Assembly: GCF_030068505.1 (NCBI RefSeq)
Contig: NZ_JAQOSO010000087.1
Location: 1-64,000, forward strand
Length of the DNA: 64,000 nucleotides
DNA from: Roseofilum capinflatum BLCC-M114
Lineage (GTDB): Bacteria; Cyanobacteriota; Cyanobacteriia; Cyanobacteriales; Desertifilaceae
Direction of reading: 5' to 3'
The notes under the pieces are model-generated. The model ran no database searches. It had not been told where the DNA came from and was given only the letters and a program-made list of their open reading frames with translations. Positions 1 to 64,000 of the stretch are shown piece by piece (within the stretch, counting starts at the first letter, position 1; each line of letters starts with the position of its first letter). The position numbers were made by a program, and so were the translations under genes.

Positions 1-58
1 GGGAATGGGGAATAGGGAATAGGGAATGGGGAATAGGGAATGGGGAATGGGGAATAGG
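1..58. repeat. GGGAATA/GGGAATG short tandem repeat array
   Basis: The window opens inside an array of 6-8 base units built on GGGAATA and GGGAATG, followed to about position 90 by a related TTAGGCAATAGGCA-type stretch. The same words recur between many genes here (6329, 11120, 27078, 37550, 48827, 55130). They resemble the short tandemly repeated repetitive (STRR) heptamers known from filamentous cyanobacteria. The left edge of the array lies outside the window. No coding function is seen. Confidence 0.85.
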
Positions 59-111
59 ATTAGGCAATAGGCATTAGGCAATAGACATGAGTCGCAAGTT
101 AAGGCTCTAAG

Positions 112-837
112 CTAATTCAGATCACCTAATAGCCTCTGCTTCACACTTTCGGCAATCTTCTGACCCAGATATTCCGGAATTAAGCTTTCATTGGGCCCGA
201 GCAAATAGAGAATCAACCGAGTCCGCCCCCTCCAGACCAACAGATTGGCATTCACGACCAATAGATCCTCTTGCCAGATGGCGTACATCACCTTGTAGAA
301 CAATCCCGGCTGATTATCCGCCTCAATCAGTAAAGCCGGTAGATGGAACACCGGATCGACATAAAACTCTGTATCGACCTGTTCTAGCCCCGCATCCAGG
401 TTAAACTCCACCGCCAACATTTCCTCCACCTCAAAATGACCCGCTAAGGCCTCCTGAATGGCTCGACAGACATTTTCGGCTGTTTTCTCCATCAGCGCTT
501 TCCCCCCTCTAGAGACCACCAACTTGATGAACACCAGCATCGGGGGATGAATTTGACCATAGAGACTGAGGCTATGAATGGTTAATCCATAGGCAGCCAG
601 AACGCCAAAGATATCACTCAATAGGAACGACTGATTCCGATAAGCAAAGTGGAGAGCGCTTTTCGTCCCTTCTGTACGCACTTCAATTACGGCTTTCTGG
701 CGTTTGTAGAGTTGGTAGGCCAGTTTCAGGTTTTGCAGTTGGATGTCAGAACTGACAAACTGTTCATAAAATTGCGGGAACGCTCGGTTAAAGCGTTTGA
801 GCAGTTCTAAGGTAGAGGATTTTAAACCCTGAGCCAT
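112..837 (-). CDS. ACT-like domain protein, cyanobacterial conserved
   Basis: A 241-residue soluble protein. Around residues 60-135 and again around 165-235 the pattern of hydrophobic strands with small-residue turns (AYGLTIHSLSLYG; EADNQPGLFYKVMYAI) resembles ACT domains, the small-molecule sensing folds found in amino-acid enzymes and in GlnD-type uridylyltransferases. No catalytic domain accompanies them, so a stand-alone regulatory role is likely, but the ligand cannot be read from sequence. ACT assignment is by pattern only. The gene stands alone and is divergent from the GNAT gene at 915. Confidence 0.65.
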   Translation of the reverse strand: MAQGLKSSTLELLKRFNRAFPQFYEQFVSSDIQLQNLKLAYQLYKRQKAVIEVRTEGTKSALHFAYRNQSFLLSDIFGVLAAYGLTIHSLSLYGQIHPPMLVFIKLVVSRGGKALMEKTAENVCRAIQEALAGHFEVEEMLAVEFNLDAGLEQVDTEFYVDPVFHLPALLIEADNQPGLFYKVMYAIWQEDLLVVNANLLVWRGRTRLILYLLGPNESLIPEYLGQKIAESVKQRLLGDLN

Positions 838-914
838 AATAGAAGGAAAAGATTAGGGGAGATATACTAAGCTAATATTGTTTATTTAACTTTGACTACT
901 TCAATTACACCTGC

Positions 915-1445
915 ATGGGTTTTTGGAAAAGCTTGTTTAGCAGCTCTGATACTCCGATAACAACGAGTCCAGGAAAAACACTGGAATATTTTGCTACTTT
1001 GGATCTCAAGAGCGATTCTGGAAAGGTTTCCCGTATTGTGTTTAGCACGAATCGGGACATCGACCTATACGAACTTGAAGAGCTATGTGATGCGGTTGGT
1101 TGGTCTCGCCGTCCTTTACGGAAAGTCAAAAAAGCGATCGAGCATAGCTTTCTGGTGATTTCGATGTGGGATTTACGAGGCAACCATCGTCGGTTGATTG
1201 GCTTTGCTAGGGCAACCTCGGATCACGCATTTAATGCGACTCTCTGGGATGTGGTGGTTCATCCAGCTTTCCAAGGGAGAGGTCTGGGTAAGGCCCTGAT
1301 GAAGCATACAATTAAGAAACTCCGTAGTGAAGATATTAGCAACATTACCTTGTTTGCTGATCCTCATGTGGTGGAATTTTACCGAAATCTGGGTTTTCTC
1401 CAAGATCCAGAAGGAATTAAGGGGATGTTTTGGTATCCTAATTAG
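915..1445 (+). CDS. ycf52: GNAT N-acetyltransferase, Ycf52-like
   Basis: A 176-residue acetyltransferase of the GNAT fold. The acetyl-CoA binding motif A is visible at about residues 117-130 ([17 protein letters not shown], with the Q/R-x-x-G-x-G/A signature GRGLGK), followed by the typical FYRNLGF motif B near the C terminus. The stretch from the [25 protein letters not shown] region onward matches what I recall of the Ycf52 protein of red-algal plastids and the plastid GNATs of plants, so this is probably the cyanobacterial orthologue. Substrate is unknown; plastid relatives acetylate proteins and small amines. The start at 915 gives the usual short hydrophobic N terminus. Confidence 0.85.
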
Positions 1446-1647
1446 GAAAGAGAGACGGCATGGAACTGTATCGACTCTTGGCGATCGCGACTCAGGTTGA
1501 CTTGAGGAGCAAACCCTTTACCGGTCTTCCCCCTCTTTTTTTTGTGGCTAAACGTTCTGTTCAAGGCACAGGATTCAACGATCTATCCCTTCGATTGGCT
1601 CTAGCCAAATCGGACTGATATGGGTTATAGTGTTACTTAGGTTCATC

Positions 1648-1721
1648 CGGGATGTAGCGCAGCTTGGTAGCGCGCCTGCTTTGGGAGCAGGATGTCGCAG
1701 GTTCAAATCCTGTCATCCCGA
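1648..1721 (+). tRNA. trnP-TGG: tRNA-Pro (anticodon TGG)
   Basis: The sequence folds into a full cloverleaf of 74 bases: acceptor arms CGGGATG (1648-1654) and CATCCCG (1714-1720) pair perfectly, the anticodon stem CCTGC/GCAGG (1675-1679 with 1687-1691) encloses loop TTTGGGA, giving anticodon TGG at 1682-1684, and the T arm contains GGTTCAAATCC. The CCA end is not encoded. A Rho-independent terminator follows at 1768. Confidence 0.97.
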
Positions 1722-1767
1722 TTCAAATTTATTTTTCAAGGTGGGTAAATCGAAACAACATTCTCAA

Positions 1768-1805
1768 AAACCCTGCTAACGAGTTAGTAGGGTTTCGTTT
1801 TTGGC
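1768..1805. terminator. Bidirectional terminator after tRNA-Pro and phosphopantetheinyl transferase
   Basis: An 11-bp stem, AACCCTGCTAA with TTAGTAGGGTT (one G-U pair), is followed on the plus strand by TCGTTTTTGG and is preceded by CAAAAA, which reads as a T run on the minus strand. It can therefore stop both the tRNA transcript and the convergent phosphopantetheinyl transferase gene, whose TAG stop lies inside the stem. Confidence 0.8.
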
Positions 1806-2471
1806 GATCGCCTGTTGTTGCACCAGTTGCCAGTTGTTACCCTCAATAGCTACAGCCGCGACTGTACCGGGGGCAGGGGTCAAAGGATATAATGACCAGG
1901 CGCGATCGCTCACTTGTGCCCCATTTTCCGTTAATTGAATTTCGGCTTGTTCGAGTCCCGCTAACCCTTCCCCCATGGCTTTTAAGTAGGCTTCTTTGTA
2001 CGTCCAATAACGAAAAAAGGTATAGGGTTGTTCGGAAATTGGAGTTCGTTGAATCTGCTGATATTCTGAGGGTAAAAAGAACCGTTTAGCTAAACCGTCT
2101 AAGTCGTTCAGGGGGCGAATTGCTTCGAGATCTACACCAACAGGGGCATTGAGCGCAAAGCCATACAAGGCATAGTTTTGGGAGTGAGAGAGATTAAAGT
2201 TTAAGTCAGATTTCGGGACAGCTACGGCGGGTTTACCGCGCTGAGAATAAGTAAACTGAATCTCAGAGGGATGAACTTTTAAATACTGGGCGACTAAAGA
2301 GCGGAGAAGCCCCCGCGCCAGGATAAAATAGTGTCGATGCTCATCAAAGTGGAAACGCTGCGATCGCTCTAATTCATCGACACAGAGACAGGACTTCAAC
2401 TTGGCCAATTGTGGCATAAACTGATTTAAATCAGCCCACCAGAGGTGAAGCTGGCGATCGCATAACATCAT
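1776..2471 (-). CDS. 4'-phosphopantetheinyl transferase (Sfp/HetI type)
   Basis: A 231-residue enzyme that moves the phosphopantetheine arm of CoA onto carrier proteins of fatty-acid, polyketide or peptide synthases. The signature of the Sfp group is present: a central GVDLE motif (about residue 113-117, metal-binding Asp and Glu) and the YWTYKEAYLKA motif about 45 residues later. Length fits the family (220-240). Cyanobacteria usually have one such enzyme serving the acyl carrier protein and any secondary-metabolite carriers, known as HetI in Anabaena and Sppt in Synechocystis. It is upstream (on the minus strand, downstream in transcription) of the two RiPP precursor genes, with a gap of 55 bases from the nearer one. 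Confidence 0.92.
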   Translation of the reverse strand: MMLCDRQLHLWWADLNQFMPQLAKLKSCLCVDELERSQRFHFDEHRHYFILARGLLRSLVAQYLKVHPSEIQFTYSQRGKPAVAVPKSDLNFNLSHSQNYALYGFALNAPVGVDLEAIRPLNDLDGLAKRFFLPSEYQQIQRTPISEQPYTFFRYWTYKEAYLKAMGEGLAGLEQAEIQLTENGAQVSDRAWSLYPLTPAPGTVAAVAIEGNNWQLVQQQAIAKNETLLTR

Positions 2472-2526
2472 CTCCTAACCCCCTTCCACTCCATGCTTGC
2501 CCCATTCTGTCAGTTCTGGGTTCTGC

Positions 2527-2892
2527 TTACCAATTGCGGAAGTTCACAAAACCACCCCCATCACGCCATCCATTGCGCCATCCTCCCCCATTACGAAATC
2601 CTCCATTACGAAATCCTCCCCCATTGCGAAACCCCCCCCCATTGCGGAACACATTGCGAAATTGGGCCAAATCTGGGTTTTTTCCGGTCTCAGAAGAGAA
2701 AGACTTCTCCTCTAGAGCCAGTTGTTGTTCTCTCGTGTTCAACGTTTCCGTTAATCGGTTTAAGCGCTGTTCCAGATCCACATTAGCACTAGAGAATTCA
2801 GATAAACTCCCTGTCGCTTGGGCAGGTGAAGCACTTAAGGTGGATAAGGCTAATAAAAAACCGACTAATCCGGTAGTTGTTGTAATTTTCAT
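2527..2892 (-). CDS. grrA: GrrA/OscA1-type RiPP precursor peptide, copy 1 (nine cyclophane motifs)
   Basis: A 121-residue precursor. Residues 1-27 form a hydrophobic leader resembling a signal peptide (MKITTTTGLVGFLLALSTLS, then PAQA). Residues 38-62 are a charged, probably helical leader segment with repeated LEQRLNRLTETL-like text. Residues 78-121 are a Gly/Asn/Arg-rich core built from three-residue aromatic motifs: FRN, FRN, FRN, FRN, FRN, WRN, WRD, FVN, FRN, mostly spaced by GGG. In the GrrA/OscA1 family the radical-SAM enzyme GrrM joins the aromatic ring of the first residue to the side chain of the third, making cyclophanes; the motif match is strong and the chemistry is inferred from the family. 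Start chosen at 2892 because AGGAGAG lies just upstream; the open frame runs 23 codons further. A second copy lies 100 bases upstream. Confidence 0.9.
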   Translation of the reverse strand: MKITTTTGLVGFLLALSTLSASPAQATGSLSEFSSANVDLEQRLNRLTETLNTREQQLALEEKSFSSETGKNPDLAQFRNVFRNGGGFRNGGGFRNGGFRNGGGWRNGWRDGGGFVNFRNW

Positions 2893-2992
2893 ACTCTCCT
2901 CTGGGTAAAAAATAAACTTCTTGCAGAAGTCAGCGAATAGGGATAAGAATACAAGATGCAAGATGACTTATCCAGTGTCAAAACTCCTTTAC

Positions 2993-3319
2993 TTATCGGT
3001 TACGGAAGTTAACAAAACTACCGCCATCACGCCACCCGTTACGCCATCCGCCACTATTGCGGAAACCGCCACCATTACGGAACGCATTGCGAAATGCAGC
3101 AAGATCTTGAGGAGAGTCTAGGGCAGAAGATAAGGGGTTGCTTTCTAACTGTTGTTCCCGATTTTGTAGGGTTTGAGTTAACCGATTTAAGCGCTGCTCC
3201 AGATTAGACGAGGGACTCGAAGATGGCGATAACCTTGAGGTACTCTGAGCGGGTAAAGCACTTAAGGTGGATAAGGCTAACAAAAAGCCGACTAATCCGG
3301 TAGTTGTGCTAATTTTCAT
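2993..3319 (-). CDS. grrA: GrrA/OscA1-type RiPP precursor peptide, copy 2 (seven cyclophane motifs)
   Basis: A 108-residue paralogue of the precursor at 2527. The leader is nearly the same (MKISTTTGLVGFLLALSTLS, then LPAQ), as is the LEQRLNRLTQTL segment (residues 40-51). The core at residues 76-108 carries FRN, FRN, FRN, WRN, WRD, FVN, FRN and ends in Arg instead of Trp. AGGAG precedes the ATG at a good distance. Leader conservation with a variable number of core units is what one expects of a tandem duplication whose copies are read by the same maturase. No radical-SAM (GrrM) or peptidase/export partner gene lies in this window, so the modifying enzyme must be elsewhere or absent. Confidence 0.9.
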   Translation of the reverse strand: MKISTTTGLVGFLLALSTLSALPAQSTSRLSPSSSPSSNLEQRLNRLTQTLQNREQQLESNPLSSALDSPQDLAAFRNAFRNGGGFRNSGGWRNGWRDGGSFVNFRNR

Positions 3320-3379
3320 CCAGAACTCCTATAAATGAGAAACTTTGAAAGGATAGCATTGTCTAGATTCAATGGTAAA

Positions 3380-4138
3380 CTAATAAGTGATAATATTCTG
3401 TATTACTTGGGCGATCGCATAAATCAACGGCGCTAACGCCAATGCTGGCAAAAATGAGGCAATCCGCAGCTTACCCATATCCAGCAAATTCAAGCCTAAG
3501 CCTAACATGATAATTCCACCGACTCCAGTTACCAGGAAAATACGCGGGTCGTTAGCGGGATTGGGTAAAATTTGAGTCAGGCTACTCGCCAGTAAAGAAA
3601 TCCCCCCTTGAAACACAATGATGGTGAGAATAGAAAATCCCACACCAATGCCATAACTACCCGTCAGCGCAATAGACACTAACCCATCCATCGTTGCTTT
3701 CAGAGCCAACAAACTATCATCACCCGTCAGTCCATTATTCAGGGAACCCACCAACGTTAAAGGCCCCACACAAAAGAGTAAACTAGCCGTAACAAACCCT
3801 TCTGTAAACCTTCCCCCTCCCCGAAACCAACTCTTTAGTTGAGAACCAACAGCATTGAGTCGCTCTTCCAATTGCCACCATTCCCCCAACAACCCACCCA
3901 AAGTTAAACTAATCACAGCCAACACCACCCCATCCACCGTTCCCGCTTGCGCTTGTGTTAAACTGCCCGCCATACTCATCCCCAAATATAGAGTAATTAA
4001 CCCCATACCCTGAGTAATGGTGCTTTGAATGCGCTGGGGCAGTTGATTTTTCAGTAACAACCCTAACCCCGTTCCCACCAATACCGTTGCTACATTAATC
4101 CAGGTTCCACTGGTTTTTACCCAAAAATCAAACATCAT
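3380..4138 (-). CDS. DUF554 family membrane protein
   Basis: A 252-residue polytopic inner-membrane protein with about seven hydrophobic segments rich in Gly and Leu. The early GTGLGLLLKNQLP motif, the central LLFCVGPLTLVGSLNNGLTGD and the following DGLVSIALTGSYGIGV segment match the DUF554 (YdfK-like) family, which may be a transporter but has no proven substrate. Length is typical (220-250). The start has two ATG codons; the first is used here. Confidence 0.85.
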   Translation of the reverse strand: MMFDFWVKTSGTWINVATVLVGTGLGLLLKNQLPQRIQSTITQGMGLITLYLGMSMAGSLTQAQAGTVDGVVLAVISLTLGGLLGEWWQLEERLNAVGSQLKSWFRGGGRFTEGFVTASLLFCVGPLTLVGSLNNGLTGDDSLLALKATMDGLVSIALTGSYGIGVGFSILTIIVFQGGISLLASSLTQILPNPANDPRIFLVTGVGGIIMLGLGLNLLDMGKLRIASFLPALALAPLIYAIAQVIQNIITY

Positions 4139-4182
4139 ATCAATTAAAAATTAAAAATGGGTAACTGGTCTTTTCCTCCTGA

Positions 4183-5808
4183 TTAATTTGGCTGGCGTTG
4201 CCAAATTAATATCTGATTATCTAATCCCCCAGAAATGAGTCTTCGATCGTTAGCACTCAAACTGAGGGAAATCACATAATCTGAATGTTCTTTTACTGTA
4301 GATTGTAACTGACCGGTCTGCACATTCCAAAACCGAATCGTTTTATCCCAACTGCCACTAATCAGGGTTTGATTATCTTCCCTCAGCGCTAAAGACCAAA
4401 CGCCATCGGTGTGACCTTTGAGGGTTCGCTGTAATTCTCCGGTGGTTAAATTCCAGATGTTAATGTCTCCTTCTCCACCGCTACTCGCTAGGGTTTGACT
4501 ATCGGCACTGAGGGCTAGAGCGAGAACGGATAAACGGTGACCTTTGAGAATGTTAATTAATTTGAACGTAGATAAGTCCCAAACTCTAATGGTGGTATCT
4601 TGGGAGCCACTAATTAACCATTTGCCATCGGGAGAAATGGCGAGGGAACTAATTAACCCTTGATGACCGGGAAGGGTTTCGAGAGTTTCATAGGTGTTGA
4701 GATTCCAAATCATAATTTGTTGATCCCAGCTTCCAGAAACGAGGGTTTGACCATCAGGACTAATGGCTAAAGCAGAGACGGCATCTCGATGACCGGTGAG
4801 GGTTTTTTGTAGTTCTCCAGAGGGTAAATTCCAGAGCTTAATGGTGCGGTCTTCGCTGCCACTTATCAGGGTTTGACCATCGGGGGTGACGGCCAGAGTA
4901 TTGACGGCTTTTTGATGACCGGTGAGGGTTTTGATGGGTTCTCCAGTGGCTAAATTCCAGAGGATAATTTGCCCATCACTATGACCACTGATGAGGGTGG
5001 TCTCTCCTATTACTATTGCGCCTAAGAATCCTCCCTCCCGTTGTAGGGTTTGACTTAACTGATATCCCCCGGCAACAACGGCTTCTGTGGCTGGAGCGGG
5101 GGTGTCACTTAGCACTGCTCTAGAATCGGCTGCGGTGGGGGTGGGTTTTGGGGCACTGTCCCACCAGGTTAAAATTTTATCGATTTTAATTCCGGCTGCG
5201 ACGATTTGATCTGTATCTTCGACTAATTGCACTAATCGGTTAATTGCGATCGCCTCTCCCCGTCTATTTAAGACCGGGCCGCCACTCATGCCCACCCGCA
5301 CCACATTGGTATAATTTAAGGGGAGTTGGCTTTGATCGACCCCCTGAAGCAGTTGGATCAATTCTCCTTCAGTATTGACGAAAATCCGTTGGCGAACCGA
5401 TCCCCCAGACTGGGGCCAACCGGCTACATAAATGGGGTTTCCCACTTCCTCTGCTTGGGGATCGCCTATGTCGGCGGTGCGATAGGTCTCTGGACTGTGA
5501 AAGGCCAGCACGGCGATATCTTCACCCGGCATCCGCAACCGATGGGAAGGGCTGACCCGATAGCGATCGCCATCTGGAGTAATAATCGTATAGTCACCGG
5601 GTTGATCGACCACATGGGCATTGGTGACCACATAATAAACGTCATTTTCCGTGGCGAAAATAACCCCACTACCCCCCTGGGGGCCTTCGATGCGAACCGT
5701 AATTTCTGAGGCGATGCGGTCAATCACCGGGTTGGCGACACTGGGAAGGCTAAGAGCTAGGCTAGGAGCGAGACTGAGCAGAGTAGCAGAGAGAAAACGA
5801 GTATACAT
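4183..5808 (-). CDS. Secreted trypsin-like serine protease fused to a seven-blade WD40 propeller
   Basis: A 541-residue protein. Residues 1-26 are a signal peptide (hydrophobic LSATLLSLAPSLALSLPSVA). Residues 30-215 are a trypsin-like domain with the triad readable as His65 (TNAHVV), Asp97 (EDIAVLAF) and Ser175 (GMSGGPV). After a Pro/Ala-rich linker (about 215-245), residues 250-541 contain seven WD40 units, each ending in IxxWNL or a close variant and most with a GH dipeptide and a structural Asp; together they can close one beta-propeller. The propeller probably presents substrates or partners to the protease in the periplasm or outside. Trypsin-WD40 fusions occur in cyanobacteria, but the target is unknown. 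Confidence 0.9.
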   Translation of the reverse strand: MYTRFLSATLLSLAPSLALSLPSVANPVIDRIASEITVRIEGPQGGSGVIFATENDVYYVVTNAHVVDQPGDYTIITPDGDRYRVSPSHRLRMPGEDIAVLAFHSPETYRTADIGDPQAEEVGNPIYVAGWPQSGGSVRQRIFVNTEGELIQLLQGVDQSQLPLNYTNVVRVGMSGGPVLNRRGEAIAINRLVQLVEDTDQIVAAGIKIDKILTWWDSAPKPTPTAADSRAVLSDTPAPATEAVVAGGYQLSQTLQREGGFLGAIVIGETTLISGHSDGQIILWNLATGEPIKTLTGHQKAVNTLAVTPDGQTLISGSEDRTIKLWNLPSGELQKTLTGHRDAVSALAISPDGQTLVSGSWDQQIMIWNLNTYETLETLPGHQGLISSLAISPDGKWLISGSQDTTIRVWDLSTFKLINILKGHRLSVLALALSADSQTLASSGGEGDINIWNLTTGELQRTLKGHTDGVWSLALREDNQTLISGSWDKTIRFWNVQTGQLQSTVKEHSDYVISLSLSANDRRLISGGLDNQILIWQRQPN

Positions 5809-5840
5809 TTCAATTAAAAATTAAAAATTAAAAACTGGTA

Positions 5841-6305
5841 CTACCTGGGACTTAGACGCTGTTGCCAACGGATGAGGATGGCTTGAAAGAAGGGCCATTG
5901 ATAATATTCAAACATGAGCCAAGCTACCAGAAGCAGATGGGTCAATAAGGTTAGTCCAGTCCAAACCAGAGGCAACCATGCGCCGCTACTTTGAGGATCG
6001 GGGGGGAAGATATAAGAGGCTAATCCAATCAGAGTGGGCGGTAGGAGGATGAGGGGAAGGCTCAACAACCAGAGAAGGTACGAGCGATCGCCCGATCGCC
6101 CCATAGTCGCATTAATCCAAGTTTTACCCGTCCAGTACCAGGCAAAGGGGCGATCTCCATCTGCAAGCTGAAGGGTTTGCTGTTGCAGATTCGCACTAAA
6201 AATATGACGGCAAAAGTTACAGGCAAATGCATCCATCAACGTAAGTGCAGAAATCTGTCCATGGCGACACAGGGGACAGGTATAGGTGTCATGGGTGTTG
6301 AGCAT
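5841..6305 (-). CDS. Zinc-ribbon two-TM membrane protein, conserved hypothetical
   Basis: A 154-residue protein. The N terminus has two Cys pairs, CPLC (residues 10-13) and CNFC (29-32), forming a probable zinc ribbon. Two hydrophobic helices follow (about 77-97 and 112-133), then a basic tail. I do not recognise a named family. It sits between the protease-WD40 gene (33 bases away, same strand) and the helix-hairpin-helix gene, and could be cotranscribed with the former. Confidence 0.7.
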   Translation of the reverse strand: MLNTHDTYTCPLCRHGQISALTLMDAFACNFCRHIFSANLQQQTLQLADGDRPFAWYWTGKTWINATMGRSGDRSYLLWLLSLPLILLPPTLIGLASYIFPPDPQSSGAWLPLVWTGLTLLTHLLLVAWLMFEYYQWPFFQAILIRWQQRLSPR

Positions 6306-6360
6306 GGCAATTACAGCGCTTGGCGCTAGGGAATAGGTAATGGGGAATAGGGAATAGATT
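6306..6360. repeat. GCGCTTGGCGC palindrome plus GGGAATA heptamers
   Basis: Just upstream of the zinc-ribbon gene, CAGCGCTTGGCGCTAGGGAATAG is followed by TAATGGGGAATAGGGAATAG. The same pairing of an imperfect palindrome (AGCGC-AAGCGCT type) with tandem short units recurs at 11120, 14043, 27078, 34945, 36420, 52825 and 55130. Confidence 0.75.
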
Positions 6361-6524
6361 ATTGAATGGTCTGTTTACGCATGATAACAGAGCAACTGGT
6401 TTTTCTGGCGATCGCCTGATCCCAGATGTCCGCAGAAAGTTATACTCCCTCCCTTTTTTTCTGTCACTCTCCGATAATGAAGATAGAATAAAATAGAGTA
6501 TCAATAGCTAAATTGGCAGATTTC

Positions 6525-7103
6525 CTATTCATTGAACTCGGAGAGTGACAAAAACCGTAGATAAGGGAGCAAGGCGCTAATTTGCTCTCCCGATAAACCC
6601 AAGCGACGTTGAAAATCAACCCAATCTTGATACTCTCCCTGTTGAGTTCTCTCGGTAACAATGGCTTCAGCCAAGGGGCGATCGATGCCGGGAATCTGTA
6701 AAAGTTCTGGTAAAGAAACTTGATTCACATTCAAACAAAGGCTGCTGCGATCGTAATAGCAAAACTGTAAAATCGGCTCAATGGGGCGTAACCGTTCTAC
6801 TGGTAATTCCAGAGCCGCAGCAATATCTTCTAAACCGTAAAATTGCACTCCAGCTTGCGTGAGATTGACCAGAAATCGAGCTTGATGAATCGAAAAAAGG
6901 GGTAACCGTAACCAATCATCCACCGTGGCTTGATTGACATCAATTTTTACCCCTAATCTAGCTGCTAAAGTAATCTCTTCCAGGGATTGAAATCGATAAT
7001 AGGGATCGAGGAACCGACTAGGAATAGGCTTGGGGAACATCGATTGTATAGCAACCGCCCAGGCAGTTAGGACTTTTTTCAAATACTGAAACCGAACACC
7101 CAT
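6525..7103 (-). CDS. Helix-hairpin-helix protein, ComEA-like
   Basis: A 192-residue protein with two helix-hairpin-helix units recognisable by the hallmark IDVNQATVDDWLRLP (about residues 53-68) and LNVNQVSLPELLQIPGIDRPLAEAIV (about 123-150). This fold binds DNA backbone non-specifically, as in the competence protein ComEA. A short hydrophobic stretch at residues 10-22 could be a weak membrane anchor. Cyanobacterial relatives are often annotated as ComEA-like DNA-uptake proteins; natural transformation is known in the phylum, but this role is inferred. The start is uncertain, with an alternative Met at residue 22. Confidence 0.75.
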   Translation of the reverse strand: MGVRFQYLKKVLTAWAVAIQSMFPKPIPSRFLDPYYRFQSLEEITLAARLGVKIDVNQATVDDWLRLPLFSIHQARFLVNLTQAGVQFYGLEDIAAALELPVERLRPIEPILQFCYYDRSSLCLNVNQVSLPELLQIPGIDRPLAEAIVTERTQQGEYQDWVDFQRRLGLSGEQISALLPYLRFLSLSEFNE

Positions 7104-7152
7104 AACCCATTGCCTGTTGCCTATTCCCTAGCCCTAATTGTCCTCTCTCAAT

Positions 7153-7941
7153 TTACTCGATTTCGATAGAAGTGGGTGAAGAATTGGAGGAACTTGAAGC
7201 AGGAGATTTGCGGATACTAGAGTAGAGGCGATCGCGCCACTCAAAAAAGGGTTGATAGGACGGATTATCGGCTAATCCTGGAATGCCTTTTCCTTGTAAA
7301 GCTTCCGGAATCTTGAGATAATTCCCTTCAGGGAACTTAATTAAAATGCTTAATCCAGCCACGGCTAAATCGGCTAGAGTGGGGCGATCGCACACCAAAT
7401 AGGGGTGATCGACTAAAATTAAACTTAACGCCTCTAAATCTTGTTTTAAGCTGTCCTGTGCTGCCTGGATTTCTTCTGGACTGGCCCCGACTCCATAGCC
7501 TAAAACTTGGAAAAATTCTCTGGGCACTGAACCGACTAGGGTTTTAATAAAATCGGGAGTAGGACTGGGTAAAACGGCAGTTCGGAAAAGTTGGTCTTGA
7601 CTCAATCCACCATAGAGGGCTTTCCGACTTTTGACTCCAATGGACTCATCGGCCCATTCTTCCATCATTAAGCATAAACCGCGCTGCCGGGGTTCCGTGG
7701 GCATAATGGGCTTTTCTGGGTATTGGCGATCTAAATATAAGGCGATCGCCGTAGAATCGGCAATCACGGTATTGCCATCCTTGAGTACCGGGACTTGCCG
7801 TTGTCCAGAAATCTTCAACACCTCCAGTTGTCCTACCCCTGGAGTCACTTCAATGGTACGGTACTCCAATTCTTTGTAATCGAGAATGAGTCTAACTTTC
7901 TCAGAAAATTGGGAAAATTCAAATTGGTATAGCTCTAACAT
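7153..7941 (-). CDS. Glutathione S-transferase family protein
   Basis: A 262-residue protein with a thioredoxin-like N-terminal GST domain (LYQFEFSQFSEKVRLIL, then QVPVLKDGNTVIADSTAIALYLD at about residues 50-75, where the cis-Pro and the Ser that hold glutathione are seen) and an all-helical C-terminal domain including HPYLVCDRPTLADLAVA, a classic GST C-domain signature. The open frame runs 44 codons further upstream to 8073, but homologues begin at MLELYQF, so the start is placed at 7941; this also frees the SRP RNA region. Substrate is unknown. Confidence 0.88.
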   Translation of the reverse strand: MLELYQFEFSQFSEKVRLILDYKELEYRTIEVTPGVGQLEVLKISGQRQVPVLKDGNTVIADSTAIALYLDRQYPEKPIMPTEPRQRGLCLMMEEWADESIGVKSRKALYGGLSQDQLFRTAVLPSPTPDFIKTLVGSVPREFFQVLGYGVGASPEEIQAAQDSLKQDLEALSLILVDHPYLVCDRPTLADLAVAGLSILIKFPEGNYLKIPEALQGKGIPGLADNPSYQPFFEWRDRLYSSIRKSPASSSSNSSPTSIEIE

Positions 7942-7954
7942 GATTTCAAAAAAA

Positions 7955-8056
7955 GCAACGCAAGGCTCAAGGTTTACCCTATCACGATTGGCCCTGCACT
8001 CTTTCGGAAGGCAGCAGGAGAAGACAGGAAGGAGAGCGATCAAATTGACCCAAATT
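7955..8056 (+). ncRNA. ffs: Signal recognition particle RNA (small bacterial type)
   Basis: The core GGAAGGCAGCAGG at 8006-8018 is the diagnostic GNRA tetraloop plus AGCA internal loop of SRP domain IV, to which the Ffh protein binds. CCTGC (7993-7997) pairs with GCAGG (8014-8018) around it, GGTTTACC (7971-7978) lies 5' of it as in other 4.5S RNAs, and GGCTCAA (7964-7970) can pair with TTGACCC (8045-8051) with one mismatch to close the molecule. Ends are approximate. The assignment rests on motif and fold by eye. Confidence 0.72.
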
Positions 8057-8106
8057 CTGGGAGAATCAGACATAGAGCAGTCAAGAACTGGAAGTTGTAG
8101 GCGATC

Positions 8107-8814
8107 GTGGCCATTTCCCCTATTCTTACCTTAGAGCTAAAATTCATTACCATCAGTCTGTGGCTGGGTCTAATCTTCCTAGTCTCGGTCTGGCTGAGTC
8201 GCTACCCTTGGGCGAATGCGGAAATGATTCGCAAAGTTGTCCATATTGGCTCAGGAAATGTGATTCTGTTGGCCTGGTTCTTTGATATTCCCGCTTGGGT
8301 TGGCATCGCAGCGTCGATCGTGTTTAGTGCGATCGCCCTTTTATCCTATTCTTTCCCTATCCTACCGGGGATTAATGGCATCGGTCGCCAAAGTTGGGGC
8401 ACATTTTTCTACTCGGTGAGTATTGGCCTGTTAATTGCCCTGTTTTGGCCCTTGCATCAACCCTATTATGCCGCTCTGGGGATTTTGATTATGACCTGGG
8501 GCGATGCTCTAGCAGCCTTAGTGGGTCAAAATTTCGGCACTCATCCCTATTTCCTGGGCAAAATGAAAAAGACTTGGGAAGGAACAGCGACCATGTTTGC
8601 CGTCAGTTATGGCATCTGTGTGCTGATTTTACTGCCCGTGTATGGCAATGTGGGCTTAATCTGGATCGGTTCGGCGATCGTTGCCCTATTTGCCACGTTC
8701 TTAGAAGCCTTTTCTCGCTTTGGGATTGATAATTTAACGGTTCCTCTCGGTAGCGCTATCTTAGCTTTTGGATTAATGGAAGGTTTGACCCTAGGGGAAT
8801 TTTATCTGCAATGA
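8107..8814 (+). CDS. Phytol kinase-like membrane kinase (VTE5/DGK1/SEC59 family)
   Basis: A 235-residue integral membrane protein with about seven hydrophobic segments. The motifs VVHIGSGN (about residue 44-51), ILIMTWGDALAALVGQNFG (about 126-144) and GKMKKTWEGTATMF (about 151-164) are the CTP/NTP-binding and substrate loops of the polyprenol/phytol kinase family. In cyanobacteria the relative of plant VTE5 phosphorylates phytol recovered from chlorophyll for tocopherol synthesis; that role is inferred. The start is GTG at 8107, about 50 bases after the SRP RNA. It is convergent with map. Confidence 0.85.
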   Translation: MAISPILTLELKFITISLWLGLIFLVSVWLSRYPWANAEMIRKVVHIGSGNVILLAWFFDIPAWVGIAASIVFSAIALLSYSFPILPGINGIGRQSWGTFFYSVSIGLLIALFWPLHQPYYAALGILIMTWGDALAALVGQNFGTHPYFLGKMKKTWEGTATMFAVSYGICVLILLPVYGNVGLIWIGSAIVALFATFLEAFSRFGIDNLTVPLGSAILAFGLMEGLTLGEFYLQ

Positions 8815-8832
8815 GCTGGTATCAAATCTGGT

Positions 8833-9657
8833 TCATAGAGTGCGATCGGTGAGAATCTCATAACCGTTCTCGGTCACCAAAACCGTATGCTCAAATTGGG
8901 CAGAAAGGGCATTATCCACCGTCACCACCGTCCATTGATCCGGTAAAACACGAGTAACTTTTGAACCTTCATTAATAATCGGTTCGATCGCCAATGTCAT
9001 TCCCGGACGCAGTTTCACATTGGGTAGGGCATCCGTGCGAAAGTTAAACACGGCGGGTTCTTCATGCAGGTTACGCCCCACTCCATGACCGGTATAATTT
9101 TCAACGATTGTATATCCATGGGGTTGCACATAATCTTCAATTCCACCCGCAATATCGAGCAGCGTATTACCCGGCTTCACTTGCTTTATCCCTTCATAGA
9201 GGGCTTGCTCTGCCACCTCCATGAGTTTTTGGGTTGATGCCGGAATCTTACCCACGGGAATTGTAATACACGAATCACCGTGATAACCCTGATAGTAGGC
9301 TCCCGTATCTACTTTCAATAAATCCCCTGATTTGAGGACTTGTTTACGGGAGGGAATCCCATGAACCACTTGATGATTTACGGAGGCACAAATAGAAGCC
9401 GGAAAGCCATGATACCCCTTAAAACTCGGTGTTGCCCCCATCTGACGAATCCGTTTTTCGGCATAGGCATCGAGATCGGCCGTCGTCATGCCCGGTTCTG
9501 CGAGTTCAGCAATTTCAGAGAGAACCGTAGCCACAATTTTACCACTGGTTCGCATAATCTCGATTTCGGGTTCTGATTTGATTTCAATGCCTCGATTCCG
9601 TTGACCGAAGAGGGGTTTCATTGTGGGTCGAGAGAAGAGTTTGGTCAAAATGTTCAT
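8833..9657 (-). CDS. map: Methionine aminopeptidase, type I
   Basis: A 274-residue cytosolic metallo-peptidase that removes the initiator Met. The catalytic fold and metal ligands are visible: the His of [20 protein letters not shown], Asp in [17 protein letters not shown], the His of [12 protein letters not shown], Glu in IEPIINEG and Glu in FEHTVLV. A 27-residue N-terminal extension ([15 protein letters not shown]) precedes the usual start of the type Ia fold; it lacks the zinc-finger Cys residues of eukaryotic forms. MAPs often follow ribosomal genes, but here it stands alone. Confidence 0.95.
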
Positions 9658-9927
9658 GTGAAATTCTAGGGACGGAGTATGGAGGCAATAGTTAATTTTA
9701 CAGGATGGGGAGATAGGGCGATAGGGCGATAGGGAGTTTGAACGCTCCCCGATCCATTTTAAAGACCCGCATCAAACACCCCTGTCTAATTTTTGCTGGC
9801 CCTAGCTCAGGCCCCAGGAGTATATTATCTTGATCTATATCCCCTGTTTGCAACTGCACCAGGGAGTCTAGGGGCCAAACCGAGACTCGGTTATCCCGAA
9901 CTCAAAACCAACAATCATCAATTATCC

Positions 9928-11121
9928 ATGGATACCAAAGCCTTTTCTCGCACGCTTAAAAAATCTGAAAATTACCATCGCAAAGGGTTTGGCCATCAGG
10001 CTGAAGTGACCCAGCTTATGAATACGGCCTATCAAAGTCCCCTCGTGCAAAAGTTGCGGGAGAATAACTATACTCTCACTCAGGGAAACGTTACCATTCG
10101 ATTGGCCGAGTCCTTTGGCTTTTGCTGGGGAGTAGAACGAGCGGTGGCGATGGCCTATGAAACCCGCGAACATTTCCCCACGGAAGATATCTGGATTACC
10201 AATGAGATTATCCATAATCCGGCTGTCAATGACCATCTGCGCCAGATGAATGTGCAATTTATTCCGGTTGAGGGGAATACCAAGGATTTTTCGGTGGTGA
10301 ACTCAGGAGATGTGGTGATTTTACCGGCGTTTGGCGCAAGCGTCCAGGAAATGAAAGAACTGCATGAGAAGCAATGCAAAATTGTGGATACCACTTGTCC
10401 TTGGGTGTCGAAGGTCTGGAATACGGTGGAAAGACACAAGAAAAAAAGCTACACTTCGATTATTCATGGCAAGTATAAGCATGAGGAAACGGTGGCGACC
10501 AGTTCTTTTGCTGGAACCTATTTAATTGTGCTGAATTTGGAGGAAGCCGAGTATGTCTGTAACTACATCCTCCATGGGGGAGATAAAGAGGAGTTCTTGC
10601 AAAAGTTTAGTCGCGCTTGCTCGGAAGGGTTCGATCCGGATCGGGATTTAGTCGGGGTGGGAATTGCCAATCAAACCACCATGCTCAAAAGTGAAACGGA
10701 GCAGATTGGTAAGTTGTTTGAGCATACGATGATGAAAAAGTATGGCCCTGATACCTTGACGGAGCATTTTCATAGTTTTAATACCATTTGTGATGCGACT
10801 CAAGAGCGTCAGGACGCGATGTTAGGCTTGGTGGAAGAAGAGCTGGATTTGATGGTGGTCATTGGTGGGTTTAATTCGTCGAATACGACCCATCTACAAG
10901 AGATTGCGATCGCCAGAAACATTCCTTCGTATCATATTGATGGGGGCGATCGCATCTTGGCTGATAATCGTATTGAACATAAACCTTTGGATGGCAAGAT
11001 TACTATTGAGGACAATTGGTTGCCTTCTGGCGAAATTGTCGTCGGTATTACTTCAGGTGCGTCCACTCCCGATAAGGCTGTGGAAGAGGTCTTAGAAAAG
11101 ATTTTTGCGGCTAAAGCCTAA
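9928..11121 (+). CDS. ispH: 4-hydroxy-3-methylbut-2-enyl diphosphate reductase (IspH)
   Basis: The last enzyme of the MEP isoprenoid pathway, an iron-sulfur protein producing IPP and DMAPP for carotenoids, phytol and quinones. At 397 residues it has the long cyanobacterial/plant form. The three cluster Cys lie in [20 protein letters not shown] and the [12 protein letters not shown] region; [18 protein letters not shown] and the TSGASTPD motif near the C terminus are characteristic. The start is set at ATG 9928 (MDTKAF); the frame extends 45 codons upstream without similarity to the family. ispF of the same pathway lies at 23448. Confidence 0.96.
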
Positions 11122-11260
11122 TGGGGAATGGGGAATGGGTATATAGCGCGAAGCGCTAGGCAAAAGGCAATAGGCAAAAGGCAATAGGCAATCGCTTGTA
11201 TGGCTTAGGGTCTAGCCTTCAAGCTGTACTCCATAGAAGAGAGAAGCGCTAGATTGCCTA
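11110..11260. repeat. Intergenic repeat cluster (heptamers, AGCGCGAAGCGCT palindrome, GGCAATA/GGCAAAA units)
   Basis: Downstream of ispH, GGGAATGGGGAATGGG is followed by TATAGCGCGAAGCGCTA and then alternating AGGCAAAAGGCAATA units; a second GAAGCGCTAGATTGCC copy follows near 11245. It repeats the architecture seen at 55130 in the opposite orientation. No gene is seen in it. Confidence 0.75.
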
Positions 11261-11344
11261 CTCCCCACTCCCCACTCACCTAAAAAAATAGGGGCAATAT
11301 ATCAAATACCCCTGTTTTTATTTTAAGTGATTTGGATAGAACAA

Positions 11345-12757
11345 ATGGCTCAGAAGAATGACACCCGAATTTTGTTAATCGCCCTGATTGTGTGTTTGGG
11401 GCTGGTGGGTTTCGGTTTATGGTGGTTCCTGAATCGGGGAGAGGGGGAGATCCTTCCCAGTGCAGTTGAAACTGAAACTTCCAATGCTGAGACCGCCTTG
11501 GGGCCTGTGGAAGAGCGGCTCAGTCGTGGAGAGCGGTTGTTGATTGAGGAGGAAGCTACACCCCAGAAACGTAGTGCGGTGACTCAGATGGCTGAGGGCA
11601 ATTGGCAAGGGGCGATCGCTGATTTAGAAGCGTCTTTAAGTCTGAACCGCAACGATCCCGAAGCACTCATCTATCTGAATAATGCCCGCATTGCTGGACA
11701 AAGGGCTTATACTCTGGCTGTCTCTGTCCCCATTACTACCCAGGTTAATGCTGCCCAAGAATTGCTGCGTGGTGTGGCCCAAGTACAACAGGAGATTAAC
11801 CAACAGGGAGGGATTCAGGGGACTCCTGTAGAGATTTTGATTGCTGACGATGGGAATAATCCAGAGGCTGCTGTTGAGATTGCCCAAGCGTTAGTTGCGG
11901 ATGAGCAGGTTTTGGGTGTGGTTGGCCATTTTAGCAGTGGGGTGAGTTTAGCGGCTGCTCCTGTTTATCAGAGGGGGCAGTTGGTGATGATTTCTCCCAC
12001 CTCTACATCCGTGGAGTTGTCGCAAGCAGGCAGTTATATTTTTCGTACTGTTCCCAGCGATCGCTTTACGGGTACAACTCTCTCTCGTTATTTGCTCCAA
12101 AAGTTACAAAAACAAAAGGTGGCGGTATTTTTTAATTCTGACAGCCAGTATAGTCGGTCGCTCAAGGATAGCTTTACCACTGCCCTCTTTGCTGATGGGG
12201 GAGAGGTGGTATCTGAGTTGGACTTTGCCAGCTTGATGTTTAGTGCGGGTAATGCGGTTCAACAAGCTACCAGTCAAGGAGCTGAAGTGATTTTACTGGC
12301 TTCGGATTCCACAGTTTTTAATGCTGCTCTAGATGTGATTATTATTAATGACGGTAAGTTGCCCCTTCTGGGCGGGGATAGTTTATATCAACCCGATGTT
12401 TTAAATGTGGGTAGGGAAAAGGCTGTGGGGATGGTGGTAGCGATTCCTTGGCATTTTTTGGCGAATGCCCAATCTCCCTTTGCCCGACAGAGCCTCCAGT
12501 TATGGGGCGGCCAGGTGAATTGGCGCACGGCTTTAGCCTATGATGCGGCTCAAGTGTTGTTAGAGGCGATCGCCCGCGATCCGAGTCGTTCTGGCATTCA
12601 GCAGACTCTGTTAGCCTCAAATTTTCAGGTCAGTGGAGCATCGGGAACCATTCGCTTCTTGCCATCGGGCGATCGCAATCAGAGCCTTCAGTTAGTCGAA
12701 GTTCAACCCGGCAATAGTACCGGTTTCGGCTATGATTTTGTTCCCCTAGATAATTAA
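11345..12757 (+). CDS. ABC transporter substrate-binding protein, branched-chain amino acid (LivJ) type
   Basis: A 470-residue periplasmic binding protein. Residues 6-30 form a single membrane anchor (RILLIALIVCLGLVGFGLWWFL). A TPR-like segment follows (about 75-115, GNWQGAIADLEASLSLNRNDPEALIYLNNARI), and residues 120-465 are a type I periplasmic binding fold (VSVPITTQVNAAQELLRGVAQ; DDGNNPEAAVEIAQALV; VGHFSSGVSLAAAPVY; MISPTSTSVELS). TPR plus LivJ-like domains recur in cyanobacteria, often beside Ser/Thr kinases. No permease or ATPase gene is adjacent, so a sensory role is as likely as transport. A GTG at 11327 in frame is an alternative start. Confidence 0.85.
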   Translation: MAQKNDTRILLIALIVCLGLVGFGLWWFLNRGEGEILPSAVETETSNAETALGPVEERLSRGERLLIEEEATPQKRSAVTQMAEGNWQGAIADLEASLSLNRNDPEALIYLNNARIAGQRAYTLAVSVPITTQVNAAQELLRGVAQVQQEINQQGGIQGTPVEILIADDGNNPEAAVEIAQALVADEQVLGVVGHFSSGVSLAAAPVYQRGQLVMISPTSTSVELSQAGSYIFRTVPSDRFTGTTLSRYLLQKLQKQKVAVFFNSDSQYSRSLKDSFTTALFADGGEVVSELDFASLMFSAGNAVQQATSQGAEVILLASDSTVFNAALDVIIINDGKLPLLGGDSLYQPDVLNVGREKAVGMVVAIPWHFLANAQSPFARQSLQLWGGQVNWRTALAYDAAQVLLEAIARDPSRSGIQQTLLASNFQVSGASGTIRFLPSGDRNQSLQLVEVQPGNSTGFGYDFVPLDN

Positions 12758-12765
12758 TCCTCTGT

Positions 12766-12801
12766 TTAGGTTGGGTTAAACAATAGTGAAACCCAACCTA
12801 A
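12766..12801. terminator. Hairpin downstream of the binding-protein gene
   Basis: TTAGGTTGGGTT at 12766-12777 pairs perfectly over 12 bp with AACCCAACCTAA at 12790-12801, with a 12-base loop. There is no T run after it on either strand, so it may be a weak terminator or a 3'-end protecting structure. Confidence 0.55.
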
Positions 12802-12813
12802 TTAAGCTAGCTA

Positions 12814-12900
12814 TCGTTAAGAAGCGGGCAAGATGCCCGCACTCCTGAAACCTTTGATATTGAGTCGTGGTAACCTCTGGCTCCCTAGCTATACCCGCAC
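12814..12900 (+). repeat. Two-palindrome intergenic repeat, copy A (right arm decayed)
   Basis: GCGGGCAAGATGCCCGC (12824-12840) is a perfect 6-bp-arm palindrome followed by ACTCCTGAAACCTTTGATATT and a decayed second palindrome ending GGCTCCCTAGC. It aligns with copies at 36136 and 44361. Confidence 0.8.
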
Positions 12901-12906
12901 TAGCAG

Positions 12907-13842
12907 CTAACTCGCTGCAACAGCACTCTCATTTTGTTTGCGCTCAATATCTTGATCTGAAGGGAATTTAACATCCCAGACTAAACCCAGACGTTGCAAG
13001 AGGGCAATCACCCACCAGGAAAAGTCTATTTGCCACCAATTCATGCTAAACCGAGCAGAGTAAGGAAAAGCATGATGGTTATTGTGCCAACCTTCCCCTA
13101 GAGTAATCATGGCAATCAGGGGATTATTGCGGCTGAAATCTCCAGTCTTGAAGGGTTGAGTCCCCCACAAGTGGCAAATGGAGTTAACCGTGAGGGTTCC
13201 TTGGAAACTGAGCATAATTCGCAATGCACCGCCCCAAATGAGACCTTGAAAAGCACCTTCCCAAGATCCATAAATGGCTCCGCCAATGGCTGCCGGGAGC
13301 GCTAAACCAAGGAATATCCAGAGTAAACAAAAGCGATCGACCCATTGCACGACGCGATCGCTCTTTAAGTCATTAATATAGGGTAAGGGTTCCACCCAAG
13401 TCGCACCGACCATCCAACCAAAATGGCCATGCCAAAATCCTTGGATTTTTCCCCACAAACTTTTTCCGTGTAGGTGGGGGGAATGAACATCTCCGGGTTG
13501 ATCGCTATAGAGGTGATGCTGGCGATGGTGGCTGACCCAACTGGAGATCGTTCCTTGAGTCGATATACAAGCACAAATACCAATCAGGGCTTTCAGAATT
13601 GGCCCAGTCTTAAACGCTTTGTGGGAAAATAAGCGATGATATCCCACACTCACCCCTAGAATGGTGAGAATGTAAAAACCGACGAGTAAGGCAATGTCAA
13701 GGGGGGCAACCGATTTTTCCCACCAGATGACTGCGGCGATCGCCACAATGAACCCAATTCTAGGAACGGTTAAGGTGAGCGTATTAATCACTCTTCGGCG
13801 ATTAAGATCGGCTACGGCTTCAGAACTACTGTAATTGGTCAT
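12907..13842 (-). CDS. desC: Acyl-lipid delta-9 fatty acid desaturase (DesC type)
   Basis: A 311-residue membrane di-iron enzyme that introduces the first double bond into fatty acyl chains of membrane lipids. The three His boxes are clear: HRLFSH (about residue 82), HRQHH (about 119) and HNNHH (about 254), with four hydrophobic helices between. The short N terminus and SHHRQHHLYSD spacing fit the cyanobacterial DesC group acting on lipid-bound stearate. The start is set at 13842, with AAAGG upstream; the frame runs ten codons further to 13872. Cyanobacterial desC genes are often cold-responsive, but no element shows this here. Confidence 0.92.
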   Translation of the reverse strand: MTNYSSSEAVADLNRRRVINTLTLTVPRIGFIVAIAAVIWWEKSVAPLDIALLVGFYILTILGVSVGYHRLFSHKAFKTGPILKALIGICACISTQGTISSWVSHHRQHHLYSDQPGDVHSPHLHGKSLWGKIQGFWHGHFGWMVGATWVEPLPYINDLKSDRVVQWVDRFCLLWIFLGLALPAAIGGAIYGSWEGAFQGLIWGGALRIMLSFQGTLTVNSICHLWGTQPFKTGDFSRNNPLIAMITLGEGWHNNHHAFPYSARFSMNWWQIDFSWWVIALLQRLGLVWDVKFPSDQDIERKQNESAVAAS

Positions 13843-13872
13843 CCAGGAACCTTTTATCAAATCATTAAGCAC

Positions 13873-14162
13873 TTTTACGGATTGTATCAGCTTTTCGACC
13901 GTTACAGGGCAATCTTAGACTCTTTTAAGGATCTATTGGGGCCTTCACAGGGGGGGCGATCGCACCAGACTATTCATTGCTCTATGGAGTTATTCACCCT
14001 TCCAGAGCCTATCAAAATTAAGAATGTTACGGGCATATATACTCATTACCTGTTACCTATTACCGCGCGAAGCGCTCTATCCTTAACCCTTGCCAGATCT
14101 TCAATTGAGCGCTAAGGTCTCAAATAGGTCGATTCAACCGAACCTGAGTAGGAGGAAAACCC
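13873..14162. other. Intergenic region with palindromic repeat
   Basis: This 290-base gap holds no convincing gene. At 14043-14083 the string CATTACCTGTTACCTATTACC is followed by the palindrome CGCGAAGCG, one of the dispersed repeat units. AGGAGGAAA at 14150-14158 is the ribosome binding site of the next gene. Confidence 0.6.
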
Positions 14163-14471
14163 ATGAGCAGCATCTATCCCACTGAAGCTATCGAGAAATT
14201 AGCCGCAGAAATTGGTGAAAATGTCTATATGGATATTGCTAAATGGCATCTTTATCTCAATGATGCCCATCTTCATACCCCGTTAGCAGAGCGCCTTTAT
14301 CCTCTACTAGAAGAAAATCGCCTCGAAGAAAATCAAGTCTTAGAAATTCTACAAGCTATCACTGTGAAACTGGGCGGAGGTCGTCGGGAAGTTCCCCTGC
14401 TAGATTTAATGCCGATGCAAGCCCAGTTAAATTTAATGGATTTGCTCGAAGAATTTCAGCGTAATCTTTAG
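14163..14471 (+). CDS. DUF3181 family protein
   Basis: A 102-residue soluble, mostly helical acidic protein restricted to cyanobacteria. The text MDIAKWHLYLNDAHLHTPLAE and the C-terminal GGGRREVPLLDLMP match what I recall of DUF3181. Function is unknown. A strong AGGAGGAAA ribosome binding site stands six bases before the ATG. Confidence 0.85.
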   Translation: MSSIYPTEAIEKLAAEIGENVYMDIAKWHLYLNDAHLHTPLAERLYPLLEENRLEENQVLEILQAITVKLGGGRREVPLLDLMPMQAQLNLMDLLEEFQRNL

Positions 14472-14534
14472 AGCGCTTGGCGCTGGGATATAGTAAACAG
14501 GAAATAACTTTTGCCTTTTTCCTAAAGTTCTGTA

Positions 14535-16001
14535 TCAAACACCAAATAAATTTTTCAGCCGTTTTCTCACCCAAACCACCGGATTTTTATCATCTTCAGC
14601 AGCATCCACGAGTCCCATTTCTCGCAACTGCTTTTGTCGCTCAGAAAGTTCTTCTTGGTGTTTAGCAAACTCCTGCACAATCACCTCAGACAGTTCTGGG
14701 TGTTGCTGCAAGAGTTTTTCAAATCCTTTATGATTAATGGCAAATAAAATCGTCTCTTCAACGGCGCGAACTGAAGCCGTGCGGGGAATGCCCAACATTA
14801 AAGAGAGTTCTCCAAAAAACTTACCTGGGCCCAAATGAGTTAAATGTTTGTTAATTTTTTCAACATAAACTTCCACAGTTCCCGATAAGACGATATAAAA
14901 CCCATCGCCTGGATCTCCTTCTCGAAATAGCACTTCAGTTTCTCTTAACCGTCGCCGACATCCCACTTCAATCAGTTGTCTTAATTCCAGTTCGGTAAAA
15001 TTTTCAAAGTAGGTGACTTGGGGCAGTAAATTCCGTAAGGCTAGAGGCTTGGGCTGTTGAATGGCCTCTTTTTGGGTAATTTCTAAAAAATCCTGGGCTT
15101 CCGATTTTCTGCGTCCAATGGGATAGAGAACTTCTGGATTTTTCAACCATAGATCTTGCTGAGGGAAGGGAATGGTAATATTGTATTGTCTGAGGTGATA
15201 TTCAATTAAAAAGTTGAGAGAACTGGTAATATGGGGTTCTAAATCTACACGGGAAACCCAAACCCAGAGTTCAAAATCTAAGGAGCTGGCTCCAAAGCCA
15301 ATAAAAATTACTTTGGGGGGCGGTTCTGAGCTGACTGAAGGCTCCATATAAGCAGCTTTTAAGAGGGCTTCAGTGACGAGAACGGGATCGCTACCATATT
15401 CTACACCGACAGGAATGTGAATCCGATTGGTGGGGGATTCATAATTCCAATTAAGAATAATATTTTCGACTAAATGGCTATTGGGAACAACAACTGAACC
15501 CCCGCGCCGGGTGCGAATTAAGGTGGAGCGTAGGGAGATTTCTTGGACATAACCATCCATGCCCTCAAATTCGACAAAATCGCCGACGCGCAGTTTACGT
15601 TCAACCAGTAAGGTGAGTCCACTGGTAAAGTTTTTGGTGATACTTTGTAGTCCTAAACCAATACCAACGCCTAAACCCCCTGCGAGTACGGTTAAAGAGG
15701 CTATATCAAAGCCATTGGTTTGTAGAATAATGAGAAAACCAATGGTGGAGAAGCTGTAACTGACAATGGTGGCGATCGCCTGACGGTTGCCTTCGTCAAT
15801 TTTGAGCTTGCGGAGTAGGCGATATTTGAGGAAGTTTTTCAGCAGCCTGGCACAGACAAGGACAATGACTAAGGCAACGAGTATATTGATAATGGCAAAA
15901 ATGGTGATCGGTTCATTGCCAATTGTGAGGATGGAAGTATTGGAAATTTCGTTAATCAGGTTAACTATCGTTTGCCACAGTCTGGCGATCGTGCTACTCA
16001 T
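14535..16001 (-). CDS. MscS-type mechanosensitive channel with C-terminal cyclic-nucleotide-binding-like domain
   Basis: A 488-residue inner-membrane protein. Three transmembrane helices (about residues 28-50, 68-85 and 92-125) lead into the Gly-rich pore helix TVLAGGLGVGIGLGLQSITKNF typical of MscS, then the beta domain (VGDFVEFEGMDGYVQEISLRSTLIRT) and the mixed C-domain to about 290. Residues 340-455 are a cNMP-binding fold with the phosphate-binding-cassette-like text GPGKFFGELSLMLGIPRTASVRA. MscS-cNMP channels are common in cyanobacteria and may be gated by cyclic nucleotide as well as tension; the Arg for cyclic nucleotide phosphate is present, but ligand use is not proven. Confidence 0.93.
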   Translation of the reverse strand: MSSTIARLWQTIVNLINEISNTSILTIGNEPITIFAIINILVALVIVLVCARLLKNFLKYRLLRKLKIDEGNRQAIATIVSYSFSTIGFLIILQTNGFDIASLTVLAGGLGVGIGLGLQSITKNFTSGLTLLVERKLRVGDFVEFEGMDGYVQEISLRSTLIRTRRGGSVVVPNSHLVENIILNWNYESPTNRIHIPVGVEYGSDPVLVTEALLKAAYMEPSVSSEPPPKVIFIGFGASSLDFELWVWVSRVDLEPHITSSLNFLIEYHLRQYNITIPFPQQDLWLKNPEVLYPIGRRKSEAQDFLEITQKEAIQQPKPLALRNLLPQVTYFENFTELELRQLIEVGCRRRLRETEVLFREGDPGDGFYIVLSGTVEVYVEKINKHLTHLGPGKFFGELSLMLGIPRTASVRAVEETILFAINHKGFEKLLQQHPELSEVIVQEFAKHQEELSERQKQLREMGLVDAAEDDKNPVVWVRKRLKNLFGV

Positions 16002-16104
16002 GTCAGCCTAGTAAGGGGTCTATCGTGCCGATACATACCGCACGGCGCTGGTAATCTGTATCGATCTTTCGTTCTGTTCTATCATATTTCTGTTCTTAAG
16101 GGGG

Positions 16105-17166
16105 TTATGTAGGCTTCGGGTGCTGAGGGAATGGGGTTGGCGCTATTAGGGTTTCGCAAAAGTCGAGTAATCGATTCATGGCCCAAAATCGATCTTCTAA
16201 ACGGTTAGGCTTGTTAATGTGACCGATATGACCGCCTTTTTTCGTCAGGATCAGATGGGCGTTGGGGTTTTGTCCCATGTATTGCTTCATGAGTGGGATG
16301 ATTTTTGGATCGAATAGGGGATCGTCTTCAGCATAAATAATTAAGTAAGGAAGGGTAAGCTGGTCTAAAAAGTATAGGGCGCTGGTTTGCTGATAATAGT
16401 CTTCAACGCTGTTAAACTTGTAGTAGTCGATGACCATTTCGCGATCGCACCGATCTACTGAAGTCATCCGTTCTAGAGCATCCGGTTTTAAGCTCTGGGG
16501 AAACAATTTTTGCCGTTTTTCGGCTTCAGCGCGAAATTTTCGTACAAAACTCTGCTCGATTTTTCGACCCATAACCGTGCTTTGTAGATGGGCTAGGGAA
16601 CGGTTAGATTCGAGATTGGTGGCTAAGGTCGCTCCGCCGCAGATCGGGGAGGAATCAGTTTCCATGGCTGCTTTGACTCCCCATAAAGCCAATTGTCCCC
16701 CCATAGACGCACCGGTGAGAATGACTGGAGTCGGGCAACCCAGGGCAATCAGTTGTTCGGCCAGATGGACTTGATCTTGTCCTTCTCGCCAACCGTAGGA
16801 GGAGGGGATAGGGGAAAGTTCGGCAGTTTTCCCGTGACCTCGCCAGTCGTAGAGGAGAATGGCAAAGTTACGGTGGTAAGCTTTGCGGCCGAGTAAAGTC
16901 GCGTACCACTCCTGGTTAACAATGCCGTTGATTCCGGTATTGAAGATGATCGTGCCTTTGGCATGGGGGGGACAACTCCAGATTCCCCAGAGGGGAACCC
17001 CTTCAGCACCGGTGAAGATCTGTTCTTGCCAAGGAACTGGGGGCAGATGGCGTAACCAGGGGGCGCGATCGCCCCATTTTTGCCAGGTTGTGCCATACCA
17101 GTAGTCTACAGCCAGGGTTTGGATTAAACCATCATTGAAATATAAGGGAGGTTGATAGTCAATCAT
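16105..17166 (-). CDS. Alpha/beta hydrolase, YheT-like (AB_hydrolase-4 group)
   Basis: A 353-residue serine hydrolase. The nucleophile elbow is GASMGG (about residue 153-158), the oxyanion region TGINGIVNQEWY lies near residue 78, the acid is in IYAEDDPLFD (about 280) and the catalytic His in TKKGGHIGH (about 313). The long N-terminal cap and this spacing fit the YheT-like esterase group, for which no substrate is established. It stands alone upstream of the MscS-like gene. Confidence 0.85.
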   Translation of the reverse strand: MIDYQPPLYFNDGLIQTLAVDYWYGTTWQKWGDRAPWLRHLPPVPWQEQIFTGAEGVPLWGIWSCPPHAKGTIIFNTGINGIVNQEWYATLLGRKAYHRNFAILLYDWRGHGKTAELSPIPSSYGWREGQDQVHLAEQLIALGCPTPVILTGASMGGQLALWGVKAAMETDSSPICGGATLATNLESNRSLAHLQSTVMGRKIEQSFVRKFRAEAEKRQKLFPQSLKPDALERMTSVDRCDREMVIDYYKFNSVEDYYQQTSALYFLDQLTLPYLIIYAEDDPLFDPKIIPLMKQYMGQNPNAHLILTKKGGHIGHINKPNRLEDRFWAMNRLLDFCETLIAPTPFPQHPKPT

Positions 17167-17272
17167 TGAATTTAGGGAAGCGATCGCCAGAAGTGTTAGC
17201 CTTCTGGAAAATGAGAAAAGAGGGATCGCCAGAAGCGATGAAGGCTTGATTGCGTTTCTTGTGCTATCCCTA

Positions 17273-17401
17273 CCCTAGTGCCGTGACAACCCTAAAATGG
17301 TGGGTTACGGCGGATTGATAGATTGCTGTCAGAGTCTAGGTTTTAGCCGCCTAACCCACCCTACGCTAATGCACTATTTTAGCTGTGTCATGGCACTAGG
17401 G
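17273..17401. mobile_element. MITE-like element with 16-bp terminal inverted repeats
   Basis: CCCTAGTGCCGTGACA at 17273 and TGTCATGGCACTAGGG at 17386-17401 are inverted repeats matching at 15 of 16 positions. Inside them GGTGGGTTACGGCGG and CCGCCTAACCCACC form a second imperfect inverted pair. The element is 129 bp with no coding capacity, the form of a non-autonomous miniature transposable element. A target-site duplication is not obvious. Confidence 0.75.
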
Positions 17402-17411
17402 CCACAGAATT

Positions 17412-18527
17412 CTACTTAAACAGTCCGCTTCCCAGTTGTTTAATGGCAGCTCCGGCTACTTCTGCATAGCTGAGTTGTCCACAGAGAATTTTACTCATGA
17501 TTTTACTGGCGGCTGGTCGCTTCACACCGACTCGATAACTGACTTTGGGCAGTTTATAAAAAACGCCACTAATGCGGGCAGCCCATTTCATGTCTGCACC
17601 CCAGACTTCCGACAGGGTTTGGCTATAAGTTTCTAGGGCATTGCTGTTGCCACCAAGGGCTGAGTCGATCGCCTCTGCTGCTTTGACTCCGCTAAAAATG
17701 GAGGGACGGATACCTTCCCCAGAAAGGGGATCGACAATTTGGGCGGCTTCACCGGCAACTAGGGCGTTTTGGGTATGTAAAGAGCGATCGCCATCCCACA
17801 AACGCACGGAATGCTCATGATATTGCACCGTTCCCCCTTGAATTCCACTCGCTTGGCAATAGCTCTCTAGAGTCTCTTGCAGCTTTTTGGCATCTCCTCC
17901 CTGGAATGTGGTGGCGCTGATCCCATAGCCATCACTTTGGGGAAAGTTCCAAATAAATCCATTTTTGAGGCTGCCAAAATCAAAATGTAGAGCGAGTTTT
18001 TCCTCTGTGGGTAGCCCAGAGATCTGTAAAATTCCTGCCAGTTTTTCCTTACCCTGTTTGATTTTTAGCCATTTGGCCATGGGCCCTTTGGCTCCATCCG
18101 CAGCGATCAGATAGCGCCCTTCAAGGGTTCCTTGGGGAGTTTTCAGTTCCCAGCGATCGCTTTTCCACTCAATTCCCGTTACTGGAGTATTATCTTTGAG
18201 GGTTGCCCCTTGATTTTGAGCCTGTTCGACCAAAAACTGATCGAAGCTATCCCGACGCACGATCAGCATCTGTTGCTCTTGTAGCTTCACCTTCACCGGA
18301 TCGTCGAGTTGCCAGGTGTAGCGCAGTTGGTTCACCTTCAAATTAACCACAGGATCGAGATCAAAATCAAAATATTGGGCGATCGCTGGAGACACTCCCC
18401 CACCACAGGGTTTATACCGAGGAAATGCTGCCTGTTCTACGATCGCCACAGAACGGCCCTGTTTAGCCAAATGATAAGCCGCCGTTGCCCCAGCCGGCCC
18501 TGCTCCAACAATCATGCAATCAAACAT
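17412..18527 (-). CDS. Geranylgeranyl reductase family FAD-dependent oxidoreductase
   Basis: A 371-residue flavoprotein with the N-terminal dinucleotide-binding motif VGAGPAGATAAYHLA, the FPRYKPCGGGVSPA motif that marks the geranylgeranyl-reductase family (ChlP-like), and the second FAD motif GEAAQIVDPLSGEGI. Family members reduce prenyl chains of chlorophyll, tocopherol or archaeal lipids. This is shorter than cyanobacterial ChlP (about 406 residues), so it is probably a paralogue of unknown substrate. The start is moved to MFDCMIVGAG at 18527. Confidence 0.85.
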   Translation of the reverse strand: MFDCMIVGAGPAGATAAYHLAKQGRSVAIVEQAAFPRYKPCGGGVSPAIAQYFDFDLDPVVNLKVNQLRYTWQLDDPVKVKLQEQQMLIVRRDSFDQFLVEQAQNQGATLKDNTPVTGIEWKSDRWELKTPQGTLEGRYLIAADGAKGPMAKWLKIKQGKEKLAGILQISGLPTEEKLALHFDFGSLKNGFIWNFPQSDGYGISATTFQGGDAKKLQETLESYCQASGIQGGTVQYHEHSVRLWDGDRSLHTQNALVAGEAAQIVDPLSGEGIRPSIFSGVKAAEAIDSALGGNSNALETYSQTLSEVWGADMKWAARISGVFYKLPKVSYRVGVKRPAASKIMSKILCGQLSYAEVAGAAIKQLGSGLFK

Positions 18528-18741
18528 AGGATCACTTTCTTCCAGATTTTGACAACTGTACGATAACACTCCTTAACAGCTTTTTTTTGCTGCATTCCGG
18601 CAATTTCTGCTCGATTCCTGCCAGCTTTTCTGAATGTTTTCCTTACTTTTTCGGAACTAAATTTTAATTTTTCTTCAAAAATAAGTACGATCACTGAACT
18701 CAAACTCCACCAGGGTGGATTAGGATCAAAATCAAAGACAG

Positions 18742-18759
18742 CTTCATGAAAACTTCATA
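18742..18759 (+). promoter_or_regulatory. Candidate direct-repeat operator (Pho-box-like)
   Basis: CTTCATG and CTTCATA are separated by AAAA, an 11-base period, 45 bases before the start of the small gene at 18805. The spacing resembles the direct repeats bound by PhoB/SphR response regulators, but the repeat sequence is not the best match. Tentative. Confidence 0.3.
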
Positions 18760-18804
18760 AAGCCTATCGTAGTCTTACGCGATTTTGACTTAAAGGAGAA
18801 ACCA

Positions 18805-18996
18805 ATGATGACTTGGGACGTTTGCCTTGAATACGCCAACGGAAATCAAACCATACTCAAAACCTATCGCCATCGGGAAACGGCACTCAGGCATATTGAT
18901 TTTATCTATGCTAACTACGGCTATCCCATGCATGTAGCCTATACTGTGCGGCCCAGCCAAACCCAGCCTGCTTTAAACTTAGCCATTCCCGCTTAA
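18805..18996 (+). CDS. Small conserved cyanobacterial protein (63 aa)
   Basis: A 63-residue soluble protein beginning MMTWDVCLEYANGNQ. A strong ribosome binding site (AAAGGAGAA) precedes two consecutive ATG codons, which supports it as a real gene despite its size. No known domain is visible. It is convergent with frr. Confidence 0.7.
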   Translation: MMTWDVCLEYANGNQTILKTYRHRETALRHIDFIYANYGYPMHVAYTVRPSQTQPALNLAIPA

Positions 18997-19013
18997 CCCT
19001 AGAGGCAAGCGGG

Positions 19014-19038
19014 TAAAAAGAGACCTCAGACTGAGACC
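19014..19038 (-). terminator. Candidate terminator of pyrH-frr
   Basis: Read on the minus strand, GTCTCAGTCTGAGGT can form a short stem (two G-U pairs) followed by CTCTTTTTACC, shortly after the frr stop codon. The stem is weak, so confidence is moderate. Confidence 0.4.
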
Positions 19039-19044
19039 AACGTC

Positions 19045-19593
19045 TTAAACTGTGGTAATATCTTTCTCTTTTTCAGCTAACAGATCATCAATTTTCTGAA
19101 TATACTTATCCGTCAGCTTTTGAATCTCATCTTGTAAACTCCGGGATTCATCCTCAGTCAGATCGCCGTTTTTCTCTTTCTTGCGAGTATCATCAATTCC
19201 TTGACGACGATTATTCCGCACAGAAACTCGACCCTCTTCTGCTAACTTGGCCGCTTGTTTGACAAATTCTTTACGGCGCTCTTCTGTTAATGGAGGAATA
19301 TTCAGTCGCACGACCTGACCATCATTGTTGGGTACTAATCCCACATCTGATTGAGAAATGGCTTTTTCAATCTGAGTTAACGAGGTTTTATCATAGGGTT
19401 GAATCAAAATAGTAGTGGCATCTGGGGTACTAATATTCGCTAGGGATTTGAGAGCAGTTGGCGTACCATAGTATTCCACCATTATCCGGTCTAGGAGGGC
19501 ACTATTAGCCCGTCCCGTCCGAATCGTATTAAAAGAATGGCGAGTCGATTCAACAGCCTTCTGCATTAATTCTTCAATCTCATTTAATTTCAC
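19045..19593 (-). CDS. frr: Ribosome recycling factor
   Basis: A 182-residue protein that, with EF-G, splits the ribosome after termination. The family signatures are plain: [53 protein letters not shown] and the C-terminal [24 protein letters not shown]. The start codon is GTG at 19593 with AGGAGG six bases upstream. It overlaps the end of pyrH by 14 bases, so the two are translationally coupled. Confidence 0.97.
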
Positions 19594-20308
19594 AGGAACC
19601 TCCTACAACTGTTCCAACTGACTCTCCCATGACGGCGCGACGAATATTGCCCTTCACCGACAGGTCAAAGACCAAAATGGGAATATCATTATCTTTACAC
19701 AAAGCGATCGCCGTACTATCCATCACTTGTAATTCATGGGCCAAAACATGCTGATAGGTCAAGCTCTCATAGCGTTTGGCTTCCGGATTGGTTTTCGGGT
19801 CACTATCATAGACTCCATCTACCTTAGTCGCCTTAAAAATCACGTCCGCATTAATTTCAGCAGCCCTTAATGCCGCCGTGGTATCGGTGGTAAAAAACGG
19901 ATTCCCCGAACCCGCGCCAAAAATCACCACTCGTTCCTTTTCCAAGTGACGCATAGCCCGACGACGGATATAGGGTTCTGCCACTTCTTGCATGGCGATC
20001 GCCGTTTGTACCCGAGTCGGCACATCGATTTGTTCTAAGGCATCTTGTAGAGTCATGGCATTCATCACCGTTGCAATCATGCCAATATAGTCAGCCGTTG
20101 CCCGATCCATGCCAGCAGCAGCCCCTTTCACACCCCGGAAAATATTCCCTCCACCGACAACAATGGCCACTTGTATGCCACTCTCTACCACTTCCGCCAC
20201 TTGTTCGGCAATATTATGCACGATCGCGGGATCGATGCCATAGGCCAGGTTTCCCATTAAGGCCTCACCACTGAGTTTTAGTAATATGCGCTGATAACCT
20301 GTCCCCAT
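19580..20308 (-). CDS. pyrH: Uridylate kinase (UMP kinase)
   Basis: A 242-residue amino-acid-kinase-fold enzyme that phosphorylates UMP to UDP in pyrimidine nucleotide synthesis, regulated by GTP and UTP in the family. Visible motifs: [45 protein letters not shown] and [13 protein letters not shown]. The start is placed at [11 protein letters not shown] (20308); the open frame runs 17 codons further. The pyrH-frr order is the usual bacterial arrangement, though the rpsB and tsf genes that often precede are not here. Confidence 0.96.
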
Positions 20309-20419
20309 GCCCAGACTCTGTAATCTCCAGATCGATTGTTCAGTACGAATTGCTCTCACCTAAGATAGCAGATGATGACAATCTTCCCGAAGAGTTTTTT
20401 TTGCCGCCTGGGGTTTGAC

Positions 20420-20977
20420 TCAGGAGCGCCATTGAATCGCAGTGCCAACCAATACCTTGGGAATGGGATAGGTTACCTCTTCTCCTTGCAGGATTTGGGC
20501 GATCGCCCCCCGGATATCTTCAATCCATCTCTCTACGGCCTTCTCTTCTTCAGTCAGTCCCCGGCGATAACACAATTTTCCCTCATGATTGAGCAAAAAC
20601 ACTTCTGGAGTCTGGGTTACCCCAAAACACTGAGCCACATCTTGAGTCACATCCCGCAGATAGGGAAAATTAAGCTGATGCTCTTGGGCAAATTCCTTCA
20701 TTTGCTCAAAACTCTCCCCTGAATTCTCCGAACCCTGATTCGCATTCATCCCCACAAAAGTCACCTCTTGGGTTTGCACTTCCTGCTGAAGTTGCTTCAA
20801 AGCCTCAAGAAGCTCGGCCACATATGGGCATTGGTTACCCATAAACACGACACCAATGACCTGATGCTTTTCCATATAGCGGGCTAGATGATGCACCCGA
20901 TCGTCCACACCCGGCACTTCAAAATCCGGCGCATAGCTACCGATGGGAGTCCCCATACCTTCCATGACAACCATCAC
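20420..20977 (-). CDS. Thioredoxin-fold redoxin (AhpC/TSA-like), thioredoxin family
   Basis: A 185-residue protein with the redoxin arrangement: APDFEVPGVD at the start, then VVFMGNQCPYVAELLEAL, in which a single Cys stands where CxxC or the peroxidatic Cys would be, and FGVTQTPEVFLLNHEG with the cis-Pro. Homologues in cyanobacteria are called thioredoxin family or redoxin domain proteins. With one Cys in CPYV it resembles a peroxidase-like form more than a disulfide reductase. Several Met codons at the start make the exact N terminus uncertain. Confidence 0.85.
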   Translation of the reverse strand: MMVVMEGMGTPIGSYAPDFEVPGVDDRVHHLARYMEKHQVIGVVFMGNQCPYVAELLEALKQLQQEVQTQEVTFVGMNANQGSENSGESFEQMKEFAQEHQLNFPYLRDVTQDVAQCFGVTQTPEVFLLNHEGKLCYRRGLTEEEKAVERWIEDIRGAIAQILQGEEVTYPIPKVLVGTAIQWRS

Positions 20978-21097
20978 TCAAAACCTGTATAAATCACTAT
21001 CTCAACAACTTAGCAATAAACCCTAGTCTCTGTAAACTAGAGGTTTCTGGGATTAAGCTTAGTTGTATGGTCACCCTTAGAAAACGTAAATTTTGAT

Positions 21098-21508
21098 ATG
21101 ACTTCCTATGGTTTGGTTCTGGTAACAGCCCCTTCTGAAGAAGAGGCAAAAGCGATCGCCTTGTCTTTGGTTGAATCCCAGCTTGCTGCTTCGGTGAGCA
21201 TTACCCCCGTCTTTTCCACCTACACTTGGCTGGGCAAACTTGAACGACACAGCGAGTGGCAACTGATGGTTAGAACGAAACTCAATCTCTTTGAAACCCT
21301 AGAAGCCAGGGTTCGGGAACTCCACAGTTATGAAGTCCCCGAAATCATTGCCCTACCTATTATTGCCGGTTCTCAACCCTTCTTAGATTGGATCGATGAA
21401 CAGGCGATCGCTAATAGCAAAGAAGAGTTCGATATAGCCAAATATGCTGGCGCAATTCAATTGGGAAAAGACCCTTTAGAATATCAGAAGGAAATCAGGG
21501 GCGAATAG
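21098..21508 (+). CDS. cutA: Divalent-cation tolerance protein CutA
   Basis: A 136-residue trimeric ferredoxin-fold protein. The CutA1 signatures are present: LVTAPSEEEAKAIALSLVE near the start, STYTWLGKLERHSEWQLMVRT, and SYEVPEIIALPI. Cu tolerance was the original phenotype in E. coli, but the cellular role is uncertain. The C terminus is about 25 residues longer than in E. coli CutA. It is followed by a PIN-domain remnant beginning two bases after its stop. Confidence 0.93.
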   Translation: MTSYGLVLVTAPSEEEAKAIALSLVESQLAASVSITPVFSTYTWLGKLERHSEWQLMVRTKLNLFETLEARVRELHSYEVPEIIALPIIAGSQPFLDWIDEQAIANSKEEFDIAKYAGAIQLGKDPLEYQKEIRGE

Positions 21509-21510
21509 TA

Positions 21511-21615
21511 GTGGCAGAACTGTTGATTTTGTTAGATACTAATGTAGTATTGTACTACTTAGGCAATCGTTTAAGAGACCCCCTTTTCATATTTTCACAC
21601 TTGCAGCAGCAATAA
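21511..21615 (+). pseudogene. Remnant of a PIN-domain (VapC-like) toxin gene
   Basis: From GTG at 21511 the frame reads VAELLILLDTNVVLYYLGNR and stops after 34 codons at TAA 21613. LLDTNVVLYYL is the typical first strand and Asp of PIN-domain ribonucleases of toxin-antitoxin systems, but the rest of the domain (about 100 residues with three further acidic residues) is missing. No antitoxin gene is present. Probably a decayed module; the call rests on a short match. Confidence 0.55.
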
Positions 21616-21714
21616 CTCATGGTGCTGTCAGCAACATGACTATATTAACTAGAACATCAGATCGGGTCATTGAATGGATCTTTTAACGGCATCTCAGGGG
21701 ACAGATCGAAGTAG

Positions 21715-22785
21715 CTAATCCTGCCGAGATTCAGACAACTTCGGTAAAATAGTTTTATAAATTTCTGTGGCCGCTAATCGATTTCCTGCAATGTTCCAAT
21801 GACTATCATTCGGACGATATAGGCGCGTTGTTTGGGACGTAGATTGAAAGGGTTCTAACAAATCCAGATAATCAATATTAAGAGAAGATAGTTTTTCCGC
21901 CATCAACCGATTGGGTAAGGCAAAATCAAATTGTTCCGACTGCATATCTAGTCCCGCAATGACTTGATTTTGCAACTCCATATTGACTTGTACTTCGTCA
22001 GGAATAATGACGACTAAAAACTCAATATCACGCTGTTGTGCTATCTCATTCATTTGATCGATAAACTGCATTGCATAGTCAAAAGTTTGACTAAACTCAG
22101 GATTGTTTTTGATGAATATTTTACTGCGGCGTATCTCCATCGCCAGATAATTTTCATCCGTAAAAACCTTCATGTTATCATCGTAAACCATATTCTCTGG
22201 GAGTTCCCACTGGCCTTCATAACTTTTTTGCAGATCCCAGAGGAACTTAAAAAAGGAGGCAACATAGGAATAAGTGTACAAGGGTTGGGAGAGATTTTGA
22301 TCTCGACTATCTAAGAAGTCATTACCCAGAAAAAAGGAAACAATAATCATATCGGGATCGTAATTTAATCCCTCATTGAGCAAGAGCGCTAGATAATCTT
22401 TAGGATTTAGATTAGGAATGCCGAAATTATACAGTTCTACGGATTGGTTTTGTGCTTGTAACTGCTCCTCAACTAGGGTATAATAATTTTCCTCATAGGG
22501 GACAACACCAAAGGCAAAGGAATCTCCTATGCCAATAATTCTATAGATTCCTTCGGTTTTTTGAGTTTCAAATTCTAAATCTTTGTACCCCTGAGAATTC
22601 AAGGTGAAGTCATAATGTTTAGACAGGGGTTTACCTCGAAATCGACCATAGGATTTATCATAAAAGATAAATGAGGGATTGATAGAATTATAAAGTCGAA
22701 ATCCAATCTCAGTGAAGATAAATGAAATGACCGTAATAATCAAGAATTGTTTCAAAAATTGCTGAAAGGTCTTTAGGTGGGGCAT
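21715..22785 (-). CDS. Membrane-anchored SGNH/GDSL-type hydrolase
   Basis: A 356-residue protein with one N-terminal membrane helix (about 11-27, FLKQFLIITVISFIFTEIGF) and an SGNH hydrolase domain. The blocks are readable: GIGDSFAFG (Ser nucleophile), the Gly of GIPNLNP, FFLGNDF (Asn) and PNDSHWNIAGN near the C terminus (Asp-x-x-His). The family includes esterases and O-acetyl-transferring enzymes acting on surface polysaccharides; the membrane anchor with an outward domain suggests envelope polysaccharide as substrate, which is inference. Somewhat AT-rich compared with its neighbours. Confidence 0.83.
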   Translation of the reverse strand: MPHLKTFQQFLKQFLIITVISFIFTEIGFRLYNSINPSFIFYDKSYGRFRGKPLSKHYDFTLNSQGYKDLEFETQKTEGIYRIIGIGDSFAFGVVPYEENYYTLVEEQLQAQNQSVELYNFGIPNLNPKDYLALLLNEGLNYDPDMIIVSFFLGNDFLDSRDQNLSQPLYTYSYVASFFKFLWDLQKSYEGQWELPENMVYDDNMKVFTDENYLAMEIRRSKIFIKNNPEFSQTFDYAMQFIDQMNEIAQQRDIEFLVVIIPDEVQVNMELQNQVIAGLDMQSEQFDFALPNRLMAEKLSSLNIDYLDLLEPFQSTSQTTRLYRPNDSHWNIAGNRLAATEIYKTILPKLSESRQD

Positions 22786-23176
22786 AGTGGTATAAATGAG
22801 CCTAGAATTGCATAAAACTAAGACTCAGTTTACCCTATTGTCTTCTGAGTATGGTGTTGGGGTGCTTCGGGGATAATCCCTAGGCTTGGGTCTAGGGTTA
22901 AAAAACTGTGTTTAATATCATACTTTCTGTTTTTTGTCAAGCCTCATTCTTTTTGGTCTAGATATTGGTCTAGATTTCTTCATGTGATACACATCACGGT
23001 AATGTTGGAGGAGTCTCACAGAAGCTAGGGTTGGTTTCGATTATTTTGGTCTTATAGATTCAGAGCTGGCGGTCAAGGTCAACCCGTCCAACTATTGGAT
23101 ATCAGAGATCTCAATCGCTAGGGCTGAGGATTCTAGCTCATTTGGTCATTTCTTAAAAATCAACTTTAATACGATC
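22786..23176. other. 391-base intergenic region with regulatory-looking sites
   Basis: No gene was found. The region holds CCCTAG/CTAGGG (a small hairpin near 22880), two tandem copies of TTGGTCTAGAT with a 12-base period (22953-22975) and a CRP-type palindrome at 22983. These face the small gene at 23177 or, in the other direction, the SGNH hydrolase. Confidence 0.5.
22983..22998. promoter_or_regulatory. Candidate cAMP-receptor-protein (SyCRP1-type) site
   Basis: TGTGATACACATCACG matches the TGTGA-N6-TCACA consensus at nine of ten defined positions. It lies 179 bases before the start at 23177 and just downstream of two TTGGTCTAGAT repeats. Cyanobacterial SyCRP1 uses this consensus. Confidence 0.5.
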
Positions 23177-23380
23177 ATGTTTCAACCAAATACCATATCT
23201 TCTGGTTTCAATATTGCCGAATTGGTCTTTCAGGTTTGCCATACAGGTGAATTGACCTCTGATAACCGCAAACAACTGCAATCCGTATTGTTGCAACACT
23301 CGATTAGTGAAGAGGAACGCTCGGCGATCGATCGCCTGATCTATGCCACTCGTCGCGGATGGCTGAGAATCGCGAACTAG
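23177..23380 (+). CDS. Small conserved cyanobacterial protein (67 aa)
   Basis: A 67-residue soluble protein with helical text (NRKQLQSVLLQH; EEERSAIDRLIYATRRGWL). The C-terminal DRLIYATRRGWLRI block is seen in short cyanobacterial conserved hypotheticals, as I recall them. Function is unknown. It may be preceded by a CRP-type site and stands 67 bases before ispF on the same strand. Confidence 0.7.
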   Translation: MFQPNTISSGFNIAELVFQVCHTGELTSDNRKQLQSVLLQHSISEEERSAIDRLIYATRRGWLRIAN

Positions 23381-23447
23381 AGCCGTGTGAATTTGGGGTA
23401 TGATCGAAGCAAATAGCTGGCGATCATAGACTTTCCCACTACCACCT

Positions 23448-23927
23448 ATGAACATTCGGATCGGCAACGGTTACGATATCCATCAACTCGGCCCAGACCG
23501 CCCCTTAATTTTAGGAGGGGTGAATATTCCTCATGAACTCGGATTAGTCGGCCATAGCGATGCCGATGTGTTGACCCATGCAATTATGGATGCTATGCTC
23601 GGAGCCTTAAGCTTGGGAGACATTGGCCATTATTTTCCCCCCAGTGACCCGCAGTGGAAAGGAGCCGATAGCCTCAAACTCCTCCATGAGGTCAATGGTT
23701 TACTGCTTGACCGAGGTTGGCAGGTGGTGAATATTGATTCTGTAGTGGTGGCCGAGCGCCCAAAACTGAAGCCTCATTTATCGGCAATGGGCGATCGCCT
23801 CTCAACCCTCTTAAACCTACAACCCGATCAAGTCAGCATTAAAGCCACCACCAACGAGAAACTCGGCCCAGTCGGTCGAGAAGAAGCGATCGCCGCCTAT
23901 GCGGTCACCCTTCTGCAACAAACTTAA
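23448..23927 (+). CDS. ispF: 2-C-methyl-D-erythritol 2,4-cyclodiphosphate synthase
   Basis: A 159-residue trimeric zinc enzyme of the MEP isoprenoid pathway. The diagnostic start [14 protein letters not shown] (metal-binding Asp and His), the [24 protein letters not shown] block with the third metal His, and the C-terminal [18 protein letters not shown] are all present. Length is exactly that of the family. Confidence 0.97.
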
Positions 23928-23938
23928 CCCAACCCGAC

Positions 23939-24826
23939 TTAACGCTTACGCCCTCTTAACCGAGTTCCTAAACCTATCAATCCTACAGCCACTAAACCCA
24001 CAAGAGCAGAGGGTTCAGGAACCTGAGACGGACTCTCATATGCAGGGGGGGTCAGAACGGGTTCGGGGTCTGGAGTAGGAACCGGTGGTGCTGGCGCAGC
24101 AAAGACATCATTAAGTCCTGCCACATAAGTAATATCAGCATCGAGTTTACTGCTGAGATCGAAACCACTCCCTCCAGCATGGGTTAAAGCCGTATAACCG
24201 CCACCGAGAAATCCTTGACCCTCACTCCCCGTCACTAAATCATTGGGAGCGAGATTGCGAATCCGCATCCCATCAATGGCTTCGCCTACACCTAACCCAA
24301 ATAAACTTAAATCGAAGACCGTGGCAAACACTTCATAGGTCGGAGAGAAATGATCGCTAAACTGGTAGAGATACTCGCTAAAATCCGTTTCTCCAGCTTT
24401 GCGAACCGAAACAGCGAAGGCTTCCGGCTCTCCAACCCCCCCATTTTCATACACAACTAGGTCATCGCCTTCTTCGTTGGCTAGGAGGTTACCGCCCCAA
24501 TCCAACTCAATAATGCCAACATTCCCATTTTGTCCCAAATCGACGAAAGTTCCCGATCCTTTTCCGAGAATTCCACCCACGGTTTGGCTACTGTCCAACA
24601 CTCCACTCAAGCCTGAACCCCAAGAGTTAAGGGTTCCATCGATTATCGACCCTCCAGTTACGGCGTTGCTCTCATCCCAGGTCAAGCTCGTGGATGAACC
24701 ATCCCATTTCACACCGCTTAAGGTAGCGGCATGGGCAGATTCAGACGGGGTAGCGGTCAATGCTGTTAGTATCAGACCTAAACTTAGGGGAGAGGCTAAC
24801 CCAAGGGACAGATGACGTTGATTCAT
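23939..24826 (-). CDS. PEP-CTERM surface protein
   Basis: A 295-residue exported protein. It has a signal peptide (about 1-33), a Gly/Ser/Asp-rich body of beta type, a Pro-rich linker (about 240-268, VPTPDPEPVLTPP) and a C-terminal sorting tail: VPEPSALVG, a hydrophobic helix and RLRGRKR. Such tails are recognised by exosortase (EpsH) in bacteria with extracellular polysaccharide. No exosortase gene lies in the window. The body domain is not recognised. Confidence 0.9.
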   Translation of the reverse strand: MNQRHLSLGLASPLSLGLILTALTATPSESAHAATLSGVKWDGSSTSLTWDESNAVTGGSIIDGTLNSWGSGLSGVLDSSQTVGGILGKGSGTFVDLGQNGNVGIIELDWGGNLLANEEGDDLVVYENGGVGEPEAFAVSVRKAGETDFSEYLYQFSDHFSPTYEVFATVFDLSLFGLGVGEAIDGMRIRNLAPNDLVTGSEGQGFLGGGYTALTHAGGSGFDLSSKLDADITYVAGLNDVFAAPAPPVPTPDPEPVLTPPAYESPSQVPEPSALVGLVAVGLIGLGTRLRGRKR

Positions 24827-24967
24827 GATGATTCCGTGAAACTTTATGGCTAAGGAATACAGATTTCTAGAGATCTACAGAGATCTACAGGGTTCTACCC
24901 TATGATTCCGTACTTTTCCGGATATTGGCAACCCCATTATCAACTTGTCCCGATCATCTGTGTATTC

Positions 24968-25165
24968 TCAACCAATTAAGCAAGCTTGTCTCATCTCACG
25001 GGATTCCTGCTTAACATACCCTTCCATGGTGGCTCGTTGTAATTTCCAGAAGGCGCGAAGGTCTTCTAAACCATAGGGTTTCAGCATCAGTGCCCGTAGA
25101 CGCTCCTCATCAGCCAAGCTCAGATATCCCGTAGAGAGCGCTTGTTGAACGACTTCGCGAATCAT
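24968..25165 (-). CDS. Small conserved cyanobacterial protein (65 aa)
   Basis: A 65-residue helical protein. The text VVQQALSTGYLSLADEERLRALM is typical of short cyanobacterial proteins of unknown function. The start is set at ATG 25165 because GGGAG lies 12 bases upstream; the frame continues 27 codons further with less typical composition. Confidence 0.65.
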   Translation of the reverse strand: MIREVVQQALSTGYLSLADEERLRALMLKPYGLEDLRAFWKLQRATMEGYVKQESREMRQACLIG

Positions 25166-25418
25166 AATATGGATCTCCCAAATGATGAACTGCACCATTG
25201 CTATCGTCGTGGCCAGCGATCCTATGCATTTCTCCAAGCCCGTCAAGCACTGATGTTGTGGAAGATGTGATGGAAAAATGTATAGATCTTAAGCTTTTAT
25301 GCTTATGTTCTGATAACACCATATTCTGGCACTTTTGCGGATAAAAATCCAGTGTTTTCTCTGATTTTTTATGTTTTCTTAAGATTGTTTTGGGAAGAAA
25401 TACGGAAGATACTGAAGT
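25166..25418. other. Intergenic gap without recognised elements
   Basis: This 253-base gap is AT-rich from 25270 to 25400 and could hold the promoter of the small gene at 25165 and the end of the ABC transporter transcript. I see no gene, repeat or strong hairpin. Confidence 0.4.
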
Positions 25419-26219
25419 TTAGCGGTCTAATGGGGTTGAACTTTCATGCCATTGGCCTAAAATCAAGCTTGATACACGATTTAAAACCATAAAAATGAAG
25501 ATGCCCAAGAGACTAATAAGTAATAAGGCGGCAAACATGCGGGGTATTTCTAAGTTGTAGCTGGCGATCAGGATTTGGTAGGCTAATCCTGAATTCATGC
25601 CTCCTGTACCCGCGACAATTTCGGCAACCACAGCGCCAATTAAGGCTAATCCACCACTAATGCGTAATCCGGCGAAGAAATAGGGGAGGGCGCTTGGTAG
25701 TCTGAGATACAGCAAAGTTTGCCATCGAGATGCTTGATACAGTTTGAAGAGGTCTTTGAGGTTTGGATCGAGGCTATTGAGGCCGAAGGTAGTGTTAGAA
25801 ACGATGGGAAAAAAGGCGATAATCCAGGCGCAGATGACGAGGGCGGCGAAGGTATTATTACGCAGCCAAATAATGATTAGGGGAGCGATCGCCGCCATGG
25901 GAATAGTTTGCAGTATAATCGCGTAGGGATATAAACTTTTTTCAATCCATTTGCTCTGCGCCATAATCATGGCCAGAAATACCCCAGAAACTACGGCCAC
26001 CAGAAAGGCCACGAGGGTAATTTTGAAGGTCACTAGGGTTGCAGGAAGGAGAATGGAGCCATCTGCAATTAGGGTTTTTACGATCAGAATTGGCCCCGGT
26101 AGGATGTAGCTAGGGGTATGGGTGAGGGAGACGGAGATTTCCCAAACGGAGAGTACGAATATTCCTAGAGCGAGGGGAGCGAGGGTTTCTAGGGAAAACA
26201 GACGGCGCAATTCTGGCAT
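25419..26219 (-). CDS. ABC transporter permease, NitT/TauT (ThiX/SsuC-like) family
   Basis: A 266-residue inner-membrane subunit with six hydrophobic segments. The EAA loop that contacts the ATPase is at about 150-200 (LFKLYQASRWQTLLYLRLP, then FFAGLRISGGLALIGAVVAE). It starts three bases after the stop of the ATPase gene, so both are one operon with the binding protein at 27108. Confidence 0.92.
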   Translation of the reverse strand: MPELRRLFSLETLAPLALGIFVLSVWEISVSLTHTPSYILPGPILIVKTLIADGSILLPATLVTFKITLVAFLVAVVSGVFLAMIMAQSKWIEKSLYPYAIILQTIPMAAIAPLIIIWLRNNTFAALVICAWIIAFFPIVSNTTFGLNSLDPNLKDLFKLYQASRWQTLLYLRLPSALPYFFAGLRISGGLALIGAVVAEIVAGTGGMNSGLAYQILIASYNLEIPRMFAALLLISLLGIFIFMVLNRVSSLILGQWHESSTPLDR

Positions 26220-26222
26220 AGT

Positions 26223-26984
26223 CTAATGGGGAGTAATTGTTTGGGATAAGGCAGTGGCGACTTGTTGACAATACTCAGTATAGGCGATCGCCCCTCGAAA
26301 ACTGCGATCGCGGGGATAGGGTTCATCAATGGGAATTTCCGCCACAATGCGTCCGGGAGCCGTTCCCATCACCACCACCCGATGGGATAAATAAACCGCC
26401 TCATAGATATTGTGGGTGACAAATACAATTGTCCACTGTTTTTGGCCCCACAAATTTAACAGTTCATCATTTAACTGGGTGCGGGTAATATCATCTAAGG
26501 CTGCAAACGGCTCATCCATTAATAGCACTTGCGGATTATTCACCAGCGCTCTGGCAATAGAAACTCGCATTTTCATCCCCCCGGACAGTTGTCGGGGATA
26601 GGATTGAGAGACTTGTTCTAATTGCACTAATTTTAGAGCTTCTTGAATCTGAGCCTGGGCACTTTTCGGAGATACACCGGCCAGTTTGAGCGGTAAGTAA
26701 ACATTCTGCCACACCTTAGCCCAAGGCATTAAAGCCGCATCTTGAAACACAAACGCTAGTTGAGGCTTCTGGCCTGAATTGTCCCAGTTGAGCGTGCCAG
26801 AACTGAGGGAAGTTAAGCCAGACATCAGGCGCAGCAGGGTACTTTTGCCACATCCAGATGGCCCGACGAGGCTGAGAATTTCTGAGGAATAGAGGTTGAG
26901 AGTCAGATCGGCGATCGCCCAATTTTGGCGATCGAAACGTTTGCCAACCTCCTCTAGAGTCGCGATCGGTTTTTTCAACTCCAT
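26223..26984 (-). CDS. ABC transporter ATP-binding protein, NitT/TauT family
   Basis: A 253-residue ATPase with Walker A GPSGCGKST, the Q loop in FVFQDAALMPW, signature LSGGMKMRVSIARALV, Walker B VLLMDEPFAALD and the switch His in VTHNIYEAVYL. It energises the permease encoded next. The start is set at MELKKPIATLEE (26984); the frame runs 14 codons further to 27026. Confidence 0.93.
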   Translation of the reverse strand: MELKKPIATLEEVGKRFDRQNWAIADLTLNLYSSEILSLVGPSGCGKSTLLRLMSGLTSLSSGTLNWDNSGQKPQLAFVFQDAALMPWAKVWQNVYLPLKLAGVSPKSAQAQIQEALKLVQLEQVSQSYPRQLSGGMKMRVSIARALVNNPQVLLMDEPFAALDDITRTQLNDELLNLWGQKQWTIVFVTHNIYEAVYLSHRVVVMGTAPGRIVAEIPIDEPYPRDRSFRGAIAYTEYCQQVATALSQTITPH

Positions 26985-27026
26985 ACAGCCATCCTTCCCC
27001 CCTTCAACCGACTGTTGATACAGCAC

Positions 27027-27118
27027 TTTGCGCTGTTATGGTGTACAGTATTAAAGGCTCAAAGCCATGTACCACAACCCTATTCCCTATTCCCTATTCC
27101 CTATTCCCTAGCGCAAAG
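27027..27118. repeat. CCCTATT heptamer array and GCGCAAAGCGCT palindrome inside the ABC operon
   Basis: Between the ATPase and substrate-binding genes lie about four CCCTATT heptamers (27078-27109) directly followed by AGCGCAAAGCGCT, which overlaps the end of the binding-protein gene. The whole repeat type is the one seen at 6306, 11120 and 55130. Confidence 0.85.
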
Positions 27119-28145
27119 CGCTATAATAGTCCACTCCCTTATTCACAAACTTTAGGGTATATGCCTGATGATAATCTACCCCAGCATCCACCATACCCAA
27201 ATCAACCGTTGATTGGAAAAATTGCTTCCACCGTTCATCCGTCATCGCACCAATACCCAACGTTTTGGCCTCCCGCCCAGTCACAATCTCATACTCCTTA
27301 AGCTTCCTAAAACTATAATCGAGTAAATCATCCGTCATTTCAGGATTATCTTCTTTAATCAACCGATTTCCCGGCTTCGGATCGTCCAAATAACTATACC
27401 ATCCCCGAATCGACGCATCCACAAATCGATGAACTAAATCTGGAGAATTATTGACTAAGTTGCGCGTGGTTGTAATCGTAAAAGAATAGGGATTATAACC
27501 CGCATCTGCCAACAGATGCACAATCGGCTTAAATCCTCCTTTTTGTTCAATGGTGTAAGGTTCAGAGGTTAAAACCCCCTGTTGAGAAGAGGTTTCATCG
27601 ACTAAAAATGGCGTAACATTAGAATTATAGGGGCGAATTTGATTATCTGTAAATCCATAATTTTGTTTCAAAATTGGCCAATACGTGAATCGTGCCCCAG
27701 CAGAGATAAAAATGGGTTTTCCTTTTAAGTCAGCCAGGGAATCATTGCCCACTTTTGGATGGCTTAACAGCACTTGAATATTTTTCTGAAACAGGGAGGC
27801 AACTGTAATTAAGGGAATATTTTTTTCTATGGCTTTGAAAATATTGAGAGCAATTCCCATGTTGAACTCTACCGCACCGCCGAGGAGTAGCTGAGTGCTA
27901 TTAGTTTGGGGATTCACTGGCCGGATGGTTACATCTAAGCCGTGTTTTTGATATATTCCAGTTGCTAAAGCTTGATAAAATCCCCCATATTCAGCTTCAG
28001 CTTTCCAACTGAGGGCAAAATTTATGGAGTGTAACGAATGATTTTTTGTGCTGGGAGGGGAGGACGTAGAGAGTAAGCCACCCCCTAATCCGAAGGAACT
28101 TAGGTGTAGAAATTGGCGGCGAGAAATAGAGAAATCTTGAGTCAT
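27108..28145 (-). CDS. ABC transporter substrate-binding protein, NMT1/THI5-like, Tat-exported
   Basis: A 345-residue periplasmic binding protein. The N terminus SISRRQFLHLSSFGLGGG is a twin-arginine signal. The NMT1/THI5-like fold is shown by FALSWKAEAEYGGFYQALATGIYQ, LLGGAVEFNMG and the repeated Asp/Gly text. Relatives bind thiamine precursors such as formylaminopyrimidine or hydroxymethylpyrimidine, but also other small organics. No thiamine gene or TPP riboswitch lies here, so the ligand is open. Its first gene position in an operon with ATPase and permease is normal. Confidence 0.87.
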   Translation of the reverse strand: MTQDFSISRRQFLHLSSFGLGGGLLSTSSPPSTKNHSLHSINFALSWKAEAEYGGFYQALATGIYQKHGLDVTIRPVNPQTNSTQLLLGGAVEFNMGIALNIFKAIEKNIPLITVASLFQKNIQVLLSHPKVGNDSLADLKGKPIFISAGARFTYWPILKQNYGFTDNQIRPYNSNVTPFLVDETSSQQGVLTSEPYTIEQKGGFKPIVHLLADAGYNPYSFTITTTRNLVNNSPDLVHRFVDASIRGWYSYLDDPKPGNRLIKEDNPEMTDDLLDYSFRKLKEYEIVTGREAKTLGIGAMTDERWKQFFQSTVDLGMVDAGVDYHQAYTLKFVNKGVDYYSALR

Positions 28146-28219
28146 ATAAAAAAGTAGGGTAAGCAAGTCGATAAAGGTGACTTCTCAATTTTTAATTTTG
28201 AATTGAATGAGGGCAACCC

Positions 28220-29731
28220 CTACAATCCCAAATCAACGGCTATGCGGTGAGCGCAAGCAAATCCAGAAAAGGCGACTGCATTTAAGCCTTGTCCGGGAAA
28301 CGTGCTATCACCGACACAATATAATCCAGGGATGCTGGTACGATTAAAGGGCATTCCTAATAATCCTAATAACTTACGTTTGGGAATGGGGCCATAGGTT
28401 CCATCTTGGCGATTGAGGAAGCGTCGATGGGTGCGGGGTGTGCCCACTTCTTCGTAGTCTAAGCCATCTCCTAGTCCGGGGAAAATGGTTTCTAAGCGGT
28501 CAATGATTTGATCGGCAATTTCTTCTTTTTGGGCTTCATATTTTTTCGGGGTTAGTCCTTGCCATTGGTCGATCCAACTGGGGGTAAAGGTGTGGATAAT
28601 ATGATAACCAGGGGGGGCTAAGTTGGGATCGAGTAAGGTGGGAATGGAGACGAAGATTGTGCCGTGGGAGGTTTCCATTTTCTCCCAGTCTTCGAGGAGG
28701 ATATGGTGGCATTCTGTGCCTGGGGGTAAAACGGAGGCTTTAACGCCTAAATGGAGGCTGACGAAACTGGGGGATTTTTGATAGCGTTCTTGCCAACTTT
28801 GTTCGGCTGGGGGTAGGGTTTCGGAGGGCAGTAGGGATTCAAAGGTGTTCCAGCGAGTGGCATTGGAGACGACGCGACGAGCCATGTAGCGTTTGCCGTT
28901 GACTAATTCTACGCCTACGGCTTTGTTGTTCTTGAGGAGAATTTGTTTAACTCTGGATTTGTAGAGGATTGTACTGCCTTTTTTTTCGAGTCCTTCGACG
29001 AGTTTTTGGGCAATTTGTCCGACTCCGCCTTTGGGATAGTTAATGCCTCCATAATGGCGATCGGAAAAGACCATTCCGGCGTTGATCATGGGGGTGAGTT
29101 CGGCGGGGACAACTGACCAACAATAACATTCAATGTCGATAAATTTGAGCAGTTGAGGATCGCGGATGTAGCGACGGGCAATTTCTCCCACATTTTGCGG
29201 TAGATATTTGACTAAACCGAGACAGGCTAAGGGATGCTGGAAAAAGACCCGCGTTAAATATCGGGGTTCTTCTAAGGAGAGGAGTTCCATGGCATTGAGG
29301 CAATTAAACACGCGCCAGCATTCGTCATAGAATTTACGGATGCCGTCTCGTTCATGGGGGAAGCGATCGCCCAATTCTTGGATAAACGCCTTATAGTCCC
29401 GATGGACTTTCAGCTCTAAGCCCCCTGGCAAATGATAATGGATTTGTACCGGATCGGGATAAGTCTCCAAGGTCATGTCTACCGCATCCAGGGCACGGGT
29501 GAGCAAATTGGTCGTTCCCTGTTTCCCGAAGCCAAAAATCATCGAGGCTCCCACGTCAAACCGATAGCCATTGCGCTCAAAATAGCCCGCACTTCCCCCT
29601 GGAATTAAGTAACTTTCCAAGACTAAAACTTGAGCGCCTTTAGCAGCGAGTTGGGTGGCGGTGACCAGTCCACCAATACCGGAACCAATCACAATAACAT
29701 CATAATCAGGGGAAGAAGACTCAACAGACAT
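28220..29731 (-). CDS. crtH: Carotenoid isomerase (prolycopene isomerase)
   Basis: A 503-residue FAD-dependent enzyme that converts tetra-cis-lycopene to all-trans-lycopene in carotenoid synthesis. N-terminal dinucleotide motif [21 protein letters not shown], the [25 protein letters not shown] block, and the C-terminal [20 protein letters not shown] are characteristic of the CrtISO group and separate it from CrtI/CrtP. The start is set at [11 protein letters not shown] (29731). It is divergent from upp, with 78 bases between their starts, and 74 bases upstream of the ABC binding-protein gene. Confidence 0.94.
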
Positions 29732-29809
29732 GACTCTAGGAAGGGAAATAAATATTTGGAAGTCCAAGATTTAATTGTAAACTATTGTTTGGTTTATCCT
29801 CACACGCCC

Positions 29810-30460
29810 ATGACTTTTCAACTGCACGTTCATGTGCCTCCCCATCCCCTGATTCAACATTGGTTGGCGGTTGCTCGCGATCGCCAAACCCCTAACGCCC
29901 TCTTTCGCACCTCCATGACGGAACTGGGACGCTGGCTCACCTACGAAGCGGTTCGAGACTGGTTACCCACGTTCCAAACCACCCTGGAAACCCCCCTCGC
30001 TCCCTGTGAAGCCACCCTAGTTAACCCAGAAATTCCCGTCGCCGTGGTTCCCATTCTCCGGGCGGGTTTAGCTCTACTCGAAGGCTCCCAAGCCCTACTG
30101 CCTCTAGCCAACGTTTACCATCTGGGACTGGCTCGGAATGAAGAAACCCTACAAGCCAGTTGTTACCTGAACAAACTGCCCCCAGCATTTGCCCCCGAAA
30201 CTCGGATTTTAATTCCCGAACCCATGTTAGCCACAGGAGGGAGCATTACCTTGGCTTTACAGGAACTCACCCAACGGGGAATCGATCCCCAGTTTGTCCG
30301 CATTGTTTCTGTAGTCGCTGCCCCTCCAGCCTTACAAAAGCTGAATGAAAATTATCCGGCTCTCAAGGTGTATACCGCCTGTATTGACCCCGAACTGAAT
30401 CAACAAGGATTTATTGTACCCGGATTAGGAGATGCCGGCGATCGCACCTTTGGCACTTAA
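29810..30460 (+). CDS. upp: Uracil phosphoribosyltransferase
   Basis: A 216-residue enzyme of pyrimidine salvage, making UMP from uracil and PRPP. The uracil PRTase signatures are present: VPILRAGLALLEG, LARNEET, the PRPP-binding loop EPMLATGGSI, and FIVPGLGDAGDRTFGT at the end, which binds uracil. The open frame extends 60 codons upstream across the crtH start; ATG 29810 (MTFQLHV) matches family N termini. Confidence 0.94.
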   Translation: MTFQLHVHVPPHPLIQHWLAVARDRQTPNALFRTSMTELGRWLTYEAVRDWLPTFQTTLETPLAPCEATLVNPEIPVAVVPILRAGLALLEGSQALLPLANVYHLGLARNEETLQASCYLNKLPPAFAPETRILIPEPMLATGGSITLALQELTQRGIDPQFVRIVSVVAAPPALQKLNENYPALKVYTACIDPELNQQGFIVPGLGDAGDRTFGT

Positions 30461-30544
30461 AAAGCCCTTAAACGCGATCGCCCTTTGGCAATTCAACCCC
30501 CATAACCGTTAACCTAGAAATAAAGCTTCACCTCACCCGATCCT

Positions 30545-30862
30545 ATGAGTCAATCTAATAACAACTTTGCCACTGGATTTTTCCTCGGCTCCCTTGTTGG
30601 GAGTGTTTTAGGCGGTATTTTAGGGGCCACCCTAGCCAATCGCCGCAATGACACCCTAGAAGATGAAATCTTAAATGGCAATCCTCAAAACCAATTGAAA
30701 AACGGCGATCTCGATTTTAGAGCCGATGCTGAAATTGAAGCCGCCCGTCGCCGCCTAGAAAGCAAAATCGCCCAACTCAATGAAACCATTGATGATGTGC
30801 GCGACCAACTCGGAACCATGAATAAGGTCTCATCTGATCCTGAGACCTCCCCAGAAAGCTGA
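30545..30862 (+). CDS. YtxH-like small membrane protein, cyanobacterial conserved
   Basis: A 105-residue protein. Residues 9-32 form a Gly-rich hydrophobic helix (GFFLGSLVGSVLGGILGATLA), after which the chain is charged and coiled-coil-like (AEIEAARRRLESKIAQLNETIDDVRDQL). This arrangement is that of YtxH-type proteins, membrane-anchored with a cytoplasmic helix. Function is unknown. Confidence 0.75.
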   Translation: MSQSNNNFATGFFLGSLVGSVLGGILGATLANRRNDTLEDEILNGNPQNQLKNGDLDFRADAEIEAARRRLESKIAQLNETIDDVRDQLGTMNKVSSDPETSPES

Positions 30863-30988
30863 ATCTAGCGCCAGTTAAGTTATGGGCATGGGAAAGGGGC
30901 TATCTCTATGTCCTCCCATCCCCCATCCGGGCTATGGCGCAAATGCTATAGAATAAAACCATCATACGGGTTAATGGGAGGGGAAAAG

Positions 30989-32041
30989 ATGACTCTAGGC
31001 GATCGCTATCAAAGTCAAATCTTCAATTGGGTTCAGCACTATTCTCAGCAATGGCTCGATCGAGGAACTCGCGCCCTACGCCACCTGAAAGTGGCCACAC
31101 AATGGACTGTCCAAGTGATGGTGTATCCCATCTATTGGCTCTTTCAAAGTGGACGCTATATTAATCATCAATTCCAGCATAAAGTCGTCCCTTGGCTCGC
31201 CTCTCCAGAACCCCAAGAGACAGAAACCGATACCCCAATTTTAGAAATTTTAGCGGAACTCACTCAACTCGATCCCCCCGTCCAACTGCCTTCAACCACT
31301 CGACCTACACCCGATCGCCTGTCTAGACAACTCCTGCAAGGTATTGCCAGTCAGCTCGACTCAGGAAAATTAGTCCTGATCTCCCAAACCAATCAAACCC
31401 TAGACATTTTAACGCCCCAACAGCAGCAAACCATGCAAGAGGCGATCGCCCAAAAACTCCTCCCTCCCTCTCCCCATTCCCTACCCCATATTCCCTTATC
31501 CACCCTTGCCCAACGGCCCCACCTCTTCCCCCCCATACGACGATTTTGGCAACTCATGGCTTGGATGGAACAAGGGGGAGTCGCCGTTGCTATTGACAGC
31601 TTTGGAGAATCTCAAACCGGACAACTGCAACCCCCACCCCAAACCAACCCCCTCACCGCTCATGCTCCTTGGCTCACTTCCCTCGATCTCCATCCTCCCA
31701 CTGGGTTCAATCTCGATCTAGCTTCTAAACAACCCACTCAACCCAGAACTCCCTCTGACCCAACCCTTGCTCAACCTGCACCCAGCAACACCGACGATCC
31801 TTGGTTAACCTCTGAGGAACTATTTGGTAGAACGGCTGATCCCACCCAACCTAACACCTTGACTCAAACCCAAACCTCTAACGCTCCAGAACCCACACCA
31901 GACTATATCGAAACCCAAGCCACCAGCCACCAATATATCCTCTCTCCCACAGAAAAATTCTTACTCTGGCTCGATCGCATCTTGGTTCAAGTGGAACAAC
32001 AGGTGACTAAAGTCTGGCGCTGGCTTAATGAGGAAGTTTGA
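30989..32041 (+). CDS. Conserved cyanobacterial protein with Pro/Thr-rich C-terminal half
   Basis: A 350-residue protein without a recognised domain. The first 60 residues are aromatic and basic (YSQQWLDRGTRALRHLKVATQWTVQ), residues 85-215 are a mixed region with the text LILISQTNQTLDILTPQQQQTMQEAIA, and 220-310 is a low-complexity Pro/Thr/Gln linker. The last 35 residues (TEKFLLWLDRILVQVEQQVTKVWRWL) form an amphipathic helix that is probably conserved. ATG 30989 is preceded by GGGAGGGGAAAAG. Confidence 0.65.
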   Translation: MTLGDRYQSQIFNWVQHYSQQWLDRGTRALRHLKVATQWTVQVMVYPIYWLFQSGRYINHQFQHKVVPWLASPEPQETETDTPILEILAELTQLDPPVQLPSTTRPTPDRLSRQLLQGIASQLDSGKLVLISQTNQTLDILTPQQQQTMQEAIAQKLLPPSPHSLPHIPLSTLAQRPHLFPPIRRFWQLMAWMEQGGVAVAIDSFGESQTGQLQPPPQTNPLTAHAPWLTSLDLHPPTGFNLDLASKQPTQPRTPSDPTLAQPAPSNTDDPWLTSEELFGRTADPTQPNTLTQTQTSNAPEPTPDYIETQATSHQYILSPTEKFLLWLDRILVQVEQQVTKVWRWLNEEV

Positions 32042-32143
32042 ATCGGTAAGGGGCGCTCTCTCCATCTGCCCATATCCTCGACTAGGTTTTTCAGCCAAAT
32101 TTCGATATGATAATCCAAAGCCCATCTGTTCGGAGAAACATAA

Positions 32144-32260
32144 ATGCTCACGCTCAAAATCGTTGTTAATATCGTTATCCTTTTCTTTGTAGCTTTATTT
32201 GTCTTTGGGTTCCTATCTAGCGACCCATCTCGTAACCCCGGTCGTCGCGACTTGGAATAA
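32144..32260 (+). CDS. psbI: Photosystem II reaction center protein I
   Basis: A 38-residue single-span membrane protein. The translation begins [20 protein letters not shown] and ends [17 protein letters not shown], which matches the PsbI family nearly throughout, including the C-terminal SxDPxRNPxRxDLE motif. PsbI stabilises the D1 module of photosystem II in the thylakoid membrane. GGAGA stands ten bases before the ATG. It is shorter than most gene-finding cut-offs and can be missed. Confidence 0.95.
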
Positions 32261-32271
32261 TTCCGATAAAA

Positions 32272-32310
32272 TCAATTAAAAATCTAGGGAGCGAGACGCT
32301 CCCACTTCTC
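32272..32310 (-). repeat. Two-palindrome repeat, half copy D
   Basis: AAAAATCTAGGGAGCGAGACGCTCCCAC contains the palindrome GGGAGCGAGACGCTCCC (32287-32303) and matches one half of the repeats at 36136 and 44361 in reverse orientation. It is followed by GGCGCAAAGCGCTC (32321-32334), another dispersed palindrome. Confidence 0.75.
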
Positions 32311-32356
32311 CCCCACAGAGGGCGCAAAGCGCTCTAAGCCCCCATATTTACCAAGC

Positions 32357-33910
32357 ATGAAAGCTAAATCTTTGGCAACTGTAGCCCTCTCGCTGATTGG
32401 AGGGCTGCTGATGGGCATCACTACTGCTCCGGTTAATGCTTGGCCGTTAGCTTGGATCGCTTTAATCCCTCTTTGGGTGTTGGTGAGGCGCTCTAGTTCC
32501 TGGAAAGCAACCTTCAGCTATGCTCTGGTGTGGGGAAGTGGGTTTCATGGTGTGGCTCTGTTTTGGATTACAGGAATCCATCCCATGACCTGGTTAGGCG
32601 TTCCTTGGTTCGCGAGTTTGGCGATCGCCCTAACGGTTTGGCTCTTCATTACCCTCTGGGGAACCGCTCTAGTCAGTCTGTGGGCACTGGTATTCAGTCA
32701 TTTTACCCGCGAGAAAAACAGTACCTATACGGTACTCTTCGGAACCACCGTTTGGTGTCTTTTAGAAGGCCTTTGGAGCCATAGCGATCTTTGGTGGAGT
32801 TCCCTCTCCTATACCCAAAGTCCCTTTAATCTCCCCATTTTGCACCTCGGACAACTTTCAGGGCCAAATACGATTACCGCCGTATTGGTTGCTGTAAATG
32901 GATTAGTTGCCGAATTTATTAGCCAAAAATTATATCATAAAATCGCATATAAATCAATCCTAATTGGGGCAATTTTTCTGCTTCTTTCCAGCCATACAAC
33001 CGGTTATTTTCTCTCTCAGCAGTCCTTAGCCTCAAAAACCGGAAAAACCTTCAACATTGGCATCATTCAAGGCAATATCCCCAATGAAATCAAACTCTAT
33101 TCTCCAGGATGGCAAAACGCCTTAGCCGGTTATACCCAAGGATACAAAAAATTAGCCTCTCAAGGAGTCGATATCGTTCTGACTCCCGAAACCGCCCTCC
33201 CCTTTCTGTGGACAAAACAGAACCAAGGTTATCCTCCTCTACTCCAAGCCATCCGCGACTGGGGAACCCCAGCTTGGGTGGGTGCATTCGGGCAAAAAGG
33301 CGATCGCCTCACCAATAGCCTCTTTACCCTAGATGGAACCGGAACAATTATCAGTCAATATGACAAAATAAAACTCGTTCCTTTAGGAGAATATATCCCC
33401 TTTGAATCCCTAATCGGCCAACTCATTAACCGCCTCTCTCCCCTAGAGGCTCAACTGGCTAAAGGCTCTGCCAATCAAATCATCCCAACCCCCGTAGGAC
33501 AAGCCATTGTCGGCATTTGTTACGATTCTGCCTTTTCACAAATTTTCCGCCGCCAAGCAGCACAAGGGGGAGAATTTATCATCACCGCTTCTAACGATGC
33601 ACACTACAGCGCTGCCATGCAATGGCAACACCATGCTCAAGATGTTCTACGAGCCATAGAGAGCGATCGTACCACCATTCGAGCCACCAACACAGGCTAC
33701 TCAGCCATTGTCGAACATCATGGTAAAACCCGATGGATTTCCGATCGCAACATCTATCAAATTCACGCCGATACCATTGAACGCAGAACCACCCAAACCT
33801 TATACATCCAACGGGGAGATTGGCTCACCCCACTACTATGTCTATTTCTAGCATTTTGGGCACTCATCGGTCATATCCAATCCGGCGAAACACGAAAAAA
33901 CCCGCCGTAG
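32357..33910 (+). CDS. lnt: Apolipoprotein N-acyltransferase
   Basis: A 517-residue inner-membrane enzyme that adds the third acyl chain to lipoproteins. About six N-terminal membrane helices (residues 7-205) precede a nitrilase-like domain (235-480) with the catalytic residues readable as Glu in LTPETALPF, Lys in YDKIKLVPLGEY and Cys in VGICYDSAF; a last helix closes the chain. Length is normal. Its stop codon lies inside the terminator stem of the convergent ctaA-ctaB transcript. Confidence 0.94.
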   Translation: MKAKSLATVALSLIGGLLMGITTAPVNAWPLAWIALIPLWVLVRRSSSWKATFSYALVWGSGFHGVALFWITGIHPMTWLGVPWFASLAIALTVWLFITLWGTALVSLWALVFSHFTREKNSTYTVLFGTTVWCLLEGLWSHSDLWWSSLSYTQSPFNLPILHLGQLSGPNTITAVLVAVNGLVAEFISQKLYHKIAYKSILIGAIFLLLSSHTTGYFLSQQSLASKTGKTFNIGIIQGNIPNEIKLYSPGWQNALAGYTQGYKKLASQGVDIVLTPETALPFLWTKQNQGYPPLLQAIRDWGTPAWVGAFGQKGDRLTNSLFTLDGTGTIISQYDKIKLVPLGEYIPFESLIGQLINRLSPLEAQLAKGSANQIIPTPVGQAIVGICYDSAFSQIFRRQAAQGGEFIITASNDAHYSAAMQWQHHAQDVLRAIESDRTTIRATNTGYSAIVEHHGKTRWISDRNIYQIHADTIERRTTQTLYIQRGDWLTPLLCLFLAFWALIGHIQSGETRKNPP

Positions 33911-33915
33911 CGGGT
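33895..33915 (-). terminator. Rho-independent terminator of ctaA-ctaB, overlapping the end of lnt
   Basis: Read on the minus strand, ACCCGCTACGGCGGGT is a 6-bp stem with a 4-base loop, followed by six T, starting 49 bases after the ctaB stop. The stem overlaps the lnt stop codon, so the last lnt codons are also part of this signal. Confidence 0.88.
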
Positions 33916-33964
33916 GCAACAAACAACAGAGAACAGACAAGAGATGAACGATCTCAACTCCGAC

Positions 33965-34936
33965 TCAAACCATACCCATCAAGGTCTCTAAATGACCCGT
34001 ACACGCTTGTACCATCTGATGGGTAATGGGGAGGCTATCGATCGCCATTCCCGTACACAATACCATCATATACAAAATCGAATACTTAAACATGGATTTG
34101 GCTAACGGCAGATCCTTGGGATTTTGGTATAAAGCCCAAGCTTTCTGAAGAAAAATTGCTCCTAAAACCAGAGCAAATGCCCCATAGACTGCTCCACAGA
34201 CTCCCAAAGGATAAATCAACAACAACGAAACCGGAACCACCAACAAAGAATAGATCCAAATTTGCTCGGCTGTCACCTCTTCTCCCTGCACCACAGGCAA
34301 CATCGGCACATTAACTGTGGCATAATCTTCCCGAATCATTAAAGCTAAAGCCCAGAAATGAGGTGGAGTCCAGAGAAAAATAAGGGCAAACAATAACCAA
34401 GCCGCCCAACTTAACTCTCCCGTCACTGCTGCCCAACCCACTAAGGGAGGAATTGAGCCAGCCGCCCCGCCAATCACAATATTTTGGGGGGTATTGCGCT
34501 TGAGGATATGGGTATAGACCACCATATAAAACACAATCCCCATCATCGCTAAAAGGGCCGCTTGCAGATTAGCAAATCGGGTTAATAGCCCAAAAGATAA
34601 TCCAGCCAGAATTAAGGCAAAAATCAGAGCATGTCGCGGTTGCACTTTTCCAGAAGGAAGGGGACGCTTGCGGGTGCGTACCATGGCATAATCAATATCC
34701 AGGTCATAAATGCAGTTCAAAGTTTGGGCAGACGCAGCAGCTAACGTTCCCCCAGTCAAAGTTACCAGTAAAAGAATCGGATCGATATTGCCTTCTGAAG
34801 CCATCCACATACTCGCGGCTGTGGTAATCAGGAGTAGGGGGATAATGCGAGGTTTGGTGAGTTGATAGTAGTTTCGCCAGGTCTCCAGAAGAGTGTGTTG
34901 GAGAGAAGAGACAGAAATTCTTGCGGTGTCTTGCAT
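33965..34936 (-). CDS. ctaB: Protoheme IX farnesyltransferase (heme O synthase)
   Basis: A 323-residue UbiA-family membrane prenyltransferase that makes haem O from haem B. About nine helices are seen; the two Asp-rich loops are [23 protein letters not shown] (NxxxDxxxD) and the [11 protein letters not shown] segment with the following [15 protein letters not shown] motif. It lies downstream of ctaA (heme A synthase) on the same strand and supplies cytochrome c oxidase encoded by ctaCDE. Confidence 0.95.
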
Positions 34937-35038
34937 AAGATCAAATAGAGCGCTTTACGCAGGTAACGGGTAATTGGTAATTGGCAATGGGTAAAGTGTT
35001 GTTCCTACTGGAGATGTGGGAACCATTGGGATATTGCC

Positions 35039-35956
35039 TCAGCTATGGGTCGCATTATCGCGCCATGCTAAAACTGAAAACGCCGTTAAAATCCCCAATA
35101 AACAGGCCCCAATAGTTTGATGGGCGACAGTTAGGGGTTCTACTTGCAGGTGTAACCAGAGGGTTCCCACCCCCAGCAGAATTTGTACAACTAAAAAGGC
35201 TCCTGCATAGTGAATTAAGCGCCGTAGTAGGGGATGAAGCGCAGGAGTGCGTCGGGCCCAAATAATCAGAACAGCAGTGGTGATGATGGGAGGAAGGACT
35301 CCAGCAATATGGCTATGCATAATGCCACAGAGTTGATTTCCACCTAAGCATTGATGAACGGCCCATTGGGATGCCACCAGTGCCCCTAAAATACTTTGAA
35401 TGTAAACCAAGCTGGCGGCTACTGTGCCCATCCAGGGGAGTTTTCCCGTGGCTCCTGTGCCGCTATAGGGTAAGAGCAGCATCCAGATGGTCACCAGACT
35501 GAGGAAGAATAAGAGAGCTGTTCCCAGGTGAGCAGCCACAATATCAAACCGCAGCAGTTCGGTCACTGTTAGGCCTCCGAGCAGTCCTTGAAATACGACT
35601 AAGCCTAAACTCCCCGTCGCGGCCCAGGGTAACCATCGGGGCAGTTCCTGACGATACCACCAGGAGAGACCCATCAAGAAAATTGCCCCTAAGCCGATTA
35701 AACTGGCATCCAGACGATGGAACCATTCTAGAAATACCTGTAGGTTCATCTGTTGGGTGGGGACTAAGGTTCCATAACACAGGGGCCAGTCTGGACAAGC
35801 TAAACCTGCATTCATGACTCTGGTGGCGCTACCGACTGCCATTAACAGCACTGTGGCTACCACCAGCTTGACGAGTAAATTGAGGATTCTTTGTTGAGGG
35901 TGAACGCGATGCTTTGATTCTATCTGCTCATGGAGGGTGAAATTAGCCATGCCCAT
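35039..35956 (-). CDS. ctaA: Heme A synthase (CtaA/COX15)
   Basis: A 305-residue membrane protein converting haem O to haem A. Conserved His residues sit in WFHRLDASLIG and AAHLGTA in the first half and in MHSHIAGV and VAHQTIGA in the second; MNAGLACPDWPLCYG carries the family Cys pair. About eight helices. The long frame begins with TTG at 35977; the ATG at 35956 (or 35950) is more likely. Confidence 0.93.
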   Translation of the reverse strand: MGMANFTLHEQIESKHRVHPQQRILNLLVKLVVATVLLMAVGSATRVMNAGLACPDWPLCYGTLVPTQQMNLQVFLEWFHRLDASLIGLGAIFLMGLSWWYRQELPRWLPWAATGSLGLVVFQGLLGGLTVTELLRFDIVAAHLGTALLFFLSLVTIWMLLLPYSGTGATGKLPWMGTVAASLVYIQSILGALVASQWAVHQCLGGNQLCGIMHSHIAGVLPPIITTAVLIIWARRTPALHPLLRRLIHYAGAFLVVQILLGVGTLWLHLQVEPLTVAHQTIGACLLGILTAFSVLAWRDNATHS

Positions 35957-36502
35957 ATCTACAGTTCGTTTATGCAATAAATTATCGATCTATGTTAATC
36001 AATTCGTGAGAAAATGCTCACCAACCAAAGACAGAGGTTCAGACCATCAGGCCGGATTCCACTGGTCTACTACTCTAAGTTAGGCGATCGCCAATCTCAG
36101 CCAGGCTTTTGTTTTTCTTTCGATTCTCAGGAATTCAGTTGGGTTAAGCAGCGAGCAAGATGCTCGCACTCCTGAACACCTTGGATATTTTGGAGTGGGA
36201 GCGTCTCGCTCCCTAGACTTTTAATCAAGTAATTGGGGATCTTCCCCATCCCCCCATCTCCTCCACCCTTCCTGAAAAAAATATTAAGGATATCTTAGAA
36301 AGCACCTGGATCGAAAAGACCTGCTCTAACGTAAATTAGAGAAGTTAAAACTCCCTTATCTTAAAAAGGGATATGATGATGGGCAATGACTGAAACGGTT
36401 GTAGTGAGAGGCTTATCATTGGCCATTACCGATTACAGATTACCCATTACCAGCGCTATGCGCTATCGTTAAACCCTTTGAAGATTAACCGGCATAATTA
36501 CC
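35957..36502. promoter_or_regulatory. 546-base divergent intergenic region of the cytochrome oxidase genes
   Basis: This gap must hold the promoters of ctaA-ctaB (leftward) and ctaC-ctaD-ctaE (rightward). It contains a full copy of the two-palindrome repeat (36136-36232), a TCCCTTATCTTAAAAAGGGA hairpin near 36352-36371 followed by TATGAT, a -10-like word, and a repeat TTACCGATTACAGATTACCCATTACCAGCGC near 36426. No gene was found. Confidence 0.6.
36136..36232 (+). repeat. Two-palindrome intergenic repeat, copy B (complete)
   Basis: GCGAGCAAGATGCTCGC (36151-36167) and GGGAGCGTCTCGCTCCC (36197-36213) are separated by ACTCCTGAACACCTTGGATATTTTGGAGT. The unit matches copy C at 44361 in reverse orientation and copy A at 12814. 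Confidence 0.85.
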
Positions 36503-37495
36503 GTGAATATTCCTAGTAACATTATTACCTTAATCGCTGGTATTTTCTTAACCCTGATCAGCCTCTGGTTTGGTCAAAATCATGGTTTGTTGCCCGTTGC
36601 TGCTTCCGAGGAAGCACCTTGGATTGATGGGTTATTTAATACTATGATGACCATTTCCATTGGTCTGTTTTTACTGGTTCAGGGTATCCTGATCTTTTCA
36701 ATCATTAAGTTCCGTCAGCGGCCGGGTGACGAAACCGATGGCCCTCCGATTGAAGGCAATATTCCCCTAGAAATCGTCTGGACGGCCATTCCGGCCATGA
36801 TTGTTTTAGGCTTAGGGGTGTATAGCTTCGATGTGTACACGAATATGGGCGGACTCGATCCGATGGCTTCCCATGACCATGGTCAAGAGATGGCCCATGT
36901 GCAGGGAGCAGCCATAGCCGCGCCCCTGGAAGCACCAATGGTGGAAAAAGCAGACCGTCGAGTGGCGATCGGCATTGGCGCAGATCCCAAGGAAATCGGC
37001 AAATCCGCCGATCTCGTCGTTGACGTTCTCGGCCTGCAATATGCCTGGATCTTTACTTATCCAGAAACCGGCATTGTCAGTGGAGAACTGCACATGCCCG
37101 TAGACCGAGATGTGCAACTCAACATCAAAGCAGCCGACGTAATCCACTCCCTGTGGATACCCCAATTCCGGGTCAAACAAGATGCCATCCCCGGACGGGA
37201 TACCCAACTGCGACTGCGGCCCAGAGAAATGGGAACCTATCCCGTTGTCTGTGCAGAACTCTGCGGAGCCTACCATGGAGGCATGAGAACGACCACCATT
37301 GTCGAATCCGCAGAAGACTTTGACCAATGGGTGAATGAGCAAATCGCCTCAGCGCCTGTGGAAAATATCGGAACCCCAGTGGCTAACCTCTCCTCGGAGG
37401 AGTACCTAGCCCCCTATACCCAAGAAATGGGCATGGATGAGAGTGCCCTGAAAGCCATGAGCGCTATGGGCCATGAACACCATCATTCCCTGTAA
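36503..37495 (+). CDS. ctaC: Cytochrome c oxidase subunit II
   Basis: A 330-residue subunit of the aa3-type respiratory terminal oxidase. Two N-terminal membrane helices (about 7-24 and 45-67, with a second pair at 92-112) anchor it, and the periplasmic/lumenal cupredoxin domain holds the CuA site: His in ADVIHSLWIPQF and CAELCGAYHGGM (two Cys, His, Met). A His/Met-rich stretch MASHDHGQEMAHVQG lies after the second helix. The start is GTG at 36503. It is the first gene of ctaC-ctaD-ctaE. Confidence 0.95.
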   Translation: MNIPSNIITLIAGIFLTLISLWFGQNHGLLPVAASEEAPWIDGLFNTMMTISIGLFLLVQGILIFSIIKFRQRPGDETDGPPIEGNIPLEIVWTAIPAMIVLGLGVYSFDVYTNMGGLDPMASHDHGQEMAHVQGAAIAAPLEAPMVEKADRRVAIGIGADPKEIGKSADLVVDVLGLQYAWIFTYPETGIVSGELHMPVDRDVQLNIKAADVIHSLWIPQFRVKQDAIPGRDTQLRLRPREMGTYPVVCAELCGAYHGGMRTTTIVESAEDFDQWVNEQIASAPVENIGTPVANLSSEEYLAPYTQEMGMDESALKAMSAMGHEHHHSL

Positions 37496-37549
37496 TCTCA
37501 GGTCTAGCTCATTCCTTAAAATGGGGATTTCTAAGGGAAAAATTGGTTT

Positions 37550-37598
37550 CCCTATTCCCTATTCCCTATTCCCTATTCCCTATTCCCTATTCCCTATT
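37550..37598 (+). repeat. Seven perfect CCCTATT heptamers abutting the ctaD start codon
   Basis: Exactly seven CCCTATT units are followed by CT and then the ctaD ATG at 37601. No purine-rich ribosome binding site is left before the start. See findings. Confidence 0.95.
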
Positions 37599-37600
37599 CT

Positions 37601-39259
37601 ATGACACAACCACAAGAATCAGCCCCTGTTGAAGCTTATCGCCCCAGTTGGCGCGATTTCTTGAGCTTCAGCACCGACCACAAAATAATCGGGATGCAAT
37701 ACCTGGTTACATCTTTCGTCTTCTATATCCTTGGAGGACTCTTAGCCGTTGGTATTCGTACTGAACTGGCAACCCCACAAGTGGATTTTGTCAGCCGCGA
37801 ACTCTACAACGGTTTATTTACGGTTCATGGAACCGTGATGATTTTCCTTTGGATTGTCCCTGCTGGAGCGGGTTTAGCTAACTATCTGGTTCCTCTGATG
37901 ATTGGGGCCAAAGATATGGCCTTCCCGCGACTCAATGCAGTTGCTTTCTGGTTAATTATTCCAGGGGGCATTTTGCTCATGGCGAGTTTCTTTGTGGGCG
38001 CTCCCGGAGCAGGCTGGACTTCCTATCCCCCTCTGAGTACCACCGGGGATAAGGCCGGAGAATTTATTTGGATTATCAGCGTGCTACTGTTGGGAACCTC
38101 CTCAATTCTGGGGGGGATTAACTTCATGACCACGATTGTGAACATGAGAATGCCGGGTATGGGGATTTATGATATGCCCCTATTTTGCTGGGCAACGGTC
38201 TCTGTTTCTATCCTCATTTTGATGTCTACCCCAGTTTTAGCAGGCGCACTGGTGTTGTTAGCCTTTGACTTAATGGCGGGGACATCGTTCTTTAATCCTA
38301 CCGGTGGCGGCGATCCGATTGTTTATCAACACTTGTTCTGGTTCTATTCCCATCCGGCGGTGTACATCATGATTGTGCCCCTGTTTGGTGTAATTTCCGA
38401 GATTATTCCCGTGCATTCACGTAAGCCGATCTTTGGGTATAAGGCGATCGCCTATTCCAGCCTCGTGATCAGTTTCCTGGGCTTAATTGTCTGGGCCCAC
38501 CATATGTTTACCAGTGGCACACCCGGCTGGTTACGCATGTTCTTCATGGTCGCTACCATGATTATCGCCGTCCCCACCGGAATCAAAGTCTTTAGCTGGC
38601 TCGCTACCCTTTGGGGCGGAAAAATTCGCCTCAATAGCGCCATGCTCTTTGCCTTGGGCTTCGTTTCCCTCTTCGTCGTGGGTGGCTTAAGCGGCATCAT
38701 GTTAGCTTCTGCCCCCTTTGACATCCACGTTCACGACACCTATTTTGTTGTCGCTCACCTGCACTATGTCCTCTTCGGTGGTAGTGTCTTCGGCATCTAT
38801 GGCGCAATTTACCACTGGTTCCCCAAAATGACGGGTAGAATGCTCAATGAAACTTGGGGTAAGGTGCATTTTGTATTAACCTTCCTTGGCTTTAATCTTT
38901 GCTTCCTCCCCATGCACTGGTTAGGCTTGCAAGGAATGCCTCGCCGGGTAGCGGAATACGACCCGCAATTTGCCACCGTTAACATGGTCTGTACCGTGGG
39001 ATCTATTCTGTTGGCAATTTCTACTTTGCCCTTCTTAATTAATGCCGTTTGGAGTTGGTTAGCTGGCTCCATCGCTCCCGCTAACCCTTGGAATGGCTTA
39101 ACCCTAGAATGGTTAACCGCTTCTCCTCCTCCGGTGGAAAACTTCCTAGAACCCCCAATTCTTTGGTCTGGCCCCTATGATTATGGGATTGATACGGAAG
39201 CTTCGGAAGAGGAAAAATCTGTGGATGAGTTGTTAGCGGAAATGAAACCCTCTGCATAG
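37601..39259 (+). CDS. ctaD: Cytochrome c oxidase subunit I
   Basis: A 552-residue catalytic subunit with twelve membrane helices and all haem-copper ligands: His in FTVHGTVMIFLW (haem a), the CuB set in YSHPAVYIMIVP and WAHHMFTSG, and HDTYFVVAHLHYVLFGG with the haem a3 and second haem a His. The Tyr of SHPAVY cross-linked to His is present. The C terminus is extended with an acidic tail (ASEEEKSVDELLAEM). It reduces O2 with electrons from soluble c-type carriers or plastocyanin. Confidence 0.97.
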   Translation: MTQPQESAPVEAYRPSWRDFLSFSTDHKIIGMQYLVTSFVFYILGGLLAVGIRTELATPQVDFVSRELYNGLFTVHGTVMIFLWIVPAGAGLANYLVPLMIGAKDMAFPRLNAVAFWLIIPGGILLMASFFVGAPGAGWTSYPPLSTTGDKAGEFIWIISVLLLGTSSILGGINFMTTIVNMRMPGMGIYDMPLFCWATVSVSILILMSTPVLAGALVLLAFDLMAGTSFFNPTGGGDPIVYQHLFWFYSHPAVYIMIVPLFGVISEIIPVHSRKPIFGYKAIAYSSLVISFLGLIVWAHHMFTSGTPGWLRMFFMVATMIIAVPTGIKVFSWLATLWGGKIRLNSAMLFALGFVSLFVVGGLSGIMLASAPFDIHVHDTYFVVAHLHYVLFGGSVFGIYGAIYHWFPKMTGRMLNETWGKVHFVLTFLGFNLCFLPMHWLGLQGMPRRVAEYDPQFATVNMVCTVGSILLAISTLPFLINAVWSWLAGSIAPANPWNGLTLEWLTASPPPVENFLEPPILWSGPYDYGIDTEASEEEKSVDELLAEMKPSA

Positions 39260-39266
39260 TTGGGGG

Positions 39267-39508
39267 TTGCCCTCATCCCCCAGCCCCCTTCGGCTTCGCT
39301 CAGGGCAAGCCTTCTCCCACGGGAGAAGGGGGGCACAAGTCCCTCTCCCTTGGGAGAGGGATATAGGGAGAGGGCAATAATTAGGAGGGGTTGCCCTCAT
39401 CCCCCAGCCCCCTTCGGCTTCGCTCAGGGCAAGCCTTCTCCCACGGGAGAAGGGGGGTAAAAGTCCCTCTCCCTTGGGAGAGGGATTTAGGGAGAGGGCA
39501 ATAATTAA
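39267..39508 (+). repeat. Tandem 124-base repeat, two copies, between ctaD and ctaE
   Basis: TTGCCCTCATCCCCCAGCCC begins at 39267 and again at 39391, a period of 124 bases; the two copies differ in few positions (CACAAG/TAAAAG and ATATAGG/ATTTAGG). Each contains CTTCGGCTTCGCTCAGGGCAAG and two hairpins, TTCTCCCACGGGAGAA and CCCTCTCCCTTGGGAGAGGG. Non-coding; its spurious open frames are shared by both copies. Confidence 0.92.
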
Positions 39509-39536
39509 AAGTTGTCGCAAGAAGAGGAAAATTTAC

Positions 39537-40157
39537 ATGCAAAGTTCTGCTGAAGCTACAGCAACGGTAATGGGGTATGCTGACGAAACCCATGGCGTAT
39601 CCCATCATGAAGAGCATCCGGATCATCGCATATTTGGAATTTTGATGTTCCTGATTGCGGAATCGATGATCTTTTTAGGCTTATTTGCCGCTTATCTGAC
39701 GTTTAAGCTGACTGCACCCGATTGGCAACCGGAAGGCACGGAATTGGAATTGCTCTTACCTGGCGTTAATACGATTATTCTGATCTCCAGTAGTTTTGTG
39801 ATTCATAAGGCTGGAGATGCGATTAAGAATAAGGGCGATGAAAAGGGTTTGCGGCTGTGGTTTGGAATTACGGCACTGATGGGAATTGTGTTTCTCATGG
39901 GACAGTTGTATGAGTATTTCCATCTCAGTTTTGGCTTAACGGATAATGTGTTTGCGAGTACGTTTTATGTGCTGACGGGCTTCCATGGTTTGCATGTTTT
40001 GTTCGGATTGGTGCTAATTTTGGGGGTATTGTGGCGATCGCGCATTTCAGGTCACTATTCCCAAGAGTCTCACTTTGGTGTAGAAGCGGCTGAGATTTAC
40101 TGGCACTTCGTTGATGTGGTTTGGATTGTCCTGTTTACCCTGTTGTATTTGTTGTAA
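39537..40157 (+). CDS. ctaE: Cytochrome c oxidase subunit III
   Basis: A 206-residue, five-helix subunit of the short cyanobacterial type. The LMFLIAESMIFLGLFAAYLTF helix with its conserved Glu, the FHGLHVLFGL segment and the final EIYWHFVDVVWIVLFTLLYL helix are family signatures. The start is set at ATG 39537, with AAGAGGAAA before it. Separated from ctaD by the tandem 124-base repeat. Confidence 0.95.
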   Translation: MQSSAEATATVMGYADETHGVSHHEEHPDHRIFGILMFLIAESMIFLGLFAAYLTFKLTAPDWQPEGTELELLLPGVNTIILISSSFVIHKAGDAIKNKGDEKGLRLWFGITALMGIVFLMGQLYEYFHLSFGLTDNVFASTFYVLTGFHGLHVLFGLVLILGVLWRSRISGHYSQESHFGVEAAEIYWHFVDVVWIVLFTLLYLL

Positions 40158-40183
40158 TTGGGGTTCAATCCATTCGTTTTGAT

Positions 40184-40222
40184 ACAGGAGAAGCTGGGTT
40201 GCTGTAACCCGGCTTCTCCTGT
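40184..40222. terminator. Strong hairpin between ctaE and the convergent kinase gene
   Basis: ACAGGAGAAGCTGGGTT and TAACCCGGCTTCTCCTGT pair over about 17 bp with one G-T wobble and a 4-5-base loop. No T run is adjacent, but the position between two convergent genes suggests a shared transcription end. Confidence 0.7.
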
Positions 40223-40254
40223 CAATACCCATTCTCCCACGCAAATCGCTATAA

Positions 40255-41964
40255 CTATTTCAACTGTTGATCCCAAACCCCTACATAAATGCGGCCATCA
40301 CTTTCGAGTTGAATGACACCGTTCAAGTTTTCGTGGGAGAAATCATAATATTGGCTTTGCCCTTGACGGACGCGCTCAAATTGCTCGATCACTTCTACAG
40401 GTGCATTGCTGCCTAATAAACCGTTAACCAGAACCCGGCTGATAAATCGGTCAATGGTGGGGTCAAAAGAGACTTCGGTTTGTCGAATCTGGCGACTATT
40501 GGCATCGATTAAATATCCTAATTGAATTTTGCCTAAATCATAACTGATGGCTTCGGTTCCCCAAAGTCCTGATGTGGTCTGGGTCGGTTCTCCAAGGGCC
40601 TCTAGCACTTCTGCTTCTGAGGTTCCTGGGGGAAATCCTCTAGGGACGGGAGGGGGAGTGGGTTGAGTGGGTTGGGGGCTGGGGGTTGGTACGGGTGCGG
40701 GAGAGGGGGCTGGGGTGGGAACGGGAGAGGGGACGGGTTGAGGTAAAGGAGTAGGAGAGGGAGTGGGTTGAGGGGTGGGTTGAGGGGTGGGTGAGGGGGT
40801 GGGAGTTGGCGAGGGAGTGGGTTGAGGGGTGGGTGAGGGAGTAGGGGTTGGCGAGGGGGTAGGTTTAGGGGTGGGTGAGGGGGTGGGTTGGGGACTGGGG
40901 GAAGCGATGGGATCGGAGGGACGGTTGGCTAGTTGTAGGGTGGCGGTTACTCCTCCGATTAAAGCAGCGATCGCCACTAATACCACAAGAGGTAGCCAAA
41001 CAGACGGCCGAGGTTCCGTAGTGGTTTGGGGGGGGACGGTTCCTGATGTAGCTGGAGGACTCTGACGAGGTGTAGAGGGGGGAACCAAGGCAATGGTTGC
41101 CGCTTGGCTGGTGGATGAGGGGGTGGGGGTTGTGTTTTGGGGGGTTGTGGGAATAGCGGTGAGTGAGGTTTGGGGCAATAACTGAAGCCATTCGGGTATG
41201 GTTTGGGGTCGGTCTTCGGCATTGAGGGCCATTCCCCGCAGCACGGCTTGGTTAATGGCAGGACTCAGATGGGGTTGTAAGTCTCTGGGGCTGGGCATTT
41301 GGTGGCGATCGCGTAAAATAGAGGCGATGGGGATTCTGGCGGTCAGTAAGGTATAGAGGGTGGCCGCTAGTCCATAGACATCTGTGGCGGCACTGCGGCG
41401 CTGCGATCGCATATACTGCTCGATAGGAGCATAACCTTCTGAGACTAAACTGGTATGGGTTTGGGGTAAGTTTTGCTCGTATTCCCTGGCAATACCAAAA
41501 TCAATTAGGACAACTTCTTGGGTTCCTTCCCGGAGAAGGATGTTTTGGGGTTTTATATCCCGATGTAACAAGCCTTTCTGATGCACTCCTTCTAGGGCGG
41601 CTCCAATTTGGCGGATATAATGGATGGCCACGGCTTCCTTTAAGGGGCGATCGGGATGAACTAATTCGGCTAATGTGGGCCCTGGAATATAATCCATCAC
41701 CATATAGGGCATCCCATCTTCTGTAAAGAAATCACTCACCCGCACAATATGGGGATGCACACATAGGGCTAACCGGCGAGCTTCATCTTGAAATTTCTGA
41801 ACAAACTCCTGAAAATTGGGTTGTTTGCGGATTGACTGATTTAGGGTTTTAATTACTACGACGTGATGCAAATAATGATGAGTTGCCTTAAATGTTAATC
41901 CGAACCCGCCTTGACCGAGTTCTTCGTCAAGGGTATATTTTCCTCCCTGTAAGGTTTTAACCAT
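40255..41964 (-). CDS. Serine/threonine protein kinase with PTPSP-repeat linker
   Basis: A 569-residue membrane-spanning kinase. Kinase domain 1-270: Gly loop [11 protein letters not shown], Lys in [14 protein letters not shown] catalytic loop and DFG. One helix at about 327-347 separates it from an outside part made of a Pro-Thr/Ser-Pro repeat (about 355-440) and a C-terminal domain (445-569, [20 protein letters not shown]) common to cyanobacterial kinases. The linker is probably extended through the periplasm. Signal and targets unknown. Divergent from the Crp/Fnr gene. Confidence 0.93.
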
Positions 41965-42190
41965 AGTTTCAAATGGGGTGGCGATGGCCTAAAAAGTATT
42001 GATAAGGTGAGATCGTTTAGATTGTAGTGCAAAGAAAGAGTGCATTTAGGAAAGTTGCCTGAGTAAACGAGAGATGGGGAGATCTGGCGATCGGGGGGAC
42101 TATACCAAAGCTTAACCTAACGATTACCTATTTGTGAATGTAACGTCCTAGACTAGCAAGGGAACTAACTCAATAGACCCGGATTTTGGC
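41965..42190. promoter_or_regulatory. Divergent promoter region between the kinase and the Crp/Fnr regulator
   Basis: A 226-base gap. I see no convincing NtcA or CRP site. The kinase probably starts from a promoter near 42000 (AAAAAGTATTGATAAGG read on the minus strand). Confidence 0.35.
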
Positions 42191-42826
42191 ATGGTTTCTT
42201 CATTTCTGCCGACCTCTAACCCTCAGATTCAGTTCCGTGAATTGCTCGAAGACCTCTATCAAGGTCGGAGTTTAGTAGACTTTGTGGCAGGCCAAACGAT
42301 CCCTTTGCATTCTAGCGATATTTGGGTGGTCTGCCGGGGTGTGGTCAGTTTAAGTGTGGTTCAAGCCAATGGTGAGGAATCGTTGTTAGGCTTTGCTGTA
42401 CCTTCTATGCCGTTTGGTTTACCCTTGACCATGATGGAAATGGAGGGTTATCAAGCTATTGCCCTTTCTCATGTGGGGTTAATGCGGTTTAGTCTGGCTG
42501 AAATGGAAAAATCCCCCCTTCTATGCCGCAGTTTATGGCATCAATTGAATCGTCGTCTACGGCAAACTGAGGCAATTCTTGCTTTAGTGGGTCATCGGCG
42601 GGTGAAAGAGCGCTTAGAACAATTGCTGTTATTATTAGCCCAGGAGATGGGCCAGCCGACAAAAGACGGACAAGGAATACGCTTACCGGTGAAGTTGACC
42701 CATCAGAATTTGGCGAATACGATTGGCACGACTCGGGTAACGGTGACGCGGTTGATGAAAGAGCTGCGCCAGGATGATTGGTTAACCCTAGACTCCCAAC
42801 GTTATATTACGATCCAAAAATTTTGA
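42191..42826 (+). CDS. Crp/Fnr family transcriptional regulator
   Basis: A 211-residue protein. The first 120 residues form a cNMP-binding-like beta roll, poorly matched to the cAMP pocket, and 140-205 carry a winged helix with the recognition text LTHQNLANTIGTTRVTVTRLM. The family architecture and the TRVTVTR pattern suggest a global or redox-type activator like those next to NtcA in the tree, but it is not NtcA itself. Target unknown. It is followed by a convergent ureE. Confidence 0.88.
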   Translation: MVSSFLPTSNPQIQFRELLEDLYQGRSLVDFVAGQTIPLHSSDIWVVCRGVVSLSVVQANGEESLLGFAVPSMPFGLPLTMMEMEGYQAIALSHVGLMRFSLAEMEKSPLLCRSLWHQLNRRLRQTEAILALVGHRRVKERLEQLLLLLAQEMGQPTKDGQGIRLPVKLTHQNLANTIGTTRVTVTRLMKELRQDDWLTLDSQRYITIQKF

Positions 42827-42867
42827 TATCGTCATTCCCAATCAGAAACCCATTTTTCGGTAAGGGT

Positions 42868-43305
42868 TTAATGGTGATAGGCTCCTGGTTCGGGCTGGAA
42901 GGGGGCGATTTTTTGGGTGACGTTGAGTCCGAGTTGTTCTAATAAGGTTTTTAAGACGAGATCGACTTCTAAGCGTAAGTAGTTTGGGGTGATTTCGACG
43001 GGGATATGACGATTTCCGAGATGATAGGCGGCTCGCAGGAGACCGATCGCCGTTTCTGAGGTGACTTCTAATACGGGTTCCGGCTTGGCAATTACTTGCA
43101 CCAAGGTATCGGCGATCGCCGTTTGCAAGAGGTCGCCATCTTGGAGTATTGTGCCTCTGGGTAATCGTAACTCAACACTGATGCCGTCTGGGGTTTGGGT
43201 CTGATAGCGACTGCGGGTTCGCTCCCAAGCGGTTAAAGGTAGGGTGAAGGCGATCGGGGGAGTATCTAACCCTAAAGAGCGATCGGTGAGAGTAATTAAG
43301 GTCAT
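42868..43305 (-). CDS. ureE: Urease accessory protein UreE
   Basis: A 145-residue nickel chaperone for urease assembly. The N-domain (LPLTAWERTRSRYQT; VELRLPRGTILQDGDLL) and the C-domain AAYHLGNRHIPVEI with its central metal-site His match UreE; the C-terminal tail is short (PGAYHH) with only two His. The start at 43305 is the Met of MTLITLTDRSLG; the frame goes 43 codons upstream. No urease structural gene or other ureD/F/G lies in the window. Confidence 0.85.
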   Translation of the reverse strand: MTLITLTDRSLGLDTPPIAFTLPLTAWERTRSRYQTQTPDGISVELRLPRGTILQDGDLLQTAIADTLVQVIAKPEPVLEVTSETAIGLLRAAYHLGNRHIPVEITPNYLRLEVDLVLKTLLEQLGLNVTQKIAPFQPEPGAYHH

Positions 43306-43432
43306 GGGGAAGTGGGGAGGGGTGAATGGGGGACAGGGATATGGGAATAGGGCGATCGCCAGTTCTCCATCCTCCCATTCCCCTTTTGAGAGAGAATAGA
43401 GACTGTTGTGCTTGATCGAGGAAAGTTGGGGC

Positions 43433-44308
43433 ATGAATTTTCAGTCAGTCATCTCTACCTTAAACCAGTTTTGGGCCGATCGCGGGTGTTTGGTGGTTCA
43501 GCCCTATGATACGGAGAAAGGGGCAGGAACCATGAGTCCCCATACGTTTCTCAGGGCGATCGGGCCAGAACCTTGGTTCGTTGCTTATGTAGAACCCTGT
43601 CGTCGTCCCACGGATGGACGCTATGGCGAAAACCCCAACCGTTACCAGCACTATTATCAGTATCAAGTGCTGATGAAACCCTCTCCCGATAACATTCAGG
43701 ATCTTTATCTCGACTCCTTACGGGTTCTCGGTATTCAACCGGAAGACCATGATATTCGCTTCGTCGAAGATAACTGGGAATCTCCCACCCTGGGTGCTTG
43801 GGGAGTGGGTTGGGAAGTGTGGCTCGATGGCATGGAAGTGACCCAATTTACCTATTTTCAGCAATGTGGGGGCATTGATTGCCATCCGGTTGCCATTGAG
43901 ATTACCTATGGTTTAGAGCGTTTGGCCATGTATTTGCAAAATGTGGAAGCGCTCACCGAGATTCAATGGAGCGATCGCCTAAACTATGGTGACATTCACC
44001 TACAAGGGGAAATCGAGCAATGTACCTACAATTTTCAAGCCTCCAACCCAGAGTTACTGTTTAAGTTATTTGAACTCTACGAACAAGAAGCCACGCAACT
44101 GATTGACAAAGGCTTAGTGACTCCCGGTTTAGACTATGTACTCAAATGCTCCCATAGCTTTAATCTCCTGGATGCCAGGGGCGTGATTGCTGTAACGGAA
44201 CGCACGCGATATATCGGCAGAATCCGCACTTTAGCCCGCAAAATTGCCCACATCTATCTGGAGCAACGGGAAAAATTAGGCTTTCCGCTATCAATGAAAA
44301 ATGGCTAA
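43433..44308 (+). CDS. glyQ: Glycyl-tRNA synthetase alpha subunit
   Basis: A 291-residue catalytic subunit of the alpha2beta2 enzyme that charges tRNA-Gly. The class II motifs are in [23 protein letters not shown] (motif 2) and [11 protein letters not shown] (motif 3), with [14 protein letters not shown] at the start. The beta subunit gene (glyS) is not in the window; separation of glyQ and glyS is usual in cyanobacteria. Start at ATG 43433. Confidence 0.97.
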
Positions 44309-44360
44309 TGGGTCATATCAAGTCCGCTTATTCATGTCCGCGAAGCGGAAATATCCTCAT

Positions 44361-44450
44361 TAAAAATCTAGGGAGCAAGATGCTCCCACTCCAGTCATAT
44401 CAAAGAATTTGAAGAGTGCGGGCATCTTGCCCGCTTCTTGAATCCAATTC
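44361..44450 (-). repeat. Two-palindrome intergenic repeat, copy C (complete, reverse orientation)
   Basis: GGGAGCAAGATGCTCCC (44371-44387) and GCGGGCATCTTGCCCGC (44418-44434) lie in the order expected for the reverse of copy B, with CACTCCAGTCATATCAAAGA between them. It sits between glyQ and the convergent mdh. Confidence 0.85.
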
Positions 44451-44485
44451 ACCAGATTTGATCTAACCCTCTTCTGTATTGGCGA

Positions 44486-45448
44486 CTAATCAAAGCCCAC
44501 TAAACCTTCGACCATTTCCAAACCCTTACGCACGACTTCGGCAGACTCACGGAGGGCAGCTATTTCCGACTTTTGTAGGGGTAACTCTAGGATCTGCTCA
44601 ATTCCTTTGTATCCCAATTTACAGGGAACCCCCATGTAGATATCATCTAAACCATATTGGCCTTGTAGATATCCGGCCACAGGCATAAAGCGGGCCTGAT
44701 TGTGCAACACCGCTTCCACCATCAGACAGACGGAGGATGCCGGGGCATAATAAGCGCTACCGGTTTTCATCAGTTGCACAATTTCTGCACCGCCTTTGCG
44801 GGTGCGATCGACGAGGCGATCGATGGTTTCTTTGTCCATCAATTCGGTAATGGGAATGCCGCGAACGGTGGAAAAGCGAGGTAAGGGAACCATTAAGTCC
44901 CCATGTCCTCCTAATACCAAAGATTGAATATCGGCGATCGAGCATCCTAACTCTAGGGAGATAAAGGTTTCAAACCTTGCTGAATCGAGAACTCCTGCCA
45001 TTCCCATCACCCGACTGGGATCGAGACCACTGACTTTCCAGGCCAAATAGGTCATCACATCTAGGGGATTAGTCACCAAAATAAAGATGGCTTCAGGACA
45101 GTGCTTGACCGCCTCTTTGACAGCAGATTTAACGATTTTGGCATTGATTTCGACCAACTCTTCCCGACTCATGCCCGGTGTGCGGGGTTTCCCTGCGGTA
45201 ATCACGACAATATCGCAATCAACCAAATCCGCATAATTATTGCTACCGATTAATTGGCGATCGTGGTGTTCGACTCCCCGTGCTTCCATGAGATCTAAGG
45301 CGATGCCTTGGGGCATCCCTTCGATCACATCTAAGAGAACCACATCGGCTAAATCTTTCTCTGCAATTCGTTGCGCCAGAGTGCTGCCGACTTTTCCTGC
45401 TCCAATGACACCGACACGGGGATTGATCGATTGATTAGATTTAACCAT
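44486..45448 (-). CDS. mdh: Malate dehydrogenase
   Basis: A 320-residue NAD-dependent enzyme of the LDH-like malate dehydrogenase group. The coenzyme motif GAGKVGSTLA, AGKPRTPGMSREEL, VTNPLDVMTY and the catalytic His in VLGGHGDLMVPL are present, with the substrate-binding Arg in ARFET and TPGMSR segments. It interconverts malate and oxaloacetate. The first frame Met derives from a TTG at 45454; the ATG at 45448 is used here. ndhO follows upstream with only 19 bases between. Confidence 0.95.
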   Translation of the reverse strand: MVKSNQSINPRVGVIGAGKVGSTLAQRIAEKDLADVVLLDVIEGMPQGIALDLMEARGVEHHDRQLIGSNNYADLVDCDIVVITAGKPRTPGMSREELVEINAKIVKSAVKEAVKHCPEAIFILVTNPLDVMTYLAWKVSGLDPSRVMGMAGVLDSARFETFISLELGCSIADIQSLVLGGHGDLMVPLPRFSTVRGIPITELMDKETIDRLVDRTRKGGAEIVQLMKTGSAYYAPASSVCLMVEAVLHNQARFMPVAGYLQGQYGLDDIYMGVPCKLGYKGIEQILELPLQKSEIAALRESAEVVRKGLEMVEGLVGFD

Positions 45449-45467
45449 GGCCAAGTCTCGTTTTTTG

Positions 45468-45689
45468 TTAGTTGAACAACTCTAGTTGATCGACACGCAG
45501 CCAAATATTGGGGGTAGGAACCTGACCAAATTTGACTAGAGCGTAGTCACCTTTGATGTCCATGATCTCGCCTTGGGTTTCAAAAATGTAGGGAGGAAAA
45601 CGGGTATCGCTTGCGGAAGCTTCTAGGGAATTTTCCAGTTTTTCTTGGATAGCCCGTACCATTGAACCTTTTTTAATTGCTGCTGCCAT
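45468..45689 (-). CDS. ndhO: NAD(P)H-quinone oxidoreductase subunit O
   Basis: A 73-residue subunit of the oxygenic-photosynthesis-specific part of the cyanobacterial NDH-1 complex. The text [38 protein letters not shown] and [14 protein letters not shown] is diagnostic of NdhO. NdhO is peripheral on the thylakoid complex. Start at ATG 45689. Confidence 0.94.
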
Positions 45690-45812
45690 AATCAATTCAG
45701 GACGTATGTTTCAAAACTTCCCTAATATGATACCAAGGAGCGATCTGGATTTATGGCTTGATTTTAGCGGTTATTCTCGTGAAGGGATTTAATTTTAGAT
45801 TTAAATCAGAAA

Positions 45813-45849
45813 GGACACCGACGACTGGCCGTGTTTCGTCTCGGTGTCC
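45813..45849 (-). terminator. Candidate terminator of the DALR-domain gene
   Basis: On the minus strand GGACACCGA and TCGGTGTCC pair perfectly over 9 bp, with an extra GAC/GTC pair, and TTTCTGATTT follows. It lies about 110 bases after the stop of the gene at 45960, before ndhO. Confidence 0.6.
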
Positions 45850-45959
45850 TCACTGGTTCGCTCCTCACACGATAGTCAATATAACTTACTCCCTTGGGTT
45901 TGTCATCCCTTGAAGAAAAATTTTTTGAGCGGACAACGAGGGATAGCCTCTGGAATCGA

Positions 45960-46733
45960 TTACAATTCTGGGGGAGCAGTTAGGCTTAAGCCTTTTTCTA
46001 GTAGGGTTTTGATGGTTTTGCCGGCGATCGCCACTAATCCTAAACGACTGAGGGAAAGTTGGCGATTTTCTTTTAATGTTGATCCCCAAATGCGGCAGTT
46101 TTGCTCAAATCTCAGGATATCTTGACTGAAGGTTCGAGTTAAGGACAAAAGACGCGAGGCGGTCGGATCGTCATGGAGAGTATCCCAGATATAGAGTAGG
46201 GAGCGGATTAAGGTGTGTTCGCTGGGGTGAACGAGTTGAAATTGGCCGTTATGTAACCAAGGAATGCGATCGGGTTCTCTGATTCTGAATGTAGACGGCT
46301 CCAGATGGATTAATCCCTGATTTTGCCCTAGACGTAAGAGGGCACAACAGCGAGCGTGGGTTACTTGCCAGGTGAATACTTCTGGAGAATGGCGATCGAG
46401 GGAGCAGGGATGATGAGCGAGTTTTAAGGGACTTGCCAGCAGAGTTTGCAGTTGCTCGGCTAACTTCAGATCGCCATAATGAAATTGAATCCAACCGGGA
46501 GAACGAACGGAGAGGGAAAACCCGGATATGTTCTCTTGAAGACAGAGGGACTCTAGCAGTTTTGTGGCGAGATCGAGAGGAGAGAGATCGCTGTGGGAAG
46601 ATAATTTAAGGGCGATCGCCGATTGATAGCCCAAGGGTTGATGAGCTGGCAAGAGTTCCACCGGGATCTGCTCGATACTTAAACTGCCTAATGATATGAC
46701 CCGATCGATCCCTTCTTGTAGACTCCTTTTCAT
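45960..46733 (-). CDS. DALR anticodon-binding domain protein, arginyl-tRNA synthetase-like without catalytic core
   Basis: A 257-residue protein that joins two ends of arginyl-tRNA synthetase: an N-terminal Add-1-like part (about 1-95, QPLGYQSAIALKLS and FSLSVRSPGWIQFHYGDL) and a C-terminal DALR anticodon-binding part (about 125-257, THARCCALLRLG, then SRLGLVAIAGKTIKTLLEKGLSL). The Rossmann catalytic domain with HIGH and KMSK motifs is missing. Cyanobacteria carry such stand-alone proteins; the function, perhaps tRNA binding, is unknown. Start at MKRSLQEG (46733). Confidence 0.8.
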   Translation of the reverse strand: MKRSLQEGIDRVISLGSLSIEQIPVELLPAHQPLGYQSAIALKLSSHSDLSPLDLATKLLESLCLQENISGFSLSVRSPGWIQFHYGDLKLAEQLQTLLASPLKLAHHPCSLDRHSPEVFTWQVTHARCCALLRLGQNQGLIHLEPSTFRIREPDRIPWLHNGQFQLVHPSEHTLIRSLLYIWDTLHDDPTASRLLSLTRTFSQDILRFEQNCRIWGSTLKENRQLSLSRLGLVAIAGKTIKTLLEKGLSLTAPPEL

Positions 46734-46870
46734 TTTTATTTTGATGATAACCAATGGTTTTCCTTACTGATGACTGAAGGGACTCATCGTTCTCAAGGGC
46801 AGGAAATTGTGTATTCTTTTAAAAAGCTTTCCAGAGCATAACCCATCCCCATGAGTCCCTAAACCCTTCG

Positions 46871-47206
46871 ATGTTAGAAGCCTGTATCCTAATCACCCTA
46901 TTCTCCGGGTTTTTCGGCATTATGCTGAAAAAAAACCTCGTCATGAAGATCCTCTCCATGGATGTGATGATTACTGGAGTGATCGCCTACTATATCTCGA
47001 TCTCGTCACGAGAGGGGGTTTTTGCTCCTATTCTCAATCCAACTCAAATAGTTGAATATGCCGATCCAGTTCCTCAAGCAGTGATTTTAACAGCGATTGT
47101 CATCAGTTTTTCTATTCAAGCCCTGATGCTGGTGGGGGTGATGAAACTGGCGCGAGATAACCCCACATTAGAAACCAAGGCGATAGAAAAGAATTATACA
47201 CCATGA
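46871..47206 (+). CDS. mrpC: Mrp antiporter subunit C-like (NuoK/MnhC), copy 1
   Basis: A 111-residue three-helix membrane protein of the MrpC/NuoK family (LEACILITLFSGFFGIMLKKN; AVILTAIVISFSIQALMLVG with the buried Glu/Asp pattern of the family). It starts the antiporter operon and overlaps the next gene by four bases (ATGA). Near-identical to copy 2 at 48866. Confidence 0.9.
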   Translation: MLEACILITLFSGFFGIMLKKNLVMKILSMDVMITGVIAYYISISSREGVFAPILNPTQIVEYADPVPQAVILTAIVISFSIQALMLVGVMKLARDNPTLETKAIEKNYTP

Positions 47207-48639
47207 CTATCCTAACGATCACCTGGCTTACGCTCTTTTTTATCCTCGGACTAGGCATTTACCTCCTACCGAGGCTCGATTGGTTTTTAGCCTTTGGGGT
47301 AACCCTAGTCTCCGTTGCCTACGCCACCTTTGTGTTTCGGCAACCGGAACCCATCAACCTAGAACTCCTCGATAGTTTTGGCGTTACCCTGATCGCCGAT
47401 CGCCAAAGCGCCTTCTTTATCCTTACCAATGCCTTCGTCTGTACGGCGGTTTTGCTCTACTGTTGGCGCAGTAATAAAACTCCATTCTTTTATACCCAAC
47501 TTACCATCTTACAGGGCAGCGTTAACTCAGTCTTTATCTGTGCTGACTTTCTCAGTGTCTACGTCGCCTTAGAAGTGATTAGCATCGCCGCGTTTTTGTT
47601 GATTACATATTCGAGGAGCGATCGCACGATCTGGGTAGGATTGCGCTATCTCTTTGTCAGTAATGTGGCCATGCTTTTCTACTTGGTGGGAGTGGCTCTA
47701 GTCTATAAAGCCAACAACTCCTTTGCCTTTACCGGCCTAACCAATGCTCCCACAGAGGCGATCGCCCTCATCTTCCTGGGACTTCTAGCCAAAGGCGGTA
47801 TCTTTATCTCCGGCCTCTGGTTGCCCCTCACCCACTCCGAATCCGAAACCCCCGTTTCTGCCCTCCTCTCCGGAGTCGTGGTCAAAACGGGAATTTTCCC
47901 CCTAGTGCGCTGCGCCCTGATGCTAGAAGACCTCGATCCCATTGTGCGAATCTTTGGCGTAGGCACAGCCCTATTAGGCGTAAGCTATGCCGTATTTGAG
48001 CAAGACATTAAACGCATGTTAGCCCTCAGTACCATTTCTCAATTGGGCTTTATTCTTGCAGCCCCCGAAGTCGGAGGATTCTACGCCCTCACCCATGGGT
48101 TAGTGAAATCAACCCTCTTCCTAATTGGGGGAAACTTACCGAGTCGGAACCTGAAAGAACTGCAACAGAACCCAATGCCTAACTCTCTGTGGATTGCCCT
48201 CACCGTTGCCAGTTTCTCCATCTCTGGTTTTCCCCTGCTCTCCGGCTTTGGCGCAAAAGTCCTCACCCTGAAAAACCTCCTACCTTGGCAGGTAATCGCC
48301 ATGAATATTGCCGCCTTGGGAACGGCAACGATGTATGGGAAATTAATCTTTCTACCCCATCAACGATTAGAAGAAGGCAAACAGAAACCCATCAGTTTTT
48401 GGTTGGCGATTACTCTATTAATCGGTGGACTCATCGGTGTGAGCGCCTTTTATTATGAAGCCTATACCCTCGCCAACATCATTAAACCTCTGGCAACCAT
48501 CGCCCTGGGTTGGGCTGCTTACTGGCTCGTCTTTCGTCAAGTAACAGTCAGACTCCCCCGGATGCTCGAAGAGTTCGACCATCTGATCGGCATGATGAGT
48601 TTAATGTTGCTGCTCTTATTCTGGATGGTCTTACCCTAA
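47203..48639 (+). CDS. mrpD: Mrp antiporter subunit D-like (NdhD-type), copy 1
   Basis: A 478-residue membrane protein with about 14 helices and the proton-channel signature of the MrpD/NuoM/NdhD family (ALEVISIAAFLLITYSRSD with the key Glu, LLAKGGIFISGLWLPLTHSESETPVSALLSGVVVKTG with the conserved Lys). It belongs to the operon as the cation/proton translocating unit. About 85 percent identical to copy 2 by eye. In Synechocystis the pair ndhD5/ndhD6 holds this place, as far as I recall. Confidence 0.92.
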   Translation: MTILTITWLTLFFILGLGIYLLPRLDWFLAFGVTLVSVAYATFVFRQPEPINLELLDSFGVTLIADRQSAFFILTNAFVCTAVLLYCWRSNKTPFFYTQLTILQGSVNSVFICADFLSVYVALEVISIAAFLLITYSRSDRTIWVGLRYLFVSNVAMLFYLVGVALVYKANNSFAFTGLTNAPTEAIALIFLGLLAKGGIFISGLWLPLTHSESETPVSALLSGVVVKTGIFPLVRCALMLEDLDPIVRIFGVGTALLGVSYAVFEQDIKRMLALSTISQLGFILAAPEVGGFYALTHGLVKSTLFLIGGNLPSRNLKELQQNPMPNSLWIALTVASFSISGFPLLSGFGAKVLTLKNLLPWQVIAMNIAALGTATMYGKLIFLPHQRLEEGKQKPISFWLAITLLIGGLIGVSAFYYEAYTLANIIKPLATIALGWAAYWLVFRQVTVRLPRMLEEFDHLIGMMSLMLLLLFWMVLP

Positions 48640-48865
48640 TTGGATATCTAGATTTAACCCGGCTTTATTTTCATCAAAAGGGTTAACTTGATTACATTGA
48701 TGAGAACCCATGGTTGTCATTGACCCAGGATTTCAGAGATTAAGGGTTTTCAAAGACCGGAAATTGTGTATTCTTTTAAAGAGCTTTCCCAGGAGTCAGG
48801 AGTTGGGAGTCATTTATCTGTGTGTCTCCCCATTCCCCATTCCCCCATTCCCCCATTTCCAATTG
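48640..48865. repeat. Spacer between the two mrpCD pairs with CCCCATT-like repeats
   Basis: The gap of 226 bases ends with CCCCATTCCCCATTCCCCCATTCCCCC at 48827-48856, again close to a start codon (ATG 48866). No promoter or gene is evident. The frame extends upstream, but homology supports the start at 48866. Confidence 0.75.
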
Positions 48866-49201
48866 ATGTTAGAAGCCTGTATCCTAATCACCCTTTTGCT
48901 GGGATTTTTCGGGATTATCCTGAAAAAGAACCTCGTAATGAAGATCATCTCCATGGACGTGATGAGTACCGGAGTGATCGCCTATTATATCTTGATCGCC
49001 TCACGAGAGGGGCTGTTTACGCCCATTTTAGATGAAACTCAAACGGTAGATTATGCCGATCCGGTTCCCCAAGCGGTAATTTTAACGGCCATTGTCATCG
49101 GCTTTTCCATTCAAGCGCTAATGCTGGTGGGGGTAATGAAACTGGCGCGAGATAACCCCACCCTAGAAACCAAGGCGATAGAAAAGAATTATACACCATG
49201 A
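48866..49201 (+). CDS. mrpC: Mrp antiporter subunit C-like, copy 2
   Basis: A 111-residue three-helix protein differing from copy 1 at only some 14 positions, mainly near the N-terminal helix and the loop at 50-60 (ILNPTQIVEYADP against ILDETQTVDYADP). It ends in the same IEKNYTP and overlaps mrpD copy 2 by four bases, like the first pair. Confidence 0.9.
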   Translation: MLEACILITLLLGFFGIILKKNLVMKIISMDVMSTGVIAYYILIASREGLFTPILDETQTVDYADPVPQAVILTAIVIGFSIQALMLVGVMKLARDNPTLETKAIEKNYTP

Positions 49202-50637
49202 CTCACTTAACGATCGCCTGGCTTGCTCTTCCCTTTATTGCCGGACTAGGGATTTACCTCCTACCGAGGCTCGATTGGTTTTTGGCCTTTGGGGTAACCC
49301 TAGTCTCCATTGCCTATGCGACGTTTGTGTTTCGGCAACCGGAACCCACTACCCTAGAATTGCTCGATAGTTTCGGGGTTACCCTCACCATCGATCAGCA
49401 AAGTGGCTTCTTTATCCTCACCAATGCCCTAGTCTGTGCAGCAGTTCTGCTTTACTGTTGGCGCACCAATAAAAGTGCCTTCTTTTATGCTCAACTGATT
49501 ATTTTACAGGGCAGTGTCAACTCGGTTTTTATTTGTGCCGATTGGCTGAGTGTCTATGTTGCCTTAGAAGTGATTAGCATCGCCTCCTTTCTGCTGATTG
49601 CTTATCCGAGGAGCGATCGCTCCGTATGGGTAGGATTGCGTTATCTCTTTGTCAGCAATGTGGCCATGCTCTTCTACTTAGTAGGAGCCATCCTGGTCTA
49701 TAAAGCCAACAACTCCTTTGCCTTTGCCGGACTCACCAATGCTCCCACAGAGGCGATCGCCCTCATCTTTTTGGGACTGCTTGCCAAAGGCGGCATCTTC
49801 GTCTCCGGACTCTGGTTACCCCTCACCCACTCCGAATCCGAAACCCCCGTTTCCGCCCTGCTCTCCGGAGTCGTGGTCAAAACCGGAGTCTTTCCCCTGG
49901 TGCGCTGCGCCCTCATGTTAGAAGACATTGACCCCATTGTGCGGATCTTTGGTGTAGGTACAGCCGTATTAGGGGTAGGCTATGCCGTGTTTGAAAAAGA
50001 CATCAAACGGATGTTAGCCTTTCATACCATTTCCCAATTAGGCTTTGTCCTGGCAGCCCCAGAAGTGGGAGGATTCTACGCCCTCACCCACGGACTGGTC
50101 AAATCTGCCCTATTCTTGGTTGGGGGAAACTTACCGAGTCGAAACTTGAAAGAATTGCACCATAAACCGATTCCTAATGCTCTGTGGATTGCCCTAACGA
50201 TGGCGAGTTTCTCGATTTCAGGTTTTCCCCTACTCTCCGGGTTTGGCGCAAAAGTCCTGACCATGAAAAACCTGATGCCTTGGCAGGTAATCGGCATGAA
50301 TATTGCTGCCTTGGGAACTGCCATCTCCTTTGCTAAGTTAATCTTTTTGCCCCATGAACCCGCAAAAGAGGGAGATAAAAAACAATCGATCGGTTTCTGG
50401 TTAGCTGTAGTGGTCTTAATTGGTGGACTGGTGGGGGCAAACGTCGTTTATTATGAAGCCTATACCCTAGCCAATATCATCAAACCTCTGGCAACGATCG
50501 CCCTGGGTTGGCTGGCCTACTTTCTTATCTTCCGCAACTCAAAGATCAAACTACCCCGAATGCTGGAGGAGTTGGATCATCTCATGGGGATGATGAGTTT
50601 AATGCTGTTACTCCTTTTCTGGATGGTGTTGCCATGA
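49198..50637 (+). CDS. mrpD: Mrp antiporter subunit D-like, copy 2
   Basis: A 479-residue paralogue of the copy at 47203 with the same helices and ion-path residues (ALEVISIASFLLIAYPRSD; LAKGGIFVSGLWLPLTHSES). It overlaps mrpE by four bases (ATGA at 50634). The pair probably supplies two different MrpA/MrpD-type half-channels, since no MrpA large domain is encoded. Confidence 0.92.
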   Translation: MTHLTIAWLALPFIAGLGIYLLPRLDWFLAFGVTLVSIAYATFVFRQPEPTTLELLDSFGVTLTIDQQSGFFILTNALVCAAVLLYCWRTNKSAFFYAQLIILQGSVNSVFICADWLSVYVALEVISIASFLLIAYPRSDRSVWVGLRYLFVSNVAMLFYLVGAILVYKANNSFAFAGLTNAPTEAIALIFLGLLAKGGIFVSGLWLPLTHSESETPVSALLSGVVVKTGVFPLVRCALMLEDIDPIVRIFGVGTAVLGVGYAVFEKDIKRMLAFHTISQLGFVLAAPEVGGFYALTHGLVKSALFLVGGNLPSRNLKELHHKPIPNALWIALTMASFSISGFPLLSGFGAKVLTMKNLMPWQVIGMNIAALGTAISFAKLIFLPHEPAKEGDKKQSIGFWLAVVVLIGGLVGANVVYYEAYTLANIIKPLATIALGWLAYFLIFRNSKIKLPRMLEELDHLMGMMSLMLLLLFWMVLP

Positions 50638-51077
50638 TTGGATACCTCGATCTGATATTACGACTAACCATCTGGTTTTTGCTCACCTCCGATTTGAGCC
50701 GGGCCAATATCATTATTGGCATAGCAGTGGCCTTGATCTTGCCTCGATCTGTAACTGCACCAGCCGTCTTAAAAGATTGGCTCAACGCTCTCTGGGAGAT
50801 TCTCGTCGCCATTCCCATTGCCTACAAAGAGGCGATCGAGTTGATGGTGTGGCCCCATAAGGAGGAAGAGACGACCTTGGAGCAAGTCAAACCGAATCGC
50901 ACTCCGGGATTGATCTTTTTAGATATTTTCTTGATTACCTTTACCCCCAAAACCATTGTGGTCAAATATCATGCGAGGGGATGGTATGAAGTTCACTGGG
51001 TGAGACGGAGGAAACGACGGGGGGACACGCAAACTGATAGACACCCAGATACAGGGATGGAGACTTTAGAAGGATGA
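50634..51077 (+). CDS. mrpE: Mrp antiporter subunit E
   Basis: A 147-residue protein with one to two N-terminal helices (YLDLILRLTIWFLLTSDLSRANIIIGIAVALILPR) and a cytoplasmic part with the family motif NRTPGLIFLDIFLITFTPKTIVVKY. The C terminus is a basic tail (RRRKRRGDTQTDRHPDT). Start ATG overlaps mrpD and its end overlaps mrpF. Confidence 0.9.
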   Translation: MIGYLDLILRLTIWFLLTSDLSRANIIIGIAVALILPRSVTAPAVLKDWLNALWEILVAIPIAYKEAIELMVWPHKEEETTLEQVKPNRTPGLIFLDIFLITFTPKTIVVKYHARGWYEVHWVRRRKRRGDTQTDRHPDTGMETLEG

Positions 51078-51325
51078 TTGTAATCTTGGTACTGATGATT
51101 TTTGCCCTGTTAATTCCCTTATATGAGGCTTGCCAGGATGAGGATATTTGGCAGAAAATGTTGGCCTTTGCCAGTATTGCGACCAAAACTTCGATGATGA
51201 TCTTAATTGTCTCCGTGTTGCGGGATGATTGGATGATTGGCTTGGTCGGTATCATTATTTTAAGTGTGGGCAATGCGGCCTTAATGTTGTTAGCCCATGT
51301 AATTAAACGGATGGGGGAAGCATGA
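51074..51325 (+). CDS. mrpF: Mrp antiporter subunit F
   Basis: An 83-residue three-helix protein, MIVILVLMIFALLIPLYEA, then TKTSMMILIVSVLRDDWMIGLVGIIILSVGNAALMLL, fitting MrpF. It overlaps both neighbours by four bases. Confidence 0.85.
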   Translation: MIVILVLMIFALLIPLYEACQDEDIWQKMLAFASIATKTSMMILIVSVLRDDWMIGLVGIIILSVGNAALMLLAHVIKRMGEA

Positions 51326-51600
51326 TTAATACCTTGAGTTATATCTGTATGGGAGTGGGGATTGTGTTCTGGTTTTGGGGCACTTGGCCTTTAGTGGGCG
51401 ATCGCTCCGTTCTCTTTAAGCTCCATAGTCTCTCTGTGGCCGATACCCTCGGTTCCATGAGTATGATTGTTGGTTTATTGCTGCAAATTCCCAGGGAATG
51501 GCCCTTGCTGGTGTTGGGCATTATTTCTCTAGCGATTTGGAATACAGTTTTAGGGTATGTCTTAGCCTATTGTTCCAGTGGGGGGAATGATGACGACTGA
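51322..51600 (+). CDS. mrpG: Mrp antiporter subunit G
   Basis: A 92-residue protein of the MrpG/PhaG family, with the hallmark LFKLHSLSVADTLGSM following the first helix and a second and third helix after it. It ends with an acidic GGNDDD and overlaps the DUF4040 gene. Confidence 0.88.
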   Translation: MINTLSYICMGVGIVFWFWGTWPLVGDRSVLFKLHSLSVADTLGSMSMIVGLLLQIPREWPLLVLGIISLAIWNTVLGYVLAYCSSGGNDDD

Positions 51601-52132
51601 GATCTCTTTATTGTTAATTGTGGCTCTCTTGCCTTTAGCGGCTGGTTTGGTTGTCCTTCAGACTAACCCCTATCATGCTCTGGTGATTCGGGGAATATTG
51701 GGAGCTATAGCGGCTCTCGTCTATGCGGTGTTGGGTGGGGCGGATGTGGCCCTAACCGAGGCCCTGGTGGGGACAATGCTGGCGATTACCTTATATGCGG
51801 TAGCGGTGCGATCGTCTTTGGTGATGCGTTTGGGCATGATTTCTGAAGGGATGGATGAGGAAAATCCCCAGTTTGAAGCGTTGATTGATGGCTTACAGCA
51901 GACCTTACATAAATATCATATGCGCCTCGATCTGGTGTCCTATGGCGATCGCAAGAGCCTGGATCAAGCCCTGCTGGATAAGGAAATTCACGCCACTTGT
52001 CTTCCTTCTGGAGAGCAGAAAACAGCCAAACCCTATCATACGACGGTTCGGATAGAACGGCTTTATGAGATTATGCAGACTGAGTTACCCAGTGAGGTCA
52101 CCAGTTTATCCATGCCTAGTGATGTGAAGTAA
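51587..52132 (+). CDS. Mrp subunit, DUF4040 (MbhD/MrpA C-terminal-like) protein
   Basis: A 181-residue protein. The first 75 residues are three helices (LLIVALLPLAAGLVVLQ, ALVIRGILGAIAALVYAVLGGADVALTEALVGTML) of the DUF4040 type that in other bacteria forms part of MrpA or MbhD. The rest is a soluble tail that I do not recognise. It begins inside the end of mrpG. Confidence 0.85.
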   Translation: MMTTEISLLLIVALLPLAAGLVVLQTNPYHALVIRGILGAIAALVYAVLGGADVALTEALVGTMLAITLYAVAVRSSLVMRLGMISEGMDEENPQFEALIDGLQQTLHKYHMRLDLVSYGDRKSLDQALLDKEIHATCLPSGEQKTAKPYHTTVRIERLYEIMQTELPSEVTSLSMPSDVK

Positions 52133-52143
52133 GTGAGGGGAAA

Positions 52144-52812
52144 ATGGGGATACGTTGGCTCTATTTGGTCGCAGGACTGATTTTTTTAGTGAAAATGTTG
52201 GTGATGAAAAATCCGACATTGGAGAGTTTAGAGGCCTCTATGGTGGAGTTGGTGGTTCAAGATAGTGGCGTACCGAATGCAGTTTCGGGGATTATTTTTA
52301 GAAATCGGCTCTACGATACCATCTTTGAGGTGGTGGTGTTTACGATCGCCATTATGGGCGCTAAGTTTTTGTTAGCCAATGAACAGCCGTCGGCGATGGT
52401 TCGCCAGTTTACCGACCAACCCTCTATCGTTTTAGCCCGTTTGGGGGCTATCATCTCCGCTTTAGTCTGTATCGAGTTGGCTATCCGCGGCCATTTAAGT
52501 CCCGGAGGCGGCTTTGCGGCAGGTGTGGCTGGGGGAACGGCGATCGGTTTGATTGCCATTACGTCCCCGTCAGAACGGATGGAACAGATTTATGAGCGGT
52601 GGAAAGCCTCCACCTGGGAAAAGATCTCGGTTTTAATCTTTATTGTCTTAGCTGCCATTACGTTAGTCGGTGTAGAGCTACCCCAAGGAGAGTTAGGGAC
52701 ACTCTTGAGCGGTGGGATTATTCCGGTTTTGAATATTTTGGTCGCCCTGAAAGTGGCCTTGGGATCGTGGGCAGTGATTCTGATTTTTATCCGTTATCGT
52801 GGTCTGTTGTAA
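52144..52812 (+). CDS. mrpB: Mrp antiporter subunit B-like (MnhB) protein
   Basis: A 222-residue membrane protein with MnhB signature SPGGGFAAGVAGGTAIGLIAI (about 121-141) in its second half; the first half (NAVSGIIFRNRLYDTIFEVVVFTIAIMGAKFLL) is like the MbhE/MrpA C-terminal piece. It is therefore a fusion of the end of MrpA with MrpB, as in several cyanobacteria. Last gene of the operon. Confidence 0.87.
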   Translation: MGIRWLYLVAGLIFLVKMLVMKNPTLESLEASMVELVVQDSGVPNAVSGIIFRNRLYDTIFEVVVFTIAIMGAKFLLANEQPSAMVRQFTDQPSIVLARLGAIISALVCIELAIRGHLSPGGGFAAGVAGGTAIGLIAITSPSERMEQIYERWKASTWEKISVLIFIVLAAITLVGVELPQGELGTLLSGGIIPVLNILVALKVALGSWAVILIFIRYRGLL

Positions 52813-52867
52813 GTCTCTCTCTATAGCTCTGCTTCGCGCGGTAATCGGTAATGGGTAATGGGTTCTC
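52813..52867. repeat. Palindromic and GGTAATGG repeats between mrpB and the SLH gene
   Basis: TATAGCTCTGCTTCGCGCGGTAATCGG, then TAATGGGTAATGGG, is one more copy of the mixed palindrome and short-unit repeats. It fills the gap between two convergent genes. Confidence 0.7.
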
Positions 52868-54595
52868 TTAAAACTCCTCATTTATTTTATAGCGCAAACT
52901 GCTGTAACCCCAACGGCCTCCAGTCATCACAGAGCGTCGAGGATAATCTGGGGGGATATTTGTACCCGTAACCTCTGTTGTCCAGCGTCCTCCCACATTC
53001 ACAAAGGCTAACCCATCGGAAACACCGGCAATATCGACAAATTCCACAGGTAGAACCCAATTCGCCTGGCGATCCTTGACCCCTGCCCGATCGCCAATTC
53101 GCGCGATCGCTAATCCATTTTCAAACGGTTCTATCGGCTGAATTTGGGCGAATTCGGGCACATGAAATCCCCCTTCAATCATCCAGGTTCCTTCAGGATT
53201 AATATAGCCCCAAGTGCTGTCTCCCTGAACACCTGCGAGACCTTCAGAAAAAGGTTGAGCCTGTTGAAATTGAGGTTCAATTACCATTGTTCCAGAGCGG
53301 TCAATATAGCCCCAGAGTCCACCGACTTTCACCGCCGCCAGCCCTTCAGAAAAGGCTTTTACTTCCTCGTAAACCGGTTCGATGACAATTTTTCCAGTTT
53401 TGTCGATAAAGCCGTAACGGGGCTTTCCTGGCTCGGTTTCCTGCAAAATCCAGGCTCGTCCCTCGGAAAATGAAGAGACTTCATAGGGTTGGGGGTCAAT
53501 CACATAGGCTCCAGTGCGATCGACAAACCCATAACCGCCGCGCTCTTGCAGTTTGACTAAGGCTAGACCATCGGAGAATTCATCAATAAAGTGGTCAATT
53601 TCAAACATAAATTCTCCGTCCCGGTTATAAATGGCGGTGTAGGGATAGCTGCGACCCAGACGGACTAAACCCTCAGAAAATTGGGGAATATAGCCATTTT
53701 GTTCCAGGGTAACTTTACCCTCTGGAGTAATGACTTGCCAGAGGCTACCGGTTCTCACCCTGGCAATGCCATCTTCAAAGATGCTGGCATAGTCATATTG
53801 GGCAGGAATGACAATTTCCCCTTGGGGGTTCATGTAACCCATTTTGAAGTTGGGGCCGCGAAAAACAGCTAACCCTTCCGAAAATTCACTGATGCCACCC
53901 AGTTCTGGGGGCAAGTCAAAGGGGTCTTCACCAACGGCGATGTAGGCTTGGGGTAGGGTGCGAGAAATCGTCAGGACTTGGCAAAAGGTGGCTGCCATTT
54001 CCCCTCTAGTTGCGGGTTCGGTGGGGCGCAGTTGCCGCACTTGGGGATAGTTGAGGATCAATCGACCGATCGCGGCGTTGGCGATCGCCTCTTTTGCATA
54101 GTTGGGAATCGCTTCAACATCATCAAAGACTTGATTGAGAAAGGCTTCAATCTCTTCTGGTGCGGTAAAGTCGCTGGCACTTTGGAGAACCACAAAGGCT
54201 TCGGTGCGGGTAATGGGTTGGTTGGGGCGAAAGGTGCGATCGGGGTATCCGCTAAAAAATTGCAGCTCATAGGAGCGTTTAATCGTCTGATACGCCCAAT
54301 GGGATGAGGGAACATCCTTAAAGGTAATGGCCTCCCGCTCAGAAAAGGAATGGGTGCGAAAAGCATTGATCATCATCGTGGCGAACTCTGCCCTAGTGAT
54401 CGAAGCATTCGGGCGAAATGTGCCATCGGGATAACCCACCCATCCCCGTCCAGAGGACAGTCGTTCAATGCAGTCAGAAGCCCAGTAATTTTGGGTATCG
54501 GGAAACGCAGATACCGGCGATCCAGAGATCAGATAGGTAAGGGTGGCGATCGCCCAAAACCCTCTGAGGGGAGATTGTTTTAACCAGAAAACCAT
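52868..54595 (-). CDS. SLH-domain protein with WG repeats
   Basis: A 575-residue exported protein. After a signal peptide (1-30) three SLH domains are seen (about 31-80, 90-140 and 150-200; GYPDGTFRPNASITRAEFA and GYPDRTFRPNQPITRTEA are typical), then from 225 to 560 about eight WG/KWG repeats (FSEGLAxxxxxGxxGYIDxxG text). SLH domains bind secondary cell-wall polymers in the envelope; the WG part is probably a beta-structure for protein or sugar binding. Role unknown. Confidence 0.88.
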   Translation of the reverse strand: MVFWLKQSPLRGFWAIATLTYLISGSPVSAFPDTQNYWASDCIERLSSGRGWVGYPDGTFRPNASITRAEFATMMINAFRTHSFSEREAITFKDVPSSHWAYQTIKRSYELQFFSGYPDRTFRPNQPITRTEAFVVLQSASDFTAPEEIEAFLNQVFDDVEAIPNYAKEAIANAAIGRLILNYPQVRQLRPTEPATRGEMAATFCQVLTISRTLPQAYIAVGEDPFDLPPELGGISEFSEGLAVFRGPNFKMGYMNPQGEIVIPAQYDYASIFEDGIARVRTGSLWQVITPEGKVTLEQNGYIPQFSEGLVRLGRSYPYTAIYNRDGEFMFEIDHFIDEFSDGLALVKLQERGGYGFVDRTGAYVIDPQPYEVSSFSEGRAWILQETEPGKPRYGFIDKTGKIVIEPVYEEVKAFSEGLAAVKVGGLWGYIDRSGTMVIEPQFQQAQPFSEGLAGVQGDSTWGYINPEGTWMIEGGFHVPEFAQIQPIEPFENGLAIARIGDRAGVKDRQANWVLPVEFVDIAGVSDGLAFVNVGGRWTTEVTGTNIPPDYPRRSVMTGGRWGYSSLRYKINEEF

Positions 54596-54784
54596 AAAAC
54601 TCCATTCTCAAACTCAACACCCACCCAAAATAGAGAGGGCGATCATTCTAAGGGTACGTGATGATTAAACTCGATTCAGGGGAAATCCTAGTCAACTTAA
54701 TCTTCTTTCTCCTTCGATCCTTCCCATTCTCCCCATACCCCATCAAGGTAAAATAAGGTCTGGCGTTTTGGATTCAACCAATTT

Positions 54785-55087
54785 ATGAATGTACTGTCAA
54801 TTCCCACTTGGGTGATTCATGTCTCCAGTGTAATTGAATGGCTCATGGCCATTTGGCTGATTTGGCGTTATGGAGAATTAACCGGCGATCGCCGTTGGGT
54901 GTGGTTTTCCCTCGCCATGCTTCCCGCCCTCATCAGCGCCATGTCTGCCTGCACCTGGCATTTCTTCGATAACGATCCCAACCTAGAATGGATTGTTACC
55001 CTACAAGCCGCCATGACCGTTGTCGGCAATTGTACCCTTTGCGCCGCCGGTTGGCTCCTGTGGCGACAAACCCAATCTCAAGCTTAA
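54785..55087 (+). CDS. DUF2499 family membrane protein
   Basis: A 100-residue, three-helix protein: SIPTWVIHVSSVIEWLMAIWLIW, WVWFSLAMLPALISAMSACTWHFF and LQAAMTVVGNCTLCAAGWLLW. The HVSSVIEW and CTWHFFDN motifs are those of DUF2499, a cyanobacteria- and plastid-specific family of unknown role. It precedes DUF3593, its usual neighbour. Confidence 0.87.
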   Translation: MNVLSIPTWVIHVSSVIEWLMAIWLIWRYGELTGDRRWVWFSLAMLPALISAMSACTWHFFDNDPNLEWIVTLQAAMTVVGNCTLCAAGWLLWRQTQSQA

Positions 55088-55124
55088 AACTCAACGATTA
55101 TGGCAGAGTAAAGGAAGTGTTAGG

Positions 55125-55175
55125 ACACTTTCTATTGCCTTTTGCCTTTTGCCTTTTGCCTAGCGCGAAGCGCTA
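55125..55175. repeat. TTGCCTTT units and GCGCGAAGCGC palindrome before the DUF3593 gene
   Basis: TTGCCTTTTGCCTTTTGCCTTTTGCC is followed by TAGCGCGAAGCGCTATATAACA and the ATG at 55183. It mirrors the repeat at 11120 in the other orientation. Confidence 0.8.
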
Positions 55176-55182
55176 TATAACA

Positions 55183-55482
55183 ATGTCTAAAGATGCCCTA
55201 TTTGCAATATCCTTGTTTCCCTATTTAGGATTTCTATGGTTTATTACCCGCTCTGGACAAATGCCCCGGTTAGCCCTAATTGGCTTTTATATGACCTTAG
55301 TCTTTGTAGGCGTAACCATTCCCGCCGGGATTTATGCCCAAGTCGTCTACCATGAAGCCCTCGCTAATGTAGACTGGCTCCATGGCGGCGCGGAAATTTT
55401 CCTCAGTATTTCCAATATCCTCATTGTCCTAGGATTTTATCAAGCCGTTAAATCTCAACAAGCCAAAGCCTCCGATCCTTAA
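55183..55482 (+). CDS. DUF3593 family membrane protein
   Basis: A 99-residue, three-helix protein (ALFAISLFPYLGFLWFI; ALIGFYMTLVFVGVTIPAGIYA; FLSISNILIVLGFYQA) of the DUF3593 family, found with DUF2499 in cyanobacteria and plants. Both are thylakoid-type small membrane proteins of unknown role. Start at ATG 55183 after a repeat; no clear ribosome binding site is left. Confidence 0.87.
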   Translation: MSKDALFAISLFPYLGFLWFITRSGQMPRLALIGFYMTLVFVGVTIPAGIYAQVVYHEALANVDWLHGGAEIFLSISNILIVLGFYQAVKSQQAKASDP

Positions 55483-55598
55483 AACCCATTGTAGGGGCGG
55501 GTTCACCCAGATCTAGAAATCGCATCAACCCTCTCCGTGAACCCGCCCTAGTACAGTTGGTAAACGACCCAGACCCATTTTTAATTTTTAATGGATAA

Positions 55599-58500
55599 TT
55601 ACACTCGCAAGTTTTGCAACTCTAACGGTTTAAACTCAACCGCTACCTGCTCTTGGCGCAGTCGTTCCACCAGAGCATCCGGATCTTGAACTTGCCATTG
55701 TAGAGGAAGCTTCACCCCTTGCGAAAATCCAAAGCGATCGCCTTTAATCACAATCAGAACCGGATAAGTTTGGGTATTTGTTTGTCCCGAATACTCCTCT
55801 AATAATAATTTCAGCCGATTTCGCATCACTGCTTCAGAAGCCTCTTCCAAAGACAGAGTAATCACAATCCAAGATTGGCGAACATCAGGTACAGGAGATG
55901 AAGAAACAACCCCAGAAGGTTGACTCTCAATGTTAGGCCCAGGATTTGGGGAAATTTCTTGCTCTACAGGAGTAGAAATAGAATCAGAATCTATGACATT
56001 AACGGGTGATTCAATAGGAGATTTGACAGAGGATTCGAGTTCACCCTCTATCGGCTTTTGAATCTCTTCTAACTTCACCTTTTCCGCCTCGCTAACCGTC
56101 AGTTGCGTTTGATCGTTCCAGCAGCTCACTTTTCCCGTTAAAATCACTGGAATTTCAGTCACTAAATTACCTTTAACTCGTTCATAGTCATCCCCCCAAA
56201 CCTTAGCTTCTGCCTTCGTGCTTAAATCTTCCAGATTGAGAATCACCATTAATTTACCCGATTTAGTCATGATTTCCTTAATGTCTGTAATCATAGCCAA
56301 GACTTTAACCGGCTTGCGCTTTGGCGCTTCTTCTAACTGGGATAGAGGAATGGGTTGTGGATCTAAATGTTGCACAAATTGAGTAACCGAATTCAGGGGA
56401 TGTTCAGAAACATAAAAGCCAAGCAATTCTTTCTCCATTTGCAGCTTATCAGCTAAACTAATTTCCGGCACAGGAGCCGCTTTTGGGGCGACTTCATGGG
56501 CACGACTATTGGTGTTTTGACTACTAAAGGGAGTATTGCCCAACATATCGAATAAATTGGGGCCGATTTCCCGATCTTTTGCTCGACTATGGGCCCAGGG
56601 TACAATCTTTTCTAAATCGGCTAACAGTTGGGCGCGATTATCATCAAAACCATCAAACGCACCGCATTTAATTAGAGATTCTAAAGCGCGGTTATTCACC
56701 GTTCGTAAATCCACGCGATCGCACAAATCCGCCAATGCCTTAAATTCCCCTTCTTCTCTAGCTTTTAAGATACAATCAATTGCCCCCTGTCCCAAATTTT
56801 TCACCGCCGATAAGCCAAATAAAATAGTATGGTTTTCAGTCGGCGTAAATTCCACACCCGATCGATTAATATCCGGCGGTTCAATCGATATCCCCATCTC
56901 TCGACAATTGGCGATATATTTACCCACCTTATCCTGATCTCCACTATTAGAAGTCAGCAAAGCCGCCATATATTCCACCGGATAATTGGCTTTCAGATAA
57001 GCGGTCTGATAGGTCACATAAGCATAGGCGGTAGAGTGAGATTTATTGAAGCAATATTCAGCAAACTTAACCATCTGATCGAACAAACTTTCAGCAATGG
57101 TTTTATCGATGCCATTTTTCGCTGCCCCATCCATAAAAATATTGCGATGTTTTTGCATTTCTGACATCTTCTTTTTACCCATGGCACGGCGCAATAAATC
57201 CGCTTCCCCTAGGGAATAGCCCGCTAAATCCTGAGCCACCTTCATGATCTGTTCTTGATAGACCAAAACCGCATAGGTTTCATTCAAAATCGGCTCTAAC
57301 AGTTGATGCTCATAAACAATTTGCTCAATGCCATGTTTGCGGTTAATAAACTTGGGAATTAAACCCGCATCAAGGGGCCCCGGTCGATAGAGAGCGAGAA
57401 TAGAAGAAATATCTTCAATACAAGAGGGTTTCAGTTCCCGAACCACTTGCCTCATCCCAGAAGATTCCAACTGAAAAATACCTTCTAAATCTCCTTTTTC
57501 TAGAACTTTATAGGTTTTATCCACATCTTTGGGTAACTTCTTAAGCCGCAGATAGGTTTCCTGGGCTTTGCGTTCTTCAGCCGGGATATCATAGGGATCA
57601 AGTTTTAAGTGATGATTTTTATCCACATACTCTAAAGCCTTTTGAATCGTGGTCAGGTTTTTTAAGCCCAGAAAGTCCATTTTCAGCAATCCCAAGGCTT
57701 CAATATTCTCCATGGAATATTGGGTAATTACGGCTCCATCATTATTGCGTTGCAAGGGAACAATTTCATCTAAGGGTTCTTTAGAAATAACTACGCCAGC
57801 AGCATGAACTCCAAAAGTTTTGTTGGTTCCTTCAATTCTCATCGCCATGTCTATCCACTGACGAACCCGATCATCTGACTCATATTTTTGCTTGAATTCC
57901 GGTGTTGGTGTTTGATCGGAAACCATGATTTTTAGCTTAGTGGGTTTCCCCCTAGAAACGGGAATCATTTTTGCCATTTGATCCGCTTCTGAGTAAGGAA
58001 TATCGAGAACTCGTGCCACATCTTTAAGCACGGCTTTTGAGGTCATGCGGTTAAAGGTGATAATTTGTGCAACCCGTTCTTTACCGTATTTTTCGGTTAC
58101 ATATTCAATTACATCATCTCGCCGTTCAATGCAAAAGTCGGTATCAATATCCGGCATGGATTTCCGTTCTGGATTCAAAAATCGCTCGAATAAAAGTCCA
58201 TGGTGAACGGGATCAATATTGGTGATTCGTAAGGCATAGGCAACTAATGAACCCGCAGCAGAACCGCGACCGGGCCCAACGGGGATGTTATTATCTCTGG
58301 CATATTTGATATAGTCCCAAACGACTAAAAAATAGGTGGAGAATCCCATGCGCTGGAGCATTTTGAGTTCATATTCAAGGCGCTCTTTATAGGCAGGTTT
58401 GAGTTCTTCTCGACTTTTGAGTTGTAAGCGTTCTAGGAGTCCATCCCAAGCTTGTTTTTCCACGTAGGTGTCGGGGGTGTGGTCTTTGGGGATGGGATAA

Positions 58501-59375
58501 TCTGGGATGCGAGGCTCTCCGAGAATGCCTTTGTAAGGTTCGATTTTTGACGCGACTTCCAGGGTGTTGGCGATCGCCTCCTGAATCACTGCTTCCGGAA
58601 GATGATCCCGGAATAACTGCGCCATTTCCTCAGCCGTTTTCAGGTACTCCGTCCCGCTATAGCGCATCCGCTTCTCATCGCTAATTAAACTGGCAGTATT
58701 AATGCACAATAGCGCGTCATGGGCTTCCGTATCATAACAGGAAATAAAGTGGGAGTCATTGGTAGCTACCAGTTTAATCCCCAATTCTTGACCGATTTTC
58801 ATCAATTCCACATTCACAATTCGGTCTTCTTGCGATCCATGGTCTTGAATTTCTAGATAATAGTCGTCTTTGAATAATTTTTGATACCATTTCGCCACTT
58901 CTCGCGCTTTTTTCATATCTCCTGCGAGGATTAACTGGGGAATTTCGCTCCCTAAGCAGCCACTGGTTAAAATCAACCCTTCATGGTACTGTTCAAGCAG
59001 TTCTTTGTTAATGCAAGGACGGGCAAAAATTCCTTTGCCTTGAATACCTTTTAAGTTGGATGTTGTGGTTAGCTTAACTAAATTTTTATACCCTTGAGTA
59101 TTTTTCGCTAATACTAATTGGTGATATTTCTTGATTTTCTTATATTTGGTCTCAATATCCCCATTAATGATGTACATTTCATTGCCAATAATGGGATCTA
59201 CTGGACTATTGCGACAGGCTTTAATTAACTCAATTGCTCCATACATCACCCCATGATCGGTAATGGCGATCGCGGGCATTCCTAATTCCTGCGCTTTGCT
59301 CACCAATTGGGCAATTTGAGATGCACCATCGAGGAGGCTATAGTCGGTGTGAATATGTAATCCTACGAAAGACAT
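55599..59375 (-). CDS. dnaE: DNA polymerase III subunit alpha, unsplit and intein-free
   Basis: A 1258-residue replicative polymerase. PHP domain at the start ([16 protein letters not shown]), palm with the catalytic Asp pair in PDIDTDF, fingers with [16 protein letters not shown], HhH and OB-fold domains near the end. A low-complexity acidic linker (about 1105-1175) precedes the last domain. The junction [10 protein letters not shown] is contiguous at Tyr774/Cys775, the exact site of the split DnaE intein of many cyanobacteria, which is absent here. Start at [13 protein letters not shown] (59375); the frame runs 23 codons further. Confidence 0.97.
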
Positions 59376-59461
59376 AAGGCGATCGGGGATGAAGCAACAA
59401 TGATGGTCATTATACAGCGCTTTGCGCTGCCCCAGTAATATCAATGAACAATGAACGTGGC

Positions 59462-60349
59462 TTATTTTTTGGGACTGAGATAATGACTGGGAATGGGAAA
59501 AGCGGGCATTTCGACAAATTCGCGAATGGTTTTGAAGTATTCTTCTCCAGCGAGAGGGGCAACGGTACTATGATCGCCAGGGGGAAAGAGCCAGAGCTTT
59601 TTAGGTTCTGGAGCAGCCGCAAAAAGTTCTTCGCTCATAAAGGAGGGAACGGCGGTATCTTGTAGGCCATGAATGAAGAGGGTGGGCATTTTTAAGTGAG
59701 GAGCTTTAGCTAGGGAATTAAATTGATTTTGCAATAAAAGATCGATGGGTAAGATATTGAGTAAAGGATAGCGATAATCGCCCATGCGCCGCAGTGAGGT
59801 AAACGATCCTTCAATGATTAAATGGGAAATTTCGGGGTGTTTTGTGGCTAACTCTATACCTATTGCTCCCCCTAGGGAATGACCATACACTACAATCTGT
59901 TCTGGGGCGATCCCCCGCTCTTTGACCAAGTATTGCCAGATGGTCTGGGTATCGTCATAAACTTGTTTTTCCGTGGGAAATTCCCCTTGAGATTGACCAT
60001 ATCCGCGATAATCGAAGAGGAAAACGGAAAAGCCAAGATGGTAAAATCGTCCGGAGTGATAGGCGTTTGCGCCAATGTTATCGGCGTTACCATGGAGATA
60101 GAGGAGTACGCGATCGCTTCTTTCATTGGGAATCCACCAGCTATGTAACTTGACTCCGGGTTCCACAGACTCTACCCAAATGTCCTCATAGTCTAACCCA
60201 ATATCGGCTGGGGTGCGGGTAATTTCTTCGACGGGGAAAAAAATCAACCGGGTTTGTGTAGCCCAAAAATACCAACAGAGTGTTCCATAGGCGATCGCTA
60301 AACCGGCCAAAAAAATCCATAATCCTTGATGAAATAAGGCCATCAACAT
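59462..60349 (-). CDS. Membrane-anchored alpha/beta hydrolase (BEM46-like)
   Basis: A 295-residue protein with one N-terminal helix (about 5-27) and an alpha/beta hydrolase fold. Visible are [14 protein letters not shown] (oxyanion), [14 protein letters not shown] (Ser nucleophile), the Asp of [11 protein letters not shown] and the His in FPPGDHSTV. The HGNADNIG motif places it with the BEM46/ABHD13-like group. Substrate unknown. Confidence 0.87.
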
Positions 60350-60445
60350 GATTCTAAGGGGAATAACAACAAACGAAGAGCAACCCCGTGGCTATCCGTT
60401 CTCTTAATAGTACAGAAAAAGAACCCAACCCCGGAGTTGTCGTGA

Positions 60446-61903
60446 CTACAGAGAGGGTTGTTTTAAGTGCCAGTTGGTGGTTTGCTCGTAGGTGTGGGCT
60501 ACTTGCAATAACATATCTTCGCGCAACACATCCCCAATCAGTTGTAGTCCAATGGGTAGCCCTTGGCGATCGAATCCACAGGGAAGGCTTAAACCAGGTA
60601 GACCAGCTAAATTGACGGGAATGGTCATTAAATCCGAGAGATACATGCTAATGGGATCTTTGGTTTTTTCTCCCGCCTTAAATGCGGTGGTTGGAGCAGT
60701 GGGAGACACTAAGATATCCACTGAAGCAAAGGCTTTTTCAAAGTCCTGTTTAATTAGGGTGCGTACCTTTTGGGCTTTGAGATAATAGGCATCATAATAT
60801 CCGGCGGATAGGGCATAGGTTCCGATCATAATCCGCCGTTTGACTTCTTGACCAAATCCTTGGGCGCGGGTTTGTTCGTACATGGAGAGCAAGTTATCGC
60901 CTTGTTCTGACCGGAAGCCGTATTTTACGCCATCATACCGGGCTAGATTGGCGGAGGCTTCGGAGGGGGCAATAATGTAATAGGCGGGTAAACCATAGCG
61001 GAAATTGGGACAGGAAATGGTTTGAATTTCTGCGCCTAAATCTTGTAGATGGCTAATGGCTTTTTTGACGGCTTCATCGACTTCTGGATCGAGTCCTGCG
61101 CCAAAGGTTTCGGTAATGATGCCAATTCTTAACCGTCCTTTGGATTTGAGGTTGGGTTTGAGTAAATCGGCATAGTGGGGAATTTTGACGTTGAGACTGG
61201 TGGAGTCTTTGGGATCGTAACCGGCGATCGCCTCTAAAACAATAGCTGCATCTTCTACAGTGCGCCCAAAGGGGCCAATTTGATCCAAGGATGAGGCATA
61301 GGCGACCAAGCCATATCGGGACACTAAGCCATAGGTCGGTTTTAAGCCCACAATGCCGCAAAACGAAGCCGGAAGCCGAATCGATCCCCCCGTGTCCGAT
61401 CCGAGGGATACCGGGCATTCTGAGCCAGCTACAGCCGCCGCCGAACCCCCGGATGAACCCCCCGGAACGCGGCTTAAATCCCAAGGGTTGGCGGTGAGTT
61501 GATAGGCAGAGGTTTCCGTGGAGCTACCCATGGCAAACTCATCCAGGTTGGTTTTGCCGACGATGACTGCTCCTGCATCCTTGAGCTTTTGGGTAACGGT
61601 AGATTCGTAGGGGGGGATAAAGTTCTGGAGAATTTTGGAGGCGCAGGTAGTGGGCACTCCAGGGGTACACATATTATCTTTAATGGCGATCGGAATCCCC
61701 GTCAACGGCCCGATCTCTTCTCCGGCTGCGATTTTCTCGTCCACAGCCTTGGCTTGGGCTAAGGCTTGTTCTCCCATCACTGCCAAAAAACTATGGAGCT
61801 TTGGTTCTAGGGTTTCAATGCGATCGATCGCCTCTTGGGCCAACTCTACAGCCGATCGCTCTTTCGTCACAAGCTGTTGGTGCAACTCGCGGATGGATGC
61901 CAT
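60446..61903 (-). CDS. gatA: Aspartyl/glutamyl-tRNA(Asn/Gln) amidotransferase subunit A
   Basis: A 485-residue amidase that releases ammonia from glutamine for transamidation of Glu-tRNA-Gln. The catalytic Lys in IAIKDNM and the Ser pair in [16 protein letters not shown] and [15 protein letters not shown] are visible, with the family end [19 protein letters not shown]. GatB and GatC are not here; cyanobacteria commonly scatter these genes. Confidence 0.96.
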
Positions 61904-62006
61904 GCTTATACCTTCTGTGTTTGCGATTGAGCGTTTTAAATCCTATCAAGATTCAGAGGGGAATGGGGAATGGGTAATTGGAGATCTCCCCATCCCTACC
62001 CCATCC

Positions 62007-63431
62007 CTAATAGAGCGAGGACTCGATTTCCTGGCGTAGTCGATAGAGGATGGCTTGGGAATCGAGTTCTTGGAGAATTTGCTCGATAACGGTACTTGGC
62101 CCCAAATTGCCCCAGGTGCAGCCTTGTTGCAGATAGATGCGGGTGATTTGCCCGACTTGATAGGCTCCATAACCGGCGATCGCCCCTTGCACGATTGCTC
62201 CTGATATCCAAGCGCCTAACCCGGCGGTTTCTCCGGTTGCTCCGATGACGGTGGCGGCGGTTTTTCCGAGTCCCAGAAGAATAGTCATCAGTTCCCCTAA
62301 GATTAAGCCTCCAGAACTCAAGAACAGGGTTGTCCACAGTTTTCGCGCTTCCCGATCGGTGAGGGGTAAGCCGTATAAGCGACTGAGGGCGCGAATCAGG
62401 GCTAAATCGGCGATCGCCCCCCCTGGAATGTCTAAGAGAGCGATGGGATTAACGGCAATGGCTAAGGCTTTAGAGCGGGCATACTGCCAAATCAGGGCTT
62501 CTGCCTGGTGATGATGAACATCCAAGGTTTTTTGGGCAATTCTGGCTTCGGCGGCTTGGGTTTGCACTAAGGCATTCAGGGCAAGCAGCGATCGCCCTTC
62601 CCGGTTCAGCACCTGCAAAATTTTTGCCCGCAATTCCTCAATTTGGGGAGCCGGATATTCCCATTCATAGCGCACCTGGCCATCGGGTAATTCCACCCGC
62701 ACTTGTCTGGGCATCGGTTCGGCCGCCACTCGCACCATTTCCTTTGTCGTCAGCAGTTGGGTTAACTCTTGCGGTTGCCCCAAGTGTTGCAGATTGCGGC
62801 TAATAGCTTCTAAGTCCGGATCGGGATATAAATCAACCTTATTAAAGACCAAAATTAACGGTTTGTGGGTATGGGCTAAAAACAGCAGGGCATCATATTC
62901 TGTTTGGGTAATATCTCCGGCTACCACAAACAGAATTAAATCCGCTTCTTGGGCCACTTCTCTGGCCATATCCGCCCGCACTTCGCCGCCAATTTCATCG
63001 AGTCCAGGAGTATCGATTAACTCGATTTGCACCTTACTTTGTCCTTGGGGTATCCAACGCACCGATCGCGGCCATTGCGTCACCCCATGAATGGGGCCGG
63101 TGGGCAGAATTTTTTGCCCCACTAATCCATTCAAAACCGCCGACTTTCCCCGACTCACCAAGCCAAACGCAGCAATCCGAATCACATTTTGATCCAGTTT
63201 TTCCAGGTTAGCATTAAGTATTTTCAGTTCCGGTTGAATCGCCAGAGTACGATCCTGGCGCAGCAAGGGGTTATACTGGGCCAGCGATCGGCGAATACTT
63301 GCGCGAGCCAAACTGAGGTGTATTTCTTGACTGTTTGATGGGGTACTCAAGGAATCTACTGTTTTTATTTTCCTGAAAGGAGCTGTTGATTGTATCCTTA
63401 TTTTACCATAATTATGAGAAAATAGAGTCAA
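62007..63431 (-). CDS. GTP-binding protein, Era/dynamin-like GTPase with DUF697 tail
   Basis: A 474-residue protein. The G domain (about 75-260) shows G1 GLVSRGKSAV, G3 DTPGLDEIGG and G4 FNKVDLY. After a helical stretch the C-terminal part (about 320-470) has repeated Ala/Gly-rich amphipathic helices that insert into membranes, the DUF697-like arrangement (AVNPIALLDIPGGAIADLALIRALSRLYGLPL). Its role, perhaps membrane remodelling or stress, is unknown. The N-terminal 40 residues may be optional. Confidence 0.87.
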   Translation of the reverse strand: MTLFSHNYGKIRIQSTAPFRKIKTVDSLSTPSNSQEIHLSLARASIRRSLAQYNPLLRQDRTLAIQPELKILNANLEKLDQNVIRIAAFGLVSRGKSAVLNGLVGQKILPTGPIHGVTQWPRSVRWIPQGQSKVQIELIDTPGLDEIGGEVRADMAREVAQEADLILFVVAGDITQTEYDALLFLAHTHKPLILVFNKVDLYPDPDLEAISRNLQHLGQPQELTQLLTTKEMVRVAAEPMPRQVRVELPDGQVRYEWEYPAPQIEELRAKILQVLNREGRSLLALNALVQTQAAEARIAQKTLDVHHHQAEALIWQYARSKALAIAVNPIALLDIPGGAIADLALIRALSRLYGLPLTDREARKLWTTLFLSSGGLILGELMTILLGLGKTAATVIGATGETAGLGAWISGAIVQGAIAGYGAYQVGQITRIYLQQGCTWGNLGPSTVIEQILQELDSQAILYRLRQEIESSLY

Positions 63432-63642
63432 GAACTCGCCGCTAAACGCTTAGGCATTATAGCGGGAGCTTGAAAAACCTCTAACTTGACCAGACTAAGT
63501 TATACGAAAACTACTTGGAGATGTGAAACCGAATAAACCCACGAATCTGAAAACCAGAGATATGATGGTATTACACCCCAAATAACTTAGCTCGATTGGG
63601 TTTAATTCGTTATCACAAGTCTGTCTAGGGCCGATTATCAGC

Positions 63643-64000
63643 CATGAAATATATTATCTCTAAACTGCGATCTTTGAAATTTCCTCTACAAGTTGTTTTG
63701 ATTGTCCCCTTTTTGGTGCAATTAGTCATCATTCTGGGTCTAGTACAATACTTGACTTACAATACCAGTCAAGCATCTGTTAATGATTTTTCCCATCGTT
63801 TATTAACCAATACATCCAGCGTAATTAGTCAAGAAATTGAGGATTACAGTCTTATTCCCCCAGAAGTCTCAAAAGGAGATCGAGAGGCTCGAAATCAACC
63901 CGTTTTTAAATTCAACAATCTTGAGTCTTTTCAGGAGGGTGTTGCCTCCCCTATAAATGGATCAGAACTGAGCATATTCTTGAGTGAATTAAACTTCTCT
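63643..64000 (+). CDS. Membrane sensor-like protein, 5' end only (cut by window edge)
   Basis: The first 119 residues of a gene that continues beyond the window. A helix at about 17-40 (VVLIVPFLVQLVIILGLVQYLTY) is followed by a helical extracytoplasmic stretch (NDFSHRLLTNTSSVISQEIEDY), the layout of histidine kinases, cyclases or chemotaxis-type sensors. No catalytic domain is in view, so the class is not decided. Confidence 0.6.

Follow-up and report, generated by a model that had tools for sequence, protein, structure and literature searches.

The two adjacent genes P0001 and P0002 of Roseofilum capinflatum BLCC-M114, located in a stretch of 64,000 nucleotides that was analysed as a whole (hereafter, the window), probably belong to a known triceptide system in which both, as paralogous precursors of the GrrA/OscA type, are modified in trans by a single maturase, GrrM/OscB. 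The maturase and the accompanying protein GrrP are encoded in the same genome, each on a different contig. This is a RiPP system of a known kind whose layout conceals it from mining by gene neighbourhood, together with a methyltransferase gene that is specific to the genus. Searches that expect the precursor beside the maturase would presumably class P0001 and P0002 as orphans.

In the proposed working of the system, GrrM from another contig would modify both P0001 and P0002 in trans and, by analogy with OscB, would link every Phe or Trp to the Cβ of an Asn or Asp located two positions further along the chain, resulting in up to nine (P0001) and seven (P0002) three-residue rings. For OscB (IPR026357), C7(Trp)–Cβ(Asn/Asp) and C4(Phe)–Cβ(Asn) links to the residue two positions on have been described (PMC11002830). 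Export through the general secretion route, directed by the signal-like N-terminus, would follow, and GrrP, a solute-binding-like protein, may bind the peptide outside, the simplest order being modification first, general secretion after it and GrrP outside.

The precursor pair and its neighbours

Both precursor genes lie on the minus strand in head-to-tail order, separated by 100 bases, with P0002 (2993..3319, 108 aa) as the upstream paralogue and P0001 (2527..2892, 121 aa) following it, and GGAG or AGGAG is found close 5' of each ATG. Their leaders are near-identical, MKI(T/S)TTTGLVGFLLALSTLS followed by a LEQRLNRLT stretch, and the leader of P0001 contains a conserved LEQRLNRLTETL stretch after a hydrophobic, secretion-signal-like N-terminus. 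The N-terminal hydropathy peak of the precursors (1.7-2.0 as a 15-residue mean) is signal-like, and an AQA-type cleavage site can be recognized by eye. In translation, the Gly/Arg-rich core of P0001 (2530..2661, minus strand, from the first FRN to the final residue) carries nine aromatic-x-Asn/Asp motifs (FRN five times, WRN, WRD, FVN and FRN) and ends in Trp, and that of P0002 (2996..3094, minus strand), also Gly/Arg-rich, carries seven and ends in Arg; in neither core do consecutive motifs have a residue in common. The motif counts were never reached by shuffling (20,000 shuffles per core; means of 1.91 for P0001 and 1.37 for P0002), and the aromatic residues open a motif in 9 of 10 cases in the P0001 core and in 7 of 7 in that of P0002.

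Both proteins exceed the cut-off of 31 bits of the NCBIfam model for GrrA/OscA1 (TIGR04260), P0001 with 76.2 bits and P0002 with 39.2 bits, and display the traits of that family, a conserved leader and a repeated aromatic-x-Asn/Asp core, while no Pfam family is matched by either at its cut-off. The initial annotation, which had described from this place two GrrA-like precursors with near-identical leaders, nine and seven motifs, and Trp and Arg as the respective last residues, was accurate on all of these points. It had also recommended a genome search for further precursors sharing the leader; when the genome was searched by leader pattern and by family model, no additional precursor exceeded the cut-off. 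Two weak matches to the GrrA family were rejected as precursors, one (C84:85822) being antisense to a long frame that is polyketide-synthase-like by eye and the other (C26:27176) lying within a 723-aa frame with a part that is, again by eye, von-Willebrand-like. Promoter-like sites numbered 0 vs 1.5 in shuffles, and terminator-like sites 2 vs 1.4.

Directly upstream of the precursors lies the gene of a DUF554 protein (3380..4138, minus strand; PF04474, 234 bits), which shows 91-92% identity and keeps its order beside GrrA in four Roseofilum relatives. It is, by sequence, a conserved GrrA neighbour in five Roseofilum genomes, a functional link being a candidate only. On the other side, the 4'-phosphopantetheinyl transferase gene of Sfp/HetI type (1776..2471, minus strand; PF01648, 67 bits; 243 bits against the HetI model, under its cut-off of 370) is rejected as a partner, as it has no homologue in the stretches around GrrA of the four other Roseofilum genomes, in line with the earlier remark that it is not known to be one. 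A tRNA-Pro(TGG) is located at 1648-1721, about 0.8 kb past the precursors, and the flank on its side of GrrA varies among the Roseofilum genomes seen.

The contig of the window (C87) contains none of the 22 Radical_SAM matches of the genome, 21 of which are over the cut-off, so that the initial statement that no radical-SAM gene lies in the 64 kb stands; its companion statement, that no peptidase lies there either, does not, since a Peptidase_M24 protein, presumably of the methionine-aminopeptidase type, is encoded at 8833-9657, and 59462-60349 holds an alpha/beta hydrolase gene whose product matches Peptidase_S9. An ABC permease, an ATPase and an NMT1/THI5-like binding protein are also present at 25419-28166. 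No RiPP leader peptidase or exporter was evident in a Pfam scan of 27 of the 63 thinned window ORFs, including both precursors.

GrrM and GrrP in this genome and its relatives

The window genome (G000, 5.37 Mb, a draft assembly of 120 contigs with 99% completeness) encodes, around C102:69396-70484, a GrrM/OscB of 384 aa that scores 607.7-607.9 bits (TIGR04261, cut-off 310) and is the sole protein over that cut-off. This family, named GrrM/OscB in NCBIfam, is presumably the same as IPR026357. The protein has the CxxxCxxC motif (C21, C25, C28), and eight cysteines are invariant in eight aligned proteins. A single GrrP is located at C84:65815-66594 (250.2 bits; TIGR04262, cut-off 190). GrrA, GrrM and GrrP thus occupy three separate contigs, and GrrA and GrrM lie at least 67 kb apart, a lower bound computed from the contig ends; the usual placement of GrrM within a few kb of GrrA, which the model does not demand, is not seen in this genome. 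In control searches for GrrM, GrrA and GrrP, weak matches appeared in 9, 3 and 9 of 14 genomes, respectively, and matches over the cut-off in none of the 14. The search for a GrrM-type radical-SAM/SPASM enzyme, also recommended at the outset, led to C102. As GrrM and GrrP are encoded in the same genome, the precursors are not orphans, and between the two options left by the initial annotation, modification in trans or orphaned precursors, the genome favours the first and lends no support to the second.

Among 59 genomes (the own genome and others of the genus, family and order), 10 have a GrrM over its cut-off, 9 a GrrA and 10 a GrrP, and all nine GrrA-positive genomes have both GrrM and GrrP; for GrrA with GrrM the Fisher p is 8e-10, a value that is overstated because the genomes are related to each other. 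GrrA-like matches below the cut-off occur without GrrM in two genomes (G026 and G050), another (G033) has GrrM only, without GrrA and 108 bases from a contig end, and a further one (G027) has GrrP only, just at the cut-off. Within Roseofilum, to which G003 and G005 also belong, five of the six genomes contain all three genes and one (G004) contains none. At the GrrA site, G004 has kept the DUF554 gene (82% identical) with no GrrA beside it; there, a prolyl-oligopeptidase-like frame, seen by eye, adjoins the DUF554 gene. The GrrP of G002 is 43% identical to that of the window genome and, given this low identity, may be another paralogue. In a Prochloraceae MAG (G032; L014, L022, L023, L024), four GrrM copies were observed, each with a GrrA or GrrA-like frame near it, one such frame (L040) being below the cut-off and having FGD/FAD-type motifs.

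The linkage of the two genes was followed in the best 80 of 319 GrrM relatives found by scan, of which 50 are flanked by 3 kb or more on either side and 30 have short flanks, with a GrrA profile built from 14 sequences, both window precursors among them. Within 3 kb of GrrM, GrrA was found in 40 of these 50 full-flank loci and GrrP in 35, and 16 of the 50 hold two or more precursors; the figure for GrrA is a lower count, since the profile missed tryptophan-rich precursor-like peptides beside GrrM at L149. The ten loci that lack a GrrA hit at this distance comprise two of Roseofilum, five of Microcystis, L147, L152 (with GrrA at 7.5 kb) and L149. When the neighbours in 79 of the 80 loci were clustered (L142 dropped out because ORF thinning had removed its GrrM), GrrA (45 loci) and GrrP (44) were the only families near GrrM in more than 8. 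Since these alone are frequent near GrrM, and since the N-terminus of GrrA resembles a secretion signal, the missing peptidase and exporter near the precursors are nothing special to the Roseofilum locus.

For 15 loci at which no GrrA was visible, the genome was searched, and 10 of these genomes contain one over the cut-off. In Microcystis this applies to 7 of 7 genomes, where GrrA adjoins GrrP on a contig other than that of GrrM, at a distance from GrrM of at least about 7 kb by arithmetic from the contig ends; one copy (G063) is interrupted. G015 consists of a single contig, with GrrA and GrrP at 1.354 Mb and, after a gap of 2.27 Mb (about 1.4 Mb the other way round if the contig is circular), GrrM at 3.620 Mb; in a congener (G043) the three genes are together. 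The separation of GrrA from GrrM probably arose more than once. These split systems resemble that of the window genome in having GrrM away from GrrA, but their GrrA and GrrP stay side by side, whereas GrrP in Roseofilum lies on a third contig.

Within Roseofilum, the minimum distances between GrrA and GrrM, again from contig ends, are 67 kb (G000), 25 kb (G001), 12.5 kb (G003) and 47 kb (G005). In G002, the GrrM contig opens with the end of a GrrA gene (18 codons and the stop, with one motif Asn replaced by His), about 1.05 kb upstream of GrrM and in the same orientation, and the GrrA contig breaks off inside the core; bases 3-228 of the stretch on the GrrM contig match the GrrA end of G001 and the DNA that follows it at 90%, and the two contig ends are likely parts of one GrrA gene. 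G002 and the window genome share 94% identity in GrrM. Judged by sequence, Roseofilum thus shows linkage as well as separation, with enzymes that are almost the same, and the linked locus is the best evidence that the GrrM of the window genome belongs with the precursors. The closest GrrM proteins outside the genus (L076 and L077; 66-67% identical) are linked to GrrA as well, so that the linked state is probably the older one. The occurrence of both states in one genus offers a direct test of whether the maturase needs the precursor's leader only and no shared operon.

Between the GrrA tail and GrrM of G002 (L107, about 60-1050; contig of L061), two small frames resemble, by eye, an antitoxin/PIN-toxin pair, the second having an in-frame stop, and mobile DNA possibly lies between precursor and maturase there. 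The GrrA of G002 (L066) seems, also by eye, to combine a P0002-type start with a P0001-type body, pointing to recombination among tandem GrrA copies.

The methyltransferase gene beside GrrM

Directly 3' of GrrM lies a gene for a class I methyltransferase of 251 aa (PF13649, 73 bits), for which no NCBIfam family reaches its cut-off among the 25 matches listed, of 31. It follows GrrM in all five GrrM-bearing Roseofilum genomes, at 83-95% identity, and its start overlaps the GrrM end by 8 bases in three of them (G000, G002 and G003). In G005, the two genes are 95 bases apart; in this junction (L063:8574-8670) the overlap sequence occurs a second time, as after a short duplication separating the genes. 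Among the other genes of the GrrM stretch of the window genome, a single one has a homologue in the stretches of the relatives, in G003. No match to the methyltransferase was found at E 1e-10 in G004.

From its position, the enzyme is a possible candidate for a further tailoring step on the peptide. The Roseofilum maturase may even have gained a dedicated methyltransferase, forming a two-gene unit that would be mobile apart from the precursors and would make a methylated triceptide, although this proposal is tentative and rather doubtful; if true, the combination would be one unmet in the other 77 GrrM loci (of the best 80 of 319), and the gene offers a concrete candidate for extra tailoring in triceptides. 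It may well be, instead, that the methyltransferase gene sits there by chance and serves an independent function. Homologues at E 1e-10 are widespread: 30 of the 59 genomes have one, 25 of these genomes belonging to other genera (identity up to 54%) and mostly lacking GrrM, and the four homologues viewed have other surroundings; moreover, the pairing with GrrM is limited to one genus, occurring in 3 of the 80 loci, all of Roseofilum, in a set (the best 80 of 319) in which 30 have short flanks. Related genomes have neighbours in common by descent, and one deletion could explain the loss of both genes in G004. An accident accords less well with the 8-base overlap in three genomes and with the joint presence of the two genes in 5 of 5 genomes, where the flanking genes mostly differ from those of the window genome.

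An oxygenase-like gene (Fe(II)/2-oxoglutarate type, by eye; L059:8669-9214) is divergent from GrrM in the window genome; the four other Roseofilum genomes show no homologue of it in stretches of 10-16 kb surrounding their GrrM, and a relative of it was seen near GrrM in one of the 80 loci, in Adonisia (L149:12114-12695).

Selection, alternatives to the proposed modification in trans and related systems

The ratios dN/dS between the window genome and its relatives, by a simple counting method that omits gapped columns, are 0.14-0.18 for P0001 (four relatives), 0.23 for P0002 (against its counterpart in G001), 0.07-0.09 for GrrM and 0.12-0.20 for the methyltransferase. In G001 (L060, L065), GrrM is truncated to 361 of its 384 residues, and the upstream GrrA copy lacks an ATG in the normal start position; these defects are due to decay or sequencing error, one of which thus occurs in the genus. 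Such a picture would fit precursors that were orphans or relics, unmodified since their parting from the maturase and with decaying genes, and the location of GrrM away from the precursors and the missing GrrA at the corresponding site of G004 are also in accordance with it. Nevertheless, this explanation is improbable, as the low ratios for GrrA (0.14-0.23) and GrrM argue against decay, GrrM is full-length in the window's own genome, and the three separate genes are present or absent jointly in the genus.

It is more improbable still that another radical-SAM enzyme of the genome modifies the peptides: there are 22 Radical_SAM matches to choose from, including a second, weak match to the GrrM model (C79:45833-46150, 28.3 bits), but only one protein exceeds the GrrM cut-off of 310 bits, the genome search gave no GrrA match on C79, and in G002 it is GrrM that has a GrrA end near it. 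Equally slight is the chance that the GrrA proteins are unmodified, secreted, Gly/Arg-rich binders of a surface or of nucleic acid in which the motif is structural, which the signal-like N-terminus and the composition of the core would fit, but which is opposed by a number of motifs far above that in shuffles, by the co-occurrence of GrrA with GrrM and by the published chemistry of the homologous OscA/OscB pair.

Modification of both precursors by GrrM would also agree with the matching of partners across loci. The similarity of GrrM and that of GrrA to the proteins of the window genome correlate in 60 loci (Spearman rho 0.48, p 9e-5), a correlation that is partly due to shared host ancestry; these are the 66 loci with GrrA minus three without a BLAST score and three duplicates (L014, L023 and L024, identical to L103, L078 and L143). 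In this set, L077 and L076 rank as the first two for both proteins, and GWRDGGGF(F/V)N is common to their cores and that of P0001.

The known GrrA/OscA1–GrrM/OscB system comprises, as here, a leader, a core of repeated aromatic-x-Asn/Asp motifs, GrrM and GrrP, and often has tandem precursors. The Roseofilum system differs from the usual one in that its three parts lie on three contigs (in the window genome), its core motifs are mostly FRN/WRN, and a methyltransferase gene follows GrrM. RiPP-like clusters have been described in nine Roseofilum MAGs, the terms 'triceptide' and 'radical SAM' being absent from the available part of that text (PMC9967302), and bacteriocin and cyanobactin clusters have been reported in another article, whose available part does not contain 'radical SAM' (PMC5394123). 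According to the former, Roseofilum reptotaenium dominates the mats of coral black band disease (PMC9967302). Nothing in the present analysis points to a role of GrrA peptides in this disease. In having one enzyme for several precursors, the window system is similar to the prochlorosins, the ProcA genes of which are located away from ProcM. Prochlorosins are lanthipeptides, and ProcM has been called 'a solitary promiscuous enzyme' that serves many ProcA precursors, up to 83 in one strain (PMC10783134), whereas the window system, which by analogy would be of the cyclophane type, has two.
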